The notes beneath the pieces were generated by a model. The model did not search any database, was not told where the DNA came from, and saw nothing but the letters and a program-made list of their open reading frames with translations. From Nitrospira sp. (lineage in GTDB: Bacteria > Nitrospirota > Nitrospiria > Nitrospirales > Nitrospiraceae), in contig JARFXR010000002.1 in NCBI GenBank assembly GCA_029194535.1, forward strand, positions 930,001 through 994,000: 64,000 nt of DNA. Direction: 5' to 3'. The translations under genes and the position numbers were made by a program. The number at the start of each line of letters is the position of its first letter. The first letter of the stretch is position 1. Positions 1 to 64,000 of the stretch are shown piece after piece.

Positions 1-68
1 ACTTTCGCCAGAATCAGCGAATCGATGATGTGGCCCTTGAGAACGACCGTCTCTTGCGCTTCTACCAT
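1..68 (-). CDS. 5' end of a CDS leaving the window (possibly LOR/SDH, TIGR00300-like)
   Basis: An ATG at 66-68 opens a minus-strand frame that stays open to base 1, giving 22 residues that begin MVEAQETVVLKGHIIDSL. An AGAGG sits 7 bases upstream and the gene follows truD by 83 bases in the same direction. The GHIIDS stretch near the N-terminus reminds me of the LOR/SDH (TIGR00300) family linked to arginine/ornithine metabolism, but this rests on memory of a short motif. The rest lies outside the window, so the family call is tentative. Confidence 0.45.
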   Translation of the reverse strand, partial: MVEAQETVVLKGHIIDSLILAK

Positions 69-151
69 ACCGAGCCTCTGATCAATTTTATCACGCGGAA
101 GCGGTCGGTGGAGCAGCGGAACGGCCGCCCTGCGACGCGGATGGTCGGCCG

Positions 152-1180
152 TCACTCGGGAGTCTTCATCAGCTCCCGCAACACATTCGTTGCATACGCG
201 CCGGGCGGAAGAGAAAACCCGACGGTCAGAACGTTGTCGTCCAAGGCCCACTCGACCGCGTCCGGCCTCACGCGCAACGGCCGGCGTTCACCGCGAAATC
301 CACAGGCCTTTGCGGCCTCGGTGAGGCGCTCCGGCGTTGCGCCGTGTTCGGTCACAACAGCCCGTTCGATCATTCCCGGCTCCCCTTCGGCCCAGGATAC
401 GCGCGATCCGAAGAGAATACCCGTCGGACTGATCTCGAACCGATCCGCCCGAGCCTGCTCCTGTTCGGCGTTCTCGACGAGAAAGCACGCGCCGTTTTCG
501 ATCTTCATCGCCCAATCGCCGGCGAACACCCGGTCCAGCCTATCGATTCTACGGGCCAGAATCTGATTGAACAGGTGCGACTGCAGGCTGTTCAGATACC
601 ACATGCGTTTGGCGCGGCTCATCTTTTGGCGCCGGGCTTCGTCCGCCAACAGCTCGGCTCCCACCCGGTAGTTGTCCCCTCGTCTCCCCTGCCGTTGCGG
701 CCCAAAATAGTTGGGCACCCCGCGTTCGCGGAGCATGCCCAGGATCAGCGGAACGGTCCGGCCCGCATGGTCCGCCGGATCCCGTACTACCAATCGAAAT
801 CGGTTCCCCGCATGGTGTCCCGGACGCAGTCGGTTGCGGTGTCGCCCCAATATCTCCACCGACAACAGCTGTTCGTCGAGCTTCAGCCGTTCCATCCGCT
901 CCACGGTCACGCCGTGCAGGGACAGCAGTTGCGTCGTCACCGCCCGAGCATCTTTGAAGCCGGCAGATCCGATACCTTGCACCTTGATGCCCAGGACAGA
1001 CGAGATTCTACGGATCAGATCCGGAGTGGACAGCAATCTCTTGGTGATCTTGACATAGAGATGCTCACCTTCTCCGCAAGGAAGATACAAGGGCATCTCT
1101 TCCACCTGAAAATCCTCCGGAACGGCTCTGATACGCCCACCGATCCCGGGAAGCGCAGCGGTCAGATACGGCTGGCTCAT
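152..1180 (-). CDS. truD: tRNA pseudouridine(13) synthase TruD
   Basis: 342 residues, close to the usual TruD length of about 350. TruD isomerises U13 in the D-loop of tRNA-Glu in the cytoplasm. Visible family motifs are GFKDARAVTTQLLS (the catalytic Asp is in the KD), NYFGPQRQGRRGDNYR and LQSHLFNQIL. The ATG at 1180 gives the expected N-terminus before the conserved RAVPEDFQVEE stretch; no strong Shine-Dalgarno sequence precedes it. It lies head to head with an exported-protein gene starting at 1259, and its product reads into the partial gene at the window edge. Confidence 0.95.
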   Translation of the reverse strand: MSQPYLTAALPGIGGRIRAVPEDFQVEEMPLYLPCGEGEHLYVKITKRLLSTPDLIRRISSVLGIKVQGIGSAGFKDARAVTTQLLSLHGVTVERMERLKLDEQLLSVEILGRHRNRLRPGHHAGNRFRLVVRDPADHAGRTVPLILGMLRERGVPNYFGPQRQGRRGDNYRVGAELLADEARRQKMSRAKRMWYLNSLQSHLFNQILARRIDRLDRVFAGDWAMKIENGACFLVENAEQEQARADRFEISPTGILFGSRVSWAEGEPGMIERAVVTEHGATPERLTEAAKACGFRGERRPLRVRPDAVEWALDDNVLTVGFSLPPGAYATNVLRELMKTPE

Positions 1181-1244
1181 GGCGAACCGTCAATGGATGG
1201 AGCGCGACCGGTCGGCTGGTCCGTCAGATTTGGCGACCCTTCAT

Positions 1245-1252
1245 GGTATACT
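1245..1252 (+). promoter_or_regulatory. Extended -10 promoter for the exported EF-hand-like protein
   Basis: TGGTATACT (TG-N-TATACT) ends 6 bases before the ATG at 1259. The -35 region is poor, as is common with extended -10 promoters. The spacing would put the transcript start at or near the A of the start codon. Confidence 0.4.
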
Positions 1253-1258
1253 TTCCGC

Positions 1259-1891
1259 ATGATTCCCCCGCATTCACTAGGCACACGACGTCTGGTCGTA
1301 CCGTCCGCTCTTCTTCTCGCCCTCACCACGTCGATCACACCGGCACAAGCGGCACCGGCGTCAGACGACAGCGTCTTCCCACGATTCTCGCGGCATATCA
1401 TCAGTTACGTCCAGCGGGATAAGGCGGCCTTCGCCCAAGCCAGCACCTGCTTATCGTGGTTCTACAAAGGAACCAAGATCGCGCCGCCGATCATCCAGGG
1501 CATTCACTGGCATCCAAGCGCCTTCTCCCAACCCGAGAAAGACTGCCCTGCGATGTACCCCAGCATGGATGCGGCTCGAGACGACTTCGCCAAGACCCAG
1601 GCACAACTGTCGGTCGGTCTGACGGTGTATGAACTGGCCCTGGTCGCCGATCGAAACGACGATTATACGTACAGTGCCGCGGAGCTTCGGGATCTTTTTT
1701 CCTCTCTCTCGCTGAAATTGGATCCGGACGATCCGCCACAGGTTCCCGCATCGGCGTTGACGGAACGATTCGACCGTTGGCACCAAGTCCGTAATCTCGA
1801 GGAAGTCATGAAGAGCATGGGCCTCCTCTACGACCGAGGCTATCGGGTCACGGCGGGGGACCGGGCCGACCTGGATCGGGTCATGAAATGA
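1259..1891 (+). CDS. Exported protein with one EF-hand-like loop
   Basis: 210 residues. The first about 32 form a signal peptide (charged start, hydrophobic LLLALTTSI, AQAA cleavage site), so the mature protein should be periplasmic. Residues 131-142, DRNDDYTYSAAE, place acidic or polar residues at EF-hand positions 1, 3, 5, 7, 9 and 12, so a calcium-binding loop is possible. Nothing else is recognisable. I chose the ATG at 1259 because it begins the signal peptide. The frame stays open upstream opposite truD, which I treat as a shadow. The stop overlaps the start of the phosphoesterase gene (ATGA), so the two are probably co-transcribed. Confidence 0.7.
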   Translation: MIPPHSLGTRRLVVPSALLLALTTSITPAQAAPASDDSVFPRFSRHIISYVQRDKAAFAQASTCLSWFYKGTKIAPPIIQGIHWHPSAFSQPEKDCPAMYPSMDAARDDFAKTQAQLSVGLTVYELALVADRNDDYTYSAAELRDLFSSLSLKLDPDDPPQVPASALTERFDRWHQVRNLEEVMKSMGLLYDRGYRVTAGDRADLDRVMK

Positions 1892-2745
1892 CGGTGCCGA
1901 CGGCGAGTTGGCCTGATCGTGTCCGTTCCTGGGTCGGGTCCTGCTTGAGCGAGCCGCTCTATCGCCTCTTCAGTCTGGTGCCGGAGTGGGAAGTCGGCCT
2001 GGGGCAGCACGAAATCACCGCGATCACGCAGGTTCATGGCTCGCTGGCGGGACGTCGCGCCGTTCACCTGAGCGATTTGCACCTCGACCGCTACCACCCG
2101 CGACATGACCGGATCGTGGAGGCGATCGATGAGCTGTCGCCGGATTGGATCTTCATCACCGGCGACCTGCTGAACGTTCCGGAAGGGCTGCCGCACCTGT
2201 TTCGGTTCCTCGCCAACTTGCGCAATATCGCCCCGGTCTTCGTCACCTTGGGGAATCATGACCACTATAGCGGCGTCCCTCAGTCGCAATTTGAGGTTCT
2301 GACGGAACGTCACGGAATCATCCTGCTGGTCAACCAGACGACCTACATCACGACCGGAGTGGGCGAACTCGCCATCGCGGGAGTGGACGATCCCAGTTTA
2401 CATCGCGCCGATCTTTCGTGCGTCCCTCCGCCGGCGCACCGACGCTTCACCCTGCTCTTGGCCCATGCGCCTAACATCCTCGACCAGCTGAGAGAGCATC
2501 ACGTGGTCGATCTCATCCTCTGCGGGCACAGTCACGGCGGCCAATGGCGATTTCCCGGAGTCCCCACGTTCTGGCTTCCACCCGGCTGCAACGGTCGAAT
2601 CGACGGAAAGCATGAGACGAGCCGCCACCGTCTGTACATCAATCGGGGACTCGGCTGGTCGTTCATTCCGTTTCGGTATCGCTGCAGGCCTGAGATCGGC
2701 GTGATCGACTGGGTGGATGAACAAGCGTGCGCGCGCGCCGCATAG
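1888..2745 (+). CDS. Metallophosphoesterase (calcineurin-like, YaeI type)
   Basis: 285 residues with the complete two-metal phosphoesterase signature in order: SDLHLD, TGDLLN, GNHDHY, LAHAP and CGHSHGGQ. These residues bind two divalent metals and hydrolyse phosphomonoesters or diesters. A hydrophobic-free N-terminus of about 50 residues precedes the catalytic domain, so no clear signal peptide. The YaeI subgroup acts on membrane-related phosphates such as UDP-2,3-diacylglucosamine, but the substrate cannot be read from the sequence. Translationally coupled to the exported protein upstream by a 4-base overlap. Confidence 0.88.
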   Translation: MTVPTASWPDRVRSWVGSCLSEPLYRLFSLVPEWEVGLGQHEITAITQVHGSLAGRRAVHLSDLHLDRYHPRHDRIVEAIDELSPDWIFITGDLLNVPEGLPHLFRFLANLRNIAPVFVTLGNHDHYSGVPQSQFEVLTERHGIILLVNQTTYITTGVGELAIAGVDDPSLHRADLSCVPPPAHRRFTLLLAHAPNILDQLREHHVVDLILCGHSHGGQWRFPGVPTFWLPPGCNGRIDGKHETSRHRLYINRGLGWSFIPFRYRCRPEIGVIDWVDEQACARAA

Positions 2746-2781
2746 AAGGGCCGCTCAAGATTGCAGGCCGCTCTTCTCGCA

Positions 2782-2819
2782 GACTGTTCAAAAAGCTCGG
2801 TCCAGTTTCAACATCCTGT
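2782..2819. repeat. Truncated foldback repeat at convergent gene ends
   Basis: CTGTTCAAAAAGC and TTTCAACATCCTG are the two outer ends of an intergenic foldback repeat I recall from Nitrospira genomes, here joined with nearly all of the middle missing. It lies between the convergent phosphoesterase and HEAT genes and runs into the HEAT gene, supplying its last codons and its stop. Confidence 0.5.
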
Positions 2820-3446
2820 CCCCATTCGTTCCACCGCCTCCTTCGCCCGACTCCGGACCGTTTGATCCCAATCTTCCTCCATCAGGCGCACCAAACGCCC
2901 CTTCGTCTCGGCCGCGCGAAGGCGTCCCAATCCCAAGGCGGCACAGGATCGGACGTAGGCATGATCGTCTTCCAAGGCTTTGATCAGCAGCGGGACCACG
3001 CTCTTGTCCTGCAGGACGCCGAGATGACTAGCGGCCATCCCGCGGATTCGGTGCTGTTTATCGCCCAGCGCGTGCTGAAGCGTCGATGAAAACAGTTCTG
3101 TCAGCGCCGGGATGACCGGCTGCAAGCCGTCGAGGCGATAGTCGTTCACCTCGATCAGGGCGAACGCCGCCTCCAGTCGTTTATCTCGAGCGGTCTCCCG
3201 TTGAAACAGGGCAATGAGTCGCTCTCTCCGGCGACGCTTGGTCTGCCTGCGACGAACGGCACGCACCAGCATCCACAGACCCGAGGCGATCAGGAGACCG
3301 GCGAATGCGAAGGGAATCGCCTGGTCGATCACATACTCCTGGGTGTCCAGATCCAGACGCTTCCAGATCCAGACGCAGGCGATCACGGCTCCCAGTAGGA
3401 TGAGGATCGACGTGAGGTTGGCTTGGCCGGACGCGGCGCGCTTCAT
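2808..3446 (-). CDS. Membrane-anchored HEAT-repeat protein
   Basis: 212 residues. Two hydrophobic segments lie near the N-terminus (about residues 11-27 and 43-62), followed by a very basic patch (RRRQTKRRRRER), then a soluble domain with about three HEAT-like helical repeats such as HRIRGMAASHLGVLQDKSVV and AYVRSCAALGLGRL. HEAT repeats usually mediate protein-protein contacts; no enzymatic motif is visible. The ATG at 3446 was preferred over an upstream start because it directly precedes the first membrane segment. The last codons and the stop come from a truncated intergenic repeat, so the C-terminus may have been altered by it. Confidence 0.7.
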   Translation of the reverse strand: MKRAASGQANLTSILILLGAVIACVWIWKRLDLDTQEYVIDQAIPFAFAGLLIASGLWMLVRAVRRRQTKRRRRERLIALFQRETARDKRLEAAFALIEVNDYRLDGLQPVIPALTELFSSTLQHALGDKQHRIRGMAASHLGVLQDKSVVPLLIKALEDDHAYVRSCAALGLGRLRAAETKGRLVRLMEEDWDQTVRSRAKEAVERMGTGC

Positions 3447-3515
3447 CAAAGCCGCATCATAGGTACGGGAGGTCTGTCCGTCAACGGATCGGCACGCCTC
3501 TCTCTTCCCCGACTC

Positions 3516-3545
3516 TTGACGATTCGTTCTAGCACGGACTATTCT
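3516..3545 (+). promoter_or_regulatory. Promoter of the MarR gene
   Basis: TTGACG (3516-3521), an 18-base spacer, TATTCT (3540-3545), then 7 bases to the ATG at 3553. The transcript should start at or next to the start codon, so the mRNA is probably leaderless; no Shine-Dalgarno sequence is present. Confidence 0.6.
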
Positions 3546-3552
3546 GATTTTC

Positions 3553-4005
3553 ATGGATCTGCCGGATCTCAAGGACGACTCCCATCTGCGGGTGCTTCGT
3601 CCGCTGGTGGAAACCTACCTGGCATTCTGGCGCATCGACAGCCGTCACATCCGCGCCATGCGGCTCACGCCTTCGCAATTCGACGTCATCGCCACGCTCG
3701 GAGACACTGACGGCATGACCTGCGCCGAGCTCTCTGCGCGCACCCTCGTCACCAAAGGTACTCTGACTGGAGTACTCGACCGTCTGGTGAGGAAGGGGTT
3801 GATCCGCCGTGAACAGGTTGCCCAGGACCGGCGGAGCATCAAGGTCACGCTGACCGACAAGGGGGATGCGCTCTTCAGAAAAACCTTTGCGTCCCACATC
3901 GCCTTTCTCCGGCCGTATTTTGAGCGGGCGCTCAGTTCCAAGGAAGCGGAGACGGTGCGTCTCCTCCTGACCAGGCTGCGCGACAGTTTTCAGCGGAACG
4001 GCTAA
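3553..4005 (+). CDS. MarR-family transcriptional regulator
   Basis: 150 residues with the MarR winged-helix layout: an N-terminal dimerisation helix, recognition region around LTPSQFDVIATLG...TCAELSARTLVTKGTLTGVLDRL, and the wing motif DRRSIKVTLTDKG. MarR proteins are cytoplasmic dimers that usually repress their own operon and are released by small molecules. It lies 23 bases upstream of a metallo-beta-lactamase-fold gene on the same strand, which is the most likely partner in its operon. Its promoter overlaps the gap shared with the divergent HEAT gene, so it could control both. Confidence 0.9.
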   Translation: MDLPDLKDDSHLRVLRPLVETYLAFWRIDSRHIRAMRLTPSQFDVIATLGDTDGMTCAELSARTLVTKGTLTGVLDRLVRKGLIRREQVAQDRRSIKVTLTDKGDALFRKTFASHIAFLRPYFERALSSKEAETVRLLLTRLRDSFQRNG

Positions 4006-4028
4006 GGTTGAGGAGGCCTGACTTCTCC

Positions 4029-4784
4029 ATGCGACTGACGATTCTGGGATCCGGCACGAACCTGCATCCTGCACGCGCGGCCGCCGGCTACCTGGTCCGG
4101 ACGGATCGGACGTTGCTCCTCGACTTCGGGCCGCGTACCTTGATGAATCTGCTGAAAACCGGCGTGAATCGCCACCGAATCACCCACATCCTCTTCTCTC
4201 ATTTTCACGCCGACCATTTCTCGGATTTCATCACATTCTTCTTCGATGCGGTGATCTACGCGAAATACGGAGGAGGCTCCCGGTCGGACCTGACAGTGAT
4301 CGGCCCGTGGGGATTGAAGCGGCTCCTTGGAACCATCATGACCACCTTCCCGAGCTTTGCGGACCCGCCCTTTCGCGTGACGTTCCAGGAAGTCAGCGAC
4401 CGCAGCTTCACGATCGGAGAGACGCGTATCGTTCCCCGCATCATGACCCACGTGCCGGACCTGCATTGCGTCGGCTACCGTATCGAGTATCGCGGAAGGG
4501 CCATCGCCTACTCCGGTGATACACAGTACTGCGACAATTTGGTGCGTCTATGCCGCGAGACCGATGTGGCCGTGCTCGATTGTTCCTTCCCGGCGAATAA
4601 ACCGGGGCCGGCGCATCTGCACGCTGGCCAATGCGGCCTGGTTGCGAAGGAGGCAGGGCTCGGCCGCCTCGTGCTGTCTCATTTCTATCCGATCGCCGAG
4701 CGGTACGACGTACGTGAGCAGGCGGGAGAACATTTCGGGGGACCAATCACAATGGCCAAGGATCGACTGACAATCAAGATTTGA
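4029..4784 (+). CDS. Metallo-beta-lactamase-fold hydrolase (ribonuclease Z-like)
   Basis: 251 residues. The zinc-binding signature FSHFHADHFSD (HxHxDH) is near residue 60, YSGDTQYCDN supplies the bridging Asp and VLSHFYP the distal His. This set fits the RNase Z/ElaC-like or phosphodiesterase branch of the superfamily; the tRNA-binding exosite arm of true RNase Z is not evident. The ATG at 4029 has AGGAGG 12 bases upstream; a TTG further upstream was rejected because it would precede that ribosome site. Downstream of the MarR gene, probably in one operon. Confidence 0.85.
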   Translation: MRLTILGSGTNLHPARAAAGYLVRTDRTLLLDFGPRTLMNLLKTGVNRHRITHILFSHFHADHFSDFITFFFDAVIYAKYGGGSRSDLTVIGPWGLKRLLGTIMTTFPSFADPPFRVTFQEVSDRSFTIGETRIVPRIMTHVPDLHCVGYRIEYRGRAIAYSGDTQYCDNLVRLCRETDVAVLDCSFPANKPGPAHLHAGQCGLVAKEAGLGRLVLSHFYPIAERYDVREQAGEHFGGPITMAKDRLTIKI

Positions 4785-4788
4785 ACCG

Positions 4789-4911
4789 CAGGTTGTCCAA
4801 AATCGTTTTGCGCAAGGCCGAAACGAGCGGGAAGGCGAGTCGTACGTTTGGTGGTACGCCGAGCCTTTGTGCGATGTGAGCACAACGCGCAAGACGATGT
4901 TCAACAGCCTG
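4789..4911. repeat. Foldback intergenic repeat between convergent genes
   Basis: 123 bases filling the gap between the metallo-hydrolase stop (4784) and the SirB1 stop (4912). The outer ends CAGGTTGTCCAAAATCG and CGATGTTCAACAGCCTG are imperfect inverted repeats, an inner pair reads AAGGCGAGTCGTAC and GTACGCCGAGCCTT, and the centre is a short loop. The whole unit can form one long hairpin. It matches the general form of dispersed Nitrospira intergenic repeats as I recall them and could serve as a two-way terminator. Confidence 0.65.
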
Positions 4912-5775
4912 TTAGAGGCCGCCTTCGCGGTTGTCACACCCCAGAATCTCGATAAACCGGCTCAGGCGGGACTTTCGGATCGGATCATCGAGTTTGGCGT
5001 AAATGGCCAAGAGATTCTTGGTCATGCGCGAGAGGATCGCACGGACGGGGCTTTGTTGCAGATATTTCTCGTCGAACCCGTATCCGGCTTCCGTGAGAAA
5101 TCGCTGACAGTTCTTCTCGGTGAGCAACGCGCCGCCATTGAAGCAATCGACGAAGATCTTATATCGATCCGACTCATACTTGACGAGGAAATGTCCGGGC
5201 ATGCCGATGCCGTGTACCGGAAGCCGCAGTCGCTTCCCAATCAGCAGATACACGACCGATAGACTGATGGGAATACCGGTTCGCCGGTCGATGACGCGGT
5301 TCAGATAGCTGTTTTCGACCTCGTAATAGTTCTTGGTATTCCCCTTGAATCCCTGCTCCGTGAACAGATACCGATTCAGGGTCTTGACGGTTTCTTCCCC
5401 TGATGCCCGCGGACCGATGCGATCTTGCACCTCTTGGGCCATCTCGTCGAGCAACCGGGTATAGACCGGTACGTCAAGCGAGGGATACACATACCGCGCG
5501 ATCAAGAAGCCGCCCTGCTCCAAATCCACCTGATCATCGCGGACCGTAACGAGCCGCAGGAGCTCGTCTTCGAGCTTGCCGCCTCGAATCTCCTCCAAAA
5601 CGGACGCAATCCGTTCAGCCATTTCCGGCTGCTCGATTTCAGCTTCCTGGAGGAGGGGGACCGCGGAAGGACCGATGTCGATCAACTTGTCGCTGATCGT
5701 CTGGACAATCCTTTCATCCTCATCGGCTAGCAATCGGATGAGGGCCCTGATCTGGCTTTCGGGAATGACCACCAT
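4912..5775 (-). CDS. SirB1-family transglutaminase-like protein
   Basis: 287 residues. The C-terminal two thirds match the SirB1/transglutaminase-like core: NYYEVENSYLNRVIDRRTGIP, PISLSVVYLLIGKRL, GIGMPGHFLVKYE and FVDCFNGG. The N-terminal about 90 residues look like a helical, HEAT-like region (LADEDERIVQTISDKL). The biochemical role of SirB1 proteins is poorly defined. ATG at 5775 has AGAGAG close upstream. A possible TTGACC/TAGAGA promoter would place the transcript start about at this ATG. The stop abuts a foldback repeat. Confidence 0.82.
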   Translation of the reverse strand: MVVIPESQIRALIRLLADEDERIVQTISDKLIDIGPSAVPLLQEAEIEQPEMAERIASVLEEIRGGKLEDELLRLVTVRDDQVDLEQGGFLIARYVYPSLDVPVYTRLLDEMAQEVQDRIGPRASGEETVKTLNRYLFTEQGFKGNTKNYYEVENSYLNRVIDRRTGIPISLSVVYLLIGKRLRLPVHGIGMPGHFLVKYESDRYKIFVDCFNGGALLTEKNCQRFLTEAGYGFDEKYLQQSPVRAILSRMTKNLLAIYAKLDDPIRKSRLSRFIEILGCDNREGGL

Positions 5776-5841
5776 GATCAACTCTCTACCACCCCGTCGG
5801 CAAGATGGTCAACGCCGTAACCGGTGTAGGATCGCCGCGCC

Positions 5842-6029
5842 CTAGGAGCCTGTCCGACCATGACCGTTCTACTGCGGCAAACGACCTGCGGGCACCTGCT
5901 TCGTTCTCGGCCCGGAAAAATCCTCAACGTATTCCAGCGAATACGCTTCCGGTTTTTCGAGCCTGCGGTCTTGCATTTGCCCGCACCTCATTTGCCTCGT
6001 CACGAAGGCAATGTCGGACAGGCTCCTAG
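5842..6029. mobile_element. 188-bp foldback element with perfect 17-bp terminal inverted repeats (MITE-like)
   Basis: Left end 5842-5858 (CTAGGAGCCTGTCCGAC) and right end 6013-6029 are exact reverse complements. The arms continue as a diverged palindrome inward (for example TGTCCGACCATGACCG against TGTCCGACATTGCCTT) to a central CGTATTC-CAGC-GAATACG hairpin. It encodes nothing. The right terminal repeat contains the TAG stop codon of the ABC permease gene (6026-6028), and the left end lies 66 bases upstream of the SirB1 start. The structure fits a non-autonomous miniature element or a large REP/BIME-type palindrome. Confidence 0.75.
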
Positions 6030-6805
6030 CCCATCGCCCGGCGGAACGCCTTGGCGCCGCCGTACAGACACAGCGCATCGAAAACGATCATCACCAATAC
6101 GACCATCCCCACGTGCGGAAGCGCGTCCGCCCAGTTGGAGAGAATCAACGGCCGCACGGCATCGATGGCCCAGGTCATGGGATTGAACCGGGCAAGAAAC
6201 CCCATCCATCCCGGCATCGCCGCCAGCGGCACCAACGCCGAGCTCAAGAATATCATGGGCAGAGACAGAAAGCCGAGCACCGAGAAGAAATCGCCGTGAC
6301 TCTTGACGGAGAAGGCCATGGCCATGGAAATGGCCGTCAATCCGACGCCGAACAAAACGCCGATCAACAAGATGACCGCGATGCCGAGCAAACCGGTCGC
6401 CGGGCGGACGCCGAACAGGAAGGCTACGCCCAAGATGACCAGCACTTGCAGCGAAGTGATCGTCATCACGAAGAGAAATCGGCTGAGAATGACGGAGCTT
6501 CGGCGGATCGGGGTGGACATCAGACGCTCAAGGAACCCGTTTTCCTTGTCGAAGAGGAGATCAACCCCTCCGGCCAGGCCGTTGTTGAGCACCGTCATGA
6601 CGACGACGCCGGCCGCAAGGAAACTGATATAGTTCGGAGCCTGCATGACCTGCGAATCTGCGGCGCGCTGGAACAGATTGCCGAAAAAAATCAGCCAGAA
6701 CAGCATCGGCTGGACCAGCGTGAACAGCATGCTGAATTTTTCACGGCTCAGCCGGCGAACCCACCGCATAGTCAAGGCCTGAATTTCCTGCCAATACTCG
6801 CTCAT
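6026..6805 (-). CDS. ABC-2 type transporter permease
   Basis: 259 residues with six hydrophobic segments and the ABC-2 membrane domain pattern (FTLVQPMLFWLIFFGNLF, DKENGFLERLMSTPIRRSSVILSR, LVPLAAMPGWM, NPMTWAIDAVR). It should form the membrane channel of a drug/lipid-type exporter with the ATPase encoded 26 bases upstream. The transported substrate cannot be read from sequence. Its stop codon is inside the terminal repeat of the 188-bp foldback element. Confidence 0.92.
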   Translation of the reverse strand: MSEYWQEIQALTMRWVRRLSREKFSMLFTLVQPMLFWLIFFGNLFQRAADSQVMQAPNYISFLAAGVVVMTVLNNGLAGGVDLLFDKENGFLERLMSTPIRRSSVILSRFLFVMTITSLQVLVILGVAFLFGVRPATGLLGIAVILLIGVLFGVGLTAISMAMAFSVKSHGDFFSVLGFLSLPMIFLSSALVPLAAMPGWMGFLARFNPMTWAIDAVRPLILSNWADALPHVGMVVLVMIVFDALCLYGGAKAFRRAMG

Positions 6806-6831
6806 CGCTTCCTACCGGTTCTGAGTTCTAT

Positions 6832-7803
6832 CTAGTCACTCTCGGCATTCGGAGATTCTTCTTGGATACGCCGGCCCGTGTGGGCGATAAAGACGTCGTC
6901 CAATCGCGGGCGATTGTACCGGATGAACTCAAGCCCGCATCCCAGCCGGTTCGCCGATTCGAGGATCGCCGGCAAGGCCTTCTCCGGCGACTCGACCCGG
7001 ATATCCAATCCTGCGGCCGTGGCATTGACGGCTCGAATCGCCGGTTGACCTTTGAGCGACGCAGCCAGAGCCTGAACGCGATCGGATTCCTTCAACGTCA
7101 GGGATACGATGTCGCCGCCCAGCCCGACCTTCAGCTCGATCGGGGAACCGATGATCTTGATCTTCCCCCCGTCGATGATGGCCAGTCGGTCACACAGTTG
7201 ATCCGCCTCGTCCAGATAGTTCGTCGTCATGACGACGGTCATCCCCCTGGCCTTCAGCATGCGGACATACTCCCAGATGCGGAGCCGGCTCTGCACGTCA
7301 AGGCCCAACGTCGGTTCATCCAGAAAGAGAATTTTCGGATTCGGGAGCAGGCCGCAAGCGATGTCGAGCTTACGCTTCATGCCGCCCGAGTAGGTTTTCG
7401 CGGGACGGTCGGCGTGCGATTCCAGTTCCACAAGCTTCAGCAACTCGGTAATTCGCCTGAGCGCTTCATCCTTCGGCAGATGGTAGAGGGCGGCCAGCAG
7501 TTCCAGGTGTTCTCGCCCGGTCAAGAACCGGTCAATGGCCCGTTCCTGCGGAACATAGCCGATCAGCTGCCGAACCGTGTCGGCGTCCTTCACCGAGTCA
7601 TGTCCCAGGATGACGGCGGACCCGGAGGTGGGCGCCAACAAGGTGATCAGGGTGCGCAGGGTCGTGCTCTTCCCCGCGCCGTTGGGCCCGAGCAGTCCGA
7701 AGATCTCTCCCATATACACTTGAAACGAAATGTCGGCCACGGCCGCATGGCCGTCGTAGGACTTGGAGAGATGGGCGACATCGATCGCGACGGCTCGATC
7801 CAT
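6832..7803 (-). CDS. ABC transporter ATP-binding protein (DrrA-like)
   Basis: 323 residues. Walker A GLLGPNGAGKSTT, Q-loop GYVPQERAID, signature YSGGMKRKLDIA, Walker B ILFLDEPTLGLD and the switch in VVMTTNYLDEADQL are all intact. A C-terminal about 90-residue extension with NRPRLDDVFIAHTG is typical of DrrA/CcmA-type exporters paired with ABC-2 permeases. The ATG at 7803 was chosen because the ATPase core begins directly after it. It starts 5 bases after the LON-domain gene stops, so LON protein, ATPase and permease form one operon. Confidence 0.95.
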   Translation of the reverse strand: MDRAVAIDVAHLSKSYDGHAAVADISFQVYMGEIFGLLGPNGAGKSTTLRTLITLLAPTSGSAVILGHDSVKDADTVRQLIGYVPQERAIDRFLTGREHLELLAALYHLPKDEALRRITELLKLVELESHADRPAKTYSGGMKRKLDIACGLLPNPKILFLDEPTLGLDVQSRLRIWEYVRMLKARGMTVVMTTNYLDEADQLCDRLAIIDGGKIKIIGSPIELKVGLGGDIVSLTLKESDRVQALAASLKGQPAIRAVNATAAGLDIRVESPEKALPAILESANRLGCGLEFIRYNRPRLDDVFIAHTGRRIQEESPNAESD

Positions 7804-7808
7804 ATTGT

Positions 7809-8498
7809 CTATCCCCAGCCCTTCACGCCATGGCGACCGTGCATGAGAAAGTGAATCAGATCGCAGAGACGGCGCGCCTGTTGCTGAAGGCTCTCGGCTT
7901 CCAGCAGAAATTGTTTCTCCAGCGCGGTACACCCCAGATAGGACGACAGCGTATGGACCAGGATCTCATCACTGATGTCGTCACGGAACCAGCCTTGCCA
8001 AGCCACCGCATCTTCACGAGTGCCGAGATAGTCTTCCAAAACCGACACGAGATGCTTGCGGAGGCCCTCTTCGAGCACCGACTCCGAAGGTCTGGATTTG
8101 ACCTGAATGTTGGCCTGCCGATAGGCCTTGTCGTAGGATTCCTCGGCTACCTCGAACCGCTCGAGTCCTTGGAGAAGGATATTCGACCGCCCGTCCGCCA
8201 GCGGCTGCACGCTCACCAAGCGGCCGACGCATCCCATTGAATAGATCGGAGGATTCCCATGGTAGCCCGGTTCCCAACCTTCCTTGAGCAAGGCCATCCC
8301 GATACACTGGCCGGTCATGGCGGCATCATCCACCATTTGACGGTAGCGCGGCTCGAAAATATGCAGCGGCAAGTAGGTCTTCGGAAACAAGACGACGTTC
8401 GGCAACGCAAAAATAGGAATGCGGCTGGGGATGGGGAACAACGGCGCCCTCTCTCGCCTCGGCAACTCGGGCGGATCCCGTTCGTGATCGGTTTGCAT
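7809..8498 (-). CDS. Stand-alone LON substrate-binding-domain protein
   Basis: 229 residues matching the N-terminal LON domain (IPIFALPNVVLFPKTYLPLHIFEPRYRQM, later GCVGRL and ILLQGLERFEV). The ATPase and protease domains of Lon are absent, as in the family of free-standing LON-domain proteins. Its role is unknown; the domain probably binds peptides. First gene of the operon with the ABC exporter. A clear promoter sits directly before the ATG and suggests a leaderless mRNA. Confidence 0.88.
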   Translation of the reverse strand: MQTDHERDPPELPRRERAPLFPIPSRIPIFALPNVVLFPKTYLPLHIFEPRYRQMVDDAAMTGQCIGMALLKEGWEPGYHGNPPIYSMGCVGRLVSVQPLADGRSNILLQGLERFEVAEESYDKAYRQANIQVKSRPSESVLEEGLRKHLVSVLEDYLGTREDAVAWQGWFRDDISDEILVHTLSSYLGCTALEKQFLLEAESLQQQARRLCDLIHFLMHGRHGVKGWG

Positions 8499-8503
8499 GG
8501 CCC

Positions 8504-8533
8504 ACGATAGCCGATGGTCGGCAAAATTGTCAA
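8504..8533 (-). promoter_or_regulatory. Promoter of the LON-ABC exporter operon
   Basis: On the minus strand TTGACA (8528-8533), 18-base spacer, TATCGT (8504-8509), then 5 bases to the ATG at 8498. A consensus -35 this close to the start codon implies a leaderless or near-leaderless transcript. Confidence 0.65.
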
Positions 8534-8659
8534 CGGCGGACGGGATCGCTTGCTTCTACAGGCAACGCACAAACCCATTGTCAATAGAGGGGATTTATTA
8601 CTTGCACTCCACCGTGCTATAAGCGCACGGAGGCTGCGCTCCGTCACTATCAACATCTC

Positions 8660-9808
8660 ATGCACTCACCGTCCAGGCGAACACACAATCCGACACGACC
8701 ATGCTGTTGGTGGTCTCTTCTCGCTGTGCCGCTGCTGACCACCTTGGTATTGGCCGACGAGATCACCGATAGGTTTCGGCTCGCCACGAAAGGGTACGTC
8801 TATCGGTTCCCGCGCGACCATGGATCGCATGACGAGTTCCGTACCGAGTGGTGGTACTACACGGGGCACCTTGCCACGGCGACCGGCCGCCGGTTCGGCT
8901 ACCAACTCACCTTCTTCCGACGAGGCGTCCCGAAAGAACAGATCAAGACTCTTCCGTCGCAATGGTCCGTCTCGCAACTGTATCTGGCTCATTTCGCCGT
9001 GACGGATCTCGATGGCCGCCGGTTCCGGTACGCCGAGAAGCTCAGCCGGGGGGGGCTCGGCAAGGCCGGCGCAGATGCCGACCGGTTGCACGTCTGGATC
9101 GATCGCTGGAGCGCGGACGTGCAACCGGACTCGACGCTTCATCGGCTGCAAGCGACCGATCGGGATCTGACCGTCGATCTCGATCTGGCGCCCGACAAGC
9201 TGCCGGTCGTCCATGGAACCGGTGGAATCAGCCGAAAGGGGTCGGCGGAGGCTCAGGCTTCCCACTACTATTCGTTCACCAGAATGGGTACGGCCGGCAG
9301 GTTGACGATCGGCAACGACTCGTTCGACGTGACCGGCGCCAGCTGGATGGACCATGAATTCGGCTCGGCAGATCTCGGCGATGATGTGGTCGGCTGGGAC
9401 TGGTTCAGCCTGCAACTCGCCGACCGGACTGAACTGATGCTCTATCGCCTCCGTCGGGCAGACGGATCGGCGGATCCAGTGTCCAGCGGGACGTTGATCG
9501 ACCACGACGGGAAAGCACAGCATCTGCCGCTCAAGGACTTTAGCCTTGAACCGCTGAGCCATTGGACGAGCCCGACGAGCAAGGCCGTCTATCCGCAGCG
9601 GTGGCGCCTGACCATTCCGTCACGGCAGCTCTCTCTGGAGATTCGCCCGCTCATGGCCGAACAGGAACTCTCGACCACGCGGAGCACCCAGGTCACCTAC
9701 TGGGAAGGGGCGATTGAGGCGACCGGCACGCTTCAGGAGAAGCCGATCAAAGGACAGGGCTACATGGAACTGACAGGGTATGCGGAGCGATTGACGAAAA
9801 AGTTGTAG
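8660..9808 (+). CDS. CrtC/AttH-like lipocalin-fold hydratase family protein, exported
   Basis: 382 residues. An N-terminal hydrophobic stretch (WWSLLAVPLLTTLVLADE) looks like a signal peptide. The body has the hallmarks of the CrtC/AttH family: FPRDHGSHDEFRTEWWYYTG, GYQLTFFRRG, SHYYSFTRM, GASWMDHEFGS and VGWDWFSLQL. CrtC is carotenoid 1,2-hydratase, but this exported branch is mostly uncharacterised, so a carotenoid role is not implied. The family often neighbours ABC exporters; here one lies on the opposite strand. Part of its 3' end recurs at 10729-10761. Confidence 0.85.
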   Translation: MHSPSRRTHNPTRPCCWWSLLAVPLLTTLVLADEITDRFRLATKGYVYRFPRDHGSHDEFRTEWWYYTGHLATATGRRFGYQLTFFRRGVPKEQIKTLPSQWSVSQLYLAHFAVTDLDGRRFRYAEKLSRGGLGKAGADADRLHVWIDRWSADVQPDSTLHRLQATDRDLTVDLDLAPDKLPVVHGTGGISRKGSAEAQASHYYSFTRMGTAGRLTIGNDSFDVTGASWMDHEFGSADLGDDVVGWDWFSLQLADRTELMLYRLRRADGSADPVSSGTLIDHDGKAQHLPLKDFSLEPLSHWTSPTSKAVYPQRWRLTIPSRQLSLEIRPLMAEQELSTTRSTQVTYWEGAIEATGTLQEKPIKGQGYMELTGYAERLTKKL

Positions 9809-9901
9809 GGCGGCAACTGACCTAAGGAGATGACAACGAGATGATAGTTACGCGATGGACAGGTACAGGAGAACAACCGTCTCCACCATCCTCCACCTTG
9901 T

Positions 9902-10348
9902 TCACGCAGGCTGCTCGCGGAGGGGATCGATCGCCTCGAGGAACGTGAAGCGGTGAAAGTCCATGTCTCGGGTGTAGATACGGCGAATACCATGCTCCTT
10001 CATGAGAATAGCGGTGTGCGCATCGTGCAGCAAATTCCCTATGAGATGTGGAACTTGTTTCATCACGTCGGCCGCCACGGCGGCATGCCGATCCGTTTCC
10101 GTCAGCAGACCGAGGCCAGGAGAGGCTATCACGGCCTCCACGAAGCTCCACGCCTGCTTGGTGGGCCAGGGTCGGCGTAATACACGAGGATGAGTCACCA
10201 CCCGCAGAAACTCGTAGAGGATGCTCCACGTCGTGTACCACGCGGATGGCTTGCTCCGCCACGATTCGACCAAGTCCCGACACACCCCATGGGCAGACGA
10301 GTCTTCATCCGCGGCATATACCAAGACATTGGTGTCCACCACAAACAC
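9902..10348 (-). CDS. vapC: PIN-domain toxin (VapC-like ribonuclease)
   Basis: 148 residues with a PIN-type acidic cluster: D5 in FVVDTNVLVYA, E46 in YEFLRVV, D109 in LLHDAHTA and D128/D130 in YTRDMDF. VapC toxins are magnesium-dependent RNases that cut tRNA or rRNA. Starts with GTG at 10348, which overlaps the TAG stop of the antitoxin gene (TAGTG), the usual coupled arrangement. The module sits in an accessory patch between the crtC-like gene and a decayed copy of its 3' end. Confidence 0.9.
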   Translation of the reverse strand: MFVVDTNVLVYAADEDSSAHGVCRDLVESWRSKPSAWYTTWSILYEFLRVVTHPRVLRRPWPTKQAWSFVEAVIASPGLGLLTETDRHAAVAADVMKQVPHLIGNLLHDAHTAILMKEHGIRRIYTRDMDFHRFTFLEAIDPLREQPA

Positions 10349-10575
10349 TAACGTCCCTCCATCGCCTGATACAGCGCTTCGCGATCGGCGATATCGACCA
10401 TCGCTCCTCCGCTCTTGAACGAGGGCAATGGCGGCAGCGCACGCCGACTCTTCGGACTTTGGAGCAACAGTCTCAACGCCATCTCGACCAGTTCGGACAT
10501 CGTGCGCCCTTGGCGGACCGCTTCACGTTTCAACAGAGCCATGACGGAATCGTCGATCTGGAGTGTCGTCTTCAT
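10348..10575 (-). CDS. vapB: VapB-like antitoxin (ribbon-helix-helix)
   Basis: 75 residues beginning MKTTLQIDDSVMALLKREA, the beta-strand and helix of a ribbon-helix-helix DNA-binding domain, followed by TMSELVEMALRLLL and a flexible C-terminal toxin-wrapping tail. It should neutralise the PIN toxin and repress its own promoter. The ATG at 10575 was chosen over one 12 bases upstream because that one lies inside the -10 box. A 35-bp inverted repeat covers the promoter and start codon. Confidence 0.88.
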   Translation of the reverse strand: MKTTLQIDDSVMALLKREAVRQGRTMSELVEMALRLLLQSPKSRRALPPLPSFKSGGAMVDIADREALYQAMEGR

Positions 10576-10611
10576 ATGGCTTACCATACGCAAGGGATGG
10601 CCATATGTCAA
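10573..10611 (-). promoter_or_regulatory. vapBC promoter and operator
   Basis: Minus strand TTGACA (10606-10611), 17-base spacer, TATGGT (10583-10588), then 7 bases to the vapB ATG. The outer arms CATATGGC (10573-10580) and GCCATATG (10600-10607) are perfect inverted repeats, with CCAT/ATGG continuing inside. The palindrome overlaps both promoter boxes, so VapB binding would block transcription. The message should be leaderless. Confidence 0.7.
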
Positions 10612-10728
10612 TCGCGACAGTAAGCGATGTACGCCGCGCGCAGGCTGACCTGCTGCAAGACGCGACCCAAGGGCATGACGTCGCGGAGAGGAATGCGATG
10701 AAATCGCAAGGGGTCTATGAAATAAACG

Positions 10729-10761
10729 GGGTATGCAGAGCGGTTGACGAAAAAGTTGTAG
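10729..10761 (+). repeat. Decayed copy of the crtC-like gene 3' end
   Basis: 33 bases identical to 9776-9808 (the last codons and stop of the crtC-like gene) except for 2 mismatches. Weaker similarity continues about 20 bases upstream, including the ATG of the MEL codons but with an in-frame stop and an indel. The two copies flank the vapBC module as direct repeats. Confidence 0.7.
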
Positions 10762-11130
10762 AGATATGGACATTCGGAGTGGGGATGGTGCTGCCCTGCT
10801 CCGGCACTCCGGCTCGACCGCGCTGAAAGAGATTCGCTGTGGCAGGCGAACGGTGCACTGGTTCGGTTGCGCCATCATGCGTTGAAGGGCGGATGCCCTC
10901 GGTTTTGCTCGCCGCACCTCTCAAAGCGATCCTACCGGGCTTGCCCGGGCGGAACATGCGCACTTGGCGCTCGTCACAACGCGCCGTGCGCCCTTCCGGA
11001 ATTCCCTTAGCCACGGTCTCACGACCGTGGAGCTGCAGTCAGTTCCAGCTTTCCTTCCCGGCCAAGCCTCGGCGGATGCCTCGCTTCTCCGGTAGTTATC
11101 CCTTCCTCGAGAACACTCTTGATGGTATAT
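10762..11130. other. Gene-less accessory stretch
   Basis: No convincing gene on either strand. It contains two clean palindromes: CCGGGC-TT-GCCCGG near 10940 and CCACGGTC-TCAC-GACCGTGG at 11011-11030. Short frames here lack ribosome sites and family motifs. It probably consists of remnants left by cassette or element turnover. Confidence 0.4.
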
Positions 11131-11247
11131 GGCTAACGGCGCGGCGGGCTCAGCGGCTCACCCGCCGCGCCATTGGGCCGACGACGAGCATGCCGCAGTC
11201 CGCGAGCGTCGGCCCATCGCCCGCGCTCAGGGTCGAGCGCGTTACTA
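11131..11247 (-). other. attC-like recombination site downstream of the GNAT gene
   Basis: Read on the minus strand it begins at the GNAT stop codon (TAGTAAC) and ends GCCGTTAGCC. The ends pair (TAACG with CGTTA) and inside are three perfect stem-loops: 11138-11148 with 11161-11171 (11 bp), 11174-11183 with 11207-11216 (10 bp) and 11222-11228 with 11235-11241 (7 bp). GTTAGCC differs by one base from the GTTRRRY core. Its last about 23 bases closely resemble those of the site at 12255-12281. This is how the attC sites of one integron resemble each other. Confidence 0.5.
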
Positions 11248-11742
11248 GGCACCCAACGGTTTGACATAGAGCACATACGGAACTCCAAAGATCGGTGCAA
11301 TGTCGCACTCCAGCCGAAACCCCATACGCTCGAACAGCGGTAGCGCGATCTTCATGATTGGACTGGTGTGCAGCGCGATGAGCGGCGCCCTATCGCGGAC
11401 TGCTCGGCCGATTGCATCGGCCGTGAGGGCCCGCCCGATTCCCAGACCTCTCCTTGATGGGTCAACGACCAGCATGCGCAGCATTGGCCACTCAGGGGGA
11501 TAAAAGGATGGTTGGGGTTGCCCCGCTCCGACATAGGCGACGGCGCCGACAACGGCACCACCGCTCTCCGCAACAATGATCTCGCTGTGGCTCGCGCTTC
11601 GCACCATCTGGCCGAGACGCGAGGAAAAGGCGGGCCAATCTGAATAGGCAGCGCGGTATTGGTGGAAGGCGCTCAATACGAGTGCATCGACTGCCGCTGC
11701 GTCGGTCGGCTGAAAGTCTCGAAGGGAGAACTGAGATGCCAT
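11245..11742 (-). CDS. GNAT-family N-acetyltransferase (cassette gene)
   Basis: 165 residues. The acetyl-CoA binding motif A is MLRMLVVDPSRRGLGIGRAL (V-x-x-x-x-R-G-x-G-I-G), preceded by a GNAT core strand GAVVGAVAYVGAG and followed by LHTSPIMKIALPLFERMGF. GNAT enzymes move an acetyl group to an amine; the substrate is unknown, and relatives in integron cassettes often act on antibiotics or metabolites. ATG at 11742 lies only 8 bases after the attC-like core GTTCGGC and the stop sits on the next attC-like site, which is the tight packing of an integron cassette. Confidence 0.85.
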   Translation of the reverse strand: MASQFSLRDFQPTDAAAVDALVLSAFHQYRAAYSDWPAFSSRLGQMVRSASHSEIIVAESGGAVVGAVAYVGAGQPQPSFYPPEWPMLRMLVVDPSRRGLGIGRALTADAIGRAVRDRAPLIALHTSPIMKIALPLFERMGFRLECDIAPIFGVPYVLYVKPLGA

Positions 11743-11750
11743 CTTTAGGT

Positions 11751-11871
11751 GCCGAACGACCGAGTTGAGCGGCCGGGCACGGTGTCGCTGCCGCATGCAG
11801 AGCCCGCCAACCACCGGTTGGCACCAGGGTGCGGCCCACGATCGACCACGGTCCGCTCGAATGTGTTGGTA
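11751..11871 (-). other. attC-like site between the lipoprotein and GNAT genes
   Basis: On the minus strand it starts CTACCAACACATTCGAGCGG, 8 bases after the lipoprotein stop, and ends CGGCCGCTCAACTCGGTCG-TTCGGC. The layout resembles the 60-bp attC family (AACAATTCATTCAAGCCGAC ... GGCTTAACTCAAGCGTTAG). GAGCGG pairs with CCGCTC, and an internal GCCAACC-GGT-GGTTGGC hairpin is perfect. The core GTTCGGC has one mismatch to GTTRRRY and the left core is degenerate. Confidence 0.5.
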
Positions 11872-11878
11872 GCCAGGT

Positions 11879-12235
11879 TCACTTGCAAATGAAAACGTAC
11901 GTCTTGGTGCGCTTCATGAAGCCGCTAGAGATTGTTTGATCGAAGTTTGGATCGTGCACGAACTCAAATGATGCGGGGCACGTCTGCGCCGCGAATTTGT
12001 TCGAGAAGATGTGAATTCGCTGGGCAATGGAGCTCTCCGTTTCGCCCACCCCCGGCGCGGCGGTAACGGTGACCAGGTGCTTCCCTGCGCCAAGAGCCTC
12101 GTGTGTGTACCCGATATCAATAGTGCCTCCGACGGATGGCCCAGGTGCTACGGACGATGGAGGCGTCGTGTAGGCACAGCCCCCAACCACTGCCAAGAGA
12201 AGCGCCGCGCCAGCAACCCCACATTGCGGCCTCAT
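11879..12235 (-). CDS. Small lipoprotein of unknown function (cassette gene)
   Basis: 118 residues. A signal peptide ends in a lipobox (LLLAVVGGC), so the mature protein is probably lipid-anchored at Cys20. The rest is a small beta-rich domain with TIDIGYTHEALGAGKHLVTVTA and two more cysteines (CPASFEF, VFIC). No family recognised. GGGAGG lies 7 bases before the ATG. It sits between two attC-like sites, 20 bases after the GTTAGCC core, consistent with a mobile gene cassette. Confidence 0.65.
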   Translation of the reverse strand: MRPQCGVAGAALLLAVVGGCAYTTPPSSVAPGPSVGGTIDIGYTHEALGAGKHLVTVTAAPGVGETESSIAQRIHIFSNKFAAQTCPASFEFVHDPNFDQTISSGFMKRTKTYVFICK

Positions 12236-12254
12236 GGTACCACCTCCCGAAGCT

Positions 12255-12281
12255 GGCTAACGGAGCGGCGCCTGAGCCGCG
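12255..12281 (-). other. Right end of a third attC-like site
   Basis: Minus strand ...GCTCAGGCGCCGCTCCGTTAGCC, matching the right end of the site at 11131-11247 in most positions, including the exact CCGTTAGCC terminus. Its left half is missing: upstream sequence is an IS5 transposase fragment. Confidence 0.45.
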
Positions 12282-12285
12282 AGCG

Positions 12286-12384
12286 TCGGCACCGGCTTGC
12301 AGCCGGAGTGGGGCCGTCGGGGATGTGCTTCTTGGGAAGATGGTCTCGGATCCGTTCCCATTGATCGTCGCGCAGAGGTAGCAT
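12286..12384 (-). pseudogene. IS5-family transposase N-terminal fragment, frameshifted
   Basis: From ATG at 12384 the frame reads MLPLRDDQWERIRDHLPKK then HIPDG, the start of an IS5-type transposase (DDQWERI...LP is the family's N-terminal signature). After IPDG similarity continues only in the next frame (GCKPVPT, for the usual GRKPVPT), showing a frameshift. Homology stops about 12285, where the attC-like end begins. AT-rich TTTTGAGATAGGTTCT at about 12431-12446 may be the element's left terminal repeat. The rest of the element is gone. Confidence 0.6.
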
Positions 12385-12587
12385 GCAGGCGCATTATAGG
12401 GACTTTTGGCATCGACATAACCATTTTGAGATAGGTTCTAAAATTAGGAAGCTGTGGCAAGAACAGCGGCCAACAAACCACAGGCGTGAGCGACCGTAGC
12501 GGGCTACACCGAAGCGATCCTGCAAGCGGCCACCAAGGCCCTGGTTCAAGGGAAGGCAGCCAGGTTTCTTCTGAGGATCAAATCGAA
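12385..12587. other. IS remnant and unassigned coding-like stretch
   Basis: The first about 60 bases are probably the outer end of the IS5 remnant. From about 12490 to 12600 the plus strand reads GYTEAILQAATKALVQGKAA then RFLLRIKSNYVDGPES without a start codon; the composition looks coding but I do not recognise it. Probably a gene fragment. Confidence 0.3.
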
Positions 12588-12788
12588 TTATGTAGACGGC
12601 CCGGAGAGTCTCTTAGTGCGTTTGGCGCCCAGGGCGATTTCTAGAGCGGTTTCCAGCCGGATGACGCGGCCGGTGAGATCTTCGATATGATGCTGCTGCT
12701 TGGCAACCGTGGCGTTCAGCTGCTCGACTTTGTCGGCCAACTTGATGGTTCTGGCAAATGCATCCCAAACCCGTTCCGTGAGCCCCAT
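12588..12788 (-). CDS. Small coiled-coil protein paired with the RHH-like gene
   Basis: 66 residues: MGLTERVWDAFARTIKLADK, then a heptad-rich segment VEQLNATVAKQQHHIEDLTG and RVIRLETALEIALG, and a basic tail. A short dimerising coiled coil is likely; no enzyme motif. It begins 2 bases after the upstream RHH-like gene stops. The pair resembles small two-gene modules I recall from Nitrospira and Proteobacteria, possibly of toxin-antitoxin or plasmid-maintenance type, but I cannot assign a function. Confidence 0.6.
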   Translation of the reverse strand: MGLTERVWDAFARTIKLADKVEQLNATVAKQQHHIEDLTGRVIRLETALEIALGAKRTKRLSGPST

Positions 12789-12790
12789 GC

Positions 12791-13072
12791 TCAGTGCTTT
12801 CTTCGAGATTTGCCCAGAGCTTGGATGCGGGCTTCCGATTCGGCGACCAATGCCAATGTCCTATCGATCGATTGAATCGCCTTTTGAGTTGCCCGCGCAA
12901 CCTGTTTGGCAAATTGGTCCAGCATGGCTTCATCTTCCGTCGGAGAAAACCGTTCACCTCCCCGGCGAAGCAATTCACCCATTGTGAGGTTAGCCGCCTT
13001 TGCCTTACGAGCCAGACGACGCTTTTGCGCCGGACTCATCAAGACTGGAACTTGCACGCTGGCATGGTTCAT
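12791..13072 (-). CDS. Ribbon-helix-helix-like DNA-binding protein
   Basis: 93 residues. The N-terminus (VQVPVLMSPAQKRRLARKAK then AANLTMGELLRRG) has the strand-helix-helix pattern of ribbon-helix-helix proteins, including the TMGELLR helix seen in antitoxins and mobilisation regulators. The C-terminal half is helical. Starts at ATG 13072. A perfect AT-rich palindrome 16 bases upstream is a likely operator, so the protein probably represses its own two-gene operon. Confidence 0.65.
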   Translation of the reverse strand: MNHASVQVPVLMSPAQKRRLARKAKAANLTMGELLRRGGERFSPTEDEAMLDQFAKQVARATQKAIQSIDRTLALVAESEARIQALGKSRRKH

Positions 13073-13087
13073 GAGAAACCTCTTAAC

Positions 13088-13106
13088 ATATATAGGTTCT
13101 ATATAT
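13088..13106 (-). promoter_or_regulatory. Palindromic operator upstream of the RHH-like operon
   Basis: ATATATAG-GTT-CTATATAT is a perfect 8-bp inverted repeat with a 3-base centre, and the only strongly AT-rich site nearby. It overlaps a likely -10 (TATATA), with TAGACA upstream. Suits self-repression by the RHH-like protein. Confidence 0.6.
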
Positions 13107-13501
13107 CAGATTGTCTACCGTCATGTCGAGGGAACCAGGCCCGAAATAGGAGCATTCGTAGGGAATCGGAGGAGTGCGCAAGGTGGAGCCTTTCCAAAGT
13201 AAGTCAGACTTCTCTACGATGTCCATGAGTAGGAGTGGACCACCACAGAACGCGACATGTGCCAAAGCGCGGGCACCGGACTGGCGAGCCAATGCGTTCG
13301 TGCAGCAGCGCTGCGAGCGTTGTTTGTAGATCCCTCTCGTTCCAAACTTTCTCTTCATCGGAAGTCGTGCGGGTGGCGTGGCGAACGGGGCGAACTTCTC
13401 ACCCTGCCCACCCTAGCCGCGCGGGGACGCGGCCTTTTCACCAAGCGCGCGGAACGCAAGGGACCCACTGGGGGATGGGTGGAATGAGCACGGTGGGGCT
13501 G
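13107..13501. other. Gene-less stretch upstream of the beta-propeller gene
   Basis: About 400 bases with no supported gene. Frames on both strands lack ribosome sites and known motifs. Notable are the palindrome GCAGCGCTGC near 13308 and a GCCGCG-CGGGGA-CGCGGC stem-loop followed by CTTTT near 13420-13440, which could be a weak terminator on the plus strand. Confidence 0.35.
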
Positions 13502-13530
13502 TTGGCCGCGACAGGACCCGCGCGATACAC
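13502..13530 (+). promoter_or_regulatory. Candidate promoter of the beta-propeller gene
   Basis: TTGGCC at 13502-13507 and TACACT at 13525-13530 with a 17- to 18-base spacer. It would give a leader of about 43 bases before the ATG at 13580. Confidence 0.35.
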
Positions 13531-13579
13531 TCTCGCTTCTTGACTCCCCTCCAATCCCTGTGATTCAGTCCCTTTCACC

Positions 13580-14626
13580 ATGCTCCTGCCTCGTCCCATT
13601 CTGCCACTATTTGCCGCCGCACACTTGTTCTGTATCTGTACGACCGGCTGCCAGAAGGACAGCGAGGCCGTCGTGTCCATCGCCCTCCATCCGACCAATT
13701 CCAACATTCTCTACGTGGCCACCAACGACGCCGTCTATAAGTCGCGTGACGGAGGCGGCACTTGGGAAAAGTTCCCCAGCTTCAGCGCCAGGCGCGTCAC
13801 CACCGTCGCCATCGATCCGCAACTGCCCGCAACGGTGTACGCCGGCACCATGGGAGACGCGGTCTACAAAAGCCCCGACGGGGGGCAGCACTGGCTGCCC
13901 CACAATGTCGGGCTCAAGGAACACGTTTCATTCGTCAACCAATTTGTGTTCCATCCAGCGCTGACCGAGAAGATCTATGCGGCCACGACAGTCGGCGCCT
14001 TTTATACGAAGGACGCGGGCCGTGAATGGGAAGAGCGGATGAACGGAATGAAAGAGGTCCATATCGTGACCTCCATCGCGATCAATCCGAAGGATCCGAC
14101 GATTCTCTATGGAGGAACCACCGGCGGCATCTACCGTTCGGACGACGCCGCGATGTCGTGGAAGAAGGTCAATACCGGACTCATCCCGGAGAGTGAATTG
14201 ATGGCCTCCATGGCCTTGGGCGTCAACGCGATCGAGATCGACCGGACGAATCCCGACGTCGTCTACGCCGGCACTACCAAAGGACTCTTCCGTACCGCGA
14301 ACAAAGGCAATTCCTGGGAACGCATCGGGCAATCTCTACCGGATCCTTTCGTCAGCAGCATCGTGATCCATCCAACGCAGTCCTCGGTGATCTACATCGG
14401 CGGCCCCGGCGGCGTCTGGAAAACGACCGACAGCGGTCACACCTGGCAGGCGATGAATCAGGGGCTGGCCACGCTGAACATACGGGCGTTGGCTCTCTCG
14501 CCGCAGAACGCTCAGACGCTCTATGCCGGCACCAACGGCAGTGGGTTGTATCGCTCGACGGACGGGGGCGCGACATGGACGCCCCTGCCTCTCACAATCG
14601 CACCGGCAAGAACAGGTTCAGGTTGA
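13580..14626 (+). CDS. Lipoprotein with seven Asp-box repeats (sialidase/Ycf48-like beta-propeller)
   Basis: 348 residues. A signal peptide with lipobox ending in TTGC at residue 24 predicts a lipid-anchored exported protein. The remainder is a beta-propeller of about seven blades, each with an Asp-box (S/T-x-D-x-G-x-x-W): SRDGGGTW, SPDGGQHW, TKDAGREW, SDDAAMSW, TANKGNSW, TTDSGHTW and STDGGATW. Each follows an LYVAT/VYAGT strand. This fold serves as a binding scaffold in BNR-repeat and Ycf48-like proteins; no sialidase catalytic residues are evident. Ends at a strong stem-loop shared with the convergent gene. Confidence 0.88.
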   Translation: MLLPRPILPLFAAAHLFCICTTGCQKDSEAVVSIALHPTNSNILYVATNDAVYKSRDGGGTWEKFPSFSARRVTTVAIDPQLPATVYAGTMGDAVYKSPDGGQHWLPHNVGLKEHVSFVNQFVFHPALTEKIYAATTVGAFYTKDAGREWEERMNGMKEVHIVTSIAINPKDPTILYGGTTGGIYRSDDAAMSWKKVNTGLIPESELMASMALGVNAIEIDRTNPDVVYAGTTKGLFRTANKGNSWERIGQSLPDPFVSSIVIHPTQSSVIYIGGPGGVWKTTDSGHTWQAMNQGLATLNIRALALSPQNAQTLYAGTNGSGLYRSTDGGATWTPLPLTIAPARTGSG

Positions 14627-14630
14627 GGTC

Positions 14631-14655
14631 AAGGTTCAGAGAAGACCTGAACCTT
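14631..14655. terminator. Stem-loop between convergent genes
   Basis: AAGGTTCAG, a 7-base loop, CTGAACCTT: a perfect 9-bp stem between the beta-propeller stop (14626) and the lipoprotein stop (14658). T-runs are short on both sides, so it may act as a two-way terminator of moderate strength. Confidence 0.55.
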
Positions 14656-14657
14656 CT

Positions 14658-15143
14658 CTAGTATCCACCCTTCGAATCGCCGCTCCCGTGCTGGTATCGG
14701 CTGCTGTAGGCCAGCATCTGATCCGACAGCGCTTTCCACTCGTCGGCCGTCATCAATTCCTTGATTTTGAATCGCTGGCCGAGAATCGTCGTGGCCGTGC
14801 GCATCCGTTGATTGCTGGCATCGTCCAGAATTTTCATGAACTCTTCGGGCGCAGCCGTATAGTTCGCATTCAGCGCGTAGAGTTGGCGATGGTACCCACG
14901 TTCCTGTTCACGACCCGCCTTGAGTTCGGCGATGATGTCACCGACAATGGCTTTGACCTGCTTGGCCTTGTCCTGATCCTTGACTGTCCGATCAACCGCC
15001 GCGGCCATCTCCTGCTGGCCTTTCTGCCAATAGACCTCGCTTTTGCCCTGATCCATCATGCCGTGATGGTGTCTCGCGGCCGAACACCCGCTCAAGGCCG
15101 CCAATCCGACCAGGCACCAGAGCGCCCACTTCGCTTCCCGCAT
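14658..15143 (-). CDS. Lipoprotein with Spy/CpxP-like helical domain
   Basis: 161 residues. Signal peptide with lipobox LSGC near residue 20, then a His-rich patch (ARHHHGMMDQG) and a highly charged all-helical domain (DRTVKDQDKAKQVKAIVGDI, ELMTADEWKALSDQML). The helical, LTxxE/W-like pattern resembles the Spy/CpxP (LTXXQ) class of periplasmic chaperones or metal sensors, but the diagnostic motif is not exact. GGGAGG lies 5 bases before the ATG at 15143, which fixes the start; the frame is open further upstream. Confidence 0.65.
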   Translation of the reverse strand: MREAKWALWCLVGLAALSGCSAARHHHGMMDQGKSEVYWQKGQQEMAAAVDRTVKDQDKAKQVKAIVGDIIAELKAGREQERGYHRQLYALNANYTAAPEEFMKILDDASNQRMRTATTILGQRFKIKELMTADEWKALSDQMLAYSSRYQHGSGDSKGGY

Positions 15144-15195
15144 GAAAACCTCCCAATTGAATATCCCAAAGAGTCCTCGCAGGACCGTTGTCATC

Positions 15196-15573
15196 ATGAG
15201 TCATCATACCGTATCATCGGCGTCACCGATGTCGGACCCATCGCCTGCCCCGTCGCCGTCGATTCAGCAGCTCCGAGAGGAATTCCGCTCTCATCTGGAG
15301 ACGTTTTATGGGCGGTTGAAGCTCGCGCCCCCCTATGAAAGCGTGGAAAAGGCGATTCGAGCGCTCACTGCCACCCTTCACGCGCTTCCGAAAGACGAAC
15401 AGGCCAGAATTGCGATGGATCCGACCCTGAAGTGGTCGCAGTTCCGCCTGGCATTCGAGACGTCCGGCCTCAGCAAAAAGCACCGTGGCATCATCGCCGG
15501 GTTGGCCCGCGACCGGGCAGCCGTCGATCTCCCGGCGGAGTACGACCAGCTCCTGACCCTCTTCACGTCCTGA
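15196..15573 (+). CDS. Small uncharacterised protein
   Basis: 125 residues starting at ATG 15196. A low-complexity Ser/Pro-rich N-terminus (SDPSPAPSPS) is followed by a helical domain: EFRSHLETFYGRLKLAPPYE, IRALTATLHALPKDEQARI, LAFETSGLSKKHRGIIAGLA. No signal peptide or membrane segment, so probably cytoplasmic. A second ATG at 15229 is possible; neither has a clear ribosome site. Divergent from the Spy-like lipoprotein and overlapping the convergent membrane-protein gene by 11 bases. Family not recognised. Confidence 0.6.
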   Translation: MSHHTVSSASPMSDPSPAPSPSIQQLREEFRSHLETFYGRLKLAPPYESVEKAIRALTATLHALPKDEQARIAMDPTLKWSQFRLAFETSGLSKKHRGIIAGLARDRAAVDLPAEYDQLLTLFTS

Positions 15574-16180
15574 CAGAATCCTCGGCTACGTCCCGCAGTT
15601 CGCCGTACACCTTCATTAGGCGACTGTTTTCCAGCCGGTAGGAAAACACCACCGTCACGGCGCCGAAGGCGATGACGAGCAGGCCGATTCCGAGAATGCC
15701 CGTCCCCATGAGCAAACCGGCGAGGGAATTCAATCCGCCCTGCAGCGCATAGATCACCAGAAATGACGCGGTTCCGAGGCTCACGAGCAGAAACCAGAGC
15801 AGGGTGATGATGGCGGACGACCAGGGAATTCGCTTGACGCAAACCGCGGTGCACTGCGGGACCTCGGAGGACAGATGAATCAGGCCTTTCAAAGGCCAAG
15901 CAGTACGGAAACTCATGGAAAACAGATGGTATTGCGGACGGATGGCGATCTGACCCAGCTCGGGATAATACCGGGCGATTCCGTGCGGGAGCGAGAGCAG
16001 TCCGTTCGCATTGAACCGCTGGCTGAGCCGAACGACTCGATCCGCGGGAAACCGATCCAGACTACGCGCGATCCCGCAGCCGTAGCGGATGGCATCGGGC
16101 GTCAACCGGATGAAGTAAAGCCAGTCTCCAAGGATCAATCCGAAGCAAAGCACCCCGGCGAAGAGGCCAGCCAGCACCAT
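15563..16180 (-). CDS. Uncharacterised membrane protein
   Basis: 205 residues with an N-terminal hydrophobic segment (AGLFAGVLCFGLILGDWLYF), a soluble middle region containing two cysteines close together (CTAVC) and two more membrane spans (TLLWFLLVSLGTASFLVIYA and GLLMGTGILGIGLLVIAFGA), ending in a charged cytoplasmic tail. No family motif recognised. Possible TTGATT/GATAGG promoter directly upstream with about 8 bases to the ATG. Confidence 0.65.
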   Translation of the reverse strand: MVLAGLFAGVLCFGLILGDWLYFIRLTPDAIRYGCGIARSLDRFPADRVVRLSQRFNANGLLSLPHGIARYYPELGQIAIRPQYHLFSMSFRTAWPLKGLIHLSSEVPQCTAVCVKRIPWSSAIITLLWFLLVSLGTASFLVIYALQGGLNSLAGLLMGTGILGIGLLVIAFGAVTVVFSYRLENSRLMKVYGELRDVAEDSVRT

Positions 16181-16296
16181 GGACCGTACCTATCCCACAG
16201 CGTTCGCGGTCGAATCAAGTCCGGGGAACCGCCGACTGCAGATTGGATAATTGGATGATCAGACGACCGGGTGGCCGGCTCCCAGCGAAGATTGTG

Positions 16297-16325
16297 TTGA
16301 CTCAATCGCGGGAGTTGGATATGGT
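16297..16325 (+). promoter_or_regulatory. Promoter of the methyltransferase gene
   Basis: TTGACT (16297-16302), 17-base spacer, TATGGT (16320-16325). The predicted leader is about 135 bases and starts with a CGCCTG/CAGGCG stem-loop at about 16328-16346, unusual in this window where leaders are mostly short. Confidence 0.6.
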
Positions 16326-16467
16326 ACGCCTGCTTTGATTCAGGCGGGTCCCTCGCTACATTTTCCAGGCGCTCCGCCGTCATAACGACAGACTCCACTG
16401 AATTCCGATGCAATCGCCTCCTGCCCCAGAAGTGGGCAGGACGCGTGATGTCTGGGTTGGAGGAACT

Positions 16468-17178
16468 ATGGATTTGCATAAGATCGAGCGGGTGTATACG
16501 TCCTACGCCGGAGTCTACGATAGGATTTTCGGAAAAGTATTCCACGAAGGACGTGAATCCGCCATCCGCAACCTGAATGTCCAGCCGCACGAACGCATTC
16601 TCGAAGTCGGCGTCGGAACCGGCCTGGCCCTCCCCATGTATCCTCGTCACTGTCAGATCGTCGGTATCGATTTTTCGGAAGGCATGTTGGATGTCGCGAA
16701 GAAGCGGGCCCTCGAACACCACATGGACCATGTCACCCTGCACCGCATGGACGCCGGCGCCATGGAATTCGAGGACGACAGTTTTGATACCGTCGTCGCC
16801 GCCTACGTGGTGACCGCCGTTCCCGATCATCGAAAACTGGTCAATGAAATGATTCGCGTCTGCCGACCCGGCGGGCGCATCATCATGCTCAATCATTTCA
16901 GCAACGGCAACAAGGTGATTGCGGCGGTGGAAAAGGTCATTTCGCCGTTGACCAAGCACCTCGGATGGCGCACGGATCTGGCCCTGCACACGGTACTGGA
17001 AGGCACGAATCTCCACGTCACCCGCAAGCAGAACGTCAATCCACTTCACTTCTGGGCATTGGTGGAATGTGTGAACCGGAAGCATGAGAGCGGCATGACC
17101 CACATCAACGGAACGACGATCTTCTCACACAACGAAAGTCACGCGACAGGGCATACCAGCGAGGAAGCCCTTGCCTGA
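16468..17178 (+). CDS. Class I SAM-dependent methyltransferase (PmtA/UbiE-like)
   Basis: 236 residues. Motif I ILEVGVGTGLALPMYP, acidic motif II VGIDFSEGML, DAGAMEFEDDSFDTVV and the post-motif RPGGRIIMLNHF define a SAM methyltransferase. The RPGG...NHF combination and FGKVFHEGRE resemble bacterial phosphatidylethanolamine N-methyltransferases (PmtA), so a phospholipid substrate is a reasonable guess, but small quinone- or metabolite-methylating enzymes look similar. GGAGG lies 4 bases before the ATG at 16468, favouring it over an upstream in-frame ATG. Followed by a convergent gene. Confidence 0.8.
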   Translation: MDLHKIERVYTSYAGVYDRIFGKVFHEGRESAIRNLNVQPHERILEVGVGTGLALPMYPRHCQIVGIDFSEGMLDVAKKRALEHHMDHVTLHRMDAGAMEFEDDSFDTVVAAYVVTAVPDHRKLVNEMIRVCRPGGRIIMLNHFSNGNKVIAAVEKVISPLTKHLGWRTDLALHTVLEGTNLHVTRKQNVNPLHFWALVECVNRKHESGMTHINGTTIFSHNESHATGHTSEEALA

Positions 17179-17209
17179 CCCGGTCGGCCGCCCGACAACG
17201 TACCGCCGC

Positions 17210-18052
17210 TCACGAATTCTCCTCTTCGATCTGCTCTGTCGCTGCCCAACGCCGGTGCTCCAACGATTTCCAATTTAGCCAATCGCCGCCCGGGATGATC
17301 GTGTTACCCACGAGGCATCGGCCGGAGAAATGCCGCGCGAGCAGATCCGCCGCACAGGAAAGGATCCGGCAGGCAGCTCGGCTTTCCGTTCCCGCCATGT
17401 GCAGCACGATTCCAAATCCCGGACCGTCGATCGGGCCGTACAGCATGGCGTGAACGCGACCGCAATTGGTCTGCTCCTGCCCAACATCCGGCAACAAGTC
17501 CCCTTCCCACTGAACGGTCCCCAGCCGCCGGCTCGACGCCTTGCTCTTCTTCCAGGTGCAAGGCAAACCGGACCCATCCAATCCCTTCAGGAGCCATTCC
17601 ACCGTCGGCCAATCCGCGACCGGACTTTGAAACGTCCATTGCGCCGGTTGGTCACGAACGACCTCGTCGCGAAACGGGGCCGCCACTTCTTCAAACTGAG
17701 CTTCATCGCACACGACGTACAGTTCGCCCTGCGGGTCGAACCAAAACCGCAATTTCCCGGCGGTGCATTCCGCCTGGATCACGCTGAGGGACGAGCAGTC
17801 CGCTCCTTCCTGCTCAAAAATCGAAAAGTCGGTCACCCCCATCATGGTCAGCCTCGCCACGCGTTCCATCTGGCGAAGCCGATAGCGCACCATGACCGTG
17901 ACAGTGGTATCGGTCAACACGTCCCGCGCGGATCTCTCGTCGAAGAGCCGTCTCTTGGACATCTGGACGTCCGTGACGTAGCCGCCCCGGAACCCACCCG
18001 TATGGCCCAGGAGCCAACGAAGGTCTTCAAGATGTTTGATGTGTTGCTTCAC
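17210..18052 (-). CDS. Uncharacterised protein
   Basis: 280 residues, no signal peptide or membrane span. Segments such as FRGGYVTDVQMSKRRLFDER, GADCSSLSVIQAECTAGKLR and FWFDPQGELYVVCDEAQFEE look like a well-ordered alpha/beta protein; seven cysteines are scattered. No family recognised. Two adjacent GTG codons are possible starts; the one at 18052 lies 7 bases after a TACAAT box (18060-18065), fitting the leaderless pattern seen elsewhere. The minus-strand 18056-18185 gap before it contains no gene. Confidence 0.65.
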   Translation of the reverse strand: MKQHIKHLEDLRWLLGHTGGFRGGYVTDVQMSKRRLFDERSARDVLTDTTVTVMVRYRLRQMERVARLTMMGVTDFSIFEQEGADCSSLSVIQAECTAGKLRFWFDPQGELYVVCDEAQFEEVAAPFRDEVVRDQPAQWTFQSPVADWPTVEWLLKGLDGSGLPCTWKKSKASSRRLGTVQWEGDLLPDVGQEQTNCGRVHAMLYGPIDGPGFGIVLHMAGTESRAACRILSCAADLLARHFSGRCLVGNTIIPGGDWLNWKSLEHRRWAATEQIEEENS

Positions 18053-18185
18053 CACACGAATTGTAGCGCAGTCCAGGTCGGGCGGCTAGCGCGGAGCGAG
18101 ATCGGGATGAGCGGTCTTGACATTTCGCTTGGGGTCGTCCGTCTGGAAGCAGGCACCTTACCACGACACAAAATCGGCTTGTTAT

Positions 18186-18701
18186 TCACCAGCGTTGACG
18201 GACTTCTTTCAACAGTTCGCGAGTCACACTCTGCGCTAAGTCCCACGGCTTTCTCGGATCCGTAGAAAATTCAGCCAGAACCATCTGCCGCTTCAGGAAA
18301 TCCGTCACTTCTTCTCGTAAGGCCGTGTGATGATCGAGCGCCCGATAAGCCATTTCCAATCGCAGAAATGCATTGTTCAAATAGTATCCTACAGTCCAAA
18401 AACGGGCTTCGCGCTCTTGTGAATAAGTGATGGCATTGTCTTTGACGACGATGCTCAAGAATTTCTTTGCATGGCTGGCGTGTTCTTGCCAATCACGGGG
18501 ACTTTCGGCGAGAAAGGCCGCACGCCAGAGAGAAAACGTCGCGCCGACCAGCAACTGGAGGACCGTACCGGGTTTCGAGCCGGCCGAAGGCGCTTCCGGA
18601 AATTCTTTCCAGAGTTCGAGTAAGAGGGCTTGGATCGTCGAACGATTGCGAACCAACCACTCCAGATCATGCTCTTGCAAGACCCACCTCAAATCGCCCA
18701 T
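18186..18701 (-). CDS. Uncharacterised cytoplasmic protein
   Basis: 171 residues, mostly helical, Trp-rich (WVLQEHDLEWL, WDLAQS), with LLVGATFSLWRAAFLAES, HASHAKKFLSIVVKDN and NNAFLRLEMAYRALDHHT. No membrane span or known motif. It precedes the 280-residue protein on the same strand by 133 bases and may share its transcription. Start at ATG 18701 is by length and lacks a clear ribosome site. Confidence 0.6.
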   Translation of the reverse strand: MGDLRWVLQEHDLEWLVRNRSTIQALLLELWKEFPEAPSAGSKPGTVLQLLVGATFSLWRAAFLAESPRDWQEHASHAKKFLSIVVKDNAITYSQEREARFWTVGYYLNNAFLRLEMAYRALDHHTALREEVTDFLKRQMVLAEFSTDPRKPWDLAQSVTRELLKEVRQRW

Positions 18702-18817
18702 AACTCAGGGGACAGACCGTACGTGTGCGTGAAGCGACTCTCGCAGTTGGCGGCACTACCCGAACGATGACCTTGCTCATTGGTCGGAGAGCCTAATTCG
18801 ATTGTCCGGAGGTGTCA

Positions 18818-19501
18818 ATGCGTGCCGTCTGCTTGCAACATGTCCCGTTTGAAGGCCCGGGCGCCTTTGAACAATCCCTCGCCAGGCGAGGCGTGAACCC
18901 GGAACGCCATCTTGTGCCTCAAGATGGTCTGCCGAAGGATTCCGGCGACTTGCTGATCGTGATGGGCGGACCGATGTCGGTCAATGACTCCGATCCCTGG
19001 ATTGCAGAGGAAGCCGCCTTCGTCCGAAAGGTGCTCCTTGCCGGCAAGCCGGTGGTCGGTGTCTGTTTGGGAAGCCAGTTCATGGCCAAGGCGCTCGGAG
19101 CGACGGTCCGACCGGGCAAGGCATTGGAAATCGGCATGACGCCTATTCGACTCAGGCCTGAGGCGAAGTCTGATCCCGTCTTCCGGGCCCTGCCGGACTC
19201 GTTTGAGGTCTTCGAATGGCACGGAGAGATCTTCGACCTACCGAACGGCTGTACCCCGTTGGCGGCCTCTGATCTCGCGCCCCTGCAAGCCTTCCGGTAC
19301 GGATCCCACGGCTATGGGCTCCTGTTTCATCTGGAGATGGAACAGGCGGGAATCGATTCCCTGTGTCGCGAGTGCGCCTCGGATCTGATTCGGGCCGGGC
19401 TGACGGTCCAACAGGTCACGGCCACAGCGATGCCGCACCTTCCCACCCTGCACCGGTTTGCGGATAGTCTGATCGACGCATTGCTCCGTTCTGCACGTTG
19501 A
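18818..19501 (+). CDS. Class I glutamine amidotransferase (GMP synthase-like GATase domain)
   Basis: 227 residues. The nucleophile motif GVCLGSQ carries Cys83; HGEIF, and the FHLEME motif with the catalytic His and Glu, complete the triad. The synthetase half of GMP synthase is absent, so this is a free-standing GATase1 protein of the YfeJ/GuaA-like type whose amide acceptor is unknown. GGAGG at 18808-18812 fixes the ATG at 18818 and excludes an overlapping GTG. Alone between a divergent hypothetical gene and dapL. Confidence 0.85.
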   Translation: MRAVCLQHVPFEGPGAFEQSLARRGVNPERHLVPQDGLPKDSGDLLIVMGGPMSVNDSDPWIAEEAAFVRKVLLAGKPVVGVCLGSQFMAKALGATVRPGKALEIGMTPIRLRPEAKSDPVFRALPDSFEVFEWHGEIFDLPNGCTPLAASDLAPLQAFRYGSHGYGLLFHLEMEQAGIDSLCRECASDLIRAGLTVQQVTATAMPHLPTLHRFADSLIDALLRSAR

Positions 19502-19583
19502 TTGCCGGATCATTCCTCTAGTAGTCTAGGGAGTTCATTTTTGCCTGTGACTTCTATCCCGCCAAAAAAGGAGAGCATCAGCA

Positions 19584-20753
19584 ATGGCTGGTTTCCCGAT
19601 CGAAGTGGCCAATCGTATTAAAACACTCCCCCCGTATCTCTTTGCCGCGATCGATAAAATGAAACAAGAGGCGATGGCGCGCGGCGTGGACATCATCAAT
19701 CTCGGCATCGGCGACCCGGACCTGCCGACGCCCGGGCCCATTATCGACAGTCTCGCGCAGGCCGCCAAGAATCCGAAGCACCACCAATATCCTTCCTACG
19801 AGGGCATGCCGACCTTTCGGAAGGCCGTCGCAGATTGGTACAAGCGGCGCTTCAATGTTTCCCTCGATCCGGCCAATGAAGTCCTCACCCTGATCGGCTC
19901 CAAAGAAGGGATCGGACACATCCACCTCGCCTTCGTCGATCCCGGCGATGTGGTCTTGGTACCAAGCCCCGGCTATCCGGTCTATCCGGTCGGGACCAGT
20001 TTCTCAGGCGGTGTTTCACACATCATGCCCTTGATGAAAACCAACGGCTTCCTGCCGGATCTGAGCGCGATCCCGAAGGCCGTCGCCAAGAAAGCCAAGC
20101 TGATGTGGCTGAACAGCCCGAACAATCCCACCTCCGTCATCATGACCAAAGACTATTTCAAGCGCGTCGTCGAGTTTGCGCAGGAACACCACGTCATCGT
20201 CTGTCACGACGCGGCCTACTCGGAAATCTTCTACGACGGGAAAAGGCCCTCGAGCTTCCTCGAGGTCGACGGTGCGAAGGATGTGGGCGTGGAGTTTCAC
20301 TCGCTCTCAAAGACCTACAACATGACCGGCTGGCGCATTGGCTTTGCGGTCGGCAACAAGGATATTTTGGCCGGGCTCGGGAAGGTGAAGAGCAATCTGG
20401 ATTCCGGCGTATTCGAGGCCGTGCAGGCGGCCGGCATCACGGCCTTGGGATTGGACGATTCCGTGACCGACTCGCTCAGGAGGATCTATCAGGAGCGGCG
20501 GGACACGTTGGTTCCCGGTCTGCAAGCGCTCGGGCTCGAGGTCAGTCCACCTCCAGCCGCTTTTTACGTCTGGGTGGGGGTGCCGAAGGGATACACCTCC
20601 GCGTCGTTCACGGCCCATCTGCTGGAGGAGGCCGGCATCGTCACGACACCCGGCAACGGTTTCGGGGCACCAGGAGAAGGCTATATCCGAATGACCGTCT
20701 GCACGTCGAAAGAGCGGTTGGCAGAGGCAGTGGAACGGGTGAAAAAGCTGTAA
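19584..20753 (+). CDS. dapL: LL-diaminopimelate aminotransferase
   Basis: 389 residues, fold type I PLP aminotransferase. Key motifs: NLGIGDPDLPTP, YPSYEGMPTFRKAV, NSPNNPTS, CHDAAYSEI and the PLP-lysine motif SLSKTYNMTGWRIG (Lys243). The GIGDPDLPTP start and overall length fit DapL, which converts tetrahydrodipicolinate directly to LL-diaminopimelate using glutamate. With dapA, dapB and lysA at 32.7-35.9 kb this completes most of the lysine pathway without succinyl or acetyl intermediates. A related aspartate/alanine aminotransferase is possible but less likely. AAGGAG precedes the ATG. Confidence 0.88.
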   Translation: MAGFPIEVANRIKTLPPYLFAAIDKMKQEAMARGVDIINLGIGDPDLPTPGPIIDSLAQAAKNPKHHQYPSYEGMPTFRKAVADWYKRRFNVSLDPANEVLTLIGSKEGIGHIHLAFVDPGDVVLVPSPGYPVYPVGTSFSGGVSHIMPLMKTNGFLPDLSAIPKAVAKKAKLMWLNSPNNPTSVIMTKDYFKRVVEFAQEHHVIVCHDAAYSEIFYDGKRPSSFLEVDGAKDVGVEFHSLSKTYNMTGWRIGFAVGNKDILAGLGKVKSNLDSGVFEAVQAAGITALGLDDSVTDSLRRIYQERRDTLVPGLQALGLEVSPPPAAFYVWVGVPKGYTSASFTAHLLEEAGIVTTPGNGFGAPGEGYIRMTVCTSKERLAEAVERVKKL

Positions 20754-20759
20754 GCGTTG

Positions 20760-20814
20760 AGTTTTGAGGGTTAGTTTCATGAAACTCAAAATTCACAACT
20801 CGAAACTCAAAACT
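20760..20814. repeat. AT-rich inverted-repeat spacer between dapL and folK
   Basis: Outer arms AGTTTTGAG (20760-20768) and CTCAAAACT (20806-20814) are perfect inverted repeats; inside are the perfect palindrome GTTTCATGAAAC (20774-20785) and further copies of CTCAAAA/GAAACTC. The block is far more AT-rich than the genes around it and could form alternative hairpins, either attenuating dapL readthrough or representing a dispersed repeat. Confidence 0.6.
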
Positions 20815-20820
20815 GTTTGA

Positions 20821-21375
20821 ATGAGCGAAACGGTCTACATCGGCTTCGGGTCCAATGTCGGAGACCGGATCGGCTTTTGCGAGCGCGCCGTGACCCTGTT
20901 GAGCTTGTTGCCGCACAGCCGTGTATCCGGCGTGTCCCTGCTGTATGAAACGGAGCCGGTGCGCGACGGCGCGAATCCCGGAGACGGCTGGTTCTTGAAC
21001 GGAGTGGTGCAGCTCGAAACAGAGATCGCGCCGCAAAGCCTGCTCTCGATCCTCCGAGAAATCGAACGATCGCTGGGGCGCGACGAGGAGGACCGCGCCG
21101 GCCCCCGCACCATCGACCTCGATCTGCTGTTCTACGGTGAACGCAGCATCGACGAGCCGGGTTTGACGGTCCCCCATCCGCGGCTTCACCAGCGGCGGTT
21201 CGTATTGATGCCCCTCAACGAGCTGGACCCGCTTCTCGTCCATCCGACGATAGGACGGACCGTCAGCCGACTGCTGGCCGACGTCACGGATTCGTCCGAG
21301 GTCCGCCTGCTGTTTCCTCAGCCGTCCACCCGATACGGGTCGCGGCCCTCGTGCAGTCCCCCTCCAGGCTCATGA
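20821..21375 (+). CDS. folK: 2-amino-4-hydroxy-6-hydroxymethyldihydropteridine pyrophosphokinase
   Basis: 184 residues. HPPK motifs: YIGFGSNVGDR at the N-terminus, LYETEPV, GPRTIDLDLLFYG and PHPRLHQRRFVLMPL. The enzyme transfers pyrophosphate from ATP to 6-hydroxymethyl-dihydropterin in folate synthesis. A C-terminal Ser/Pro-rich tail of about 20 residues exceeds the common length. Its stop overlaps the panC start (ATGA), linking folate and pantothenate synthesis in one operon, an arrangement known in other bacteria. Confidence 0.95.
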   Translation: MSETVYIGFGSNVGDRIGFCERAVTLLSLLPHSRVSGVSLLYETEPVRDGANPGDGWFLNGVVQLETEIAPQSLLSILREIERSLGRDEEDRAGPRTIDLDLLFYGERSIDEPGLTVPHPRLHQRRFVLMPLNELDPLLVHPTIGRTVSRLLADVTDSSEVRLLFPQPSTRYGSRPSCSPPPGS

Positions 21376-22295
21376 AGATCATCCGTACCCCCCATGCGAT
21401 GACCCTGTGGAGCAATCGCCTTCGCCGAGAGGGCGTGACGATCGGATTCGTCCCCACGATGGGGGCACTCCACGAGGGGCACCGAGCCTTGATCCGCGCC
21501 GCAAGGTTGCGATGCGATGCCCTGGCCGTGAGCATTTTCGTGAATCCGACTCAGTTCGGGCCGCAAGAAGACCTGTCGCGCTATCCTCGTCCAATCACCC
21601 GGGACCATCGGTTATGCAGAACGGAGGGAGTGGACGTCTGTTTCGAGCCGACTCCCTCGGAAATGTATCCGGAGGGATTCCAAAGCTCGGTCACGGTGCC
21701 GAAGCTGGCTGGGCGTTGGGAGGGGGCGGCTCGGCCGCACCACTTCGAGGGGGTCGCCACGGTCCTGGTGAAACTGTTCAGCATCGTTCGTCCCCATCAC
21801 GCGGTCTTCGGTCAGAAAGATTTCCAGCAGGCAGCGCTCGTACGTCGGCTCATTGTCGATCTGAACCTGGCCATCGACCTCGAGGTTCATCCCACGGTGC
21901 GAGAACCTGACGGACTGGCCATGAGTTCCCGCAACGTCTACCTGTCTCCGGATCATCGCCGCCGCGCGTCGATTCTCTACCGGGCATTGTCGGCCGGGCG
22001 TCAGGCCATTCTGAACGGCGTGCGTAACGGCCGACGCATTGAACGCATCATGAGGCAGGTGATGGCGGAAGATCGGACCGTTCGGCCGGAGTATCTGGCG
22101 GTCTGCGATGCCGCGTCTCTCGACACCCTCGCGACGGTCGCCGGTTCGGCCGTCCTCTTGGGCGCGGCACGGATCGGCCGGATCAGGCTGATCGATAACG
22201 TCACGGTCGTGGCTCCACCGGCACGACCGAACCGGAAGCACTCACGAATCCGTGTGACGCACGTTACACGTTCATCATCGGATTGGTCTGACTGA
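21372..22295 (+). CDS. panC: Pantothenate synthetase
   Basis: 307 residues. Motifs PTMGALHEGH (ATP-binding HxGH), FVNPTQFGPQEDLSRYPR, HHFEGVATVLVKLF, FGQKDFQQ and REPDGLAMSSRNVYLS are all present. PanC joins pantoate and beta-alanine with ATP hydrolysis. I placed the start at the ATGA overlap with folK; a GTG 21 bases upstream is possible. The C-terminus has a basic tail of about 20 residues (RPNRKHSRIRVTHV) beyond the usual end, and the gene overlaps the convergent PilZ gene by 32 bases, so this tail may be recent. Confidence 0.95.
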   Translation: MKIIRTPHAMTLWSNRLRREGVTIGFVPTMGALHEGHRALIRAARLRCDALAVSIFVNPTQFGPQEDLSRYPRPITRDHRLCRTEGVDVCFEPTPSEMYPEGFQSSVTVPKLAGRWEGAARPHHFEGVATVLVKLFSIVRPHHAVFGQKDFQQAALVRRLIVDLNLAIDLEVHPTVREPDGLAMSSRNVYLSPDHRRRASILYRALSAGRQAILNGVRNGRRIERIMRQVMAEDRTVRPEYLAVCDAASLDTLATVAGSAVLLGAARIGRIRLIDNVTVVAPPARPNRKHSRIRVTHVTRSSSDWSD

Positions 22296-22770
22296 CCAAC
22301 AGCCCGAGCACGACCTGGCTCAAACGCTGCTTGTCAACCTGATCGACCTCCAGAAACCGCAGCCCCACCGACTCGGGGTGGACTGAGCAAACCATCGCCG
22401 TTTCGATTCTGATCTCGTCGTTCTCCGATGTCGGCCTCAGCACCAATTCCACGAACGCACCTTTGGCCAGTCCGGTTCCCGTCAGCGTACATCCGGCCAT
22501 TGAAATGTCGGTAATACGGTTGACGAACGGCGACTGCCGTTCGTCAAGAACTTGCGCTTCGATGGATGCGGGGAGGCGCTTAAACTCTCTGCGATCAAAT
22601 GCCTGCGTGTTCGGGCGTGTGCCCGGATAAAATGCACGGAACCGGTTCGTACAAAGTTGGCATCGGAAGGGAAGCATGTTGAAGCGGCCCAGCAGACGCT
22701 CGACCGTTCCTTCCTGCGAAGCGACTCGAACAAACGGTGTGCCGCAATTTGGGCAACACAGGGACTTCAT
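22264..22770 (-). CDS. Zinc-ribbon plus PilZ domain protein
   Basis: 168 residues. N-terminal zinc ribbon (CCPNCG about residue 5, then CQLC about 38) followed by a PilZ domain with both c-di-GMP-binding motifs: RREFKR (RxxxR) and DISMAGC (DxSxxG). It is probably a cytoplasmic c-di-GMP effector; the partner is unknown. Start choice is open: AGGAGG is 13 bases before this ATG and only 4 before a TTG at 22779. Confidence 0.85.
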   Translation of the reverse strand: MKSLCCPNCGTPFVRVASQEGTVERLLGRFNMLPFRCQLCTNRFRAFYPGTRPNTQAFDRREFKRLPASIEAQVLDERQSPFVNRITDISMAGCTLTGTGLAKGAFVELVLRPTSENDEIRIETAMVCSVHPESVGLRFLEVDQVDKQRLSQVVLGLLVSQTNPMMNV

Positions 22771-22806
22771 CCCGGTCAACCGGCCTCCTCGACAGTCATT
22801 GCGCGG

Positions 22807-23196
22807 TTACTGCAGTTTCTCCTCCGCTCTGAGGTCCTCCAGGATCGGACCGATGTGGGCGGGCGAATAGGTAGACGGCTTGATCCACTTTCCATCCTCT
22901 CGCTTGTGGCCCCCGACCTTGCTCATGTTCGATCGGTGGACTTCGCGAAACACCGGATCCATGTCGATACCGTACGACACGGCGGTGCCGTAGACCACGT
23001 ACAACAGATCCGCCAACTCCTTGGCGACCGCCGCCAGGTCGTCGCTATCCATCGCCTCCCGCAGCTCATTGAACTCTTCCTGGATCAGACGAATGCGCAG
23101 CCGCCGAGTGTCGTCGCCGACCGCTGTGGGCACCGGATTGCAGACGATGTCGAACAGGCGATGAAACGCTTCCACCATGGCTTGTGCGTCGTGCAT
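22807..23196 (-). CDS. MazG-like nucleotide pyrophosphohydrolase
   Basis: 129 residues. The all-alpha NTP-PPase signature is visible: EEFNELREAMDSDDL and KELADLLYVVYGTAV supply the EExxE and ExxD metal-binding motifs. Members hydrolyse non-canonical or excess (d)NTPs. The ATG at 23196 has AAGGA 7 bases upstream; two upstream ATGs inside the end of rmuC lack ribosome sites. Translated directly after rmuC, so both could act in DNA or nucleotide quality control. Confidence 0.82.
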   Translation of the reverse strand: MHDAQAMVEAFHRLFDIVCNPVPTAVGDDTRRLRIRLIQEEFNELREAMDSDDLAAVAKELADLLYVVYGTAVSYGIDMDPVFREVHRSNMSKVGGHKREDGKWIKPSTYSPAHIGPILEDLRAEEKLQ

Positions 23197-23206
23197 GGGT
23201 TCGTCC

Positions 23207-24595
23207 TTATTCATCATGCGGCACTGTCCGGCGCGGGACGACTTCCATCGGCCCCAGCAGGGGAATATCCTTGTCCGACGCAACCCCCAGCTCCTTGAAC
23301 CGACGCGCCGCGGGCAGGATCCTCGTTTCCAGAGAGCCGACCGCCTTGTTATATGCCGTCACGCCCCGGCCCAATGCTTGTCCGACGTCGTTCAGATGCT
23401 CGGCCAGCACAGCCATTCGCTCATACAGATCCTTGCCGAGGCGTCCCGCTTCTTCGGCGTGCGCGGTGAGCCGCTCCTGCCGCCAGCCGTATGCAACCGC
23501 CCGCAGCAGCGCCATCAGCGTCGTCGGAGTCGCCAACACCACGCCTTGCGCGAACCCGTCCTCGATGAGTCCGGGATCCTGCTCGAGGGCCGCCCCCAGG
23601 AACTGCTCGCCGGGCAGATAGAGCACGACAAATTCCGGCGCCTGCGCGAACTGGCTCCAATAGGCCTTGAGACTCAACTGATTCATATGGGCGCGTACCT
23701 GGGCCGCGTGCCGCCGGAGCCCCTCACACCGTTGGTCCTCCCCGGAGGCTTCATATGCGTCCAGATATCCGTTCAATGCGACCTTGGCATCGACGACGAT
23801 CTGCCGCCCTCCTGGGAGCTGAACGATCATGTCGGGACGAAGACGTCCGTCTTCCACGGTCACTGATTCCTGTTCGGTGAAATCGCAATGAGCCACCATC
23901 CCGGCCAATTCCACCACACGCTTGAGCGTGATTTCTCCCCACCGACCCCGCACGACCGGCGCACGCAGCGCGCTCACAAGATTTCCCGTCTCCTCCTTCA
24001 ATCGCTGCTGCGATTCCGCGAGGGATTTCAAATGTTGATCCAAGCCTCCGTACGCGGCCTGACGGGACAGCTCCAGCGCGCGCAGCTGTTCATCGTATCG
24101 ATGCAGCGATTCCGTCAACGGCCTGACAAGTTCGTCGATGGCCTGCTGTCGCTGTGCCAGCTCGCCCTTGGCCTCCGTCTGGAGCGTCTCGTAGGTCGCC
24201 CTGGCGAGACTCAGGAACGCTTCGTTATTATGTTTAAGCGCTTCACCGGACAGCGCCCGGAAGGATTCCGCCAGTTCCTGACGCGCCTGGGAAAGCAGGA
24301 TCCTCTGCTCTTCGGCATGTTTGGCCGTCTCGGCGGCCCGTGTCTCCGCCACGGCGCAAGATCGAGACATTTCTTGCAGGTCCTGTCTGAGCCGAACGTG
24401 CGCGTCCTGTTCGGTCTCGAGCTGACGTCGCAGCTCCTCCGAAAGCGTTTCGGCGTGCCGAGCGCGTTCACCTGCTGAGGTGAGCTGACTATGGAAGGCG
24501 GAACGCAGCCTGACCGAAACCGACAACCCGACGACCACAGCTCCAAGAACGGTTCCGGCGAGGAGGCCCAGGCTGAAGGCGGTGCTCTCAATCAT
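23207..24595 (-). CDS. rmuC: DNA recombination protein RmuC
   Basis: 462 residues. An N-terminal membrane anchor (FSLGLLAGTVLGAVVVGLSV), a coiled-coil of about 150 residues, then the RmuC nuclease-like domain with VRGRWGEITLKRVVELAGM, RPDMIVQLPGGRQIVVDAKV and VVLYLPGEQFLGAAL. RmuC limits recombination between inverted repeats, interesting here given the number of foldback repeats nearby. A promoter with TTGACC and TACGCT lies 84 bases upstream. Confidence 0.92.
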   Translation of the reverse strand: MIESTAFSLGLLAGTVLGAVVVGLSVSVRLRSAFHSQLTSAGERARHAETLSEELRRQLETEQDAHVRLRQDLQEMSRSCAVAETRAAETAKHAEEQRILLSQARQELAESFRALSGEALKHNNEAFLSLARATYETLQTEAKGELAQRQQAIDELVRPLTESLHRYDEQLRALELSRQAAYGGLDQHLKSLAESQQRLKEETGNLVSALRAPVVRGRWGEITLKRVVELAGMVAHCDFTEQESVTVEDGRLRPDMIVQLPGGRQIVVDAKVALNGYLDAYEASGEDQRCEGLRRHAAQVRAHMNQLSLKAYWSQFAQAPEFVVLYLPGEQFLGAALEQDPGLIEDGFAQGVVLATPTTLMALLRAVAYGWRQERLTAHAEEAGRLGKDLYERMAVLAEHLNDVGQALGRGVTAYNKAVGSLETRILPAARRFKELGVASDKDIPLLGPMEVVPRRTVPHDE

Positions 24596-24678
24596 CGATC
24601 GTGACCCGCGGGATCATAACGAGCAACATCCGACGACGGGTTGGGCGCTGTGATGATGAAGAAGGGGAACTGTTTCGG

Positions 24679-24707
24679 AGCGTACGTAAATTCGTATAAA
24701 AGGTCAA
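24679..24707 (-). promoter_or_regulatory. Promoter of rmuC
   Basis: Minus strand TTGACC (24702-24707), 17-base spacer, TACGCT (24679-24684). Leader of about 80 bases to the ATG at 24595. Confidence 0.5.
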
Positions 24708-24719
24708 GCGCGTAAGAGT

Positions 24720-24737
24720 TAGAGCCGTTTGGCTCTA
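24720..24737. terminator. Stem-loop downstream of the dikinase gene
   Basis: TAGAGCC-GTTT-GGCTCTA, a perfect 7-bp stem with a 4-base loop, 20 bases after the dikinase stop (24758). No long T-run follows, so it is at best a weak terminator. Confidence 0.4.
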
Positions 24738-24757
24738 GCGTGTGTTGATCGCAACCA

Positions 24758-27421
24758 TCAGCTTCCCGGAGTCGATTCTATTTGCACGACTCCTGAGCCG
24801 GCATCCACCGTCACCCGTTGACCATCTTTCAGCAGACTCATGACACCCGGCACGTTGGCGACCGCAGGCAATCCGTACTCGCGTGCGATAATCGCCCCGT
24901 GCGACAACGTCCCGCCCATTTCAGCCACGAGCCCTGCCGCGATCCCGAACAGCGGTGCCATCCCGGGGTCGATGACCGGCACCACGATGATATCTCCGGG
25001 TCTGACCTTGGGCCAATCCACTATCGATTGCACCAGGCAGGCAGACCCCGTGGCCGTGCCCGCACTGATCGGAGTCCCTCGCAAGCAACCGTCGGCTGAC
25101 CCGACGGACTGGTCCCGGCGACCGATCTTGGCCTCGCCGTTGCGGATCGTATCGGGCACCTGGAGCACCAGCCATCGTGCCCGTTCCGCTTTGCGCAGGC
25201 GCACGGTATCTTTCCAGTCGCGTTCGACCGCCGACAGTATCGACGCCCGTTCTTCCAATGTGAGGTAAAACACGTCGTCGGAGGCGTCAAATATCCCTCG
25301 CGCCGTCAGACAGGCGCCGAACCGCACCAACAAGTTCTTGACGGCCGTCGAATAGTACATGAGATGATGGCGGTTGGCCTCGCGCAGGGAAAGGAATCGA
25401 CAGAGTCGCCGATAGGACCAGCGAAACAGCCCCAGCCGATCCAGCCGCCAGCCCAGCCGCGCGCGGATCGTCACCAGGGCGGCATCGCGCGTCGCGCGCT
25501 GGCGAGCGACGATGTCCTCCGGTCGAATGACAGGACCAGTGAGTTGGACTCGAACCACGTCGAGCACGATCTCGGGCCGGTCGGCAAACCGCGGAGACAT
25601 GACGTCCGACTCTCCCGTCCCACGATGACCGAACTCCTCCAGGTACCGATCAAACAACGCGAGAAACGGCGCCTGCCGGGCACGACGGCGGAGCGTCGTC
25701 ACATCCCAGTTCTCGGTCAGCAGCCCATGGGACAAGGCCTCATCCTGCCGCGCCGCCTCTACCAGTTCCGTCACTCGATGGATCTGCTGGGCGCTGATGA
25801 CCGTACCTTCCCCCTGTAACGCCGAATTGAGCAGACTTCGCCAATCCTCGCCGAGCCATACCGGCAGGAGCGCGCTGAATGTCTGCAGACATTGCCCGAC
25901 GCCGAGTACGATCCCAAAGGTCATTTCGTGACGGTCAAGCCAGCGTCCGAGCTCTTCCAGATGCCGATCAAGATCGGCTGGATCCCAGTCCCGGATCAGA
26001 TCCGGCTGATAGCGCGAAGCTTGTTGTTTCATGTCTGCAAAGTAGCGGGTAGCATCTGAGGCGACCCGCTTCATTTCGCGCCACATCAACCAGCCGGCGC
26101 GCACACGCGCGAGAAACCCGAGCATCGGCTCGGACGGCACGACCGCGACAGCCTCTCCACCCATCTGCTCGGCGTTCAATGAAGGATCACCGCCCAACTG
26201 CGCGATCAGACTGTGGAAGAGTGTCACGTTGAGGTAGGGACGTCCGTGGAACGTCCGGATCGAGGAGATCCCTTTGGGAATCCGGCACCCCAAACGTCGG
26301 TAGTGACCGACAATATAGGCGTCCATGAACCGCTCGAGAAACGAGAGCCCAATCGGACTGGGCACCTCCGGCATGGTTTCCTTGAGGTTGGCTCGTGACC
26401 ATTCCCATTCACCGGCCCACTCACCGGCGGGCCATGACTCGGACCGGACGATGACCGTCACGGGCCTGGCCTGGACGAGCCACAATCCCTGTCGGTCGAT
26501 GACCCATTCGACATCCACGGGATACCCGAACAGCGTTTCGATCCGTTTGGTCGCCCCGGCGAGTTCGGTCAATTGATGGTCGGAAATCGACGAAGCGGCT
26601 CCAGCATCGGGCGACAGGGGTTCAAGTCGTATTCCGTCCGGCCACACCCGCAAGGCTGAGCGCTTGGCCGCAATGTCGCGTTTGACGACCGTGGCAGCGG
26701 CGGCTTGCGGAGTGGATTGAAGAGGGCCGACATGGACGACATAGTGATCGGGCGTCACGGTTCCATCGGCTAAAGGAGCCCCCAAGCCGGGCAGGGCATT
26801 TACCACGATATGGTTTTCACCGGTTACGGGATCAATCGAATAGGCCACACCGCCTGCCACCGCATCGAGCATCGGTTGGATGATTACGGCCATTTCCGGA
26901 GGCGACGACTGAGGCGCGCGCTTACGGTGATAGGCCAGAAGCCGCTCGTCCCAGAGGGAGGCCCAAAGATCCTGAACCGCCGCGAGGATGCCGGAGAAGC
27001 GGATCCCGAGATGCGTCCGATACAGGCCCGCGAAGCTCGCCTGCATCGCATCTTCGTGTGTCGCCGAGGATCGCACCGCCCACAACGTGGCCGCGTCGAA
27101 CCCGAGATCGTGGACGGCCACTTCAAGCCGATGACGCAGATCACTCGGCCAAGGAGCCTTCAGAAGACGAGATCGCAGGTGCGGCAGATGGTCAACAGGC
27201 GACGGCTGGTCGTCGCCCGACAGCCGTCCTGCGCTCAGCAGATCGACATCCGAGGTGAGACCGGTTTGTCCGAGGAACTCGCGGTAGAGGGCGGTGGTGG
27301 CGCACAGTCCGGACGGAACACGAACGCCGGCCTCGATCAGCCGAGCCAAGCCCCGGGCCTTGCCCCCCGCCAGTGCGGAATCCGTACAGGCGGCAAGGGG
27401 AAGAACCAGCGGACGTTCCAT
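24758..27421 (-). CDS. PEP-synthase/rifampin-phosphotransferase-like dikinase
   Basis: 887 residues with the three-domain layout of rifampin phosphotransferase. The N-terminal ATP-grasp (pyruvate phosphate dikinase type) shows GGKARGLARLIEAG, WAVRSSATHEDAMQASFAG, DPVTGENHIVVNALPGLG and VQARPVT. A middle domain of about 450 residues starts WEWSRANLKETMPEVPSP. The C-terminal swivelling domain carries the phospho-His motif GGTLSHGAIIAREYGLPAV. The PEP/pyruvate barrel of true PEP synthase is absent. It should phosphorylate an unknown acceptor with the beta-phosphate of ATP; rifamycins are only one possibility. Follows glycerate kinase by 14 bases. Confidence 0.82.
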   Translation of the reverse strand: MERPLVLPLAACTDSALAGGKARGLARLIEAGVRVPSGLCATTALYREFLGQTGLTSDVDLLSAGRLSGDDQPSPVDHLPHLRSRLLKAPWPSDLRHRLEVAVHDLGFDAATLWAVRSSATHEDAMQASFAGLYRTHLGIRFSGILAAVQDLWASLWDERLLAYHRKRAPQSSPPEMAVIIQPMLDAVAGGVAYSIDPVTGENHIVVNALPGLGAPLADGTVTPDHYVVHVGPLQSTPQAAAATVVKRDIAAKRSALRVWPDGIRLEPLSPDAGAASSISDHQLTELAGATKRIETLFGYPVDVEWVIDRQGLWLVQARPVTVIVRSESWPAGEWAGEWEWSRANLKETMPEVPSPIGLSFLERFMDAYIVGHYRRLGCRIPKGISSIRTFHGRPYLNVTLFHSLIAQLGGDPSLNAEQMGGEAVAVVPSEPMLGFLARVRAGWLMWREMKRVASDATRYFADMKQQASRYQPDLIRDWDPADLDRHLEELGRWLDRHEMTFGIVLGVGQCLQTFSALLPVWLGEDWRSLLNSALQGEGTVISAQQIHRVTELVEAARQDEALSHGLLTENWDVTTLRRRARQAPFLALFDRYLEEFGHRGTGESDVMSPRFADRPEIVLDVVRVQLTGPVIRPEDIVARQRATRDAALVTIRARLGWRLDRLGLFRWSYRRLCRFLSLREANRHHLMYYSTAVKNLLVRFGACLTARGIFDASDDVFYLTLEERASILSAVERDWKDTVRLRKAERARWLVLQVPDTIRNGEAKIGRRDQSVGSADGCLRGTPISAGTATGSACLVQSIVDWPKVRPGDIIVVPVIDPGMAPLFGIAAGLVAEMGGTLSHGAIIAREYGLPAVANVPGVMSLLKDGQRVTVDAGSGVVQIESTPGS

Positions 27422-27428
27422 CGCGGGG

Positions 27429-27458
27429 ATAGTACCTACAAGACCAGGAGCACGTAAA
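27429..27458 (-). promoter_or_regulatory. Candidate internal promoter of the dikinase gene
   Basis: Minus strand TTTACG (27453-27458), 18-base spacer, TACTAT (27429-27434), then 7 bases to the ATG at 27421. It overlaps the end of the glycerate kinase gene and would let the dikinase be made separately on a leaderless mRNA. Confidence 0.45.
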
Positions 27459-28773
27459 GGTCGTTGACGTTGGTGCCGGTGGGGCCGGTGATGATGTGGG
27501 CTCCCAGACGCTTCAGCACCGGATAACTATTGTTCTGCTTCAGCGCGGCGTCAAGGTCAATGCCCCATCGACGTGCCTGCGCCGCCGTCTGTCCGCTCAC
27601 GAGCGCTCCGGCCACATCGGTCGGGCCGTCGGTGCCGTCGGTACCCACCGCCGCAATCCACACGTCCGGAAGCCCGGCAATGGCCTGCGCGGCCGCAGCG
27701 GCAAACTCCTGCGCCCGGCCTCCCAGTCCCCGTCCCTTCACGGTCACCGTCGTTTCTCCTCCGGCGATCACACAGCAGGGTCTGCGAACCGGCATGCCGC
27801 ATCGCAGAATAGTCCTCGCCATGGCCCCAAATTCTGTTCCTGCCAGACGGGCTTCACCGGTCAACCAACTCGGATGGATCACGGTCTTGAGGCCGGCCTC
27901 TCGAACGGCACGCGCCGCCTCCGCGACGGCCAGGGCACCACTCCCGATCACCACATTGACTACCCGCCGGAAGCAGGGTGCGCCCGGCTTCGGCGTATCC
28001 GCCACTGCGCCGCGAAGCCCCCTGTCCAAATGCCTGCGGACCGAGGTCGGTAGAGAAGCCCAGAGCCGATGGCGCTTCAAACAGTCGACCGATTGGCGAA
28101 AGGTGGTGGGGTCGGGAGCCGTCGGACCGGAAGCAATGGCGCTGATGTCATCGCCGAGCACATCGGAAAGGATCAGGGTGACGATCCTGGCGGAGGTCAT
28201 GTCTGCAAGCCATCCTCCCTTGAGCGCCGAAAGATGTTTGCGGACGGTGTTGATGTCCTGGATGCTCGCTCCGCTTCGCACCAGTCGTCTGGTCACGCGT
28301 CGTTTGTCGGACAAACTGATACCGGACACCGGCGCCGGCAACAGACTGGAGGCTCCGCCCGAGAGCAAGACGATCAACAGATCACGCTCCGACAGCCCGG
28401 AAGCAAGCCGCATCAACCGGCGAGCGGCGTAGAATCCTGCGAGGTCCGGATAGGGATGGCCGGCTTCGCATATCGTGATGCGTCTGGTCGGAACCGCATG
28501 TCCGTACTTGACGACCACGAGTCCACCCTGCAGCCGATTTCCCAACAAGGGCTCCACCGCGCGGGCCATCGACGCCGTAGCCTTTCCCGCGCCGAGCACG
28601 ACCAGCCGTTCATACCGTCGAAGGTCCACTCGGCGGGATGCGATCGTCAGCACCTCACCATGCCGGCCGACCGCTCGTCGGACGGCAGCCCCGCCTTCCA
28701 CGATTTCGATCGCTCGTCTGAGCGCCCGTGTGAGCAGGGAACTGACAGGAGATTTTGGCAGTCGGATCGTCAT
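27436..28773 (-). CDS. Glycerate 2-kinase (MOFRL family)
   Basis: 445 residues. Matches the GckA/TtuD family: VVLGAGKATASMARAVE, EAGHPYPD, LLSGGASSLLPAP, INTVRKHLSALKGG, SDVLGDDISAIASGPT and, in the MOFRL part, GGETTVTVKGRGLGGRAQEF and AVGTDGTDGPTDVAG. It phosphorylates D-glycerate to 2-phosphoglycerate, feeding glycolysis two steps above pyruvate. Directly upstream of the dikinase on the same strand. Confidence 0.92.
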   Translation of the reverse strand: MTIRLPKSPVSSLLTRALRRAIEIVEGGAAVRRAVGRHGEVLTIASRRVDLRRYERLVVLGAGKATASMARAVEPLLGNRLQGGLVVVKYGHAVPTRRITICEAGHPYPDLAGFYAARRLMRLASGLSERDLLIVLLSGGASSLLPAPVSGISLSDKRRVTRRLVRSGASIQDINTVRKHLSALKGGWLADMTSARIVTLILSDVLGDDISAIASGPTAPDPTTFRQSVDCLKRHRLWASLPTSVRRHLDRGLRGAVADTPKPGAPCFRRVVNVVIGSGALAVAEAARAVREAGLKTVIHPSWLTGEARLAGTEFGAMARTILRCGMPVRRPCCVIAGGETTVTVKGRGLGGRAQEFAAAAAQAIAGLPDVWIAAVGTDGTDGPTDVAGALVSGQTAAQARRWGIDLDAALKQNNSYPVLKRLGAHIITGPTGTNVNDLYVLLVL

Positions 28774-28890
28774 GCAGCTGTTTCTCGGAGGCGTCGGTGG
28801 TCGCCCCGAAGGGCGAACCGAGATGAGACATCAGCAGCCGCTGACCATTTCGGAGCGAGAACCGAAGGCTGCCGATCCGCTCTACGATCG

Positions 28891-29958
28891 TTACGGAGTT
28901 TTCTCCTGCTTGAAGCAGCGACTCGGGCAGGTCTGACGTGGGACTCGGATCTGATAGACCCCGTGCGGAAGCACATCCTTCTTGAATTCGGGATTCAACA
29001 TTCGTAATTCCAGATAATATGTGCCGAACTCCTCAGCGATGGACGTGAGCGCCCGTTGAGACTCTTTCACCGTCACGGTGACCGTTTCAGTTTCCAGCGG
29101 GAGATACAGGTCCTTCTTGCTCAACCCCAGATATTTCTCCGGCTGGGAATAGATTTCCTTGGCCGCGATGATCCGGGGAACATAGCGCATGGTTTCCCGA
29201 GGGCCGTGCATTCGCCAATAGTCGTTGACTTTCTGATCCTTCAGGAGTTTGCGGACCCGTTCCTCGCCGGCGTTGTAGGAGGCCATAGCCAGAAACCAAT
29301 CGTTCTGCTGGAAATCCTTCAGGTACTTGAGGTATTTCACGGCAGCTTCCGTGGACATTTCCAAGTTCCGCCGATCATCGCGGACGGAATCGCTCTTGAG
29401 CCGATATCGCCGCCCGGTCGACGGGATGAATTGCCAAGGACCGGAGGCTTTCGCCCGCGAGTAGGCGGCGGCGATGCACTTGCTCTCGACCAGCAGCATG
29501 TACTTGAGATCGTCCGGTAATCCCGCTTCCGCGAGTTGTTTCTCTGCCGGAGGGAAACAGCGCCCCATACGCTTGGCGAGGATAATGCTCTCTCCCTGAT
29601 CCTCGAGGAACTGGTAGAACTCATACTCGATGCGCTCGCGGACTTGCCAGTTGTCCAGAGGAACCGGTTGCCCCGCAAACGTCAATTTGTCGGGCAGCTT
29701 GAACGAACTCAAGAAAAACCGCTCTCCTTCACGCTTGATTTCCGGCAGGATAACCAGACGATCTTCCGGCTCGTTTTGACTGTCGATGACCTCACTCGGA
29801 GGAAGATCGCGCTCCAGCTCCCCGTTGGCGCCGGGGCGCGGCGTCACGTCCTTCATTGCGGTAGAGTCAGACTCACCCCGGGCACCGAGCGAAGATACTA
29901 GTGTCGCACCGATCAGGAGCGGCAGCACGTACAGGAACCCGCGACGCAACCGTGTCAT
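28891..29958 (-). CDS. Lytic transglycosylase (MltD-like)
   Basis: 355 residues with an N-terminal signal or anchor (FLYVLPLLIGATLVSSLGA). The SLT domain has LLVESKCIAAAYSRAKASGP (catalytic Glu in VESK), WQFIPSTGRRYRLK and MASYNAGEERVRKL. The C-terminal about 60 residues (VTVKESQRALTSIAEEFGTY, LNPEFKKDVLPHGVYQIRVP) look like a divergent LysM peptidoglycan-binding domain. It cleaves glycan strands in the periplasm. GGAGGG precedes the ATG; a TTGCCG/TAGCAT promoter lies upstream. Confidence 0.88.
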   Translation of the reverse strand: MTRLRRGFLYVLPLLIGATLVSSLGARGESDSTAMKDVTPRPGANGELERDLPPSEVIDSQNEPEDRLVILPEIKREGERFFLSSFKLPDKLTFAGQPVPLDNWQVRERIEYEFYQFLEDQGESIILAKRMGRCFPPAEKQLAEAGLPDDLKYMLLVESKCIAAAYSRAKASGPWQFIPSTGRRYRLKSDSVRDDRRNLEMSTEAAVKYLKYLKDFQQNDWFLAMASYNAGEERVRKLLKDQKVNDYWRMHGPRETMRYVPRIIAAKEIYSQPEKYLGLSKKDLYLPLETETVTVTVKESQRALTSIAEEFGTYYLELRMLNPEFKKDVLPHGVYQIRVPRQTCPSRCFKQEKTP

Positions 29959-30005
29959 AACGCAATGTCCCTCCGAATTGAACGACCATTCACGAACAAT
30001 TTGTC

Positions 30006-30034
30006 ATGCTAACAGTAAGCCTCACGGGCGGCAA
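30006..30034 (-). promoter_or_regulatory. Promoter of the lytic transglycosylase gene
   Basis: Minus strand TTGCCG (30029-30034), 17-base spacer, TAGCAT (30006-30011). Leader of about 40 bases with GGAGGG near its end. Confidence 0.5.
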
Positions 30035-30096
30035 GCAGTTCAAACTTTAGCCGCGCCTGGCGGAGGATGGTGATCACCTGATACACTCCCGACGCT

Positions 30097-30801
30097 ATGC
30101 GCTCGCTCACGGTGCTGAACAATCGGATCGCGTCCTGTACAGCATGCCCGCGACTGGTCGACTATCGGCAGGCGATCGCCCGGACAAAGCGAAGACAGTT
30201 CCGTGAGTGGACCTATTGGGGTCGACCGGTCCCGGGATTTGGCGACCCGAAGGGACGACTGTACGTGCTGGGACTGGCTCCTGCTGCCCACGGAGGGAAC
30301 AGAACCGGGCGGATCTTTACCGGAGATCGCAGCGGGGACTGGCTGTACGAGGCATTGCATCGCTTCGGGTTCGCGAACCAGGCGCTCTCTCAGCATCAAT
30401 CCGACGGCCTCACGTTGTCGGATGCCTACATCGGCGCCACGATCCGCTGCGCACCGCCTCACAACAAACCTGCGCCGGAGGAAATCGCTGCTTGTCGGAC
30501 CTTCCTTCGTCAGGAACTCCGGCTGCTGCAGAACATGAAGGTGGTCGTCGCTCTGGGCAAGATCGCCTTCGATCATTACTTAAAGACCTGCAGGCAAGAG
30601 GGGCTCAGACTTCCTTCCCCCCTCCCGGCCTTCGGCCATGCGCGGGCCTATCGCATGCCCTGGCACGTCACGCTGGTCGGATCCTATCATCCAAGCCAGC
30701 AGAATACGTTTACCGGCAAGCTGACGAGACCCATGTTCCATAGGGTCTTTCGTTTGGCCAAACAGATCATCGACAATCGCCTGCGCAGGCCAGTGACCTG
30801 A
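30097..30801 (+). CDS. Uracil-DNA glycosylase, family 5 (UdgB-like)
   Basis: 234 residues. Fe-S cysteines C14 and C17 (CTACPRL) plus RCAPPHNKPAPEEIAAC supply the 4Fe-4S cluster. Active-site motif GLAPAAHGGNRTGRIFTGD and the intercalation motif SYHPSQQNTFTGKLT (HPSxxNxxTGKLT) identify family 5 rather than family 4. The enzyme removes uracil and some other damaged bases from DNA. Starts at ATG 30097, 9 bases after a TACACT box, with no ribosome site. Confidence 0.9.
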   Translation: MRSLTVLNNRIASCTACPRLVDYRQAIARTKRRQFREWTYWGRPVPGFGDPKGRLYVLGLAPAAHGGNRTGRIFTGDRSGDWLYEALHRFGFANQALSQHQSDGLTLSDAYIGATIRCAPPHNKPAPEEIAACRTFLRQELRLLQNMKVVVALGKIAFDHYLKTCRQEGLRLPSPLPAFGHARAYRMPWHVTLVGSYHPSQQNTFTGKLTRPMFHRVFRLAKQIIDNRLRRPVT

Positions 30802-30824
30802 AACGCGGCCCCTACACTTTCGAA

Positions 30825-31475
30825 CTACCTCTTCTTGTTTTGAGACTCCCAATCGGCGAGAAACTTCTTCAAGCCGACATCGGTGAGCGGATGTTTCACC
30901 ATCTGCTGGAAGATGGCAAAGGGCATCGTGCAAATGTGCCCTCCAGCCAAAGCCGCTTCAACGACATGCTGGGGATGCCGAACGCTCGCGACCAGCACAA
31001 ATGTCTTGAAGTCATAGTTCTTATAGATTGTGACGATCTGGCGGATGAGTTCCATGCCGTTGGAACTGATATCGTCGAGCCGCCCGATGAAGGGCGAGAC
31101 ACACCATGCTCCGGCCTTCGCCGCCAGCAGCGCCTGTGTCGGAGAAAAGCAAAGAGTGACGTTGACGCGGATCCCTTCAGCGGTCAGACGCTTGGTGGCC
31201 TTGAGTCCTTCCGCAATCAGAGGAACCTTCACCACAATATTTTTGTGGATCTTGGCGAGTTCCCGCCCTTCCTTGACCATGGCATCGGCTTCGATGCTGA
31301 CCACTTCTGCACTGATCGGGCCGTCGACGATGTTGCAGATTTCGACCAGGACTTCACGAAACACGCGGCCCTCCTTGGCCACGAGCGAGGGATTGGTCGT
31401 TACACCGTCCAGCAAGCCGAGGCTTGCCGCTTCCTGAATTTCCTTCACGCTGGCAGTATCAAGAAAAAATTTCAT
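30825..31475 (-). CDS. tal: Transaldolase (TalC/MipB class)
   Basis: 216 residues, the short class of transaldolase or fructose-6-phosphate aldolase: [35 protein letters not shown] with the Schiff-base Lys83, [19 protein letters not shown] and [11 protein letters not shown]. Acts in the non-oxidative pentose phosphate pathway. AAAGGA lies before the ATG at 31475, which excludes a start 21 bases upstream. Promoter TTGCGG/TACAAT is divergent from that of the neighbouring lipoprotein. Confidence 0.93.
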
Positions 31476-31546
31476 GGTGTGATCCTTTCTTGTCAAACAT
31501 AAGAGATTCGATTACGCAGCTGTTGAGCCATCGGCTCGATTTTTCC

Positions 31547-31576
31547 ATTGTAGGGAGAAGTCCAGGGTCGCCGCAA
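31547..31576 (-). promoter_or_regulatory. Promoter of the transaldolase gene
   Basis: Minus strand TTGCGG (31571-31576), 18-base spacer, TACAAT (31547-31552). The leader of about 65 bases contains a GAGCC-GAT-GGCTC stem-loop. Confidence 0.55.
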
Positions 31577-31590
31577 CAGGGCGTCGCAGT

Positions 31591-31619
31591 TTGACAGCCT
31601 GTGCATCGACCGCTACAAT
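31591..31619 (+). promoter_or_regulatory. Promoter of the small lipoprotein gene
   Basis: TTGACA (31591-31596), 17-base spacer, TACAAT (31614-31619): the closest to consensus in the window. Leader of about 50 bases with GAGGAG before the ATG. Confidence 0.75.
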
Positions 31620-31674
31620 CCAGATCCGTCCTATCGCGCTGATTATGGGTTTCCGTCATCGAGGAGACTCCCAG

Positions 31675-31986
31675 ATGAGACGTCTGTTTTGGCTTCCGGC
31701 CATCTGCTTCCTCCTCACCGCGTGCGGCGGCGATAACCCCTATCTGGAAGCGTCGTTGAAGCCGGCCGAAATGCAGGGCAAGGACAAGGCCTGGTTCGAG
31801 AAGAATTGGGGTACGCCGGACGGAAAGTCTCCGCGCTTCTTCGGAGGTGAGACCTGGACCTACTATCGCATCGCCGGCGGCAAGACCAGCGCACCGCTGT
31901 TTAATTTCTCCCCCAACCAGTGCCAGATTACTTTGAAATTCGACAAGGAAGAGAAGCTGTCCGACTACAGCTATTCCGGCTGCTAG
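31675..31986 (+). CDS. Small lipoprotein of unknown function
   Basis: 103 residues. Signal peptide with lipobox LLTAC (Cys about 18), then a small domain DKAWFEKNWGTPDGKSPRFF, GGETWTYYRIAGGK and QCQITLKFDKEEKLSDYSYS. The layout (short helix, then W-G-x-P, then strands) resembles SmpA/BamE-like lipoproteins, but similarity is too weak to assign. Strong promoter suggests high expression. Its TAG stop is on the palindrome CTAG, which is also the stop of the convergent gene. Confidence 0.7.
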   Translation: MRRLFWLPAICFLLTACGGDNPYLEASLKPAEMQGKDKAWFEKNWGTPDGKSPRFFGGETWTYYRIAGGKTSAPLFNFSPNQCQITLKFDKEEKLSDYSYSGC

Positions 31987-32234
31987 CCCGCCATTTGCCT
32001 TTGAAACTTATCGGCGCATGTTCGGCCACAAAAACAATACGTCTGGCCACCGATCACCTCAATGACCGCAGTTCCGCGCGGAACGAATACGCGACAGACC
32101 GGATCCTGTACCATCTGATTCTTGTCCACGGGTAGCTGGTCGGTTCCCCCTCGTCCCTTCAGCTCGCGCAGGGCGCTCCTGATCAGAAAATAGAGGATGA
32201 TCAGGAGGATCAGGACAAAAATTATTCTATACAT
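31983..32234 (-). CDS. Membrane-anchored YHS/TRASH-like metal-binding protein
   Basis: 83 residues. One N-terminal membrane span (RIIFVLILLIILYFLIRSAL), a charged linker, then a YHS-like domain: MVQDPVCRVFVPRGTA and YCFCGRTCADKFQRQ with four cysteines suited to metal binding. The arrangement resembles PP0621-type proteins. Possibly binds copper or zinc at the cytoplasmic or periplasmic face. Overlaps the convergent lipoprotein gene by 4 bases. Confidence 0.75.
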   Translation of the reverse strand: MYRIIFVLILLIILYFLIRSALRELKGRGGTDQLPVDKNQMVQDPVCRVFVPRGTAVIEVIGGQTYCFCGRTCADKFQRQMAG

Positions 32235-32451
32235 AGGGGGAGAGTTGCATCAGAGCCACAATCCTATGGGACAGGAGGTTCCGTGTCAAGAATCGTGGCG
32301 GCCGATAGGTGAGCCAGTCTTCCTAGTCTTGTTGGTCTTCAAGCATGGTGCAAAGGACCTAGATCTAGGGCCACCTGGGGACTTTTGTTCGTGACAGGTC
32401 CAGTACTTCTGATGGATATGCATCCATTTTCCGGAATGCTAGAGTGCGCCC
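32235..32451. other. Gap upstream of a small zinc-ribbon gene
   Basis: No gene seen. It holds the 12-bp perfect palindrome CCTAGATCTAGG (32358-32369), a possible regulator site for either flanking gene. A TAGAGT box (32440-32445) lies 6 bases before the zinc-ribbon ATG, without a convincing -35. Confidence 0.35.
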
Positions 32452-32604
32452 ATGAAGACTTGTGACAAATGTCGTGGAACAATGTTGCCGGAACGGGCAG
32501 TGGATTTGGACGCCGGGTTGGCGATCACCGTGTTCGCCTGTTTGAACTGCGGTCGTCGGAAGGCCGCAGACCAGGAGCCACGTCCCCTTACGGCGAGACA
32601 TTGA
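32452..32604 (+). CDS. 50-residue zinc-ribbon protein
   Basis: Starts MKTCDKCRGTMLPERAVDL, and later has ITVFACLNCGRRKAAD: two CxxC pairs about 26 residues apart form a complete Cys4 zinc ribbon. The tail is basic. No ribosome site; the frame is short but the spacing of the cysteines is hard to get by chance. Probably a cytoplasmic regulatory or accessory protein. Two other very short zinc-ribbon genes occur at 52153-52293 and 63589-63777. Confidence 0.6.
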   Translation: MKTCDKCRGTMLPERAVDLDAGLAITVFACLNCGRRKAADQEPRPLTARH

Positions 32605-32718
32605 GACCGACCTGATCCAGCTGGCGTATCCAACCTTGACAGGGCCCCGCTGCGACAACGGCCGTCTGTCACGGTCCACCATGCAGCTGCGCCGGGTGAG
32701 GCGAGGCTCCTCGTCAAT

Positions 32719-33522
32719 TCACCGCAACCCCAGCACATCCATCATATCGTACAAGCCCGGCGGGCGACCAACGACCCAGCAGGCCGCGCGCAGGGCTCCG
32801 CTCGCGAAGGTATCCCGGCTGCTGGCCCGATGGATGACTTCGATCCGTTCGCCCACGCCTCCGAAGAGGACCGTATGGTCTCCCACGATGTCCCCTGCGC
32901 GGACCGTCTGAATCCCGATCTCGGTCTTCTTCCGCTCGCCGATCAGACCCTTCCGCTCGTACACGCCGACTTTCGCGAGGTCCCGCCCGACGGCGGTCGC
33001 CAAGACCTCCGCCAGCTTTAGCGCGGTTCCGCTCGGTGCATCCTTCTTGAGCCGGTGGTGCGCTTCGATCACTTCGATATCGTACCCATCACCGAGTGTC
33101 CTTGCCATTTCGGCGATCACCTTGCAGATCAGATTGACACCGACGCTCATGTTGGGTGACAGCACACAGGGGACCTGGCCGGTTAATTCATGGATCTGTT
33201 GGGTCTGGGGAACGGAGAAGCCCGTCGTGCCGATGACCATGGCCCGACGATGGTGAGCGACGATGCTGAGATGCTCCAAGGTCGCGTGCGGCGAGGAGAA
33301 ATCAATGACCGCTTCACCTCGGCCGAGCAGCGAGGAGAGATCGTCGGTGATCGGGACTCCCGTACGTCCGCACCCGGCGACTTCACCGGCATCCTGCCCC
33401 AGAGCCGGATGCTTGCTCCCTTCGATCGCGCCGGCGAGCGTCAGGGTCGTCGATTCTGCCAGCAGGGCGACAAGCCGGCAGCCCATTCGTCCTGCAGCTC
33501 CTGCAACGATGACGTTGATCAT
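32719..33522 (-). CDS. dapB: 4-hydroxy-tetrahydrodipicolinate reductase
   Basis: 267 residues. NAD(P)-binding VIVAGAAGRMG at the N-terminus, VIGTTGFS, SPNMSVGVN and the substrate motif EVIEAHHRLKKDAPSGTALK are diagnostic. It reduces the dapA product to tetrahydrodipicolinate, the substrate of DapL encoded at 19.6 kb. Last gene of the minus-strand argD-to-dapB run. No clear ribosome site upstream of the ATG. Confidence 0.97.
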   Translation of the reverse strand: MINVIVAGAAGRMGCRLVALLAESTTLTLAGAIEGSKHPALGQDAGEVAGCGRTGVPITDDLSSLLGRGEAVIDFSSPHATLEHLSIVAHHRRAMVIGTTGFSVPQTQQIHELTGQVPCVLSPNMSVGVNLICKVIAEMARTLGDGYDIEVIEAHHRLKKDAPSGTALKLAEVLATAVGRDLAKVGVYERKGLIGERKKTEIGIQTVRAGDIVGDHTVLFGGVGERIEVIHRASSRDTFASGALRAACWVVGRPPGLYDMMDVLGLR

Positions 33523-33548
33523 AGGCGGTAGGGTGAGCTGGGTGGCGG

Positions 33549-34421
33549 CTAAATGAGTTTCAGGTCCTTGAGCACCGCGGTGAGTTGTGCCTTGGTCTCG
33601 GCCCCCATGGGACAGAGCGGCAACCTCAGGTCAGGTGTAATCTTGCCCATCAGGCCCAAGGCCTCCTTGACGGGAATCGGGTTGGTCTCGTAAAACAACG
33701 CGGCAAAGAGCGGGGACAATCGGAAGTGGAGATTCCGCGACTCGTCAACGTGTCCCGATAAAAACGTGGAAACCAGCTTGGCCATCTCTGAGGGCACGAG
33801 ATTGGCCGCAACCGTGACGACGCCCTTCGCCCCGACCGCCATCATTGGAAGCGTGAGAGCATCGTCACCGGCAAGGACTGTCAACCGCTCGCGGCAATGC
33901 AGGGCGATGTCGGATGCCTGTTGCACCGAACCACTACCTTCCTTGATTCCCACGATATTCTTCATCCCGCACAGACGGGCCACCGTGGTGGGCAGCATGT
34001 TCACGCCCGTCCGCCCGGGGATGTTATAGAGCACCTGCGGTAAATCGACCGCCTCGGCGATAGCCTTGTAATGTCGATATAAGCCTTCCTGCGTGGGCTT
34101 GTTGTAGTACGGGGTGATCAGGAGCGCACCGTCCGCTCCGGCTTCTTTAGCATGCTTGGTCAGCGAAATCGCCTCCGTCGTGCTGTTGGAGCCGGCTCCC
34201 GCAATGACCGGAATCCGTCGCCGGACGACCTCAACCGCGAGTTTCACGACTCGATGGTGCTCTTCGTGCGACAACGTGGCGGATTCTCCCGTCGTGCCGC
34301 AGGGGATAATCCCATTCGTGCCGCAGGCGATTTGCCACTCGATCAAATCACCGAAGGCCTGCTCATCCACCTTGCCATTCTTGAATGGCGTGACGATGGC
34401 CACTAATGAACCGGTAAACAT
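33549..34421 (-). CDS. dapA: 4-hydroxy-tetrahydrodipicolinate synthase
   Basis: 290 residues. IPCGTTGESATLSHEEH (substrate-binding TTGE), LITPYYNKPTQEGLYRHYKA with the YxxP loop, VLYNIPGRTGVNM (Tyr relay) and NIVGIKEGSG with the Schiff-base Lys. Condenses pyruvate with aspartate semialdehyde, the committed step of lysine synthesis and usually a feedback target. AAAGGAG lies 5 bases before the ATG. The 168-base gap to lysA upstream holds no gene I can support. Confidence 0.97.
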   Translation of the reverse strand: MFTGSLVAIVTPFKNGKVDEQAFGDLIEWQIACGTNGIIPCGTTGESATLSHEEHHRVVKLAVEVVRRRIPVIAGAGSNSTTEAISLTKHAKEAGADGALLITPYYNKPTQEGLYRHYKAIAEAVDLPQVLYNIPGRTGVNMLPTTVARLCGMKNIVGIKEGSGSVQQASDIALHCRERLTVLAGDDALTLPMMAVGAKGVVTVAANLVPSEMAKLVSTFLSGHVDESRNLHFRLSPLFAALFYETNPIPVKEALGLMGKITPDLRLPLCPMGAETKAQLTAVLKDLKLI

Positions 34422-34589
34422 GACAGCTCCTTTCCCTGCAACCCGGTGCTCCTGTCGTCACACTTGCGATACAGCGTCCGGCCAACGGACTCATCGAGCG
34501 TCTGCCCGGATATCCCCCTCTCGAGAACGGCAAAGGCTGGGACTTCTTTGGACACCCAGGTTTCGCCGGTCAGACGGTCGCTCGGCCGC

Positions 34590-35852
34590 CTAGCTCAAAA
34601 ACGCGGGAATCGTCTCGCCTCTTACCAAATCCTCGTAGGTTTCCCGCGCCCGGATGACATGCACTTCGGCATCCTTCACCAACACTTCCGGCACCCGCGG
34701 CCGGGAGTTGTAATTGGACGCCATCACGAACCCATAGGCCCCAGCACTCATCACGGCCAGGAGATCGCCGGGGTTCACTTCGGGCAGCGTGCGATCCTTT
34801 GCCAGAAAATCACCGGACTCGCAGACCGGGCCGACGACGTCGACTGCACGCTTGGGTTTCGCCAGCAACGCTTCCGAGACGGGGCGGATATCGTGATAGG
34901 CGCTATAGAGACTGGGTCTGATCAAATCGTTCATCGCCGCATCGACGATCACGAAGCGCTTGGCCTCCCCGTCCTTCTGATACAGCGCCCGCGTCAAGAG
35001 AATACCGGCATTGCCCACGATCACCCGGCCCGGTTCCATAACCAACGTCAGATTCTGGCCCTTGACCAAAGGGGAAATCGCCTCCGCCAAATCCTTCGGC
35101 AGCGGCGGCTTCTCGTCGGAGTAGGTGATGCCGAGACCGCCTCCCACATTCAAGTATTGGATTCCGATGCCCTGCGTCTTCAGCGCCTCGACCAGAGCCA
35201 CGACTTTCTTCAACGCCTCAACGAACGGCGTCACTTCGGTCAATTGCGATCCGATATGGGCATGGACGCCCACGATGTCGATGTGGCCCAGGGAGGATGC
35301 CAGTTTGTATTCCTCCAATGCCCTGTCGGCGGCGATGCCGAACTTGCTCTTCTTGAGTCCCGTCGAAATATACGGGTGGGTCTTGGGATCGATATCGGGA
35401 TTGATCCGCAAAGCGACCCGCGCCTTTCTTCCGACAGAACGCGCCACCTCGTCGATCGCCCTGAGCTCGGCGGAGGATTCGACGTTGAACATCAAAATGC
35501 CCGCCCTCAAGGCGTCGCGGATCTCGTTGGCGCTCTTGCCGACCCCCGCAAACACGATTTTCGACGGCGGCACTCCCGCTTTGAGGGCCCGGAACAATTC
35601 CCCGCCCGAGACGATGTCGACTCCGCTGCCTTCCTTGGCCATCAGACGCAAAATCGCCAGATTGGAGTTCGCCTTCATCGCAAATGCGACGACGTGCGGA
35701 ATGTCCTTGAACGCCCCGTCGTACGCTCGGAAATGACGAGTCAACGTCGCATGGCTGTAGATGTAGCAGGGAGTACCGACCTCCTTAGCGATCTGGCTAA
35801 CCGGCACGTGCTCGCAATAGAGTTCGCCGTGGCGATATTCGAAGCTATGCAT
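34590..35852 (-). CDS. lysA: Diaminopimelate decarboxylase
   Basis: 420 residues, PLP alanine-racemase fold. FAMKANSNLAILRLMAKEG has the PLP Lys, HIGSQLTEVTPFVEA, GGGLGITYSDEKPP, EPGRVIVGNAGILLTR and GPVCESGDFLAKDR the catalytic Cys region. Makes lysine from meso-diaminopimelate. The ATG at 35852 is preceded by GAGGA and overlaps the end of the radical SAM gene by 8 bases, so the two are coupled. Confidence 0.97.
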   Translation of the reverse strand: MHSFEYRHGELYCEHVPVSQIAKEVGTPCYIYSHATLTRHFRAYDGAFKDIPHVVAFAMKANSNLAILRLMAKEGSGVDIVSGGELFRALKAGVPPSKIVFAGVGKSANEIRDALRAGILMFNVESSAELRAIDEVARSVGRKARVALRINPDIDPKTHPYISTGLKKSKFGIAADRALEEYKLASSLGHIDIVGVHAHIGSQLTEVTPFVEALKKVVALVEALKTQGIGIQYLNVGGGLGITYSDEKPPLPKDLAEAISPLVKGQNLTLVMEPGRVIVGNAGILLTRALYQKDGEAKRFVIVDAAMNDLIRPSLYSAYHDIRPVSEALLAKPKRAVDVVGPVCESGDFLAKDRTLPEVNPGDLLAVMSAGAYGFVMASNYNSRPRVPEVLVKDAEVHVIRARETYEDLVRGETIPAFLS

Positions 35853-37755
35853 CCTGAAGATCCTCGCTGAGGATTTCCAACCCGGCCAGGGAGAGTCCCT
35901 GCAACGCCGTCTCAAACGCATCCGTAAACTTGCGGTACCGCACCTTGACGTTCGGGATGGCACGCTTGATGGCTTCCGCATCCACCAACGCTTTGAGGGC
36001 GTCCGGGGCCGCCAGTTTCAAATGCTCGAAATTCACGATGATGTCCATCCGCGCCTTCTCGGCCGCTACCTTCATGCGGTTGATCAATTCCTGCGCGTTC
36101 AACCGGTCGAGGGTCCCTTCGAGGTCGACAATGAGCGCCGCGAACTTATCGTGTCGCTTGACCTTGATATTGAGCGCCAATTGCTCGGGAGACAGCGCCT
36201 GAGGATCGAGGCGTTGCTTGAGGGCGTGCAGCGCGCTGGGGATCAGTTGCTCCGTATCGAACACCGGAAGCTTGGCCTGGAGGTTCTTGAGCACCGAGGC
36301 CAGTGGCGACAGGGTTCCCTGCGGACAGCTTCGTTTGACCAGTTTTCTGAACTCGCGATTCATTTCCCACCGCGCAATCAGCCGCTGCTTCGTGCCCGAG
36401 AGGCGGTTAAAGATGTTCGGCAAGGAATAGAACTGATGGTTGGCCCAATGGAATCCCTCCTGCAATTGTTCCGGCGTCATGCGGCTCGGCCGAAATACGA
36501 CGTGCTTGCCGTCGTACTTGGACCAATCGCGATCGAAGATCCGTCCGGCGCTGTTGTAACGCTCATACAGAGCGGTGCCGGGAAGCGGCGTCAAGACGTT
36601 GAAATAGGCGAGTTCGACTTGGTTTTTCGTTAGGAATTCGACCGCGCGCTCGAACACGGCCTCATCGTCATTGTCGAAGCCGAAGACGATTCCTGGATTG
36701 ACCATGATCCCGTAATCGTGGAACATTTTTATCTCTTGGGAGAACTTTTTCACCCGATTGAACGGCTTATTGGTCTCGTCGAGGCAGTCTTCATCCAGCG
36801 ATTCCATGCCGACGAACACCGAGACGCAACCGCTCTCCGCCGCCAACTTAACCATCTCCTCATCATCAGCCAGGAACAGTGTGGACTGGCATCCCCACTT
36901 GATCTTCAGGGGCTTCAACGCGGTCCAGAGTTCCCGGCAATAGGCGCGGTTACTGTTGTGGAGGTCGTCTACAAATGCCACAATGCTGCCGTCTTCGATG
37001 CCCACGCGGATCCGCAGTCCGAGCAGGAAGGCCTTCCAGATCGGTTCGTCTCTCAATCGTTCAACCAATTCGCTTCGGATCCACCGCTGCACATTTTGCA
37101 GTTCCGTCACGACTTCTTCAACGGGCCGCCGACGAGTGGTCTTGCCGTTGAACGGCGAGACACTGCAGAACTCGCAATCAAAGTGGCAGCCTCTCGTGGT
37201 AAAGCTGCATTGGCGGGTCATATACGAGTCGGGACTTAGCAACTCCACACGAGGGCTCTTGTAGTGTTCCAGCGTGGGGAACGACGTCATTCTGTACGTC
37301 CGCTGCAATGTCCCCGCTTCATAATCGGCCACCAGCTGGGGCCAGAGGTCTTCGGCCTCCCCACACACGATCGCATCCGCATATTGCAGGGCTTCATCGG
37401 GGCAATACGTGGGATGCACCCCGCCCAGCACCACGGTCTTGCCCCGTTGGCGAAACTCCTTGGCGATCTCATATGCCCTCGGCGCATAACAGGTCATGAT
37501 CGAGATCCCCACCATATCGCATGGATAGTCGAACTCAATGTCTTCGACCGCCTCATCGACCAACTCCACCTGCCAATGCTCCGGCGTATACGCGGCGATC
37601 GTCGGGAGGCTCAGCTTGGGAAACCATACCGCCCGCCGTTCCGACGCGGTCAGATGATACTGACTGTTGCGGGGATAGGGATCCACCAGCAGCAGCCGTT
37701 TGGTCGCAGTCCGAGTGAGGTGCGGGGCTTGACGGGTCGGCTGAATCAATTGCAT
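35845..37755 (-). CDS. B12-binding-type radical SAM protein with a STAS-like C-terminal domain
   Basis: 636 residues. An N-terminal cobalamin-binding-like Rossmann domain (RLLLVDPYPRNS, DMVGISIMTCYAP, KTVVLGGVHPTYCPDEAL) is followed by the radical SAM core with Cys190, Cys194 and Cys197 (CHFDCEFC). Residues about 545-630 (FAALIVDLEGTLDRLNAQEL, DIIVNFEHLKLAAPDALKAL) look like a STAS domain, which is unusual for this class. Such enzymes often methylate or rearrange lipids, hopanoids or other small molecules. Lies inside the arg-lys operon; AGGAGG is 5 bases before the ATG. Substrate unknown. Confidence 0.85.
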   Translation of the reverse strand: MQLIQPTRQAPHLTRTATKRLLLVDPYPRNSQYHLTASERRAVWFPKLSLPTIAAYTPEHWQVELVDEAVEDIEFDYPCDMVGISIMTCYAPRAYEIAKEFRQRGKTVVLGGVHPTYCPDEALQYADAIVCGEAEDLWPQLVADYEAGTLQRTYRMTSFPTLEHYKSPRVELLSPDSYMTRQCSFTTRGCHFDCEFCSVSPFNGKTTRRRPVEEVVTELQNVQRWIRSELVERLRDEPIWKAFLLGLRIRVGIEDGSIVAFVDDLHNSNRAYCRELWTALKPLKIKWGCQSTLFLADDEEMVKLAAESGCVSVFVGMESLDEDCLDETNKPFNRVKKFSQEIKMFHDYGIMVNPGIVFGFDNDDEAVFERAVEFLTKNQVELAYFNVLTPLPGTALYERYNSAGRIFDRDWSKYDGKHVVFRPSRMTPEQLQEGFHWANHQFYSLPNIFNRLSGTKQRLIARWEMNREFRKLVKRSCPQGTLSPLASVLKNLQAKLPVFDTEQLIPSALHALKQRLDPQALSPEQLALNIKVKRHDKFAALIVDLEGTLDRLNAQELINRMKVAAEKARMDIIVNFEHLKLAAPDALKALVDAEAIKRAIPNVKVRYRKFTDAFETALQGLSLAGLEILSEDLQDA

Positions 37756-37791
37756 CGGGGCCTCCTAGACTCTCGCGTCAAGGTGACGAAC

Positions 37792-38034
37792 CTATCTGCC
37801 GCCAACCGGCCGCAGAGGCGGCAAATCCACATCCTGACCCTGCAGAGCAGGATCAGAGTCGCTACGTTCCACAGGTGCCGCTGCGCTCGGGCGCTGAGAT
37901 CCTGCAGCATCGAGGCGTTTTTGTTGTTCGATCGTCACCGCTACTCCTACATTCTCAGGAGCAATGGGGGCTCCGACCGTCCCGCAGGACACGGAGAGTC
38001 CCGCTGCGAACCACGCGAGCCATCGTGCCCTCAC
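37792..38034 (-). CDS. Small lipoprotein (possibly LptM-like)
   Basis: 80 residues. Signal peptide RARWLAWFAAGLSVSC with lipid-accepting Cys17, followed by GTVGAPIAPENVG, similar in spacing to the CGxxGxxxxP start of LptM/YifL lipoproteins, then a disordered Pro-rich tail. LptM helps mature the LPS transporter and is often near lysA, as here. The GTG start overlaps the argH stop (GTGA). The LptM link is an inference. Confidence 0.65.
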   Translation of the reverse strand: MRARWLAWFAAGLSVSCGTVGAPIAPENVGVAVTIEQQKRLDAAGSQRPSAAAPVERSDSDPALQGQDVDLPPLRPVGGR

Positions 38035-39439
38035 AACGACCGCTCCAACTCCTTGATGCGCTGCTCTACCCGAACTCGAGCCGTGCTGCCTATCTGCGCC
38101 TTCCGGTTGATGGCAGCCGGGACGGATACACGAGCAAAGACTTCTTTATCGATGCGGTCGGAAAACAGCCGCAGTTCGTCCAATGAAAAGTCGGCAAGTT
38201 CTCGCTTGCTGTCCAACGCAGCCAGGACGATCCGGCCGGTCACCGCATGAGCCTCTCGAAAGGGTACGCCTCGTACGACCAGATAGTCCGCCAACTCCGT
38301 CGCGAGGAGATGCCCGGTCCGAACGGCTTCCGCCAAGACCTCTTGATTCACCTTTAGGCGCCGCATCAACTCGGTCAAGACCCGCACCGAGGACATGACC
38401 GTATCCAGTGCGTCGAACAGCGCCGGCTTGTCCTCCTGCAGGTCCCTATTATAACTGAGCGGCAGAGCCTTCAATGTAGTCAAGAGATTCATCAACTGTC
38501 CATAGACTCGGCCGGTCTTCCCCCGGATGAGTTCCGGAACGTCCGGGTTCTTCTTCTGAGGCATCATACTACTGCCGGTACAGAATCCATCCGGCAAATC
38601 GACAAATCGAAACTCCTGTGATGACCAGACGATCAATTCTTCACTCATACGGGACAGATGCATCATCACGATCGAGAGTGCCGCAGTGACTTCGATCATG
38701 AAGTCGCGATCCGAGACCGCGTCGAGACTGTTCGTCGTCACGCCGGGGAACCCCAACAATCTCGCCGTATAGCGGCGGTCTACGGGATAATTTGTGCCGG
38801 CCAGGGCTCCCGATCCCAACGGCATGACATTGAGCCGCGCATAGGCATCGCGCAACCGGCTCTTGTCCCGCGCCATCATATCCACGTACGCCAGGAGGTG
38901 ATGGGCAAAGAGTACGGGCTGAGCCCGCTGTAGATGCGTGTAGCCCGGCATCACGACGGCGCGATGGGCCTTCGCCTTGGCGACCAGGACCCGTTGAAAT
39001 TCCTGCAACTCCGCCTGCAAGCGATCTAATTGACTGCGGAGGTACAGCCGGATGTCCAATGCGACTTGATCGTTTCGGCTCCGGCCGGTATGCAGCTTGC
39101 CGCCAACAGGACCTATCATCTCCGTCAAGCGTCGTTCGATCGCCATGTGAATGTCTTCATCCTCTGGCAAGAATCGAAACCGTCCACGATCCAGTTCGGC
39201 CCGCACGGCTTCCAGACCGCGAACGATGGCGGTGGTGTCGGCCGCCGACAAGACGCCCGCCTTCTTCAGCGTTTTGCAATGGGCGATGCTGCCTTGGATG
39301 TCCTCGGCATACATGCGGCGGTCGACGCCGACCGAGCCGGTAAAGGCTTCCACCAACCGGTTTGTCTTTTCACGGAACCGTCCTTCCCAGGCCTTCCCGC
39401 CGGCTGCCGGCCTATGCTGACGGTCGCCTCCGGCAGCCA

Positions 39440-39440
<1 letters not shown>
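38031..39440 (-). CDS. argH: Argininosuccinate lyase
   Basis: 469 residues of the fumarase/aspartase superfamily. Signature GSSMMPQKKNPDVPELIRG, plus TGRSRNDQVALDIRLYLR and MPGYTHLQRAQPVLFAHHL. It splits argininosuccinate to arginine and fumarate, the last step of arginine synthesis. Starts within the argG stop (ATGA). The about 17-residue N-terminal extension before KAWEGRF may be unstructured. Confidence 0.97.
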
Positions 39441-40647
<1,207 letters not shown>

Positions 40648-40651
<4 letters not shown>

Positions 40652-41619
40652 GATGCGCGTTGTTTCCTTTTACCCAAAAGTCTGGTCAAAATGGCCTTCT
40701 GCATATGCAATCGATTTTCGGCCTGGTCGATGACGACCGATTGTGAGCCATCCAGCACTTCCTCGGTAATCTCCTCCCCCCGATGCGCTGGCAAACAATG
40801 CATGACGATTACATCGGGTTTCGCCCGGCCGACGAGACGGCTGTTCACCTGGTAGGGAGCCAACACCTTGAGACGTCGCGCTTGTTCGCGTTCTCGGCCC
40901 ATGCTGATCCACACATCAGCATAGATCACGTCCGCTTCCTTAACCGCGACCTGCGGGTCGTGCCCAAGTTCGATGGTGGCTCCCGTGCCGGCCGCCACCA
41001 CCCTCGCCCGATCAACGACGTGTTGGTCCGGTTGGTAGCCGGACGGACAGCCGAGCGCGATCGTCATACCCATTTTCGCAGCCGCTTCGATGAGTGAATT
41101 CGCGACATTGTTGCCGTCCCCCACGTACGCGACCTTCAGACCGCGGAGCGTCCCCTTTTTCTCGCGGATCGTCAGCAGATCCGACAATGCCTGACAGGGG
41201 TGACTGAGATCGGTCAACCCGTTGATCACCGGCATGGTGGCTTCGGCAGCCCACTCCTCCACGCTGGCATGGTCATAGGTGCGGACGACGATCCCGTCGA
41301 GATACCGCGACAACACCCTCGCCGTGTCGGCAACGCTTTCGCCGCGCGACAGCTGAATATCGCCCATCGGCAAGACCAGCGCATGGCCGCCCAACTGATT
41401 CATACCCGCTTCGAACGAAACCCTGGTGCGCGTCGAGGGCTTCTGGAACAGGAGTCCCAGCGTCTTGCCTTGGAGCAGTGGATGGGAAATCCCGCGGCGC
41501 TGCTTGTCTTTCAAGCGGGCAGCGAGGGTGAGGAGGTACTCGATCTCGCCTCGCGGGATCGCCGCGACGTCCAGCAGATCTTTCCCCAATCCCGTCCTGT
41601 GACGAGGTCGTCGGTTCAT
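40648..41619 (-). CDS. argF: Ornithine carbamoyltransferase
   Basis: 323 residues. Carbamoyl-phosphate site [32 protein letters not shown], and the ornithine-binding [12 protein letters not shown]. Forms citrulline from ornithine and carbamoyl phosphate. Sits 16 bases after argD and overlaps argG by 4 bases. Confidence 0.97.
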
Positions 41620-41635
41620 TTGGACACCTAACCGG

Positions 41636-42847
41636 TCAATGCCCCGGCGATTCGATCGCTTGCCGGTTGAATACGTGGGACAAGACCTCGATCAACCGAT
41701 CGATGTCCCGCTCGACAACAATCAGCGGGGGTATGAATCGCAAAACGCGTTCGCTGGTCGCGTTGATGAGGACCCCCCGCCTCAAGCATCCACTGACGAC
41801 GCTCTTGGCATCCATCTCCACTTCCATTCCTTGCAGGAGGCCAAGCCCTCGTACCGCGCGCACTGCATGATGGCGGTCTTTACATTCCAGGAGTCCCTTC
41901 ACCAAATACTCGCCCATCTGCCTCGCTTGATCGAGCACTCGGCCTTCGAGCAATACGCGAAACACCGCCAGCGCCGCCGCGCATGCGAGCGGATTGCCGC
42001 CGAAGGTGGACCCGTGCGAACCTGGCGTGAATGCCTGCGCCACCGAATCTTTGGCGAGACAGGCGCCGATCGGCATGCCTCCACCGAGCCCTTTGGCCAA
42101 GGTCATGATATCCGGCTCAACTCCGAACTGTTCATACGCGAAGAGTGTCCCGGTGCGCCCCATGCCGGTTTGCACTTCGTCGAAAATCAGAAGCACGTCC
42201 CGACGTGAGCACAGCTCGCGCACTGCCTTTAGGTATTCACGATCGGCGACGTGCACGCCTCCCTCGCCTTGGATCGGCTCGATCATGATCGCCGCAGTCT
42301 TGTCGGCGACGGCTTGTTCCAGCTTCGCAAAATGATTGAATTCGACATAGGAGAAGCCGGGAAGCAGCGGCTCATATCCTGTCTGGACTTTGTCCTGGCC
42401 CGTTGCCGTGAGGGTCGCCATCGTGCGGCCGTGAAACGAATTCTTCATGGTCACGATCTCGTGCCGACCGGGTCCATACTTGCCGTGCGAATAGCGTCGG
42501 GCCAGCTTGATCGCCGCCTCGTTGGCCTCCGCTCCGCTGTTACAGAAGAAGACTCGCTCGGCAAAGGAGTGATCGACAAGCATCTGAGCCAACTTGACCT
42601 GCGGCTCAGTGTGATAGAGGTTGGACGCATGGATGAGCTGAGCCGCCTGACGCTGAACAGCGGCGACTAGATCCGGATGCCCGTGTCCCAACAGATTGAC
42701 GGCCACTCCGGCGACGAAATCGGTGTATTCCCGTCCTTCGAGGTCGTACACTTTGATCCCCCGGCCTCTCACGATCGAGATCGGCTGGCGGCCGTACGTT
42801 CCCATCAAGATTTGATCACCCGTGTTCTTCAGCTCTTCGGTGGGCAT
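41636..42847 (-). CDS. argD: Acetylornithine aminotransferase
   Basis: 403 residues, class III PLP aminotransferase. FVAGVAVNLLGHGHPDLV, FCNSGAEANEAAIKLAR, LIFDEVQTGMGRTG and the PLP Lys in LAKGLGGGMPIGA. Makes N-acetylornithine and may also serve lysine synthesis in some bacteria. First gene of the ten-kilobase arg-lys run, with a TTGCTT/TAGCGT promoter 31 bases upstream. Confidence 0.95.
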   Translation of the reverse strand: MPTEELKNTGDQILMGTYGRQPISIVRGRGIKVYDLEGREYTDFVAGVAVNLLGHGHPDLVAAVQRQAAQLIHASNLYHTEPQVKLAQMLVDHSFAERVFFCNSGAEANEAAIKLARRYSHGKYGPGRHEIVTMKNSFHGRTMATLTATGQDKVQTGYEPLLPGFSYVEFNHFAKLEQAVADKTAAIMIEPIQGEGGVHVADREYLKAVRELCSRRDVLLIFDEVQTGMGRTGTLFAYEQFGVEPDIMTLAKGLGGGMPIGACLAKDSVAQAFTPGSHGSTFGGNPLACAAALAVFRVLLEGRVLDQARQMGEYLVKGLLECKDRHHAVRAVRGLGLLQGMEVEMDAKSVVSGCLRRGVLINATSERVLRFIPPLIVVERDIDRLIEVLSHVFNRQAIESPGH

Positions 42848-42877
42848 GGCGATCGTATCCCCTTGTAAAGAAAAGGG

Positions 42878-42906
42878 ACGCTAGCATAGGACGCCCCTGA
42901 AAGCAA
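42878..42906 (-). promoter_or_regulatory. Promoter of the arg-lys operon
   Basis: Minus strand TTGCTT (42901-42906), 17-base spacer, TGCTAGCGT with -10 TAGCGT (42878-42883) and an extended TG. Short leader of about 25 bases with AGGGGA. No ARG box-like palindrome is evident. Confidence 0.5.
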
Positions 42907-42957
42907 CCGTGAAGGCTCCCTCCCAGTCGGGTGTTCTGATGTGGTAGTCTCAGAGCG

Positions 42958-43602
42958 ATGCAACCCTGTCCTCAGTGCACTCAACAGAACCAGGACGGTT
43001 CCAAATATTGCTATCAATGCGGAGCGATTCTCTCTTCGAACGTCGAGGCTCAACCTGCCTTCTCTTCGACTGAGAACACGCCCCTCACGGACCTCGACCT
43101 GTTGAGGGCCTTCATCGGCCCCCACTCGGAGCGATATCTAGAGCAATTCAGGAAATTCGGATCGGCGCAGGCACCTCAGTTCGCCCCGACGTGGAATTGG
43201 CCGGCCTTTCTGTTCATTTCCTTCCTCTGGTTCCTGTACAGAAAGATGTATCTCTATGCGATGGTCTATGCGGTCGGCCCCATGGTGTCCACCTATCTGA
43301 CAGGCGACCTCACGGTCGGCATCGTCTGGAGCATCATGGCTGGCGCGACAGGCAATTACATCTATTACTGGCATTGTCGCGAACAGATCGGTGAGATCAA
43401 GCGCAGGAGCGGAGAGGATCCCGCAAAGCGCGAACGAGCGATCCGAGAGGCCGGCGGCGTGCAGCCTTACGTGATCTGGGTCGGCATCGCCTTCTACATG
43501 CTCTTTCTGCTGGCCATGTTCAAGATGGCCCAGGAAGAACTCTCAGACAGAGGTCGCCACCCTACCAAGCCGGCTCAACCGGCGGCGCTGATTGAGGCCT
43601 GA
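42958..43602 (+). CDS. Zinc-ribbon and DUF2628-like membrane protein
   Basis: 214 residues. N-terminal zinc ribbon CPQCTQQNQDGSKYCYQCG, a linker, then a membrane domain with WNWPAFLFISFLWFLYRKMY, the hallmark of DUF2628-type proteins, and further spans (AVGPMVSTYLTG, WVGIAFYMLFLLAMF). Function unknown; probably in the inner membrane. ATG lies 7 bases after an extended -10 (TGGTAGTCT), so the mRNA may be leaderless. Confidence 0.8.
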   Translation: MQPCPQCTQQNQDGSKYCYQCGAILSSNVEAQPAFSSTENTPLTDLDLLRAFIGPHSERYLEQFRKFGSAQAPQFAPTWNWPAFLFISFLWFLYRKMYLYAMVYAVGPMVSTYLTGDLTVGIVWSIMAGATGNYIYYWHCREQIGEIKRRSGEDPAKRERAIREAGGVQPYVIWVGIAFYMLFLLAMFKMAQEELSDRGRHPTKPAQPAALIEA

Positions 43603-43617
43603 GGGCCGACGACTCCA

Positions 43618-44442
43618 TCATCGTCGTCGTTGCCAGCCCATCCATCCCTGAAACCAGGCAAGATCCTGTTCATAGGCCGCTCCGCCCGAATCCGCCGCTT
43701 CCTGTCTTTGCTCCAATTGTGTATAGGTTCGGGGCCAATTTTTCTGCCACCATGACTTGATCTCGTCCGCACCGTACGCCTGTCCGCTGGGGTTCAAAAT
43801 GCCGGCCGCGGTGCACAGAGGCGCAATCAGGGGCCAGTAGCGATCTTTCCCCAAACCGAGGCTTCGGAAATGTTCGCGGAGCAGGAAGACCACCCACAGC
43901 TCCGCGCTGTGTTTTTTATTGTGCTTGAACGGCTGAGTTTGCCTGAGAGGCACCGGATCGAACGCTTTGACGATCGACGTATAGTCCGGTCCTCCGTAGG
44001 TCCCAGCGGCCTCGGCCAGCTCTTCGACCACGTTGGCAAGCTCCAACTCCATGATCGCCGACGGACTGGCGTGGCTCACCGAGGTGGAATCAATCTGATG
44101 GCCGGGCATCGTCAAAAGCTCGATGATCGGTTTGAGTTCGCGAAGCCGCGCAGCCGCGGTTTTCAGGATCTGCTCTGACTCAAGCCAGTAGTCTGGATCG
44201 TTCTTGGTGAGCCGCTCGCGACCAGGCGGCGGCAAGACCGTCGGCACCCAATAGCGCATCAGGACGAATAGAACGTACTCGACCTTCCCCCCGACCTGTT
44301 CAATACGCTGCAGCAGGTGACCGACCTTGATGCCGCTGAAGAACACCCGGGCACGGTCTGCCACGCATAGTCGCTCGGCCATTGTGACCCACCAAGTCTC
44401 GAGGGGATCAGGGTTACCGTCAGGCGAATGTGTGGAATTCAT
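43618..44442 (-). CDS. Uncharacterised protein
   Basis: 274 residues, no signal peptide or membrane span, mostly helical, Trp-rich at the C-terminus (WWQKNWPRTYTQ, WFQGWMGWQRRR). Includes WVTMAERLCVADRARVFFSG and EYVLFVLMRYWVPTVLPPPG. The ATG at 44442 is preferred because a longer reading would enter the gpmA promoter. Family not recognised. Confidence 0.6.
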   Translation of the reverse strand: MNSTHSPDGNPDPLETWWVTMAERLCVADRARVFFSGIKVGHLLQRIEQVGGKVEYVLFVLMRYWVPTVLPPPGRERLTKNDPDYWLESEQILKTAAARLRELKPIIELLTMPGHQIDSTSVSHASPSAIMELELANVVEELAEAAGTYGGPDYTSIVKAFDPVPLRQTQPFKHNKKHSAELWVVFLLREHFRSLGLGKDRYWPLIAPLCTAAGILNPSGQAYGADEIKSWWQKNWPRTYTQLEQRQEAADSGGAAYEQDLAWFQGWMGWQRRR

Positions 44443-44510
44443 GCCGGAAGCCGACTCTTCTTGAGGCGAACGAGCGGCATGGTACTGCCGTGCCTCTGTG
44501 AAAGCAATGC

Positions 44511-44538
44511 TTGACTTGAAGTCGCGATTTAGTATTCT
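44511..44538 (+). promoter_or_regulatory. Promoter of gpmA
   Basis: TTGACT (44511-44516), 16-base spacer, TATTCT (44533-44538). Leader of about 40 bases with GAGGAG (44573-44578) 7 bases before the ATG. Confidence 0.65.
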
Positions 44539-44585
44539 TGTGGCTTTCGGCAACGCACGTTGACTTTGATCTGAGGAGTACGGCG

Positions 44586-45191
44586 ATGGCGCGGTTGATA
44601 TTATTGCGGCACGGAGAATCGCAGTGGAATCTTGAAAATCGCTTTACGGGATGGGTCGACGTCCCGTTATCAGAACGGGGATTCCGAGAAGCCAAGAACG
44701 CCGGCGAGAAACTCCGCGGATTCACCTTCGACCGCGCATTCACTTCGGTGCTGACGAGAGCCACCGAAACATTACGGCTCGCGCTCGAGACCATCGGTCA
44801 GACGCAGATTCCCATTCAAAAGGACAAAGCGCTGAACGAACGAATGTACGGTGATCTTCAAGGGTTGAATAAGGCGGAAACAGCGAAGAAATACGGTGAT
44901 GAACAGGTGAAAATTTGGCGGCGCAGCTATGATGTCCGTCCTCCCGGCGGAGAAAGCCTGAAGGATACCGCCGAGCGGGTGCTGCCGTACTATGAGAAGA
45001 CGATCAAGCCTCACGTCTTGAAAGGGGAAACAATCCTCATCGCCGCCCACGGAAATAGTCTGCGAGCCCTGGTCATGGAACTGGAACAGCTGTCGCGGGA
45101 GCAGGTGCTGGAACTCAATATTCCGACAGGAGCTCCTTTGTTCTACGAACTCGACGGCAGCGGGAAGGTCGTGAGCCACCGGTACCTATAG
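44586..45191 (+). CDS. gpmA: 2,3-bisphosphoglycerate-dependent phosphoglycerate mutase
   Basis: 201 residues. [18 protein letters not shown] holds the phospho-His in RHG, followed by [31 protein letters not shown] and [19 protein letters not shown], with the second His in [10 protein letters not shown]. Interconverts 3- and 2-phosphoglycerate. Somewhat shorter than the E. coli enzyme (about 250), as in many non-enteric bacteria. Strong promoter and ribosome site. Confidence 0.95.
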
Positions 45192-45205
45192 CACCTCCGG
45201 CCCTC

Positions 45206-45682
45206 TCAAATGTCCTGCAGCACATGGCCATAGACATCGACGGGCACTGAATCCATGAAAAGAGCGAGAAGTCGTCCGCGCTCGTCTTCGCTCACGATCC
45301 GCTGCTCCTCCAAATACATGGCGGCTTCTGTATGAACGGCCATCCTGTTCGCCGCCTGTTGCATAACCTGGTCATAGCGCCGCCCCCGATCCTCCCATTC
45401 CGCAAGAAAAGACGTCCAGGTGATGGGACCTAAGGGAGGCGCCGTCGTCCACCATGATTCCACCGACTGGAGAACGAGTTCCCGAACAAGCTGCTGGTAT
45501 TTGCGCGGGATGTGGGCCTCGACCGCTGAGGAGATCCAGAACAGGTTCAGGCACAGCAGCTCACAGGAAATCTGCTGCGCTCGCTCCACTGTGGCGTCAA
45601 TCCCGTATTCTTCCAGGTTCGACGGAGATATCGGCTTCGGTAATGCGGCGATCAGCGCGGCTGCCGCTTCGTTGGGCGTCAT
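45206..45682 (-). CDS. Uncharacterised protein
   Basis: 158 residues, all-helical, cytoplasmic by appearance. Features: EYGIDATVERAQQISCELLC, LNLFWISSAVEAHIPRKYQQ, LAEWEDRGRRYDQVMQQAAN. No family recognised. A TTGACG at 45715-45720 with a poor -10 (CATTAG) would again place the transcript start next to the ATG. Confidence 0.6.
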   Translation of the reverse strand: MTPNEAAAALIAALPKPISPSNLEEYGIDATVERAQQISCELLCLNLFWISSAVEAHIPRKYQQLVRELVLQSVESWWTTAPPLGPITWTSFLAEWEDRGRRYDQVMQQAANRMAVHTEAAMYLEEQRIVSEDERGRLLALFMDSVPVDVYGHVLQDI

Positions 45683-46086
45683 AGACTGTGCTAATGCTCC
45701 CGGCGTAACAGGGCCGTCAAGTTGAGGCGCGAGAATAACTCAGCCTCCTTTCCCGCTCAAGTGACTTGTTGCATAACATCCTTCGGTTGGCATGCCATGC
45801 GGCATGCACCGATTCCTCTCCCCATTTTACACTCAAGCTTCGGCCGTGGCTGTGGTCCTCACCAGTTCGAACATTGTCGGCCGGCCAGCCCTTTCGGATG
45901 ACCACCGTGGAGTTTCGAAGCGGTCTCGGATTTGCCGCCGGGCCGCCAAAAATCCCGTCTTTATGCTCGGTTGTAACCTGGCCTATGCCGTCGATATCCG
46001 GATTGGCTCGTGAGGCCGACGATGCTGCTAACTCCGACGAGAGCCCCTTTCCACATCGGCTGGCGGGAGGGCGAGGTGGGCGAGGC
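45683..46086. other. Gene-less gap downstream of the ATP-grasp gene
   Basis: About 400 bases with no convincing gene on either strand. It holds the palindrome GCATGCC-ATGC-GGCATGC (45790-45807) and the 8-bp palindrome GGCCGGCC near 45881. Frames present have no ribosome site or motif. Confidence 0.4.
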
Positions 46087-47109
46087 TTAGGCCGCCTTAG
46101 CGGGCCTCCAGCGAAGTCCGACGCCAAGCAATTCTTGCAGAAGTTCTTTGTACTGATAATCGGCCTTGCCAGCTGAATCAGCAAAATCTTCGTCTTCTGC
46201 GATTTGGGGGTTAGGATTGGCCTCTAGCACGTATAATCGCCCGGTTTTGTCCATCCGCATGTCGATGCGCGCATAACCGCTGAGGCCTAACGCACGATAG
46301 ACACGCTTCGCAAGGTGCTGGATCTCCGCCGCCTTCCCGCCCGGTAAGTTTCTGGCTTCCTTGGACGTGATCCCATACTTCTCCTGGTACTTGCGGCTCC
46401 ATTTGACACGCTCTGTTGCAATGCGACGCGCCTCCTCCGGAAGCTTATCCATTCTCAGCTCCCACACAGGAAATACATGGAGATGTCCATTGCCCATCAC
46501 ACCAACATACAACTCCCGCCCTTCAATGTAGCGCTCGATCAGCGCTCCCGTCTCAAGACTCTGGTGAACAAAGATGACCCGTTCCTTCAGTTTCTCATCG
46601 TCCTCCACAATGGACGCCTGAGAGATACCAAGGGAAGCCTCCTCGGTCACCGACTTCACAATGAGCGGGAACGACAACCAGCTCGGACGCTTCACGCTAC
46701 GCCCCTGCGGCACCATCATAAAATCGGGGAATGGAATACGATGGAATGAGAATAGTTTCTTCGACAGAACTTTGTCTCGCGCGAGCATCAATCCACGAGG
46801 GTTGCATCCGGTATAAGGGACCCGGAGGAGTTCAAGATACGAGACGACGTTCTGGTCATAGACCGCCACTCCATCGAATTCCTCCAAAAGATTGAACGCG
46901 ATGTGCGGTTTCCATTCCTCGACCGCAGCCCGAATGACCCCCAAATCATTCTTGACACCCAGCGGTCTTACGACGTGGCCGAGCTTTCGGAGCGTGTTCA
47001 CGACATCGTATTCAGTCTTCCACTGCATGTGCTTCAAGTCCTGTCCGGTCGGATGATCCGGAGGGACCAAGTCCTCATGCATTAACACCAATATCCTGAG
47101 TCGCCTCAT
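46087..47109 (-). CDS. ATP-grasp ligase (D-alanine-D-alanine ligase-like)
   Basis: 340 residues. Layout of the Ddl branch of ATP-grasp ligases: PHIAFNLLEEFDGVAVYDQN and VPYTGCNPRGLMLARDKVLS at the front, the ATP-grasp lysine in FPLIVKSV, LIERYIEGRELYVGVMGN, and the magnesium-binding end YARIDMRMDKTGRLYVLEANPNP. It should form an amide or peptide bond through an acyl phosphate. Not the housekeeping Ddl by context: it is translationally coupled (ATGA) to a metallopeptidase gene. Substrates unknown. Confidence 0.85.
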   Translation of the reverse strand: MRRLRILVLMHEDLVPPDHPTGQDLKHMQWKTEYDVVNTLRKLGHVVRPLGVKNDLGVIRAAVEEWKPHIAFNLLEEFDGVAVYDQNVVSYLELLRVPYTGCNPRGLMLARDKVLSKKLFSFHRIPFPDFMMVPQGRSVKRPSWLSFPLIVKSVTEEASLGISQASIVEDDEKLKERVIFVHQSLETGALIERYIEGRELYVGVMGNGHLHVFPVWELRMDKLPEEARRIATERVKWSRKYQEKYGITSKEARNLPGGKAAEIQHLAKRVYRALGLSGYARIDMRMDKTGRLYVLEANPNPQIAEDEDFADSAGKADYQYKELLQELLGVGLRWRPAKAA

Positions 47110-48167
47110 ACAGCTACCTTATGACGTCCGCTTCGCAGGTAGTTCATCGTATGCACGGTCAGCAAAATCGTAAAATCCAGCTTGACCTGTTCCTCCGGGA
47201 CCGGGACTCTCAGCCGCAACTGCTGGCAACGGAGGATCATATCTTCAAGGACCTGATCGATTGTGTATTGATACTCCCCGGTCCATCCGGCGACTTTTCG
47301 CCGAACTTCCCGGCGAAACCGTTTCAAGAAGGTGGCTGCGCTCATCCGATCGGCGTGCAGGGGCGCATCGGAAAATAGTCGCTTCAGATCGGGATCGTAG
47401 AACGATGGCCGTTCAATACCATAATGGGCCCGCTTGCGGTCATAATGTTCCCTCAGTGTCAGCTTGAGCGAATGCAGAGGATCGACCGTCTCCGTCGTGG
47501 TGACCGTGGGCTCGACACCTGCGAGTTCCCTCATGAGACCATCCATATATTGAAGCTTGCGCAGCACAGGCCACCCTTTGTACCGGTCGGACCACATCGA
47601 GTCCGGAGTCAACCAAACAGCGAAGGTCTCGGCAAAGTCTTCATCGGGATGGCTTTGCGCATACCAGAGATCCAGATGGCGTACGTAACTCCGACTGTAG
47701 GGACGAGGACTGTAGTATTTCGGGTATGGTTCCGAAGACCGTCCAAAAATGCGCTGGCGGTTGTGAAGCCTCCTGATACGATAGGCATTTTCGAGCGCAT
47801 GGCCTGCTTCGTGACGAAGAATCCTCATACACCATTCAGGTGTGCCGCCTTCAACCTCAAGCATTTGAACCAGCTCAAGTTTGATCAACCGTGGATGAGC
47901 GAGGTAGAACGGAATGGCAATCCCCGGCACTCCATCGGGCGTGAACCATTCATTCGATAACCAACAATGCGGTCGAAACCGCAGCCGCTTCGCTTCGAGT
48001 TCCCGATGCAATCGTTCGATCTGAGCGGTCAAGAACGGACTGTGAAGACTGACACCTAGTCGTCGAATCGGCAGATCAAGGAGTTCTTCATCTCCCCACG
48101 TCATCCAGGGAGGTCCCGTTCGACTAGAATCTTCATGGAAACTTTCCCCCCGTTCGATCTTCGGCAT
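47106..48167 (-). CDS. Putative zinc-binding metallopeptidase
   Basis: 353 residues. Zinc motif HEAGH (His119, Glu120, His123) in RILRHEAGHALENAYRI, with EDFAETFAVWL about 55 residues later as the likely third ligand. This resembles the putative zinc-binding metallopeptidase family (Peptidase_Mx-like). A basic, helical C-terminus follows. The ATG at 48167 has GTGGAG 5 bases upstream; a TATATT box lies further up inside a longer open frame. Overlaps the ATP-grasp gene by 4 bases, so peptidase and ligase probably work together. Confidence 0.8.
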   Translation of the reverse strand: MPKIERGESFHEDSSRTGPPWMTWGDEELLDLPIRRLGVSLHSPFLTAQIERLHRELEAKRLRFRPHCWLSNEWFTPDGVPGIAIPFYLAHPRLIKLELVQMLEVEGGTPEWCMRILRHEAGHALENAYRIRRLHNRQRIFGRSSEPYPKYYSPRPYSRSYVRHLDLWYAQSHPDEDFAETFAVWLTPDSMWSDRYKGWPVLRKLQYMDGLMRELAGVEPTVTTTETVDPLHSLKLTLREHYDRKRAHYGIERPSFYDPDLKRLFSDAPLHADRMSAATFLKRFRREVRRKVAGWTGEYQYTIDQVLEDMILRCQQLRLRVPVPEEQVKLDFTILLTVHTMNYLRSGRHKVAV

Positions 48168-48479
48168 CCCAACTCCACTGATCGCGTACGTGACAAGTAA
48201 AATATAGCAGACCGGACGTGCAGCCATCCTATCCTTGCATCGGGTTGTCTGTTCGTGATCACTGGCAATAACGTGTCGCGCGAGAGAGAGAACGGACAAC
48301 GGGGCGCCTCGGGCGTGGCCGAGTCAGACCCGCCGCAGTGACGGACGGCATACACAGGACGGCGAGCGCTCTGGCCCACAAGTCCTTGCGGATGCTCGTG
48401 CGGGACGGCTCGTGACTAAGGGCACGATGAGCCGCATCGGTGAGGTCCCAGGAGGGTACGAGTCGACGGTTGACCGAAT
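48168..48479. other. Divergent gap between metallopeptidase and ttcA
   Basis: No gene supported. The minus-strand leader of the metallopeptidase carries a TATATT box near 48205. Sequence from 48290 to 48400 is GC-rich with short repeats of GGACGG but shows no recognisable RNA. Confidence 0.35.
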
Positions 48480-48509
48480 TCGACAGACAATCTATCGAAC
48501 TTGTACAAT
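48480..48509 (+). promoter_or_regulatory. Promoter of ttcA
   Basis: TCGACA (48480-48485), 18-base spacer, TACAAT (48504-48509), then 8 bases to the ATG at 48518. Supports that ATG over an upstream one at 48440 and predicts a leaderless mRNA. Confidence 0.6.
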
Positions 48510-48517
48510 ACGGCGGT

Positions 48518-49390
48518 ATGTCGCGATCGCCCTATCGTGGTCTCGCAGCACCCAAACTCGCCGAAGCCGCAGAACGGCTTCAAATTCAGTTGCTGCGTCA
48601 AGTCGGCCAGACTATTGGCGACTATGGTTTGATCGAAGCAGGCGACAAGATCATGGTGTGCCTGTCGGGCGGGAAGGATAGCTATGGGCTGCTGGACTTG
48701 CTGCTCGTCCTGCAGAGGAAAGCTCCGATTCGATTCGATCTAGTTGCCGTCAACCTGGATCAGAAACAGCCCGGGTTCCCGGCCCACGTGCTGCCCGAGT
48801 ATCTCACGGCCATAGGAGTCCCGTTTCATATTGAGGCGCGCGACACCTATTCGATCGTGAAGCGCTTGATTCCGGATGGTCAGACGACCTGTTCACTCTG
48901 CTCAAGACTCCGACGTGGTCATCTCTATCGTATCGCCGGAGAGTTGGGAGTCACCAAGATCGCACTGGGGCATCATCGGGACGACATCCTTGAGACACTC
49001 CTGCTCAACCTCTTGTTCACAGGAAAGCTGAAGACCATGCCGCCGAAGTTACGATCGAAGGATAAGAGGCACTTGATCATTCGGCCTTTGGCAGCGGTGC
49101 GAGAAGCCGATCTGGCTCGTTACGCCACGCTACGGGGGTTTCCGATCATTCCTTGCGATCTTTGCGGCTCCCAGCCAAATCTCAAGCGCAAGCAGGTCAA
49201 GGAATTCCTGTGTAACTGGGAACATCGCGCCCCGGGATGTACGGACAGCATGTTTGCTGCTCTTTCAAACGTCGCTCCGTCGCTGCTCCTGGACAGAGGA
49301 TTATTCGACTTCGGCTCACTGGACCCGAGTAGCGACGGCGTCGGCAACGAAGATGCCTGGCTCGACGAAGACCAAGCGGCTCCAGTCTGA
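48518..49390 (+). CDS. ttcA: tRNA 2-thiocytidine synthetase TtcA
   Basis: 290 residues. PP-loop [10 protein letters not shown] (about 48-57), the iron-sulphur CSLC (Cys125, Cys128), a further [13 protein letters not shown] and [10 protein letters not shown] at the end match TtcA. It thiolates C32 of some tRNAs, using ATP and a cluster. The N-terminus [20 protein letters not shown] agrees with the family. Followed 11 bases later by a small membrane-protein gene. Confidence 0.93.
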
Positions 49391-49401
49391 CCCGCGTCTC
49401 C

Positions 49402-49827
49402 ATGTCCTCCACTCCAGATGACCGGCCGGATCCCGGCCCTCCGCTGTGGACCATGGGTCTCATTGTTCTGCTGATGATCGTGACCCCGTTGGTCATCTAC
49501 TCAATTGCACCACCCGGCCCGATTCGAGAAGGAGATACGATCTTCTCGGCTGGCTCCATTACAGTTCCTCTGGTTAATCCGCTGCTCTATGAGGGCGCGA
49601 GGTTCGATGGTTCTTGCCTTCTTGACCCCGAGGATCCCCTGGTGGTCATCAGTCAACCAGTTGAACGAGCCGATGGGCGAATCCTGGCGAAGCTTCAAGG
49701 GAAGACTGCGATCGAATGGCCGTTTTGTCCTCCACAAGCTGAAGTGCTGTTGTCGATGCAACAGATCACCCAAAAACAACCCTTGTGGGGGCGGGCCACG
49801 ATGAATTTCTTCGATTGGTTCAGATAG
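49402..49827 (+). CDS. Uncharacterised single-span membrane protein
   Basis: 141 residues. A Pro-rich start, one membrane span (GLIVLLMIVTPLVIYSIA) and a beta-rich extracytoplasmic part (REGDTIFSAGSITVPLVNPL, WPFCPPQAEVLLSMQQI) with two cysteines. Family not recognised. Probably co-transcribed with ttcA. Confidence 0.65.
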   Translation: MSSTPDDRPDPGPPLWTMGLIVLLMIVTPLVIYSIAPPGPIREGDTIFSAGSITVPLVNPLLYEGARFDGSCLLDPEDPLVVISQPVERADGRILAKLQGKTAIEWPFCPPQAEVLLSMQQITQKQPLWGRATMNFFDWFR

Positions 49828-49853
49828 TGGCGATGAGAACGAACAGGCTGGTA

Positions 49854-50390
49854 CTAGAGTTTCAACTGAGCGGCAAACTGCTTCCGGAACTTTGCCACCT
49901 TCGGTCCGACCACTGCCGTACAATATCCCTGAAAGGGATTTCGGGCGAAGTATTCCTGGTGATAGGGTTCGGCTTCAAACCACTTCCCTGATGGGACGAT
50001 CTCCGTCACAATCGGACTGGGATAAATTCGTTGTTCCGTCAACAAAGCAATCGTTTCTTCCGCAATGCGCCTCTGCTCGGGTGTATCGTAGAAGATCGCG
50101 GACCGGTATTGAGTTCCAACATCATGCCCCTGGCGATTCAATGTTGTGGGGTCATGGATGACGAAAAACACCTGCAGCAATGTCCGATAGTCAACCACCT
50201 GCGGGTCGAATGCTATCCTTACGGCCTCGGCGTGCCCCGTCTGCCCTCCGCAGACCGCCTCATAGGCCGGATTGTCCGTCGTGCCTCCGATATATCCCGA
50301 GTCGACGGAATGCACTCCGTGGAGCTGATCGTACACGGCTTCGAGACACCAGAAGCATCCGCCAGCCAAAATGGCAATTTCGTGTTGCAA
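49854..50390 (-). CDS. msrA: Peptide methionine-S-oxide reductase MsrA
   Basis: 178 residues. Active site AGGCFWCLEAVYD with catalytic Cys12, then GYIGGTTDNPAYEAVCGGQT, FFVIHDPTTLNRQGHDVGTQ and EPYHQEYF, all typical. Repairs methionine S-sulphoxide in proteins. The start is TTG at 50390, supported by GAGGAG 5 bases upstream; no ATG or GTG fits the conserved N-terminus. Confidence 0.95.
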   Translation of the reverse strand: MQHEIAILAGGCFWCLEAVYDQLHGVHSVDSGYIGGTTDNPAYEAVCGGQTGHAEAVRIAFDPQVVDYRTLLQVFFVIHDPTTLNRQGHDVGTQYRSAIFYDTPEQRRIAEETIALLTEQRIYPSPIVTEIVPSGKWFEAEPYHQEYFARNPFQGYCTAVVGPKVAKFRKQFAAQLKL

Positions 50391-50535
50391 CTGTTCTCCT
50401 CGGCTGAATACGGAGATCGCCCAGCTCGTATCACGTATATCATGGAACTCGACCGTAACTCGAGCCCGCTAAGTTGCGTCGGCCTAATTGCAGCTGACTG
50501 TGTCCCATTCATACGATACCTCTAGAACAGCAGAA

Positions 50536-50886
50536 CTATTGAAGAGTCAGATGAGCGATGATCTGCTTCAGCTTCACCCGCTCCTCCGGTTGTATGGAAG
50601 TGAACTGAACGCCAAACGACTTTCCTTTTACCCAGCGGACCTGTGCTTCATCGATGCGAAGGGGCCAATTCAGATCCGGCACATGGATTCTGCACTCGAA
50701 CGTCGCGCCGAGGACGACCACCTGTTCGCTTTCGATTCGGCAACCTCCGTCCGAGAGATCCGATGTCTTACCCTGTCCTTCGCGTTGCCCGCCGGAGAAG
50801 GTACTTCGAAACTGCGCAGTAAACCGTGGGTGTGTTCGCTTGTCGATAGGTTCACTTTCTTTAACTGATTGCAGTCTTAAGGCCAT
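50536..50886 (-). CDS. PilZ-domain protein
   Basis: 116 residues, a single PilZ domain with both c-di-GMP motifs: RTHPRF (RxxxR) near residue 17 and DLSDGGCRI (DxSxxG) near 43. Likely a small cytoplasmic c-di-GMP receptor. AAGGAG lies 4 bases before the ATG. Ends in LKQIIAHL, probably a C-terminal helix. Confidence 0.88.
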   Translation of the reverse strand: MALRLQSVKESEPIDKRTHPRFTAQFRSTFSGGQREGQGKTSDLSDGGCRIESEQVVVLGATFECRIHVPDLNWPLRIDEAQVRWVKGKSFGVQFTSIQPEERVKLKQIIAHLTLQ

Positions 50887-50929
50887 GATGCTCCTTGGCT
50901 GAAGATTCTACATATGACCGATAAAAACG

Positions 50930-50971
50930 GCGAGCCTTGACGCCGTGACGAGACTTTGCGTCGAGGCTCGC
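50930..50971 (-). terminator. Rho-independent terminator of pal
   Basis: A 14-bp stem (GCGAGCCTTGACGC at 50930-50943 with 50958-50971, one G-U type mismatch) and, on the minus strand, GTTTTTAT directly after. The best intrinsic terminator in the window. Confidence 0.85.
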
Positions 50972-50995
50972 TGGAATGACCAGGCTATTGAAGAA

Positions 50996-51769
50996 TTACT
51001 TCTTGAGCTTCAGCAACACGTGCCCTCGACGATTCTGCTGATAGCATGGCTCCGTGTGATCCAAGCAAAACGGACGCTCCTTGCCATAGGAAATAATCGC
51101 GACCTGTTTGGGATTCACACCTAGTTCAATCAGGTAGGTACGAGCGCTTTTGGCCCGCTTGTCACCAAGCAGCACGTTATAGTCGGTTGTTCCTCGTTCA
51201 TCGCAGTGTCCCTCGACCTTCATCACTGCACCGGGATGCTGCATCAACCATTCGGCGTCATGATTCAGCGATGCCATACCATTTTCGGAGAGTGTCCATC
51301 GATCATAGCTGAAAAAGACATCCTGCAATCCAGCATCAATGGCAGCCTTCTCTTCTTTCGTCAGCTCCGCATGTTGCATCACATTCATGCCGGCATACGC
51401 TTTCGGGGTGGCTGGATACCCATGACCTAGACGTTCTTCGGCCGGCTCTTGTGAGAATCCGCTCAAGTCACCCCGTACACCTTCGCGTGTCACGGCAGGG
51501 AAGTTGGGATTGACGCCTTGTCCCTGCCACTCCCCCGAGCCATCGACCGAGCCATTCGCTCCATCTACCCGACTATTCTGAGATCCTGCATGTCCCTGCC
51601 ACTGCCCCAAGCCACCGACCGAGCTATTGGCTCTATCTGCCCGACTATTCTGGGATCCTGCTTGCTCCGTCCCATTCGATTGTAGCCACTTTAGCCCGCA
51701 GCCCTCGCTGGCCATCAGCATGACGCTTGCGAAAGCAACCCGACTCAGTGTTCCGATAGTGCAGTTCAT
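50996..51769 (-). CDS. pal: Peptidoglycan-associated lipoprotein Pal (OmpA-like)
   Basis: 257 residues. Signal peptide with Cys24 as probable lipid site, though the lipobox MASEGC is atypical. The C-terminal OmpA domain (VFFSYDRWTLSENGMASLNH, EGHCDERGTTDYNVLLGDKR, QNRRGHVLLKL) is typical of Pal, which ties the outer membrane to peptidoglycan with Tol-TolB. The linker holds two 24-residue tandem repeats. Two cysteines in the OmpA domain (FCLDHTEPCYQQ) could form a disulphide. ATG 51769 has GAGGG and an extended -10 upstream. Confidence 0.88.
   Translation of the reverse strand: MNCTIGTLSRVAFASVMLMASEGCGLKWLQSNGTEQAGSQNSRADRANSSVGGLGQWQGHAGSQNSRVDGANGSVDGSGEWQGQGVNPNFPAVTREGVRGDLSGFSQEPAEERLGHGYPATPKAYAGMNVMQHAELTKEEKAAIDAGLQDVFFSYDRWTLSENGMASLNHDAEWLMQHPGAVMKVEGHCDERGTTDYNVLLGDKRAKSARTYLIELGVNPKQVAIISYGKERPFCLDHTEPCYQQNRRGHVLLKLKK
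51518..51661 (-). repeat. Two tandem 72-bp repeats inside pal
   Basis: Units 51590-51661 and 51518-51589 each encode AGSQNSR-x-D-x-AN-x-SV-x-G-x-G-x-WQG plus one residue. Most bases are identical, so this is a recent in-frame duplication that lengthened the flexible linker by 24 residues. Confidence 0.8.
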
Positions 51770-51813
51770 AATTCCCTCATCCCCTCGTGTTGTGAATTCC
51801 CGCGCGTAGAACA

Positions 51814-51822
51814 ACTATAGCA
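51814..51822 (-). promoter_or_regulatory. Extended -10 promoter of pal
   Basis: Minus strand TGCTATAGT: TG-N-TATAGT with -10 at 51814-51819. Gives a leader of about 38 bases containing GAGGG and excludes an in-frame ATG at 51814. Confidence 0.5.
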
Positions 51823-51973
51823 CCGGGTCTCATAGAGACCGCGAAGGCGAGGGTGGTCCACAGAGGGCATTACAATCAGTGAGTTGGGCGCTCAGGGGGA
51901 GGCGTTGCTTAGCGAGTGACCGGAGGACGAACCAGAGAGGGACGGCGAAATTCCAGAGGAATCACGGCTTCGA

Positions 51974-52120
51974 TCAATAGTGGCCTCCACGCCGATCCGC
52001 CCAGCGCACCGGTCGCATGACCGTGCTCAGAGCTGCTACCGCACAGATCAGCGCAAGCATCGCAAACCCGACCAGGAGAAGGAACCCTGCACGGACATCG
52101 TGGAGGAAATAATGCTGCAT
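51974..52120 (-). CDS. 48-residue single-span membrane protein
   Basis: Starts MQHYFLHDVRAGFLLLVGFA and continues MLALICAVAALSTVM: one clear membrane span with a basic cytoplasmic-type tail (RPVRWADRRGGHY). AAGGAGG lies 4 bases before the ATG at 52120, very strong support for a real gene. It follows a 46-residue zinc-ribbon gene by 32 bases and is probably translated from the same message. Confidence 0.65.
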   Translation of the reverse strand: MQHYFLHDVRAGFLLLVGFAMLALICAVAALSTVMRPVRWADRRGGHY

Positions 52121-52152
52121 GATGCCTCCTTCATCTTGGGAAAACCCGCAAA

Positions 52153-52293
52153 TCAACTATGCCAACCACACGCACATACCCACGGAGCTGACGGATCGTG
52201 TTTCCTCAACCATTTGCCACAGCAAGGACAATGCCTCGTCCACGCCTGTCTGTGCTGACTAATGGTCCTCCGAAGCTGTTCATAGGTTACCAC
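52153..52293 (-). CDS. 46-residue zinc-ribbon protein (GTG start)
   Basis: Reads MVTYEQLRRTISQHRQAWTR, then HCPCCGKWLRKHDPSAPWVC, ACGWHS. CPCCG and CACG give a compact zinc knuckle/ribbon. GTG at 52293 is preceded by AGGAGG with 7 bases spacing, an ideal ribosome site. Probably the first gene of a two-gene unit with the 48-residue membrane protein. Function unknown. Confidence 0.65.
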   Translation of the reverse strand: MVTYEQLRRTISQHRQAWTRHCPCCGKWLRKHDPSAPWVCACGWHS

Positions 52294-52916
52294 GCTTCGA
52301 CCTCCTACGTCTTGCGGTTCAGAGCGTGTAAAATACGCCCAGGAATCGAAGAAAATCTATGCAGCTTTTGCGGGGGATTGTGACCTGCCGTATCTACGCA
52401 ATTCCTCTGCATTTTTGAGGCAATCTTGCCTTCGACTACGGATTGCCCCTGCTCGAGAGATAAAGAAACTCTCTAACGGAAACATCGCTGAGGAGCGAGA
52501 ACGTAGACTGCCGCCGAGGTTATAGCGAGGGAGGAGGAGGAGAATTGCTTACCCGTTCAGGTCTGTGCGTGCTGATATCAGCGTGGCGGCAGATTCAGAA
52601 ATCGAAAAGTAACTACCTTGTCAGGCAAACATGCCAACGGACCGATTGCAGCTAATCCCTGCGCATCCAGGCCAGGGGGCTGCGTCTCGACTTGCGGCAC
52701 GGGCTTTGGATTGTATGATTCCCGTGGCCGCCGAATCTGCACGCAGGACCGGCCATGAACATTCTCCCTCCCAACGCGAGATGCCTGGGTGCGCCTCGCT
52801 CAATATCGTCGTTGGATCTCTTTCGGCCGCCGAGTTGATGATAGCGACGATGAAGCTCCTCCGTGGTTAACTTCGGATCTTGAAGCTTGGCAAGGCTGTT
52901 CTGATCGATGGAATAC
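52294..52916. other. Gene-less stretch upstream of the small-gene pair
   Basis: No gene supported on either strand over about 620 bases. It holds a perfect 12-bp palindrome GCTGATATCAGC (52571-52582). Immediately downstream of the tRNA, minus-strand sequence 52782-52916 reads QNSLAKLQDPKLTTEELHRR in a coding-like way but has no start codon; it may be a gene remnant. Confidence 0.4.
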
Positions 52917-52993
52917 TGGTGCGCCCGGCAGGAATTGAACCTGCGACCTGCGGGTTCGAAGCCCGACGCTCTATCCAACTGAGCTACGGGCGC
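52917..52993 (-). tRNA. tRNA-Arg (anticodon UCG)
   Basis: 77 bases including an encoded CCA. Acceptor stem GCGCCCG/CGGGCGC, D-arm GCTC...GAGC, anticodon loop CTTCGAA (anticodon TCG, reads CGA), five-base variable loop and T-arm GCAGG-TTCAATT-CCTGC. The first anticodon-stem pair (27-43) is a T-C mismatch; otherwise all stems pair. Lies 67 bases upstream of aroK's end on the same strand. Confidence 0.95.
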
Positions 52994-53060
52994 ACACAGC
53001 TATTTGAACCACCTCGACGGAGAAGTTGTCAAGAATGGAGGGCGCTGGCCGTACCCCGAT

Positions 53061-53561
53061 TCAGAAGCACGCGGCGATATGCCTCACAACCTCCTCGATC
53101 GGCCGGCCATCGGTTGCAATAATGTGATCGGCCGCGGTCTGATATTTTGGTATACGTTCCCTGAGCACCTCCTCGATTTCTTCAATAAACGATTTGGCTC
53201 CGGTCAAAGAGGGCCGTTGCGTGTCATCGCCGATTCGAGCGGCAATCGATTCGACCGACGCCGTGAGCCAAAAGAGTATCCCGTTTCGCCTCAAGATCTC
53301 CACATTGTGCGGACGCAAGACGGCGCCACCGCCAGTATCGATGATCAGGCCATCCCGGCCGGCGAGATCTCGGCACACGTCGGATTCCCGATCGCGAAAA
53401 TACTCCCATCCATGCTGTTCGACGATCGCGGGTATCGTTTGTTTCGCTCGTCGAACAATTTCCGCGTCCGTGGATATCAGCTGGCGATTCAGCTGCGCAG
53501 CCAATATTCTCCCCACGGAACTCTTCCCGACACCTCGATAGCCGATGAGCACGATATTCAT
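53061..53561 (-). CDS. aroK: Shikimate kinase
   Basis: 166 residues. P-loop LIGYRGVGKSSVG, substrate Asp in STDAEI, GWEYFRDRES and DTGGGAVLRP are all typical. Phosphorylates shikimate in the aromatic amino acid pathway. The ATG lies in the aroE stop (ATGA), so the two consecutive pathway enzymes are coupled. Confidence 0.95.
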   Translation of the reverse strand: MNIVLIGYRGVGKSSVGRILAAQLNRQLISTDAEIVRRAKQTIPAIVEQHGWEYFRDRESDVCRDLAGRDGLIIDTGGGAVLRPHNVEILRRNGILFWLTASVESIAARIGDDTQRPSLTGAKSFIEEIEEVLRERIPKYQTAADHIIATDGRPIEEVVRHIAACF

Positions 53562-54412
53562 GAAAACCGGGATTCCAGCACTCCGCGCATGACGTCGATC
53601 GGGGCCGGTCGCCCGGTCCACAGCTCGAATTGCGCGGCGGCCTGGTACAGAAACATCTCCAGACCGGCGATGATGCGGCAGCCAGATGCAGCAGCGTCCT
53701 TCAGCAATTGAGTGTTTCGAGGGTTGTAGACAATGTCCATCACGGTAAGGTCGCGATGCAACAGGCCGGATGGCACACAGCTTAATCCGATCTTCGGTGT
53801 CATCCCCACCGGTGTACAATGGATCAGCACGCGTACATCAGGTAGCACCCGCCTCAGCACGGCATCCTCAAGAGGTGCGTCTGACACCTCCACTGCCGTT
53901 TTATCCCGCAACTCCCCGGCCAGCACAACCCGTTCTTGCTCTTCGATCCCCAAAAGATGAATCCGGCTGACATCGGCCTGTCCGGCCAGCGCAAAGGCGA
54001 TCGCACGCGCCGCACCTCCTGAACCGAGCACGACCACGGATTCATCCTTGAGAGGGGCTCCCCCTTCTCGAAGCGCACGCAGAGCTCCCGTGGCGTCCGT
54101 GTTGCAGCCGGTAAGCGCACCCTTGTCCGCCACTATGGTATTCACGGCGCCGATATGGCCTGCGACCGGCTCGATGTGATCGAGCAGCGGCATGACTCCC
54201 ACTTTGTGGGGAATCGTCACACTGGCTCCGCGGAAATTGCCCAACGTCCGAAGCCCTCGGATCGCATCCCCGATCGATTCGACCCGCCAAGCGAGATACA
54301 CGATATTCAGCCCAAGCCGTTGGAAGGCCGCATTGTGGATGGCAGGCGACAAAGAGTGCTCGACTGGATTGCCAATCACCCCGCAAAATTGAGTATGGGC
54401 ATCGATGTTCAC
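53558..54412 (-). CDS. aroE: Shikimate dehydrogenase
   Basis: 284 residues. GVIGNPVEHSLSPAIHNAAF (shikimate-binding), SVTIPHK with the catalytic Lys, GCNTDATGA, and the NADP motif VVLGSGGAARAIAFAL. Reduces 3-dehydroshikimate. No ATG fits; I used GTG at 54412. An ATG at 54481 would overlap the upstream gene by 44 bases and add 23 residues ahead of the conserved start. Confidence 0.93.
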   Translation of the reverse strand: MNIDAHTQFCGVIGNPVEHSLSPAIHNAAFQRLGLNIVYLAWRVESIGDAIRGLRTLGNFRGASVTIPHKVGVMPLLDHIEPVAGHIGAVNTIVADKGALTGCNTDATGALRALREGGAPLKDESVVVLGSGGAARAIAFALAGQADVSRIHLLGIEEQERVVLAGELRDKTAVEVSDAPLEDAVLRRVLPDVRVLIHCTPVGMTPKIGLSCVPSGLLHRDLTVMDIVYNPRNTQLLKDAAASGCRIIAGLEMFLYQAAAQFELWTGRPAPIDVMRGVLESRFS

Positions 54413-54437
54413 AAAATGCGCTCGCGCCTTCTTATTG

Positions 54438-54740
54438 TTACGGCTGCCTGGTGATGCGAAGGGCAAGATACTGAGGACCATGGACCTCGTAGAGGACGAC
54501 GATCTTGTCGTCCTTCTTGAGGTCTTTCAGGCTCGTCAGTCCGCCCTGGTACTTCGTCTTTTCATTTGCCGTGAATGTGAATCTGGTCCCTCCGCTGTCC
54601 TTCTTCACGGCAAATTTTCCCGTGGATGAGTCCACCGCCAACACCGTACCAGGGAACTCCGTCCCGCTCTCGGCCAAAGCCATGGGCGATACCACGCAGC
54701 CGAGGAGGACACAGACCAGCATCGCGCGCAGGATTCGCAT
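54438..54740 (-). CDS. Small exported protein (DUF5666-like)
   Basis: 100 residues. Signal peptide MLVCVLLGCVVSPMALAESG, then a small beta-barrel-like domain FPGTVLAVDSSTGKFAVKKD, FTANEKTKYQGGLTSLKDLK, DDKIVVLYEVHG. The alternation of V-x-x-V-D and K-x-x-D-K-I-V-V resembles DUF5666/YgiW-like OB-fold periplasmic proteins. Function unknown. Eight bases after the SDR gene in the aro operon. Confidence 0.75.
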   Translation of the reverse strand: MRILRAMLVCVLLGCVVSPMALAESGTEFPGTVLAVDSSTGKFAVKKDSGGTRFTFTANEKTKYQGGLTSLKDLKKDDKIVVLYEVHGPQYLALRITRQP

Positions 54741-54748
54741 GCTTCCTC

Positions 54749-55504
54749 CTACCAGGCGGTCATCCCGCCATCAATCATGTACGTTCCTCCGGTCACCCAG
54801 GCGGCTTCATCTGACAGGAGATAGAGGACCATCGACGCGACCTCTTCGGGTCTTCCAGGCCGTTTCAGCAGATACTGGGCAAGGATCGGGGCAAGCTGCT
54901 CCGGATTGGCCATGAGTGGCGCAGCCATCGGGGTGTCGATCAAGCCCGGGTTGACCACGTTGCATCGAATGCCGTCCTGTGCATAGTCGATGGCGAGGGC
55001 GCGAGTCAGCGCATCCATGGCGCCCTTGGACGCGGCGTAGGCCGGGAGCACCGGAATCCCTACCACGCTGGCGATCGAAGAAATATTCACGATCGATCCG
55101 CGCCCTTGCTTTAACATCTGCGGCACGACCGCTCGCGTCATGCGAAAGACCCCGGTCACGTTCACATCGATGACATGGCCCCATGTCGCATCATCCATCT
55201 CATGAATGCGCTTCCCAAAATCACCGATCCCCGCATTGTTGACCAGGGCGTCGATTCGACCGAATGTCTTCAATGTCTTGTCGATGGTGTCTCGGGCATG
55301 TCCCTCGTCGGTGACGGATCCCGCGACGGCCAGAGCTCGCCCCCCCTTCGCCTCGATGTCGCGAACCACCCGTTCCAATTCGGCCTGACGACGGCCTGTT
55401 ATGACGACGAGACCACCTTCGTCGGCGACTCGTTTAGCTACCGCTTCTCCGATTCCGGCGTTGCCCCCCGTGATAATTCCCACCTTGCCCAGCATACGAT
55501 TCAT
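54749..55504 (-). CDS. Short-chain dehydrogenase/reductase
   Basis: 251 residues, classical SDR. Cofactor motif IITGGNAGIGEAVAKR, NNAGIG, catalytic Ser-Tyr-Lys in VNISSIASVVG and AYAASKGAMDALTRAL, and NPGLIDTPM. The arginine at GRRQAEL suggests NADPH use. Similar to FabG-type oxidoreductases but the substrate is not clear. Starts in the trmI stop (ATGA). Confidence 0.92.
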   Translation of the reverse strand: MNRMLGKVGIITGGNAGIGEAVAKRVADEGGLVVITGRRQAELERVVRDIEAKGGRALAVAGSVTDEGHARDTIDKTLKTFGRIDALVNNAGIGDFGKRIHEMDDATWGHVIDVNVTGVFRMTRAVVPQMLKQGRGSIVNISSIASVVGIPVLPAYAASKGAMDALTRALAIDYAQDGIRCNVVNPGLIDTPMAAPLMANPEQLAPILAQYLLKRPGRPEEVASMVLYLLSDEAAWVTGGTYMIDGGMTAW

Positions 55505-56367
55505 GTGGCTTCCTCTTGATCGGCATGTTCGCCCCGCTCACCGCTGTCGTGCCGAGGGATCGCAGGCCCTCCCCAGAATCCGGGCTCGACTTTTCTGGCC
55601 ACCGTGAGGAAGCCGGAGTGCGCAACCATGCGGTGGTCCGGTCGGACGCTGCGGCCGTGAATTGACCATGTTCGAAGCAGCGTCTCAAAGGTCTCGGGCG
55701 TGCCGAATACCGCGGCGCGCTCCAGTGCCTCGACGGTCTGTTGGACTTGAGGTACGGTTGGGACAAAGCTGAGGAAAATTGCCCCTGAGCGAAGCACGGC
55801 TGCCGCATGGTTCACGACATGCCAGGGTTCAGGCAAGTCGAGCACGACACGGTCGAACGGCAACCCGTCTTCCGGTAAATCAATCCCTTCATAGGCGTTT
55901 CGGCGGAGCGGCACGAGATTCGGCGCCGTGCCCATGTATCGTTCAATATTCATCATGGCGGTCCGAGCAAAGTCCTCCCGCGCCTCATACGTCACGACGA
56001 GCCCTCGGTGTCCCACGGCGCGCAGGAGCGCCATAGTCAAGGCACCCGAACCGGTTCCCGCCTCGAACACTCTGGCGCCCGGATAAATGTCCGCCCACAT
56101 GGTAATGAGCGCAAGGTCCTTCGGGTAGAGGACCTGCGCACCGCGAGGCATCTTCAACACATATTCGCCGAACGTCGGGCGGAGGGCCAACATCGGCTTC
56201 CCGCCCGAAAGCATGACCAACGTCCCATCCGCTTTGCCGATCATTTCGTCGTGGAGGATCGTCTGCCCGCTGAACTGATACGTCTCTCCTGCCTTCAGCG
56301 TCAGGGCGTAGTGCCGCCCCTTTTTATCGACGAGATGAATGCGTTCGCCGTGGCGCAGCGTGATCAT
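55501..56367 (-). CDS. trmI: tRNA (adenine-N1)-methyltransferase TrmI
   Basis: 288 residues. N-terminal barrel GERIHLVDKKGRHYALTLKA, then GEYVLKMPRGAQVLYPKDLA and SAM motif VFEAGTGSGALTMALLRAVG; DLPEPWHVV is the catalytic loop. Methylates A58 of tRNA. The start is uncertain: ATG 56367 and 56388 are both without a good ribosome site. The C-terminal charged tail (about 25 residues) is longer than usual. Confidence 0.92.
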   Translation of the reverse strand: MITLRHGERIHLVDKKGRHYALTLKAGETYQFSGQTILHDEMIGKADGTLVMLSGGKPMLALRPTFGEYVLKMPRGAQVLYPKDLALITMWADIYPGARVFEAGTGSGALTMALLRAVGHRGLVVTYEAREDFARTAMMNIERYMGTAPNLVPLRRNAYEGIDLPEDGLPFDRVVLDLPEPWHVVNHAAAVLRSGAIFLSFVPTVPQVQQTVEALERAAVFGTPETFETLLRTWSIHGRSVRPDHRMVAHSGFLTVARKVEPGFWGGPAIPRHDSGERGEHADQEEAT

Positions 56368-56749
56368 GGAGGGCCATTCTACCAGCATGACGAAAACCTG
56401 TGCCAGCACCGTTTATCGAACTCGCCGTCGCCCGGTATCTGCTGCTCCACGCTGGTGTGGCGAATGCGCCACCAACGTGTCGTTGACACCGATGAACTCC
56501 TACAGGAGCGCCTCAGGCAAGCGAGGAATTCTTCATTAAGCGACTCTAATAAACTCGCCTTTTCAGTATGATCGTTCAACGAATTTCTCATGATCAATCC
56601 AGCATAGGATTTGCTCCGTAGTTATGCTGAGAGGAGTTGTACACCGCACTCGCGAATCGTTTTGAAGTAACGAGGCTCTTACTTGATTAGGCTTATGGAC
56701 CGCGGCGGTGAATGACAGCGGGCAGCGGTTCTGAGGTAGGGAGGGCAAC
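56368..56749. other. Divergent gap between trmI and the sigma factor gene
   Basis: No gene supported. Contains a GTGGCG-AATG-CGCCAC stem-loop near 56458-56473. Promoters for both flanking genes should be here; I could not pick one with confidence. The sigma gene has GGAGGG 4 bases before its ATG. Confidence 0.4.
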
Positions 56750-58006
56750 ATGAAGGATAAAGTGTTCCCCGTCGAAGAAGCCGAAAAGAACGTACCGATC
56801 GAGAAGGATACCGACGCAGACAATCCGGAAGCCAGTGATCTCCTCGACATGATCGGCCGTGACTCCGCCGGCGAGCGGTCGTCCCGCGATGTAGCGCAAC
56901 CGGAGAGACGGCAGGTGGTGACTGATGGCCCCTTCATGCTGGAATCGATGTACTTTCAATCCTTCGGCGAGCGGGCATTGCTGACGAGGGAAGAGGAAAC
57001 CGCCTTAGCCAAGCGCATCGATCAAGGAACAGCGTCTATTCGAACCGTACTCCGTACGATCATCAAGATGCTCTCGCGCGCAAGGCGTTCGGAAGCTGTG
57101 ATGGAGGCGTGCCGGACGTTGCAGATGGTGCGTCGTTTGAGCGGCCTGTCAGCCACGGCATTGGACAAGGCCGAAGTCTGCTTGGTGGCATTGATCAAGA
57201 ATGCTTCCGGACAGACCAAGCTCTCTGCGGGAATCGCGCGACAGCTCAAGCAATCTCTTGGGACGATCCGCGAAGCCAGAAGCCTACTGGAAGCGGCCAA
57301 GGATGAATTGGTGCGATGCAATCTCCGCCTGGTCGTGGATGTCGCCAAACACTACACGCGAAGAGGGCTGACCTTGCTCGACCTCGTCCAAGAAGGCAAC
57401 ATCGGCCTGATGAAGGCCGCGGAGCGGTATCAATATCGAAAGGGATTCAAGTTCAGCACCTATGCCACGTGGTGGATCCGACAAGGGATCACGCGCGCAC
57501 TGGCCGACCAGTCCCGTACGATCCGGATTCCGGTGCACCAGACCGAAGCTTCACACCGCATCATGCGGGTCACGAGGCGTCTCGGCCAACAGTTGGGTCG
57601 TCCGGCCAAACTGGAAGAGATCGCGCAAGTGCTCAGAATGCGACCGGAGCGGCTTCATGAAACTCTTCAGGCGTTTCAGGAGCCTATTGCTCTTGAGCAT
57701 CCGGTCGGGGATGGAACGACCGAATTGGGTGAGTTGCTGCCGGATTTGCAGGCGGTACCGCCGGATGCGCATGTCCATCGGACTGAAATGGCGAATCAAC
57801 TCGACCGGATTCTCAATACGCTGACGCCGAGAGAACAGACGGTCATCCGGCTGCGTTTCGGCATCGGATACGACCAGCCATCGACGCTTGAGCAGGTTGG
57901 GCAGAATCTTTCCGTCACCAGAGAGCGGATCAGGCAGATTGAAGCCAAAGCGCTTAAGAAACTGAAGACCCCGGCCATTAAGGAGATGTTTGCGTCCATT
58001 CAGTAA
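56750..58006 (+). CDS. Sigma-70 family RNA polymerase sigma factor (group 2, RpoD/RpoS-like)
   Basis: 418 residues. Region 1.2 is MYFQSFGERALLTREEETAL; region 2 LRLVVDVAKHYTRRGLTLLD and GLMKAAERYQYRKGFKFSTY; region 3 VRIMRVTRR-like helices; region 4 LTPREQTVIRLRFGIGYDQP and RIRQIEAKALKKL. The acidic N-terminal 60 residues are divergent and there is no region 1.1 as in the housekeeping factor. Group 2 factors usually direct stress or stationary-phase genes. Confidence 0.9.
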   Translation: MKDKVFPVEEAEKNVPIEKDTDADNPEASDLLDMIGRDSAGERSSRDVAQPERRQVVTDGPFMLESMYFQSFGERALLTREEETALAKRIDQGTASIRTVLRTIIKMLSRARRSEAVMEACRTLQMVRRLSGLSATALDKAEVCLVALIKNASGQTKLSAGIARQLKQSLGTIREARSLLEAAKDELVRCNLRLVVDVAKHYTRRGLTLLDLVQEGNIGLMKAAERYQYRKGFKFSTYATWWIRQGITRALADQSRTIRIPVHQTEASHRIMRVTRRLGQQLGRPAKLEEIAQVLRMRPERLHETLQAFQEPIALEHPVGDGTTELGELLPDLQAVPPDAHVHRTEMANQLDRILNTLTPREQTVIRLRFGIGYDQPSTLEQVGQNLSVTRERIRQIEAKALKKLKTPAIKEMFASIQ

Positions 58007-58126
58007 CGCGCCTCACGTTGGTTCGAAGACTATGGATGGATAGGGGACGGGAAGCCATTCTCGCCCCCTTTCTTCCGTCTACTGCTTTCACTCAGGAGAA
58101 GTATTATGCCAGAATGAACCGCGGAG

Positions 58127-59194
58127 ATGATGCGACCCATGATCCCCTTCCACGAGTCCTCGGGCCCGTACATTTTCCTCTGCTTGATCGGCACCGCACA
58201 GCTCATATCGAGCCCGCCGTCGTTCGGCGAGCCGGAATCGGCTCTCGTCACTACATCATCCGGCAAGACGCTTTCAGTCCCGGCCGTCGTGGCCAAGGTC
58301 AGACCATCGGTCGTCACAATCTTGACTCGCGGGACTCCCGCGGCGTCTCCAACCCAACCACAGTCCGGGTCCGGCTCGGGCGTCATCATCGACGAAGGCG
58401 GCTATATACTGACCAACAATCATCTGGTGATCGGCGCAAAGAGCGTCGTCGTCGGGCTTTCAACCGGTCGGCTGACGCCGGGAAGAGTGGTCGCCCGCGA
58501 TTTCCTGCTCGACCTCGCGCTCGTCAAAATCAATGCTCAGGATCTGGTTCCGGCCGCCCTTAGCCCTTCGCCCACTCTGGAAATCGGTGAGTCGGTCGTG
58601 GCGATCGGCAATCCTCTGAAGGGGGGCTCCACCGTCACCGTGGGTGTGGTCAGCGCCCTGGATCGATCCGTGCTGACGCCAGATGGAGAAACGCTCTATG
58701 ACCTCATCCAAACCGATGCAGCGATTAATCCCGGTAATAGCGGCGGTCCGCTCGTCGATCTGTCCGGTCGGGTGATCGGAGTCAATGTCGCGATCGCGCC
58801 CTCGGCGCAGGCCATCAGCTATGCCATTTCAATGGACGCTATTTATCCCCACATCCAATCTATGATCGTGCGAGGCTCGATTTACCGTCCCGATTTAGGG
58901 TTCGTGCCTGTGACTGTGACTCCCAGCATTATGGCCACATTCGGTCTGGACGGAGATCGTGGTGTACTCGCGCTTGAGGTGGACAGCACCAAGCCCGCCG
59001 GTGTCGGAGGACTCCGGGACCACGATATCATCACCGCCGTCGATCAGCGCCAGATTTTCAATACCGGAGACTTCTGGCACGCATTGCTCCGTTCCGGCGA
59101 TCAGCCGTCCGTCCAGTTGATGTTGCATGGGAAGAGCGGTCCCGCAACGCTGCAGCTTCCCAAGCCGCCGGCGGCAGTCAGGTCCGCACCGTGA
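58127..59194 (+). CDS. HtrA-like periplasmic serine protease with PDZ domain
   Basis: 355 residues. Signal sequence IFLCLIGTAQLISSPPSFG, trypsin-like domain with His99 (LTNNHL), Asp129 (LLDLALVK) and Ser205 (NPGNSGGPL), and one C-terminal PDZ domain (LGFVPVTVTPSIM, VGGLRDHDIITAVDQRQI). HtrA/DegS-type layout with a single PDZ. Degrades or senses misfolded envelope proteins. Next to a stress-type sigma factor gene. Confidence 0.92.
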   Translation: MMRPMIPFHESSGPYIFLCLIGTAQLISSPPSFGEPESALVTTSSGKTLSVPAVVAKVRPSVVTILTRGTPAASPTQPQSGSGSGVIIDEGGYILTNNHLVIGAKSVVVGLSTGRLTPGRVVARDFLLDLALVKINAQDLVPAALSPSPTLEIGESVVAIGNPLKGGSTVTVGVVSALDRSVLTPDGETLYDLIQTDAAINPGNSGGPLVDLSGRVIGVNVAIAPSAQAISYAISMDAIYPHIQSMIVRGSIYRPDLGFVPVTVTPSIMATFGLDGDRGVLALEVDSTKPAGVGGLRDHDIITAVDQRQIFNTGDFWHALLRSGDQPSVQLMLHGKSGPATLQLPKPPAAVRSAP

Positions 59195-59241
59195 ACGACG
59201 TATCGTCGCGTCGAGACGGTACACGACGAGGGAGCCTTCTC

Positions 59242-59934
59242 ATGATGGCAACCCCTCTCGATTATGCCGACGCGTGGCTCCTTCAACAGCGACTGCACGC
59301 CGAGCGCGTGGCCGAACGAAGATTCGATACGTTGCTATTGTTGGAGCATCGCGCAGTCTACACCCTCGGACGGCGTACTCTTCCGGCTCATCTTCCACAA
59401 GGAGAAGCGGCCCTCCTGGCCACGGGCGCGCAAGTCGTCCTCACGAATCGCGGCGGATCCGTGACCTACCACGGTCCAGGACAGCTGGTCGGCTATCCCA
59501 TCGTCCGCCTGTCGCGCAGTGCATCAGGCCCAAAGCAATACGTGTGGCTCTTGGAAGAATGCCTGCGCTGTACCCTGGCACATTGGGGAATTGAGGCCCG
59601 TCGCCTCACCAACTCGCCAGGGCTTTTCGTCGATATGGAGGGACGAACAGTAAAACTCGCGTCCATCGGTGTAAGGGTAGAACATGGCGTAACGTTGCAC
59701 GGGTTTGCCCTGAACGTTGATCTCGACATGACGCCTTTTTCTCACATCATCCCCTGTGGTCTGGACCAGTACAGACCGACTTCTGTGGCCGCGGTATGCG
59801 GCTCTTCGGTGTCTGTCCGTCTGGCCGCGCAACAGGTGGCAAAACGGTTCGCCGAGATTTTCAAACTGACTTGGGACGTCGGAGTTTCCTCTTCGACCGT
59901 GGAATCCGAGAAGGAGCACACCCATCATGCATGA
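59242..59934 (+). CDS. lipB: Octanoyltransferase LipB
   Basis: 230 residues. RGGSVTYHGPGQLVGYPIV, KLASIGVRVEHGVTLHGFAL (catalytic Lys) and the nucleophile Cys in IIPCGL. Moves octanoate from acyl carrier protein to lipoyl domains. GGGAG lies 7 bases before ATG 59242 and the protein then starts ATPLDYADAWLLQ as in the family; a GTG at 59191 overlapping the htrA stop is the alternative start. Confidence 0.93.
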   Translation: MMATPLDYADAWLLQQRLHAERVAERRFDTLLLLEHRAVYTLGRRTLPAHLPQGEAALLATGAQVVLTNRGGSVTYHGPGQLVGYPIVRLSRSASGPKQYVWLLEECLRCTLAHWGIEARRLTNSPGLFVDMEGRTVKLASIGVRVEHGVTLHGFALNVDLDMTPFSHIIPCGLDQYRPTSVAAVCGSSVSVRLAAQQVAKRFAEIFKLTWDVGVSSSTVESEKEHTHHA

Positions 59935-61183
59935 ACTAGACACCCCTACCTTCCGTCTCGCCGTGGCGCAATTCGATCAGGCGGCAGAGACCATGGGCTT
60001 GGACCCTAATTTGCGGGAGCGCCTCAAATGTCCGCAGCGCTCGCTGGTCGTCAGTCTTCCTGTTCGTATGGATGACGGCAGAGTTGAAGTCTTTACCGGC
60101 TACCGGGTGCAACACGACACGTCTCGCGGGCCGTCGAAAGGGGGAATTCGATACCACTCCGATGTCAACCTCGGAGAGGTCGCCGCGCTGGCGATGTGGA
60201 TGACCTGGAAATGCGCGCTGGCCGATTTGCCCTATGGTGGGGCCAAGGGAGGAGTCGCCGTGCAGCCCAAACGATTGTCCTCGGATGAATTGCAACGCCT
60301 GACGCGTCGGTACGCAGCGGAGATTTTCCCGCTCGTCGGTCCCGACAAGGACGTACCGGCTCCGGACGTAGGCACCGATGCACAAGTGATGGCGTGGATC
60401 ATGGACACCTATAGCCAGCAGGTCGGCTATGCCGTACCGGGAGTGGTGACGGGGAAACCGCTTTCTATCGGTGGAAGCCTTGGGCGAGAGGAGGCGACCG
60501 GGCGTGGGGTGGTCTACGTCACGCTCCAGGCCCTCCACCATCTCGACTGGGACATTCGTAACGCCACGGTGGTCATTCAAGGATTCGGTAATGTCGGCGC
60601 ACATACGGCGCGCATCATGAGCGAATGCGGGGCTCGGGTCATCGCCGTCAGCGACGTCAGCGGGGGCATCTACAATCCGAAAGGTCTGGACATGCCGTTA
60701 CTGCTCACACGCTACAAGGGAGCCGGCATCCCCTTGAGCGAGACCAAGCTCGGTGACACGCTTTCGAACGACGAACTCCTGCAACTTGACTGTACCGTGC
60801 TGGTGCCGGCCGCGCTTTCCGAACAGATTACCGGTCGCAACGCCTCAAAGCTCCGTTGCCGGATCCTGGCCGAAGGCGCCAATGGTCCGACCACTCTGGA
60901 AGCGGACCGGATCCTCCAGGACAAGGGGATCTTCGTGATACCGGATATCTTGGCCAATTCGGGAGGCGTGATCGTTTCGTATTTTGAGTGGGTGCAGGAC
61001 GCCCAGCGCTTCTTTTGGAAGGCATCGGATATTCAAGAACGTCTGCACGACTTGATGACGGCGGCCTTCCAACGGACCTTGCAATTCGCCGAGAGCAAAC
61101 ACACGTCGATGCGCATGGCGGCCCTCATGAGCGGGATCGACAAAGTGGCTCAGGCGCACCGCCACCGAGGACTGTACCCATGA
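59927..61183 (+). CDS. gdhA: Glutamate dehydrogenase
   Basis: 418 residues. GYRVQHDTSRGPSKGGIRYH, DLPYGGAKGGV with the catalytic Lys, APDVGT, NAD(P)-binding IQGFGNVGAHTARI and ILAEGANGPTT fit Glu/Leu/Phe/Val dehydrogenase of the short hexameric class. Links ammonium assimilation and 2-oxoglutarate. Overlaps lipB by 8 bases; AAGGAG is 10 bases before the ATG. Confidence 0.95.
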   Translation: MHELDTPTFRLAVAQFDQAAETMGLDPNLRERLKCPQRSLVVSLPVRMDDGRVEVFTGYRVQHDTSRGPSKGGIRYHSDVNLGEVAALAMWMTWKCALADLPYGGAKGGVAVQPKRLSSDELQRLTRRYAAEIFPLVGPDKDVPAPDVGTDAQVMAWIMDTYSQQVGYAVPGVVTGKPLSIGGSLGREEATGRGVVYVTLQALHHLDWDIRNATVVIQGFGNVGAHTARIMSECGARVIAVSDVSGGIYNPKGLDMPLLLTRYKGAGIPLSETKLGDTLSNDELLQLDCTVLVPAALSEQITGRNASKLRCRILAEGANGPTTLEADRILQDKGIFVIPDILANSGGVIVSYFEWVQDAQRFFWKASDIQERLHDLMTAAFQRTLQFAESKHTSMRMAALMSGIDKVAQAHRHRGLYP

Positions 61184-61347
61184 AGGAGGTCCCTCCGCTG
61201 GATCCCTGGGAGACGATGCGACAGACGTCTTGGACGGGAGACAGGAGGGAGGACCGGCTGCGCGCTGACCGTAAGTGCACTTGCGAATGGACGGCGCTAT
61301 CGGATAGGGTGAACTCCTTTACGATGATCGAGTCGCCAAGGCATGCC

Positions 61348-61632
61348 ATGAACCGAGAGATGCTGATCAACCTTTGGCAGACGCATAGGAATGACGAGTG
61401 GCCTCATATCGAAACGGGCCAAGCGGGTCCCCTGATGACATTGGACACGGTCATCAGTGGTTGCGTCGTCCACGTGCTCGACGGACAAGAAGAACTCGAT
61501 GACCAGCGACGAGCCATCGTCAGTGACTGCCTTGCGGAATTGGATGCCCTCGAAGTCGAGATCAATGATGAATGTCGTTCCTACTTTAGCCGGCTGCGCG
61601 AACTTGGAACCCTCCTGTTGATCACGACGTGA
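61348..61632 (+). CDS. Small uncharacterised acidic protein
   Basis: 94 residues, helical, acidic: REMLINLWQTHRNDEWPHIE, VLDGQEELDDQRRAIVSDCL, ELDALEVEINDECRSYFSRL. No known motif. Start unsure: ATG 61348 has AAGG 6 bases upstream, ATG 61324 is also in frame, and an ATG at 61180 overlaps the gdhA stop (ATGA) but adds a sequence that does not look like protein. TTGCGA/TAGGGT near 61284-61313 may be a promoter. Confidence 0.55.
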   Translation: MNREMLINLWQTHRNDEWPHIETGQAGPLMTLDTVISGCVVHVLDGQEELDDQRRAIVSDCLAELDALEVEINDECRSYFSRLRELGTLLLITT

Positions 61633-61900
61633 TCCCGTCGTCTCCCCCCCTCTTACGGAACTTCGACTGGGTGAAGCACGCCCGGCCGGCATTTCATCCA
61701 TGACCGTATGGCCGAGCACGCCGAACGCCCGCGGGGCCTGGTTTAGCAGCAATTGGTCTGGTGGGCCAAACCAACCATCCAGGTACCATGAAGGAAGACA
61801 CAGAGTTCATCAACCGTTCCCAAAAGCCGGAGGCAGAACGCAACGCGCGAGGACCTCTCGCTCAGTTAGAGTCTAACCGTTCAGGAATCCAAGCCTTTCC
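61633..61900. other. Short intergenic stretch
   Basis: No gene seen. It has an imperfect hairpin TTGGTCTGGTGGGCC-AAACCAA near 61752-61774, which may end transcription from gdhA. Confidence 0.35.
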
Positions 61901-61930
61901 TTGCAACTTGCCTCTTTCCTTCGTTAGAAT
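61901..61930 (+). promoter_or_regulatory. Promoter of the exported 177-residue protein
   Basis: TTGCAA (61901-61906), 18-base spacer, TAGAAT (61925-61930). Leader of about 70 bases; AAGGAGG is 5 bases before the ATG at 62007. Confidence 0.55.
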
Positions 61931-62006
61931 GAGCGCGTCCATGTGCCCCCGCACTGATGCAGTGGCTTCCAACAGTCATACGGGTATTTGCGTCAAGGAG
62001 GAATGA

Positions 62007-62540
62007 ATGAGCGCAATCGTGCGAGCAGCGGTGCTGACCTGTCTGTCCTTGGCCGCCGTCTGCATGTCCGTTTCAGCCGGATCCGCGGAACCCTATGAAT
62101 TGAGCAAGAACGACGTAATGGATGCCAAGGGCATTAAGAGTTCCGAGGTATCCCTGTTTGGGGTCAAGCTCGGCGACAGCGAGGCGAAGGCTCTCGATGT
62201 ATTGGTGAACGAGAAAATCCCGGGCGTAAAGGTCGAGCAGGAAGCCTTGTTCATTTTTCTCCTCGACCAGCGAAAACCGACCGGTCCAATGGCCGGCGTG
62301 CGGGTTCAAGACGGGAAGGTTGACCTTATTTTTGTGAACAACAGATTTGCCTACAAAACGCGCGGAGTCTTCCGAAACGTCCTCAATAGTGAGAGCCCTG
62401 AAGATGTTCGGAAGTTGCTCGGTCAGGAAGATTATGGTGACGAAAACGTCATGGGGGCCGTCCTGGCGTATGACAAACAAGGTTTCGTCATCAACTACCT
62501 GGGAAAAGACGTGAATATCGAATTTTCCCCTCTTCGCTAG
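62007..62540 (+). CDS. Exported protein of unknown function
   Basis: 177 residues. Signal peptide VRAAVLTCLSLAAVCMSVSA then GSAEPYELSKNDV. The mature part has two similar halves: SLFGVKLGDSEAKALDVLVN and SESPEDVRKLLGQEDYGDEN, a pattern like SmpA/BamE-type or DUF-type periplasmic proteins. Strong ribosome site AAGGAGG. Family not assigned. Confidence 0.75.
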   Translation: MSAIVRAAVLTCLSLAAVCMSVSAGSAEPYELSKNDVMDAKGIKSSEVSLFGVKLGDSEAKALDVLVNEKIPGVKVEQEALFIFLLDQRKPTGPMAGVRVQDGKVDLIFVNNRFAYKTRGVFRNVLNSESPEDVRKLLGQEDYGDENVMGAVLAYDKQGFVINYLGKDVNIEFSPLR

Positions 62541-62651
62541 GGCGCGTTCCTCTCACACCCTTTTTCATCCTTCGCCGCCCAATAGAGTCCATGCATCGAT
62601 GACCTCATGGCCTCGGACGGCAAGACCGAGCAGATGACCCAGTTCTGCGGG

Positions 62652-63578
62652 CTAATGAATGGAGTCGGACGTGCGAAGGCCATAGTTGATGAGGCTCATC
62701 GCAGTGTTCCAGCGGCGATTCGAATTGAGGATGACGAGCAGCAGGTCACTGCCGTTCTGGGAGACCTTCGCAATGAGACACCGTCCGGCTTTGGACGTGA
62801 ACCCGGTCTTCACTCCCTCAACACCCGGGATGCGCCCAAGCAGTCGGTTTGTATTATGCAGCACGTGGGCATGCGTGCCATTGATGGGCATGATGATCGC
62901 CCGCTCTTCTCGAACCAATTGCCGAAACGTGGGCTGCTCCAGCGCGATGACGCTCAAGCGTGCCAGATCTTCAGCGGACGAATAGTGATCGGGATGATCG
63001 AAGCCGCAGGCATTGCTGAAATGCGTATCCGACAGCCCAAGGGTCGTCGCCTTGGCATTCATAAGCGATACGAATTGCGACTCGTCTCCCCCGACATGTT
63101 CGACGGCCGCCAGACACGCGTCGTTCGCCGACATGATGAGCATACCCTTCAAGAGATCCTCGAGCCGAAATACCTGGCCAGGCTTGAGGCGGAGGTGGAT
63201 CTTATGTGCGCGAGCGGCCGTCGGGCTGACCGTGACCAGATCGTCCAAGCGACCCCGCTCGAGGATCACCAAGGCCGACATGATCTTCGTCAGGCTCGCC
63301 GGCGAGAGCCGTTTGCCCGACTCGTGTTCGTATAGGACCCGCCCGCTGTTGAGCTCCTTCAAGAGAATGCTGTGGGCGGGCACCCGTCGCCAGGGAAGCG
63401 CTGTGCCGTCGGTGCCCGAAACATGGGCCGGCCTGGACGAAACCGAAGCGCGCCTGGCCTCCGTCGGCGACGGCATGGTGCCGCTGAGCCCCGTGATCAG
63501 GATCCCCCAGCAGAATACCGCCGCGGCGAAGCGAGCCCACAGGATCAGTCTGGACCTCCGCACGCGCATGGCGGTCAT
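62652..63578 (-). CDS. D-alanyl-D-alanine carboxypeptidase (DacA family, PBP5/7-like)
   Basis: 308 residues with an N-terminal signal/anchor (FAAAVFCWGILITGLSG). Penicillin-binding motifs: SLTK (Ser95, Lys98), SAN (150-152) and KTG in EGVKTGFTSKAGRCL. Trims peptidoglycan stem peptides in the periplasm. The usual C-terminal beta domain of PBP5 is missing, as in PBP7-like endopeptidases. AGGGGG just upstream supports ATG 63578; ATG 63569 is also possible. Confidence 0.92.
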   Translation of the reverse strand: MTAMRVRRSRLILWARFAAAVFCWGILITGLSGTMPSPTEARRASVSSRPAHVSGTDGTALPWRRVPAHSILLKELNSGRVLYEHESGKRLSPASLTKIMSALVILERGRLDDLVTVSPTAARAHKIHLRLKPGQVFRLEDLLKGMLIMSANDACLAAVEHVGGDESQFVSLMNAKATTLGLSDTHFSNACGFDHPDHYSSAEDLARLSVIALEQPTFRQLVREERAIIMPINGTHAHVLHNTNRLLGRIPGVEGVKTGFTSKAGRCLIAKVSQNGSDLLLVILNSNRRWNTAMSLINYGLRTSDSIH

Positions 63579-63588
63579 CGCCCCCTGA

Positions 63589-63777
63589 CTACAATGTGAA
63601 TGACTCCCGCACCTTGTTGCCGCGGAATCCGCTGTCGATGACTCTATGGAAGAAACGAAGAAGGTCGGCAAGATCGATCCAAAATCCGCAGTTCAGACAG
63701 CGAGCGTAGAGACGACGATTCACCATCGTATAGTGCCGCTCGATCATCATGAAGCCTTGACATTTAAGGCAATGCAT
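63589..63777 (-). CDS. 62-residue zinc-ribbon protein
   Basis: MHCLKCQGFMMIERHY and LYARCLNCGFWID give a Cys4 zinc ribbon (Cys3, Cys6, Cys27, Cys30) followed by an amphipathic helix (LADLLRFFHRVIDSG). AGGA lies 6 bases before the ATG. Function unknown; similar small proteins are frequent in this window. Starts between the carboxypeptidase gene and a membrane-protein gene on the same strand. Confidence 0.75.
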   Translation of the reverse strand: MHCLKCQGFMMIERHYTMVNRRLYARCLNCGFWIDLADLLRFFHRVIDSGFRGNKVRESFTL

Positions 63778-63804
63778 TGCGAATCCTGACGTGCCACGAG
63801 GCGG

Positions 63805-64000
63805 TCATCCGATCCGTTTCATGACCAACGCGAGACACCCTGCCAGAAGGCCTCCGCCGAAAATCGTCGTACCGAGCGAGAGGTAGGGATTTGCACCTCC
63901 CGCCGGATGGGTTCCGTCGATCAGGTCTCGCACGCCTCCCTGCACCATAAGTACCGAAAGGGTGAGCAGCGCGCCGATCGCGAACCACCATGTGAACGAT
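63805..64000 (-). CDS. C-terminal part of a small membrane protein (cut by window edge)
   Basis: The frame is open to the end of the window and ends at TGA 63805-63807. It encodes two membrane spans (WWFAIGALLTLSVLMVQGG and SLGTTIFGGGLLAGCLALVM) joined by RDLIDGTHPAGGANPYL. The start is outside the window; family not recognised. Confidence 0.6.
   Translation of the reverse strand, partial: SFTWWFAIGALLTLSVLMVQGGVRDLIDGTHPAGGANPYLSLGTTIFGGGLLAGCLALVMKRIG

Follow-up and report, generated by a model that had tools for sequence, protein, structure and literature searches.

A 188-bp foldback on a permease stop codon in Nitrospira: very probably a non-autonomous element with IS1182-type ends

At positions 5842–6029 of the window, the whole 64-kb stretch of Nitrospira DNA analysed here, lies a 188-bp foldback whose right end coincides with the stop codon of an ABC-2 type permease, raising the question of what this element is and how it came to lie exactly on a stop. 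The earlier note had described perfect 17-bp reverse-complement ends and inner arms that pair only partly, and both descriptions hold: the outer arms (5842–5858 and 6013–6029) are 100% complementary over 17 nt, and two inner arm pairs are 75–79% complementary. From its sequence, the 17-bp end is best read as CTAG, a presumed 4-bp target duplication, followed by a 13-bp terminal repeat, GAGCCTGTCCGAC. With this split, the element proper would span 5846–6025 (Table 1).

Table 1. Features of the foldback and its host gene, in window positions.
Feature	Position	Strand	Remark
Left CTAG of the presumed target duplication (4 bp)	5842–5845		IS1182-family elements that share these ends are CTAG-flanked too
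Left terminal inverted repeat, GAGCCTGTCCGAC	5846–5858	+	Together with the adjoining CTAG, matches each end of the L328 IS1182-family element at 17/17 bases
Non-coding interior; imperfect foldback, helices preserved by compensatory changes	5859–6012		Folding and covariation counts
Core common to the 128-bp sister family	5898–5974	+	Limits approximate, transferred from the family consensus; 53/78 identical between the two consensus sequences
Right terminal inverted repeat	6013–6025	−	Element positions 168–188 are 21/21 identical to one IS end in L328
CTAG, right copy	6026–6029		6026–6028 is the permease stop (TAG, minus strand)
ABC-2 type permease, host gene with its stop as target	6026–6805	−	ABC-2 transporter PF01061; stop after the same residue in 80/80 relatives
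Decayed right end of a sister-family element (128 bp), immediately behind the 188-bp foldback	5801–5822	−	Alignable to the right ends of the complete sister elements that L110 and L079 carry at this stop

The ends of the foldback recur in transposons that encode their own transposase. In genome G017, inverted GGAGCCTGTCCGA sites 1.64 kb apart enclose a 483-aa transposase that scores 365.6 bits against the NCBIfam IS1182 model NF033551 (cut-off 270). The ends of this element, CTAGGAGCCTGTCCGACATT, match the left 17 and the right 21 bases of the window's foldback exactly. CTAG is found at both flanks of this complete element, and likewise of two additional G017 copies that have an in-gene stop; G023 carries a decayed relative. 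The annotated IS1182-like element ISMno38, in a plasmid-borne copy (L369), has CTAGGAGCCCGTCCGAGTAA at both ends and CTAG on both sides; the end pair was not found in another ISMno38 record, L370. Two more IS1182 records were read: L372 shows CTAGGAG at both ends, and L371 has CTAG at one flank and CAAG at the opposite one. The foldback thus shares its terminal inverted repeats with an autonomous IS1182 member, as a MITE does. An autonomous partner in the same genome is usual for a MITE but not required, and a search of the foldback's own genome (G000) at E 1e-60 found no matching-type IS1182 transposase.

A MITE is also expected in many dispersed, non-coding copies of fixed size, and such copies exist. 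The own genome contains ten matches covering at least 158 of the 188 bases, the window copy and nine others, in addition to fragments. Pairwise identity among nine of the long copies there is 78–94% (36 pairs). Aligned copies have the ends CTAGGAGTCTGTCCGAGT(A/C)AT in common and nothing outside them; the termini of this long family read CTAGGAG(C/T)CTGTCCGAGTAAT. Among the matches listed in a search of 41 genomes, at least 13 genomes have a copy that spans 165 or more of 189 bases, and G001, of the same genus, has no match. A plasmid collection searched with the 188 bp gave no match either. The earlier note had proposed searching the genome and its relatives for the 188 bp, with a single copy throughout counting against a mobile element; the dispersed copies answer that concern. 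Because the copies differ to this extent and no partner transposase was found, the long family looks old in its own genome, judging from sequence divergence. Own-genome matches to just one end (L026, L030, L034 and others) were set aside as fragments or chance, with no transposase recognised. Assembly gaps (N runs) or contig ends lie inside foldback elements at L133 and in G007 contigs C2, C10, C15 and C26.

The right end had been thought to supply the TAG stop of the permease. The coincidence of the TAG with the element's right end stands; its origin in the element does not. All 80 related permease loci stop after the same residue (TAA in 34, TGA in 29, TAG in 17). Since they end at the same codon, the TAG, as read from this alignment, is the gene's own stop, which would have lain within the CTAG target and been retained. 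No element is present at the stop in 74 of the 80 loci. In the other six (L079, L106, L108, L109, L110, L133), an element of the 128-bp sister family either lies at the stop itself or follows it by 6 bases, and several of these six are probably one inherited insertion.

Empty sites, the lack of which would likewise have spoken against mobility in the earlier note, were found at the stop of a PhoU_div/DUF47 gene. In the own genome this site reads CACCA-CTAG-element-CTAG-ATCAAC. The empty site in G001, with both flanks aligned, is CACCA-TTGA-ATGGAC, and the corresponding four bases are CTAA in G002 and CTGA in G003 and G004. An unoccupied CTAG occurs here only in the more distant G011 and G016. 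These sites appear compatible with a 4-bp CTAG duplication, with near relatives carrying TTGA, CTGA or CTAA instead. At a debranching-type gene, the alignment with G001 reaches the stop (CTAA) only, and the far flank is unaligned.

The position on a stop codon can be considered against the distribution of CTAG itself. CTAG occurs 37 times in the 64-kb window, versus about 234 expected from base composition. The 35 that do not belong to the foldback were tested: 14 coincide with the end of an open reading frame of 100 codons or more, 11 fall within frames of at least 150 codons and 10 lie elsewhere; the frames in these counts are mechanical, and some may not be genes. Among 50 long copies, 20 have a frame of at least 100 codons ending exactly at a terminus, with 11 stops at the left and 11 at the right (two copies have both), compared with about 0.08 per other offset. 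Because the rate among copies (20/50) equals the background for CTAG (14/35), CTAG targeting alone suffices to explain the position; special targeting of stop codons beyond CTAG was considered and is unneeded. CTAG is present at both ends of 15 of the 50 copies, at one end of 26 and at neither end of 9. It could belong to the inverted repeat rather than to a target duplication, since non-CTAG variants are rarely equal on both sides.

Based on these observations, we consider it very likely that the foldback is a non-autonomous MITE that belongs to the IS1182 family, in its ISMno38-like part, and was inserted at CTAG by an IS1182-family transposase acting in trans. Size and lack of coding had already suggested a MITE; the dispersed copies, the CTAGs at the ends, the empty sites and the insertion sequence with the same ends support that assignment. 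An IS1182-family DDE transposase would cut at the 13-bp GAGYCTGTCCGA(C/G) ends, and the element would be joined into CTAG with duplication of the four bases, as its anatomy and the empty sites suggest. Insertions would fall on stops because CTAG is scarce and a large share of CTAGs are C-TAG stops. The duplication would rebuild TAG on either side, so that the host gene would lose nothing and be unharmed. The scarcity of CTAG except as C-TAG stops thus offers a simple, testable reason for some small mobile elements lying exactly on stop codons, and a 4-bp duplication that would rebuild the stop is the second half of this account. No description of the Nitrospira long family was found in the open-licence literature searched.

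The 128-bp sister family has a core in common with the long family (Table 1), and its ends, TAGCAGG(A/C)TG(C/T)TGA(A/C)AAAG, are unlike those of the long family. It is present in 23 of 25 genomes searched. Of eight transposase loci fetched, L291 in the own genome, five loci in G017 and one in G007 are IS1182/IS5-like insertion sequences, different from those above, with sister-type ends; locus L308 has no such ends. These insertion sequences have CTAG on both sides, except the own-genome copy, which has CTAG and CTAA. L291 (G000:C1, ~164509–165874) is an intact-looking 1.37-kb insertion sequence with ends equal to those of the 128-bp family and a transposase just under the IS1182 and IS5_4 cut-offs. 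In the 128-bp elements themselves (L106, L079, L231 and others), YTAR is confined to the left and a target duplication is absent, and they meet stops of open reading frames on the left only (14/41, versus 0/41 on the right).

Both families have used the same stops. At the stop of the downstream transglutaminase-like gene, many relatives carry sister elements, and L129, L146 and L149 carry none; in L151 a long element begins where other species have the 128-bp element. In the window, the decayed sister right end at 5801–5822 suggests that the permease stop was probably occupied twice, by a sister element and by the long element. General nesting of long elements in sister elements was rejected: there are 12 flank matches in 4 of 50 long copies (L001, L252, L277 and L285), versus 5 in two copies in the far control.

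The fold of the element is strong and conserved. As DNA with 10-nt flanks, the window element folds at −48 kcal/mol (z = −5.2), and as RNA on the permease strand at −106.5 kcal/mol (z = −10.2), with 0 of 200 shuffles as low in each case. In the long family (15 copies, 11 genomes), 17 of 56 pairs show a compensatory change, versus 6.3 after shuffling (none of 500 shuffles reached 17), and in the sister family (19 copies) 18 of 40, versus 6.7; these shuffles ignore the relatedness of the copies. Slid structures, used as a control, also fall well below the real fold in both families. For 44 of 45 copies of the long family and 36 of 38 of the 128-bp family, the strand opposite the core orientation gives the better RNA fold. 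We do not claim strand-specific selection on RNA, as the copies share ancestry and the variable pairs give 17 versus 14 G-U cells per strand. An Rfam search of window positions 5700–6150 gave no match up to E 1. Conservation of the fold by compensatory change is more than a plain MITE requires and counts against a plain-MITE reading. The hairpin interior of the long family is most likely kept through tolerance or through RNA-level effects at gene ends. A structured core, with conserved pairing beyond the needs of a plain MITE, has apparently been carried through the Nitrospirales by two transposon end-types. We regard as speculative, and rather unlikely, a broader picture in which one covarying hairpin core is packaged between the ends of two IS1182-type transposons whose transposases may swap hairpins at stops, turning stops across the order into docking sites at which one structured 3′ element could be exchanged for another.

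The conserved fold also bears on readings that do not involve an IS1182-type insertion. An immobile host regulatory 3′ element, that is, a hairpin at the mRNA end under selection at gene ends, would account for the strong hairpin, the compensatory changes in both families, the placement at stops and a terminator-like site on the permease strand (1 found versus 0.3 expected). It is nevertheless highly improbable: the copies adjoin unrelated genes and are absent at the same gene in relatives, their ends match transposon ends, their frequency at stops equals that of CTAG in general, and the helices have no clear strand preference by the G-U counts given above. Just as improbable is a REP/BIME-type element mobilised by a Y1 (RAYT) transposase through recognition of the hairpin and a flanking tetranucleotide, although the imperfect hairpin with fixed mismatches resembles such elements, as does the sister family with its one-sided YTAR, missing target duplication and left-sided stops. 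G014, which has the most first-look sister candidates (205), has no Y1 match at E 0.001. Among 25 Y1 loci, one (L169) has a sister match and none a long element, and the element ends equal those of DDE insertion sequences. The large REP/BIME unit that the earlier note had offered beside a MITE is therefore not supported.

A third alternative keeps a transposase of this family and changes the route. The long element may have displaced most of an older sister hairpin at the permease stop, hairpin for hairpin, much as IS1272 of the IS1182 family reportedly takes the place of stem-loops and leaves no target duplication (PMC5678879). The sister right end surviving at 5801–5822 and the six relatives with a sister element at the same stop are consistent with such an exchange. 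An identical picture would result, however, if the long element had inserted at the sister's left CTAG and a deletion had followed; the DUF47 site has no sister element in the relatives read, and sister remnants lie near few other long copies. We consider replacement unlikely, and insertion of a MITE at CTAG remains the preferred reading.

REP/BIME and ERIC elements are dispersed imperfect palindromes often located just behind genes, as is the foldback described here. The window family differs in having transposon-type ends, and no RAYT link was found for it. IS5 of E. coli has a 4-nt YTAR target, most commonly CTAG, a tetranucleotide described as under-represented in bacterial genomes (PMC5493358); the target is similar to that of the window element, and IS5 differs in being autonomous and in its ends. 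MITEPsy1 of Pseudomonas syringae (PMC3189936) is likewise small and non-autonomous and duplicates a 4-nt CTAG or YTAA target, but it is tied to ISPsy2, is 100 nt long and has other terminal repeats. Within the IS1182 family, one member, ISPse1, has a 4-bp repeat (PMC3281130). IS1272 of Staphylococcus belongs to the same family as the transposons that share the long family's ends, and palindromes matter in its transposition; it differs in replacing stem-loops with no target duplication (PMC5678879), whereas CTAG is present at one or both ends of most long copies. ISMno38 of Methylobacterium nodulans has ends, CTAG-flanked in one copy, that are nearly those of the long family; ISMno38 encodes a transposase, whereas the window element, 180 bp long without the presumed CTAG duplication, encodes none.
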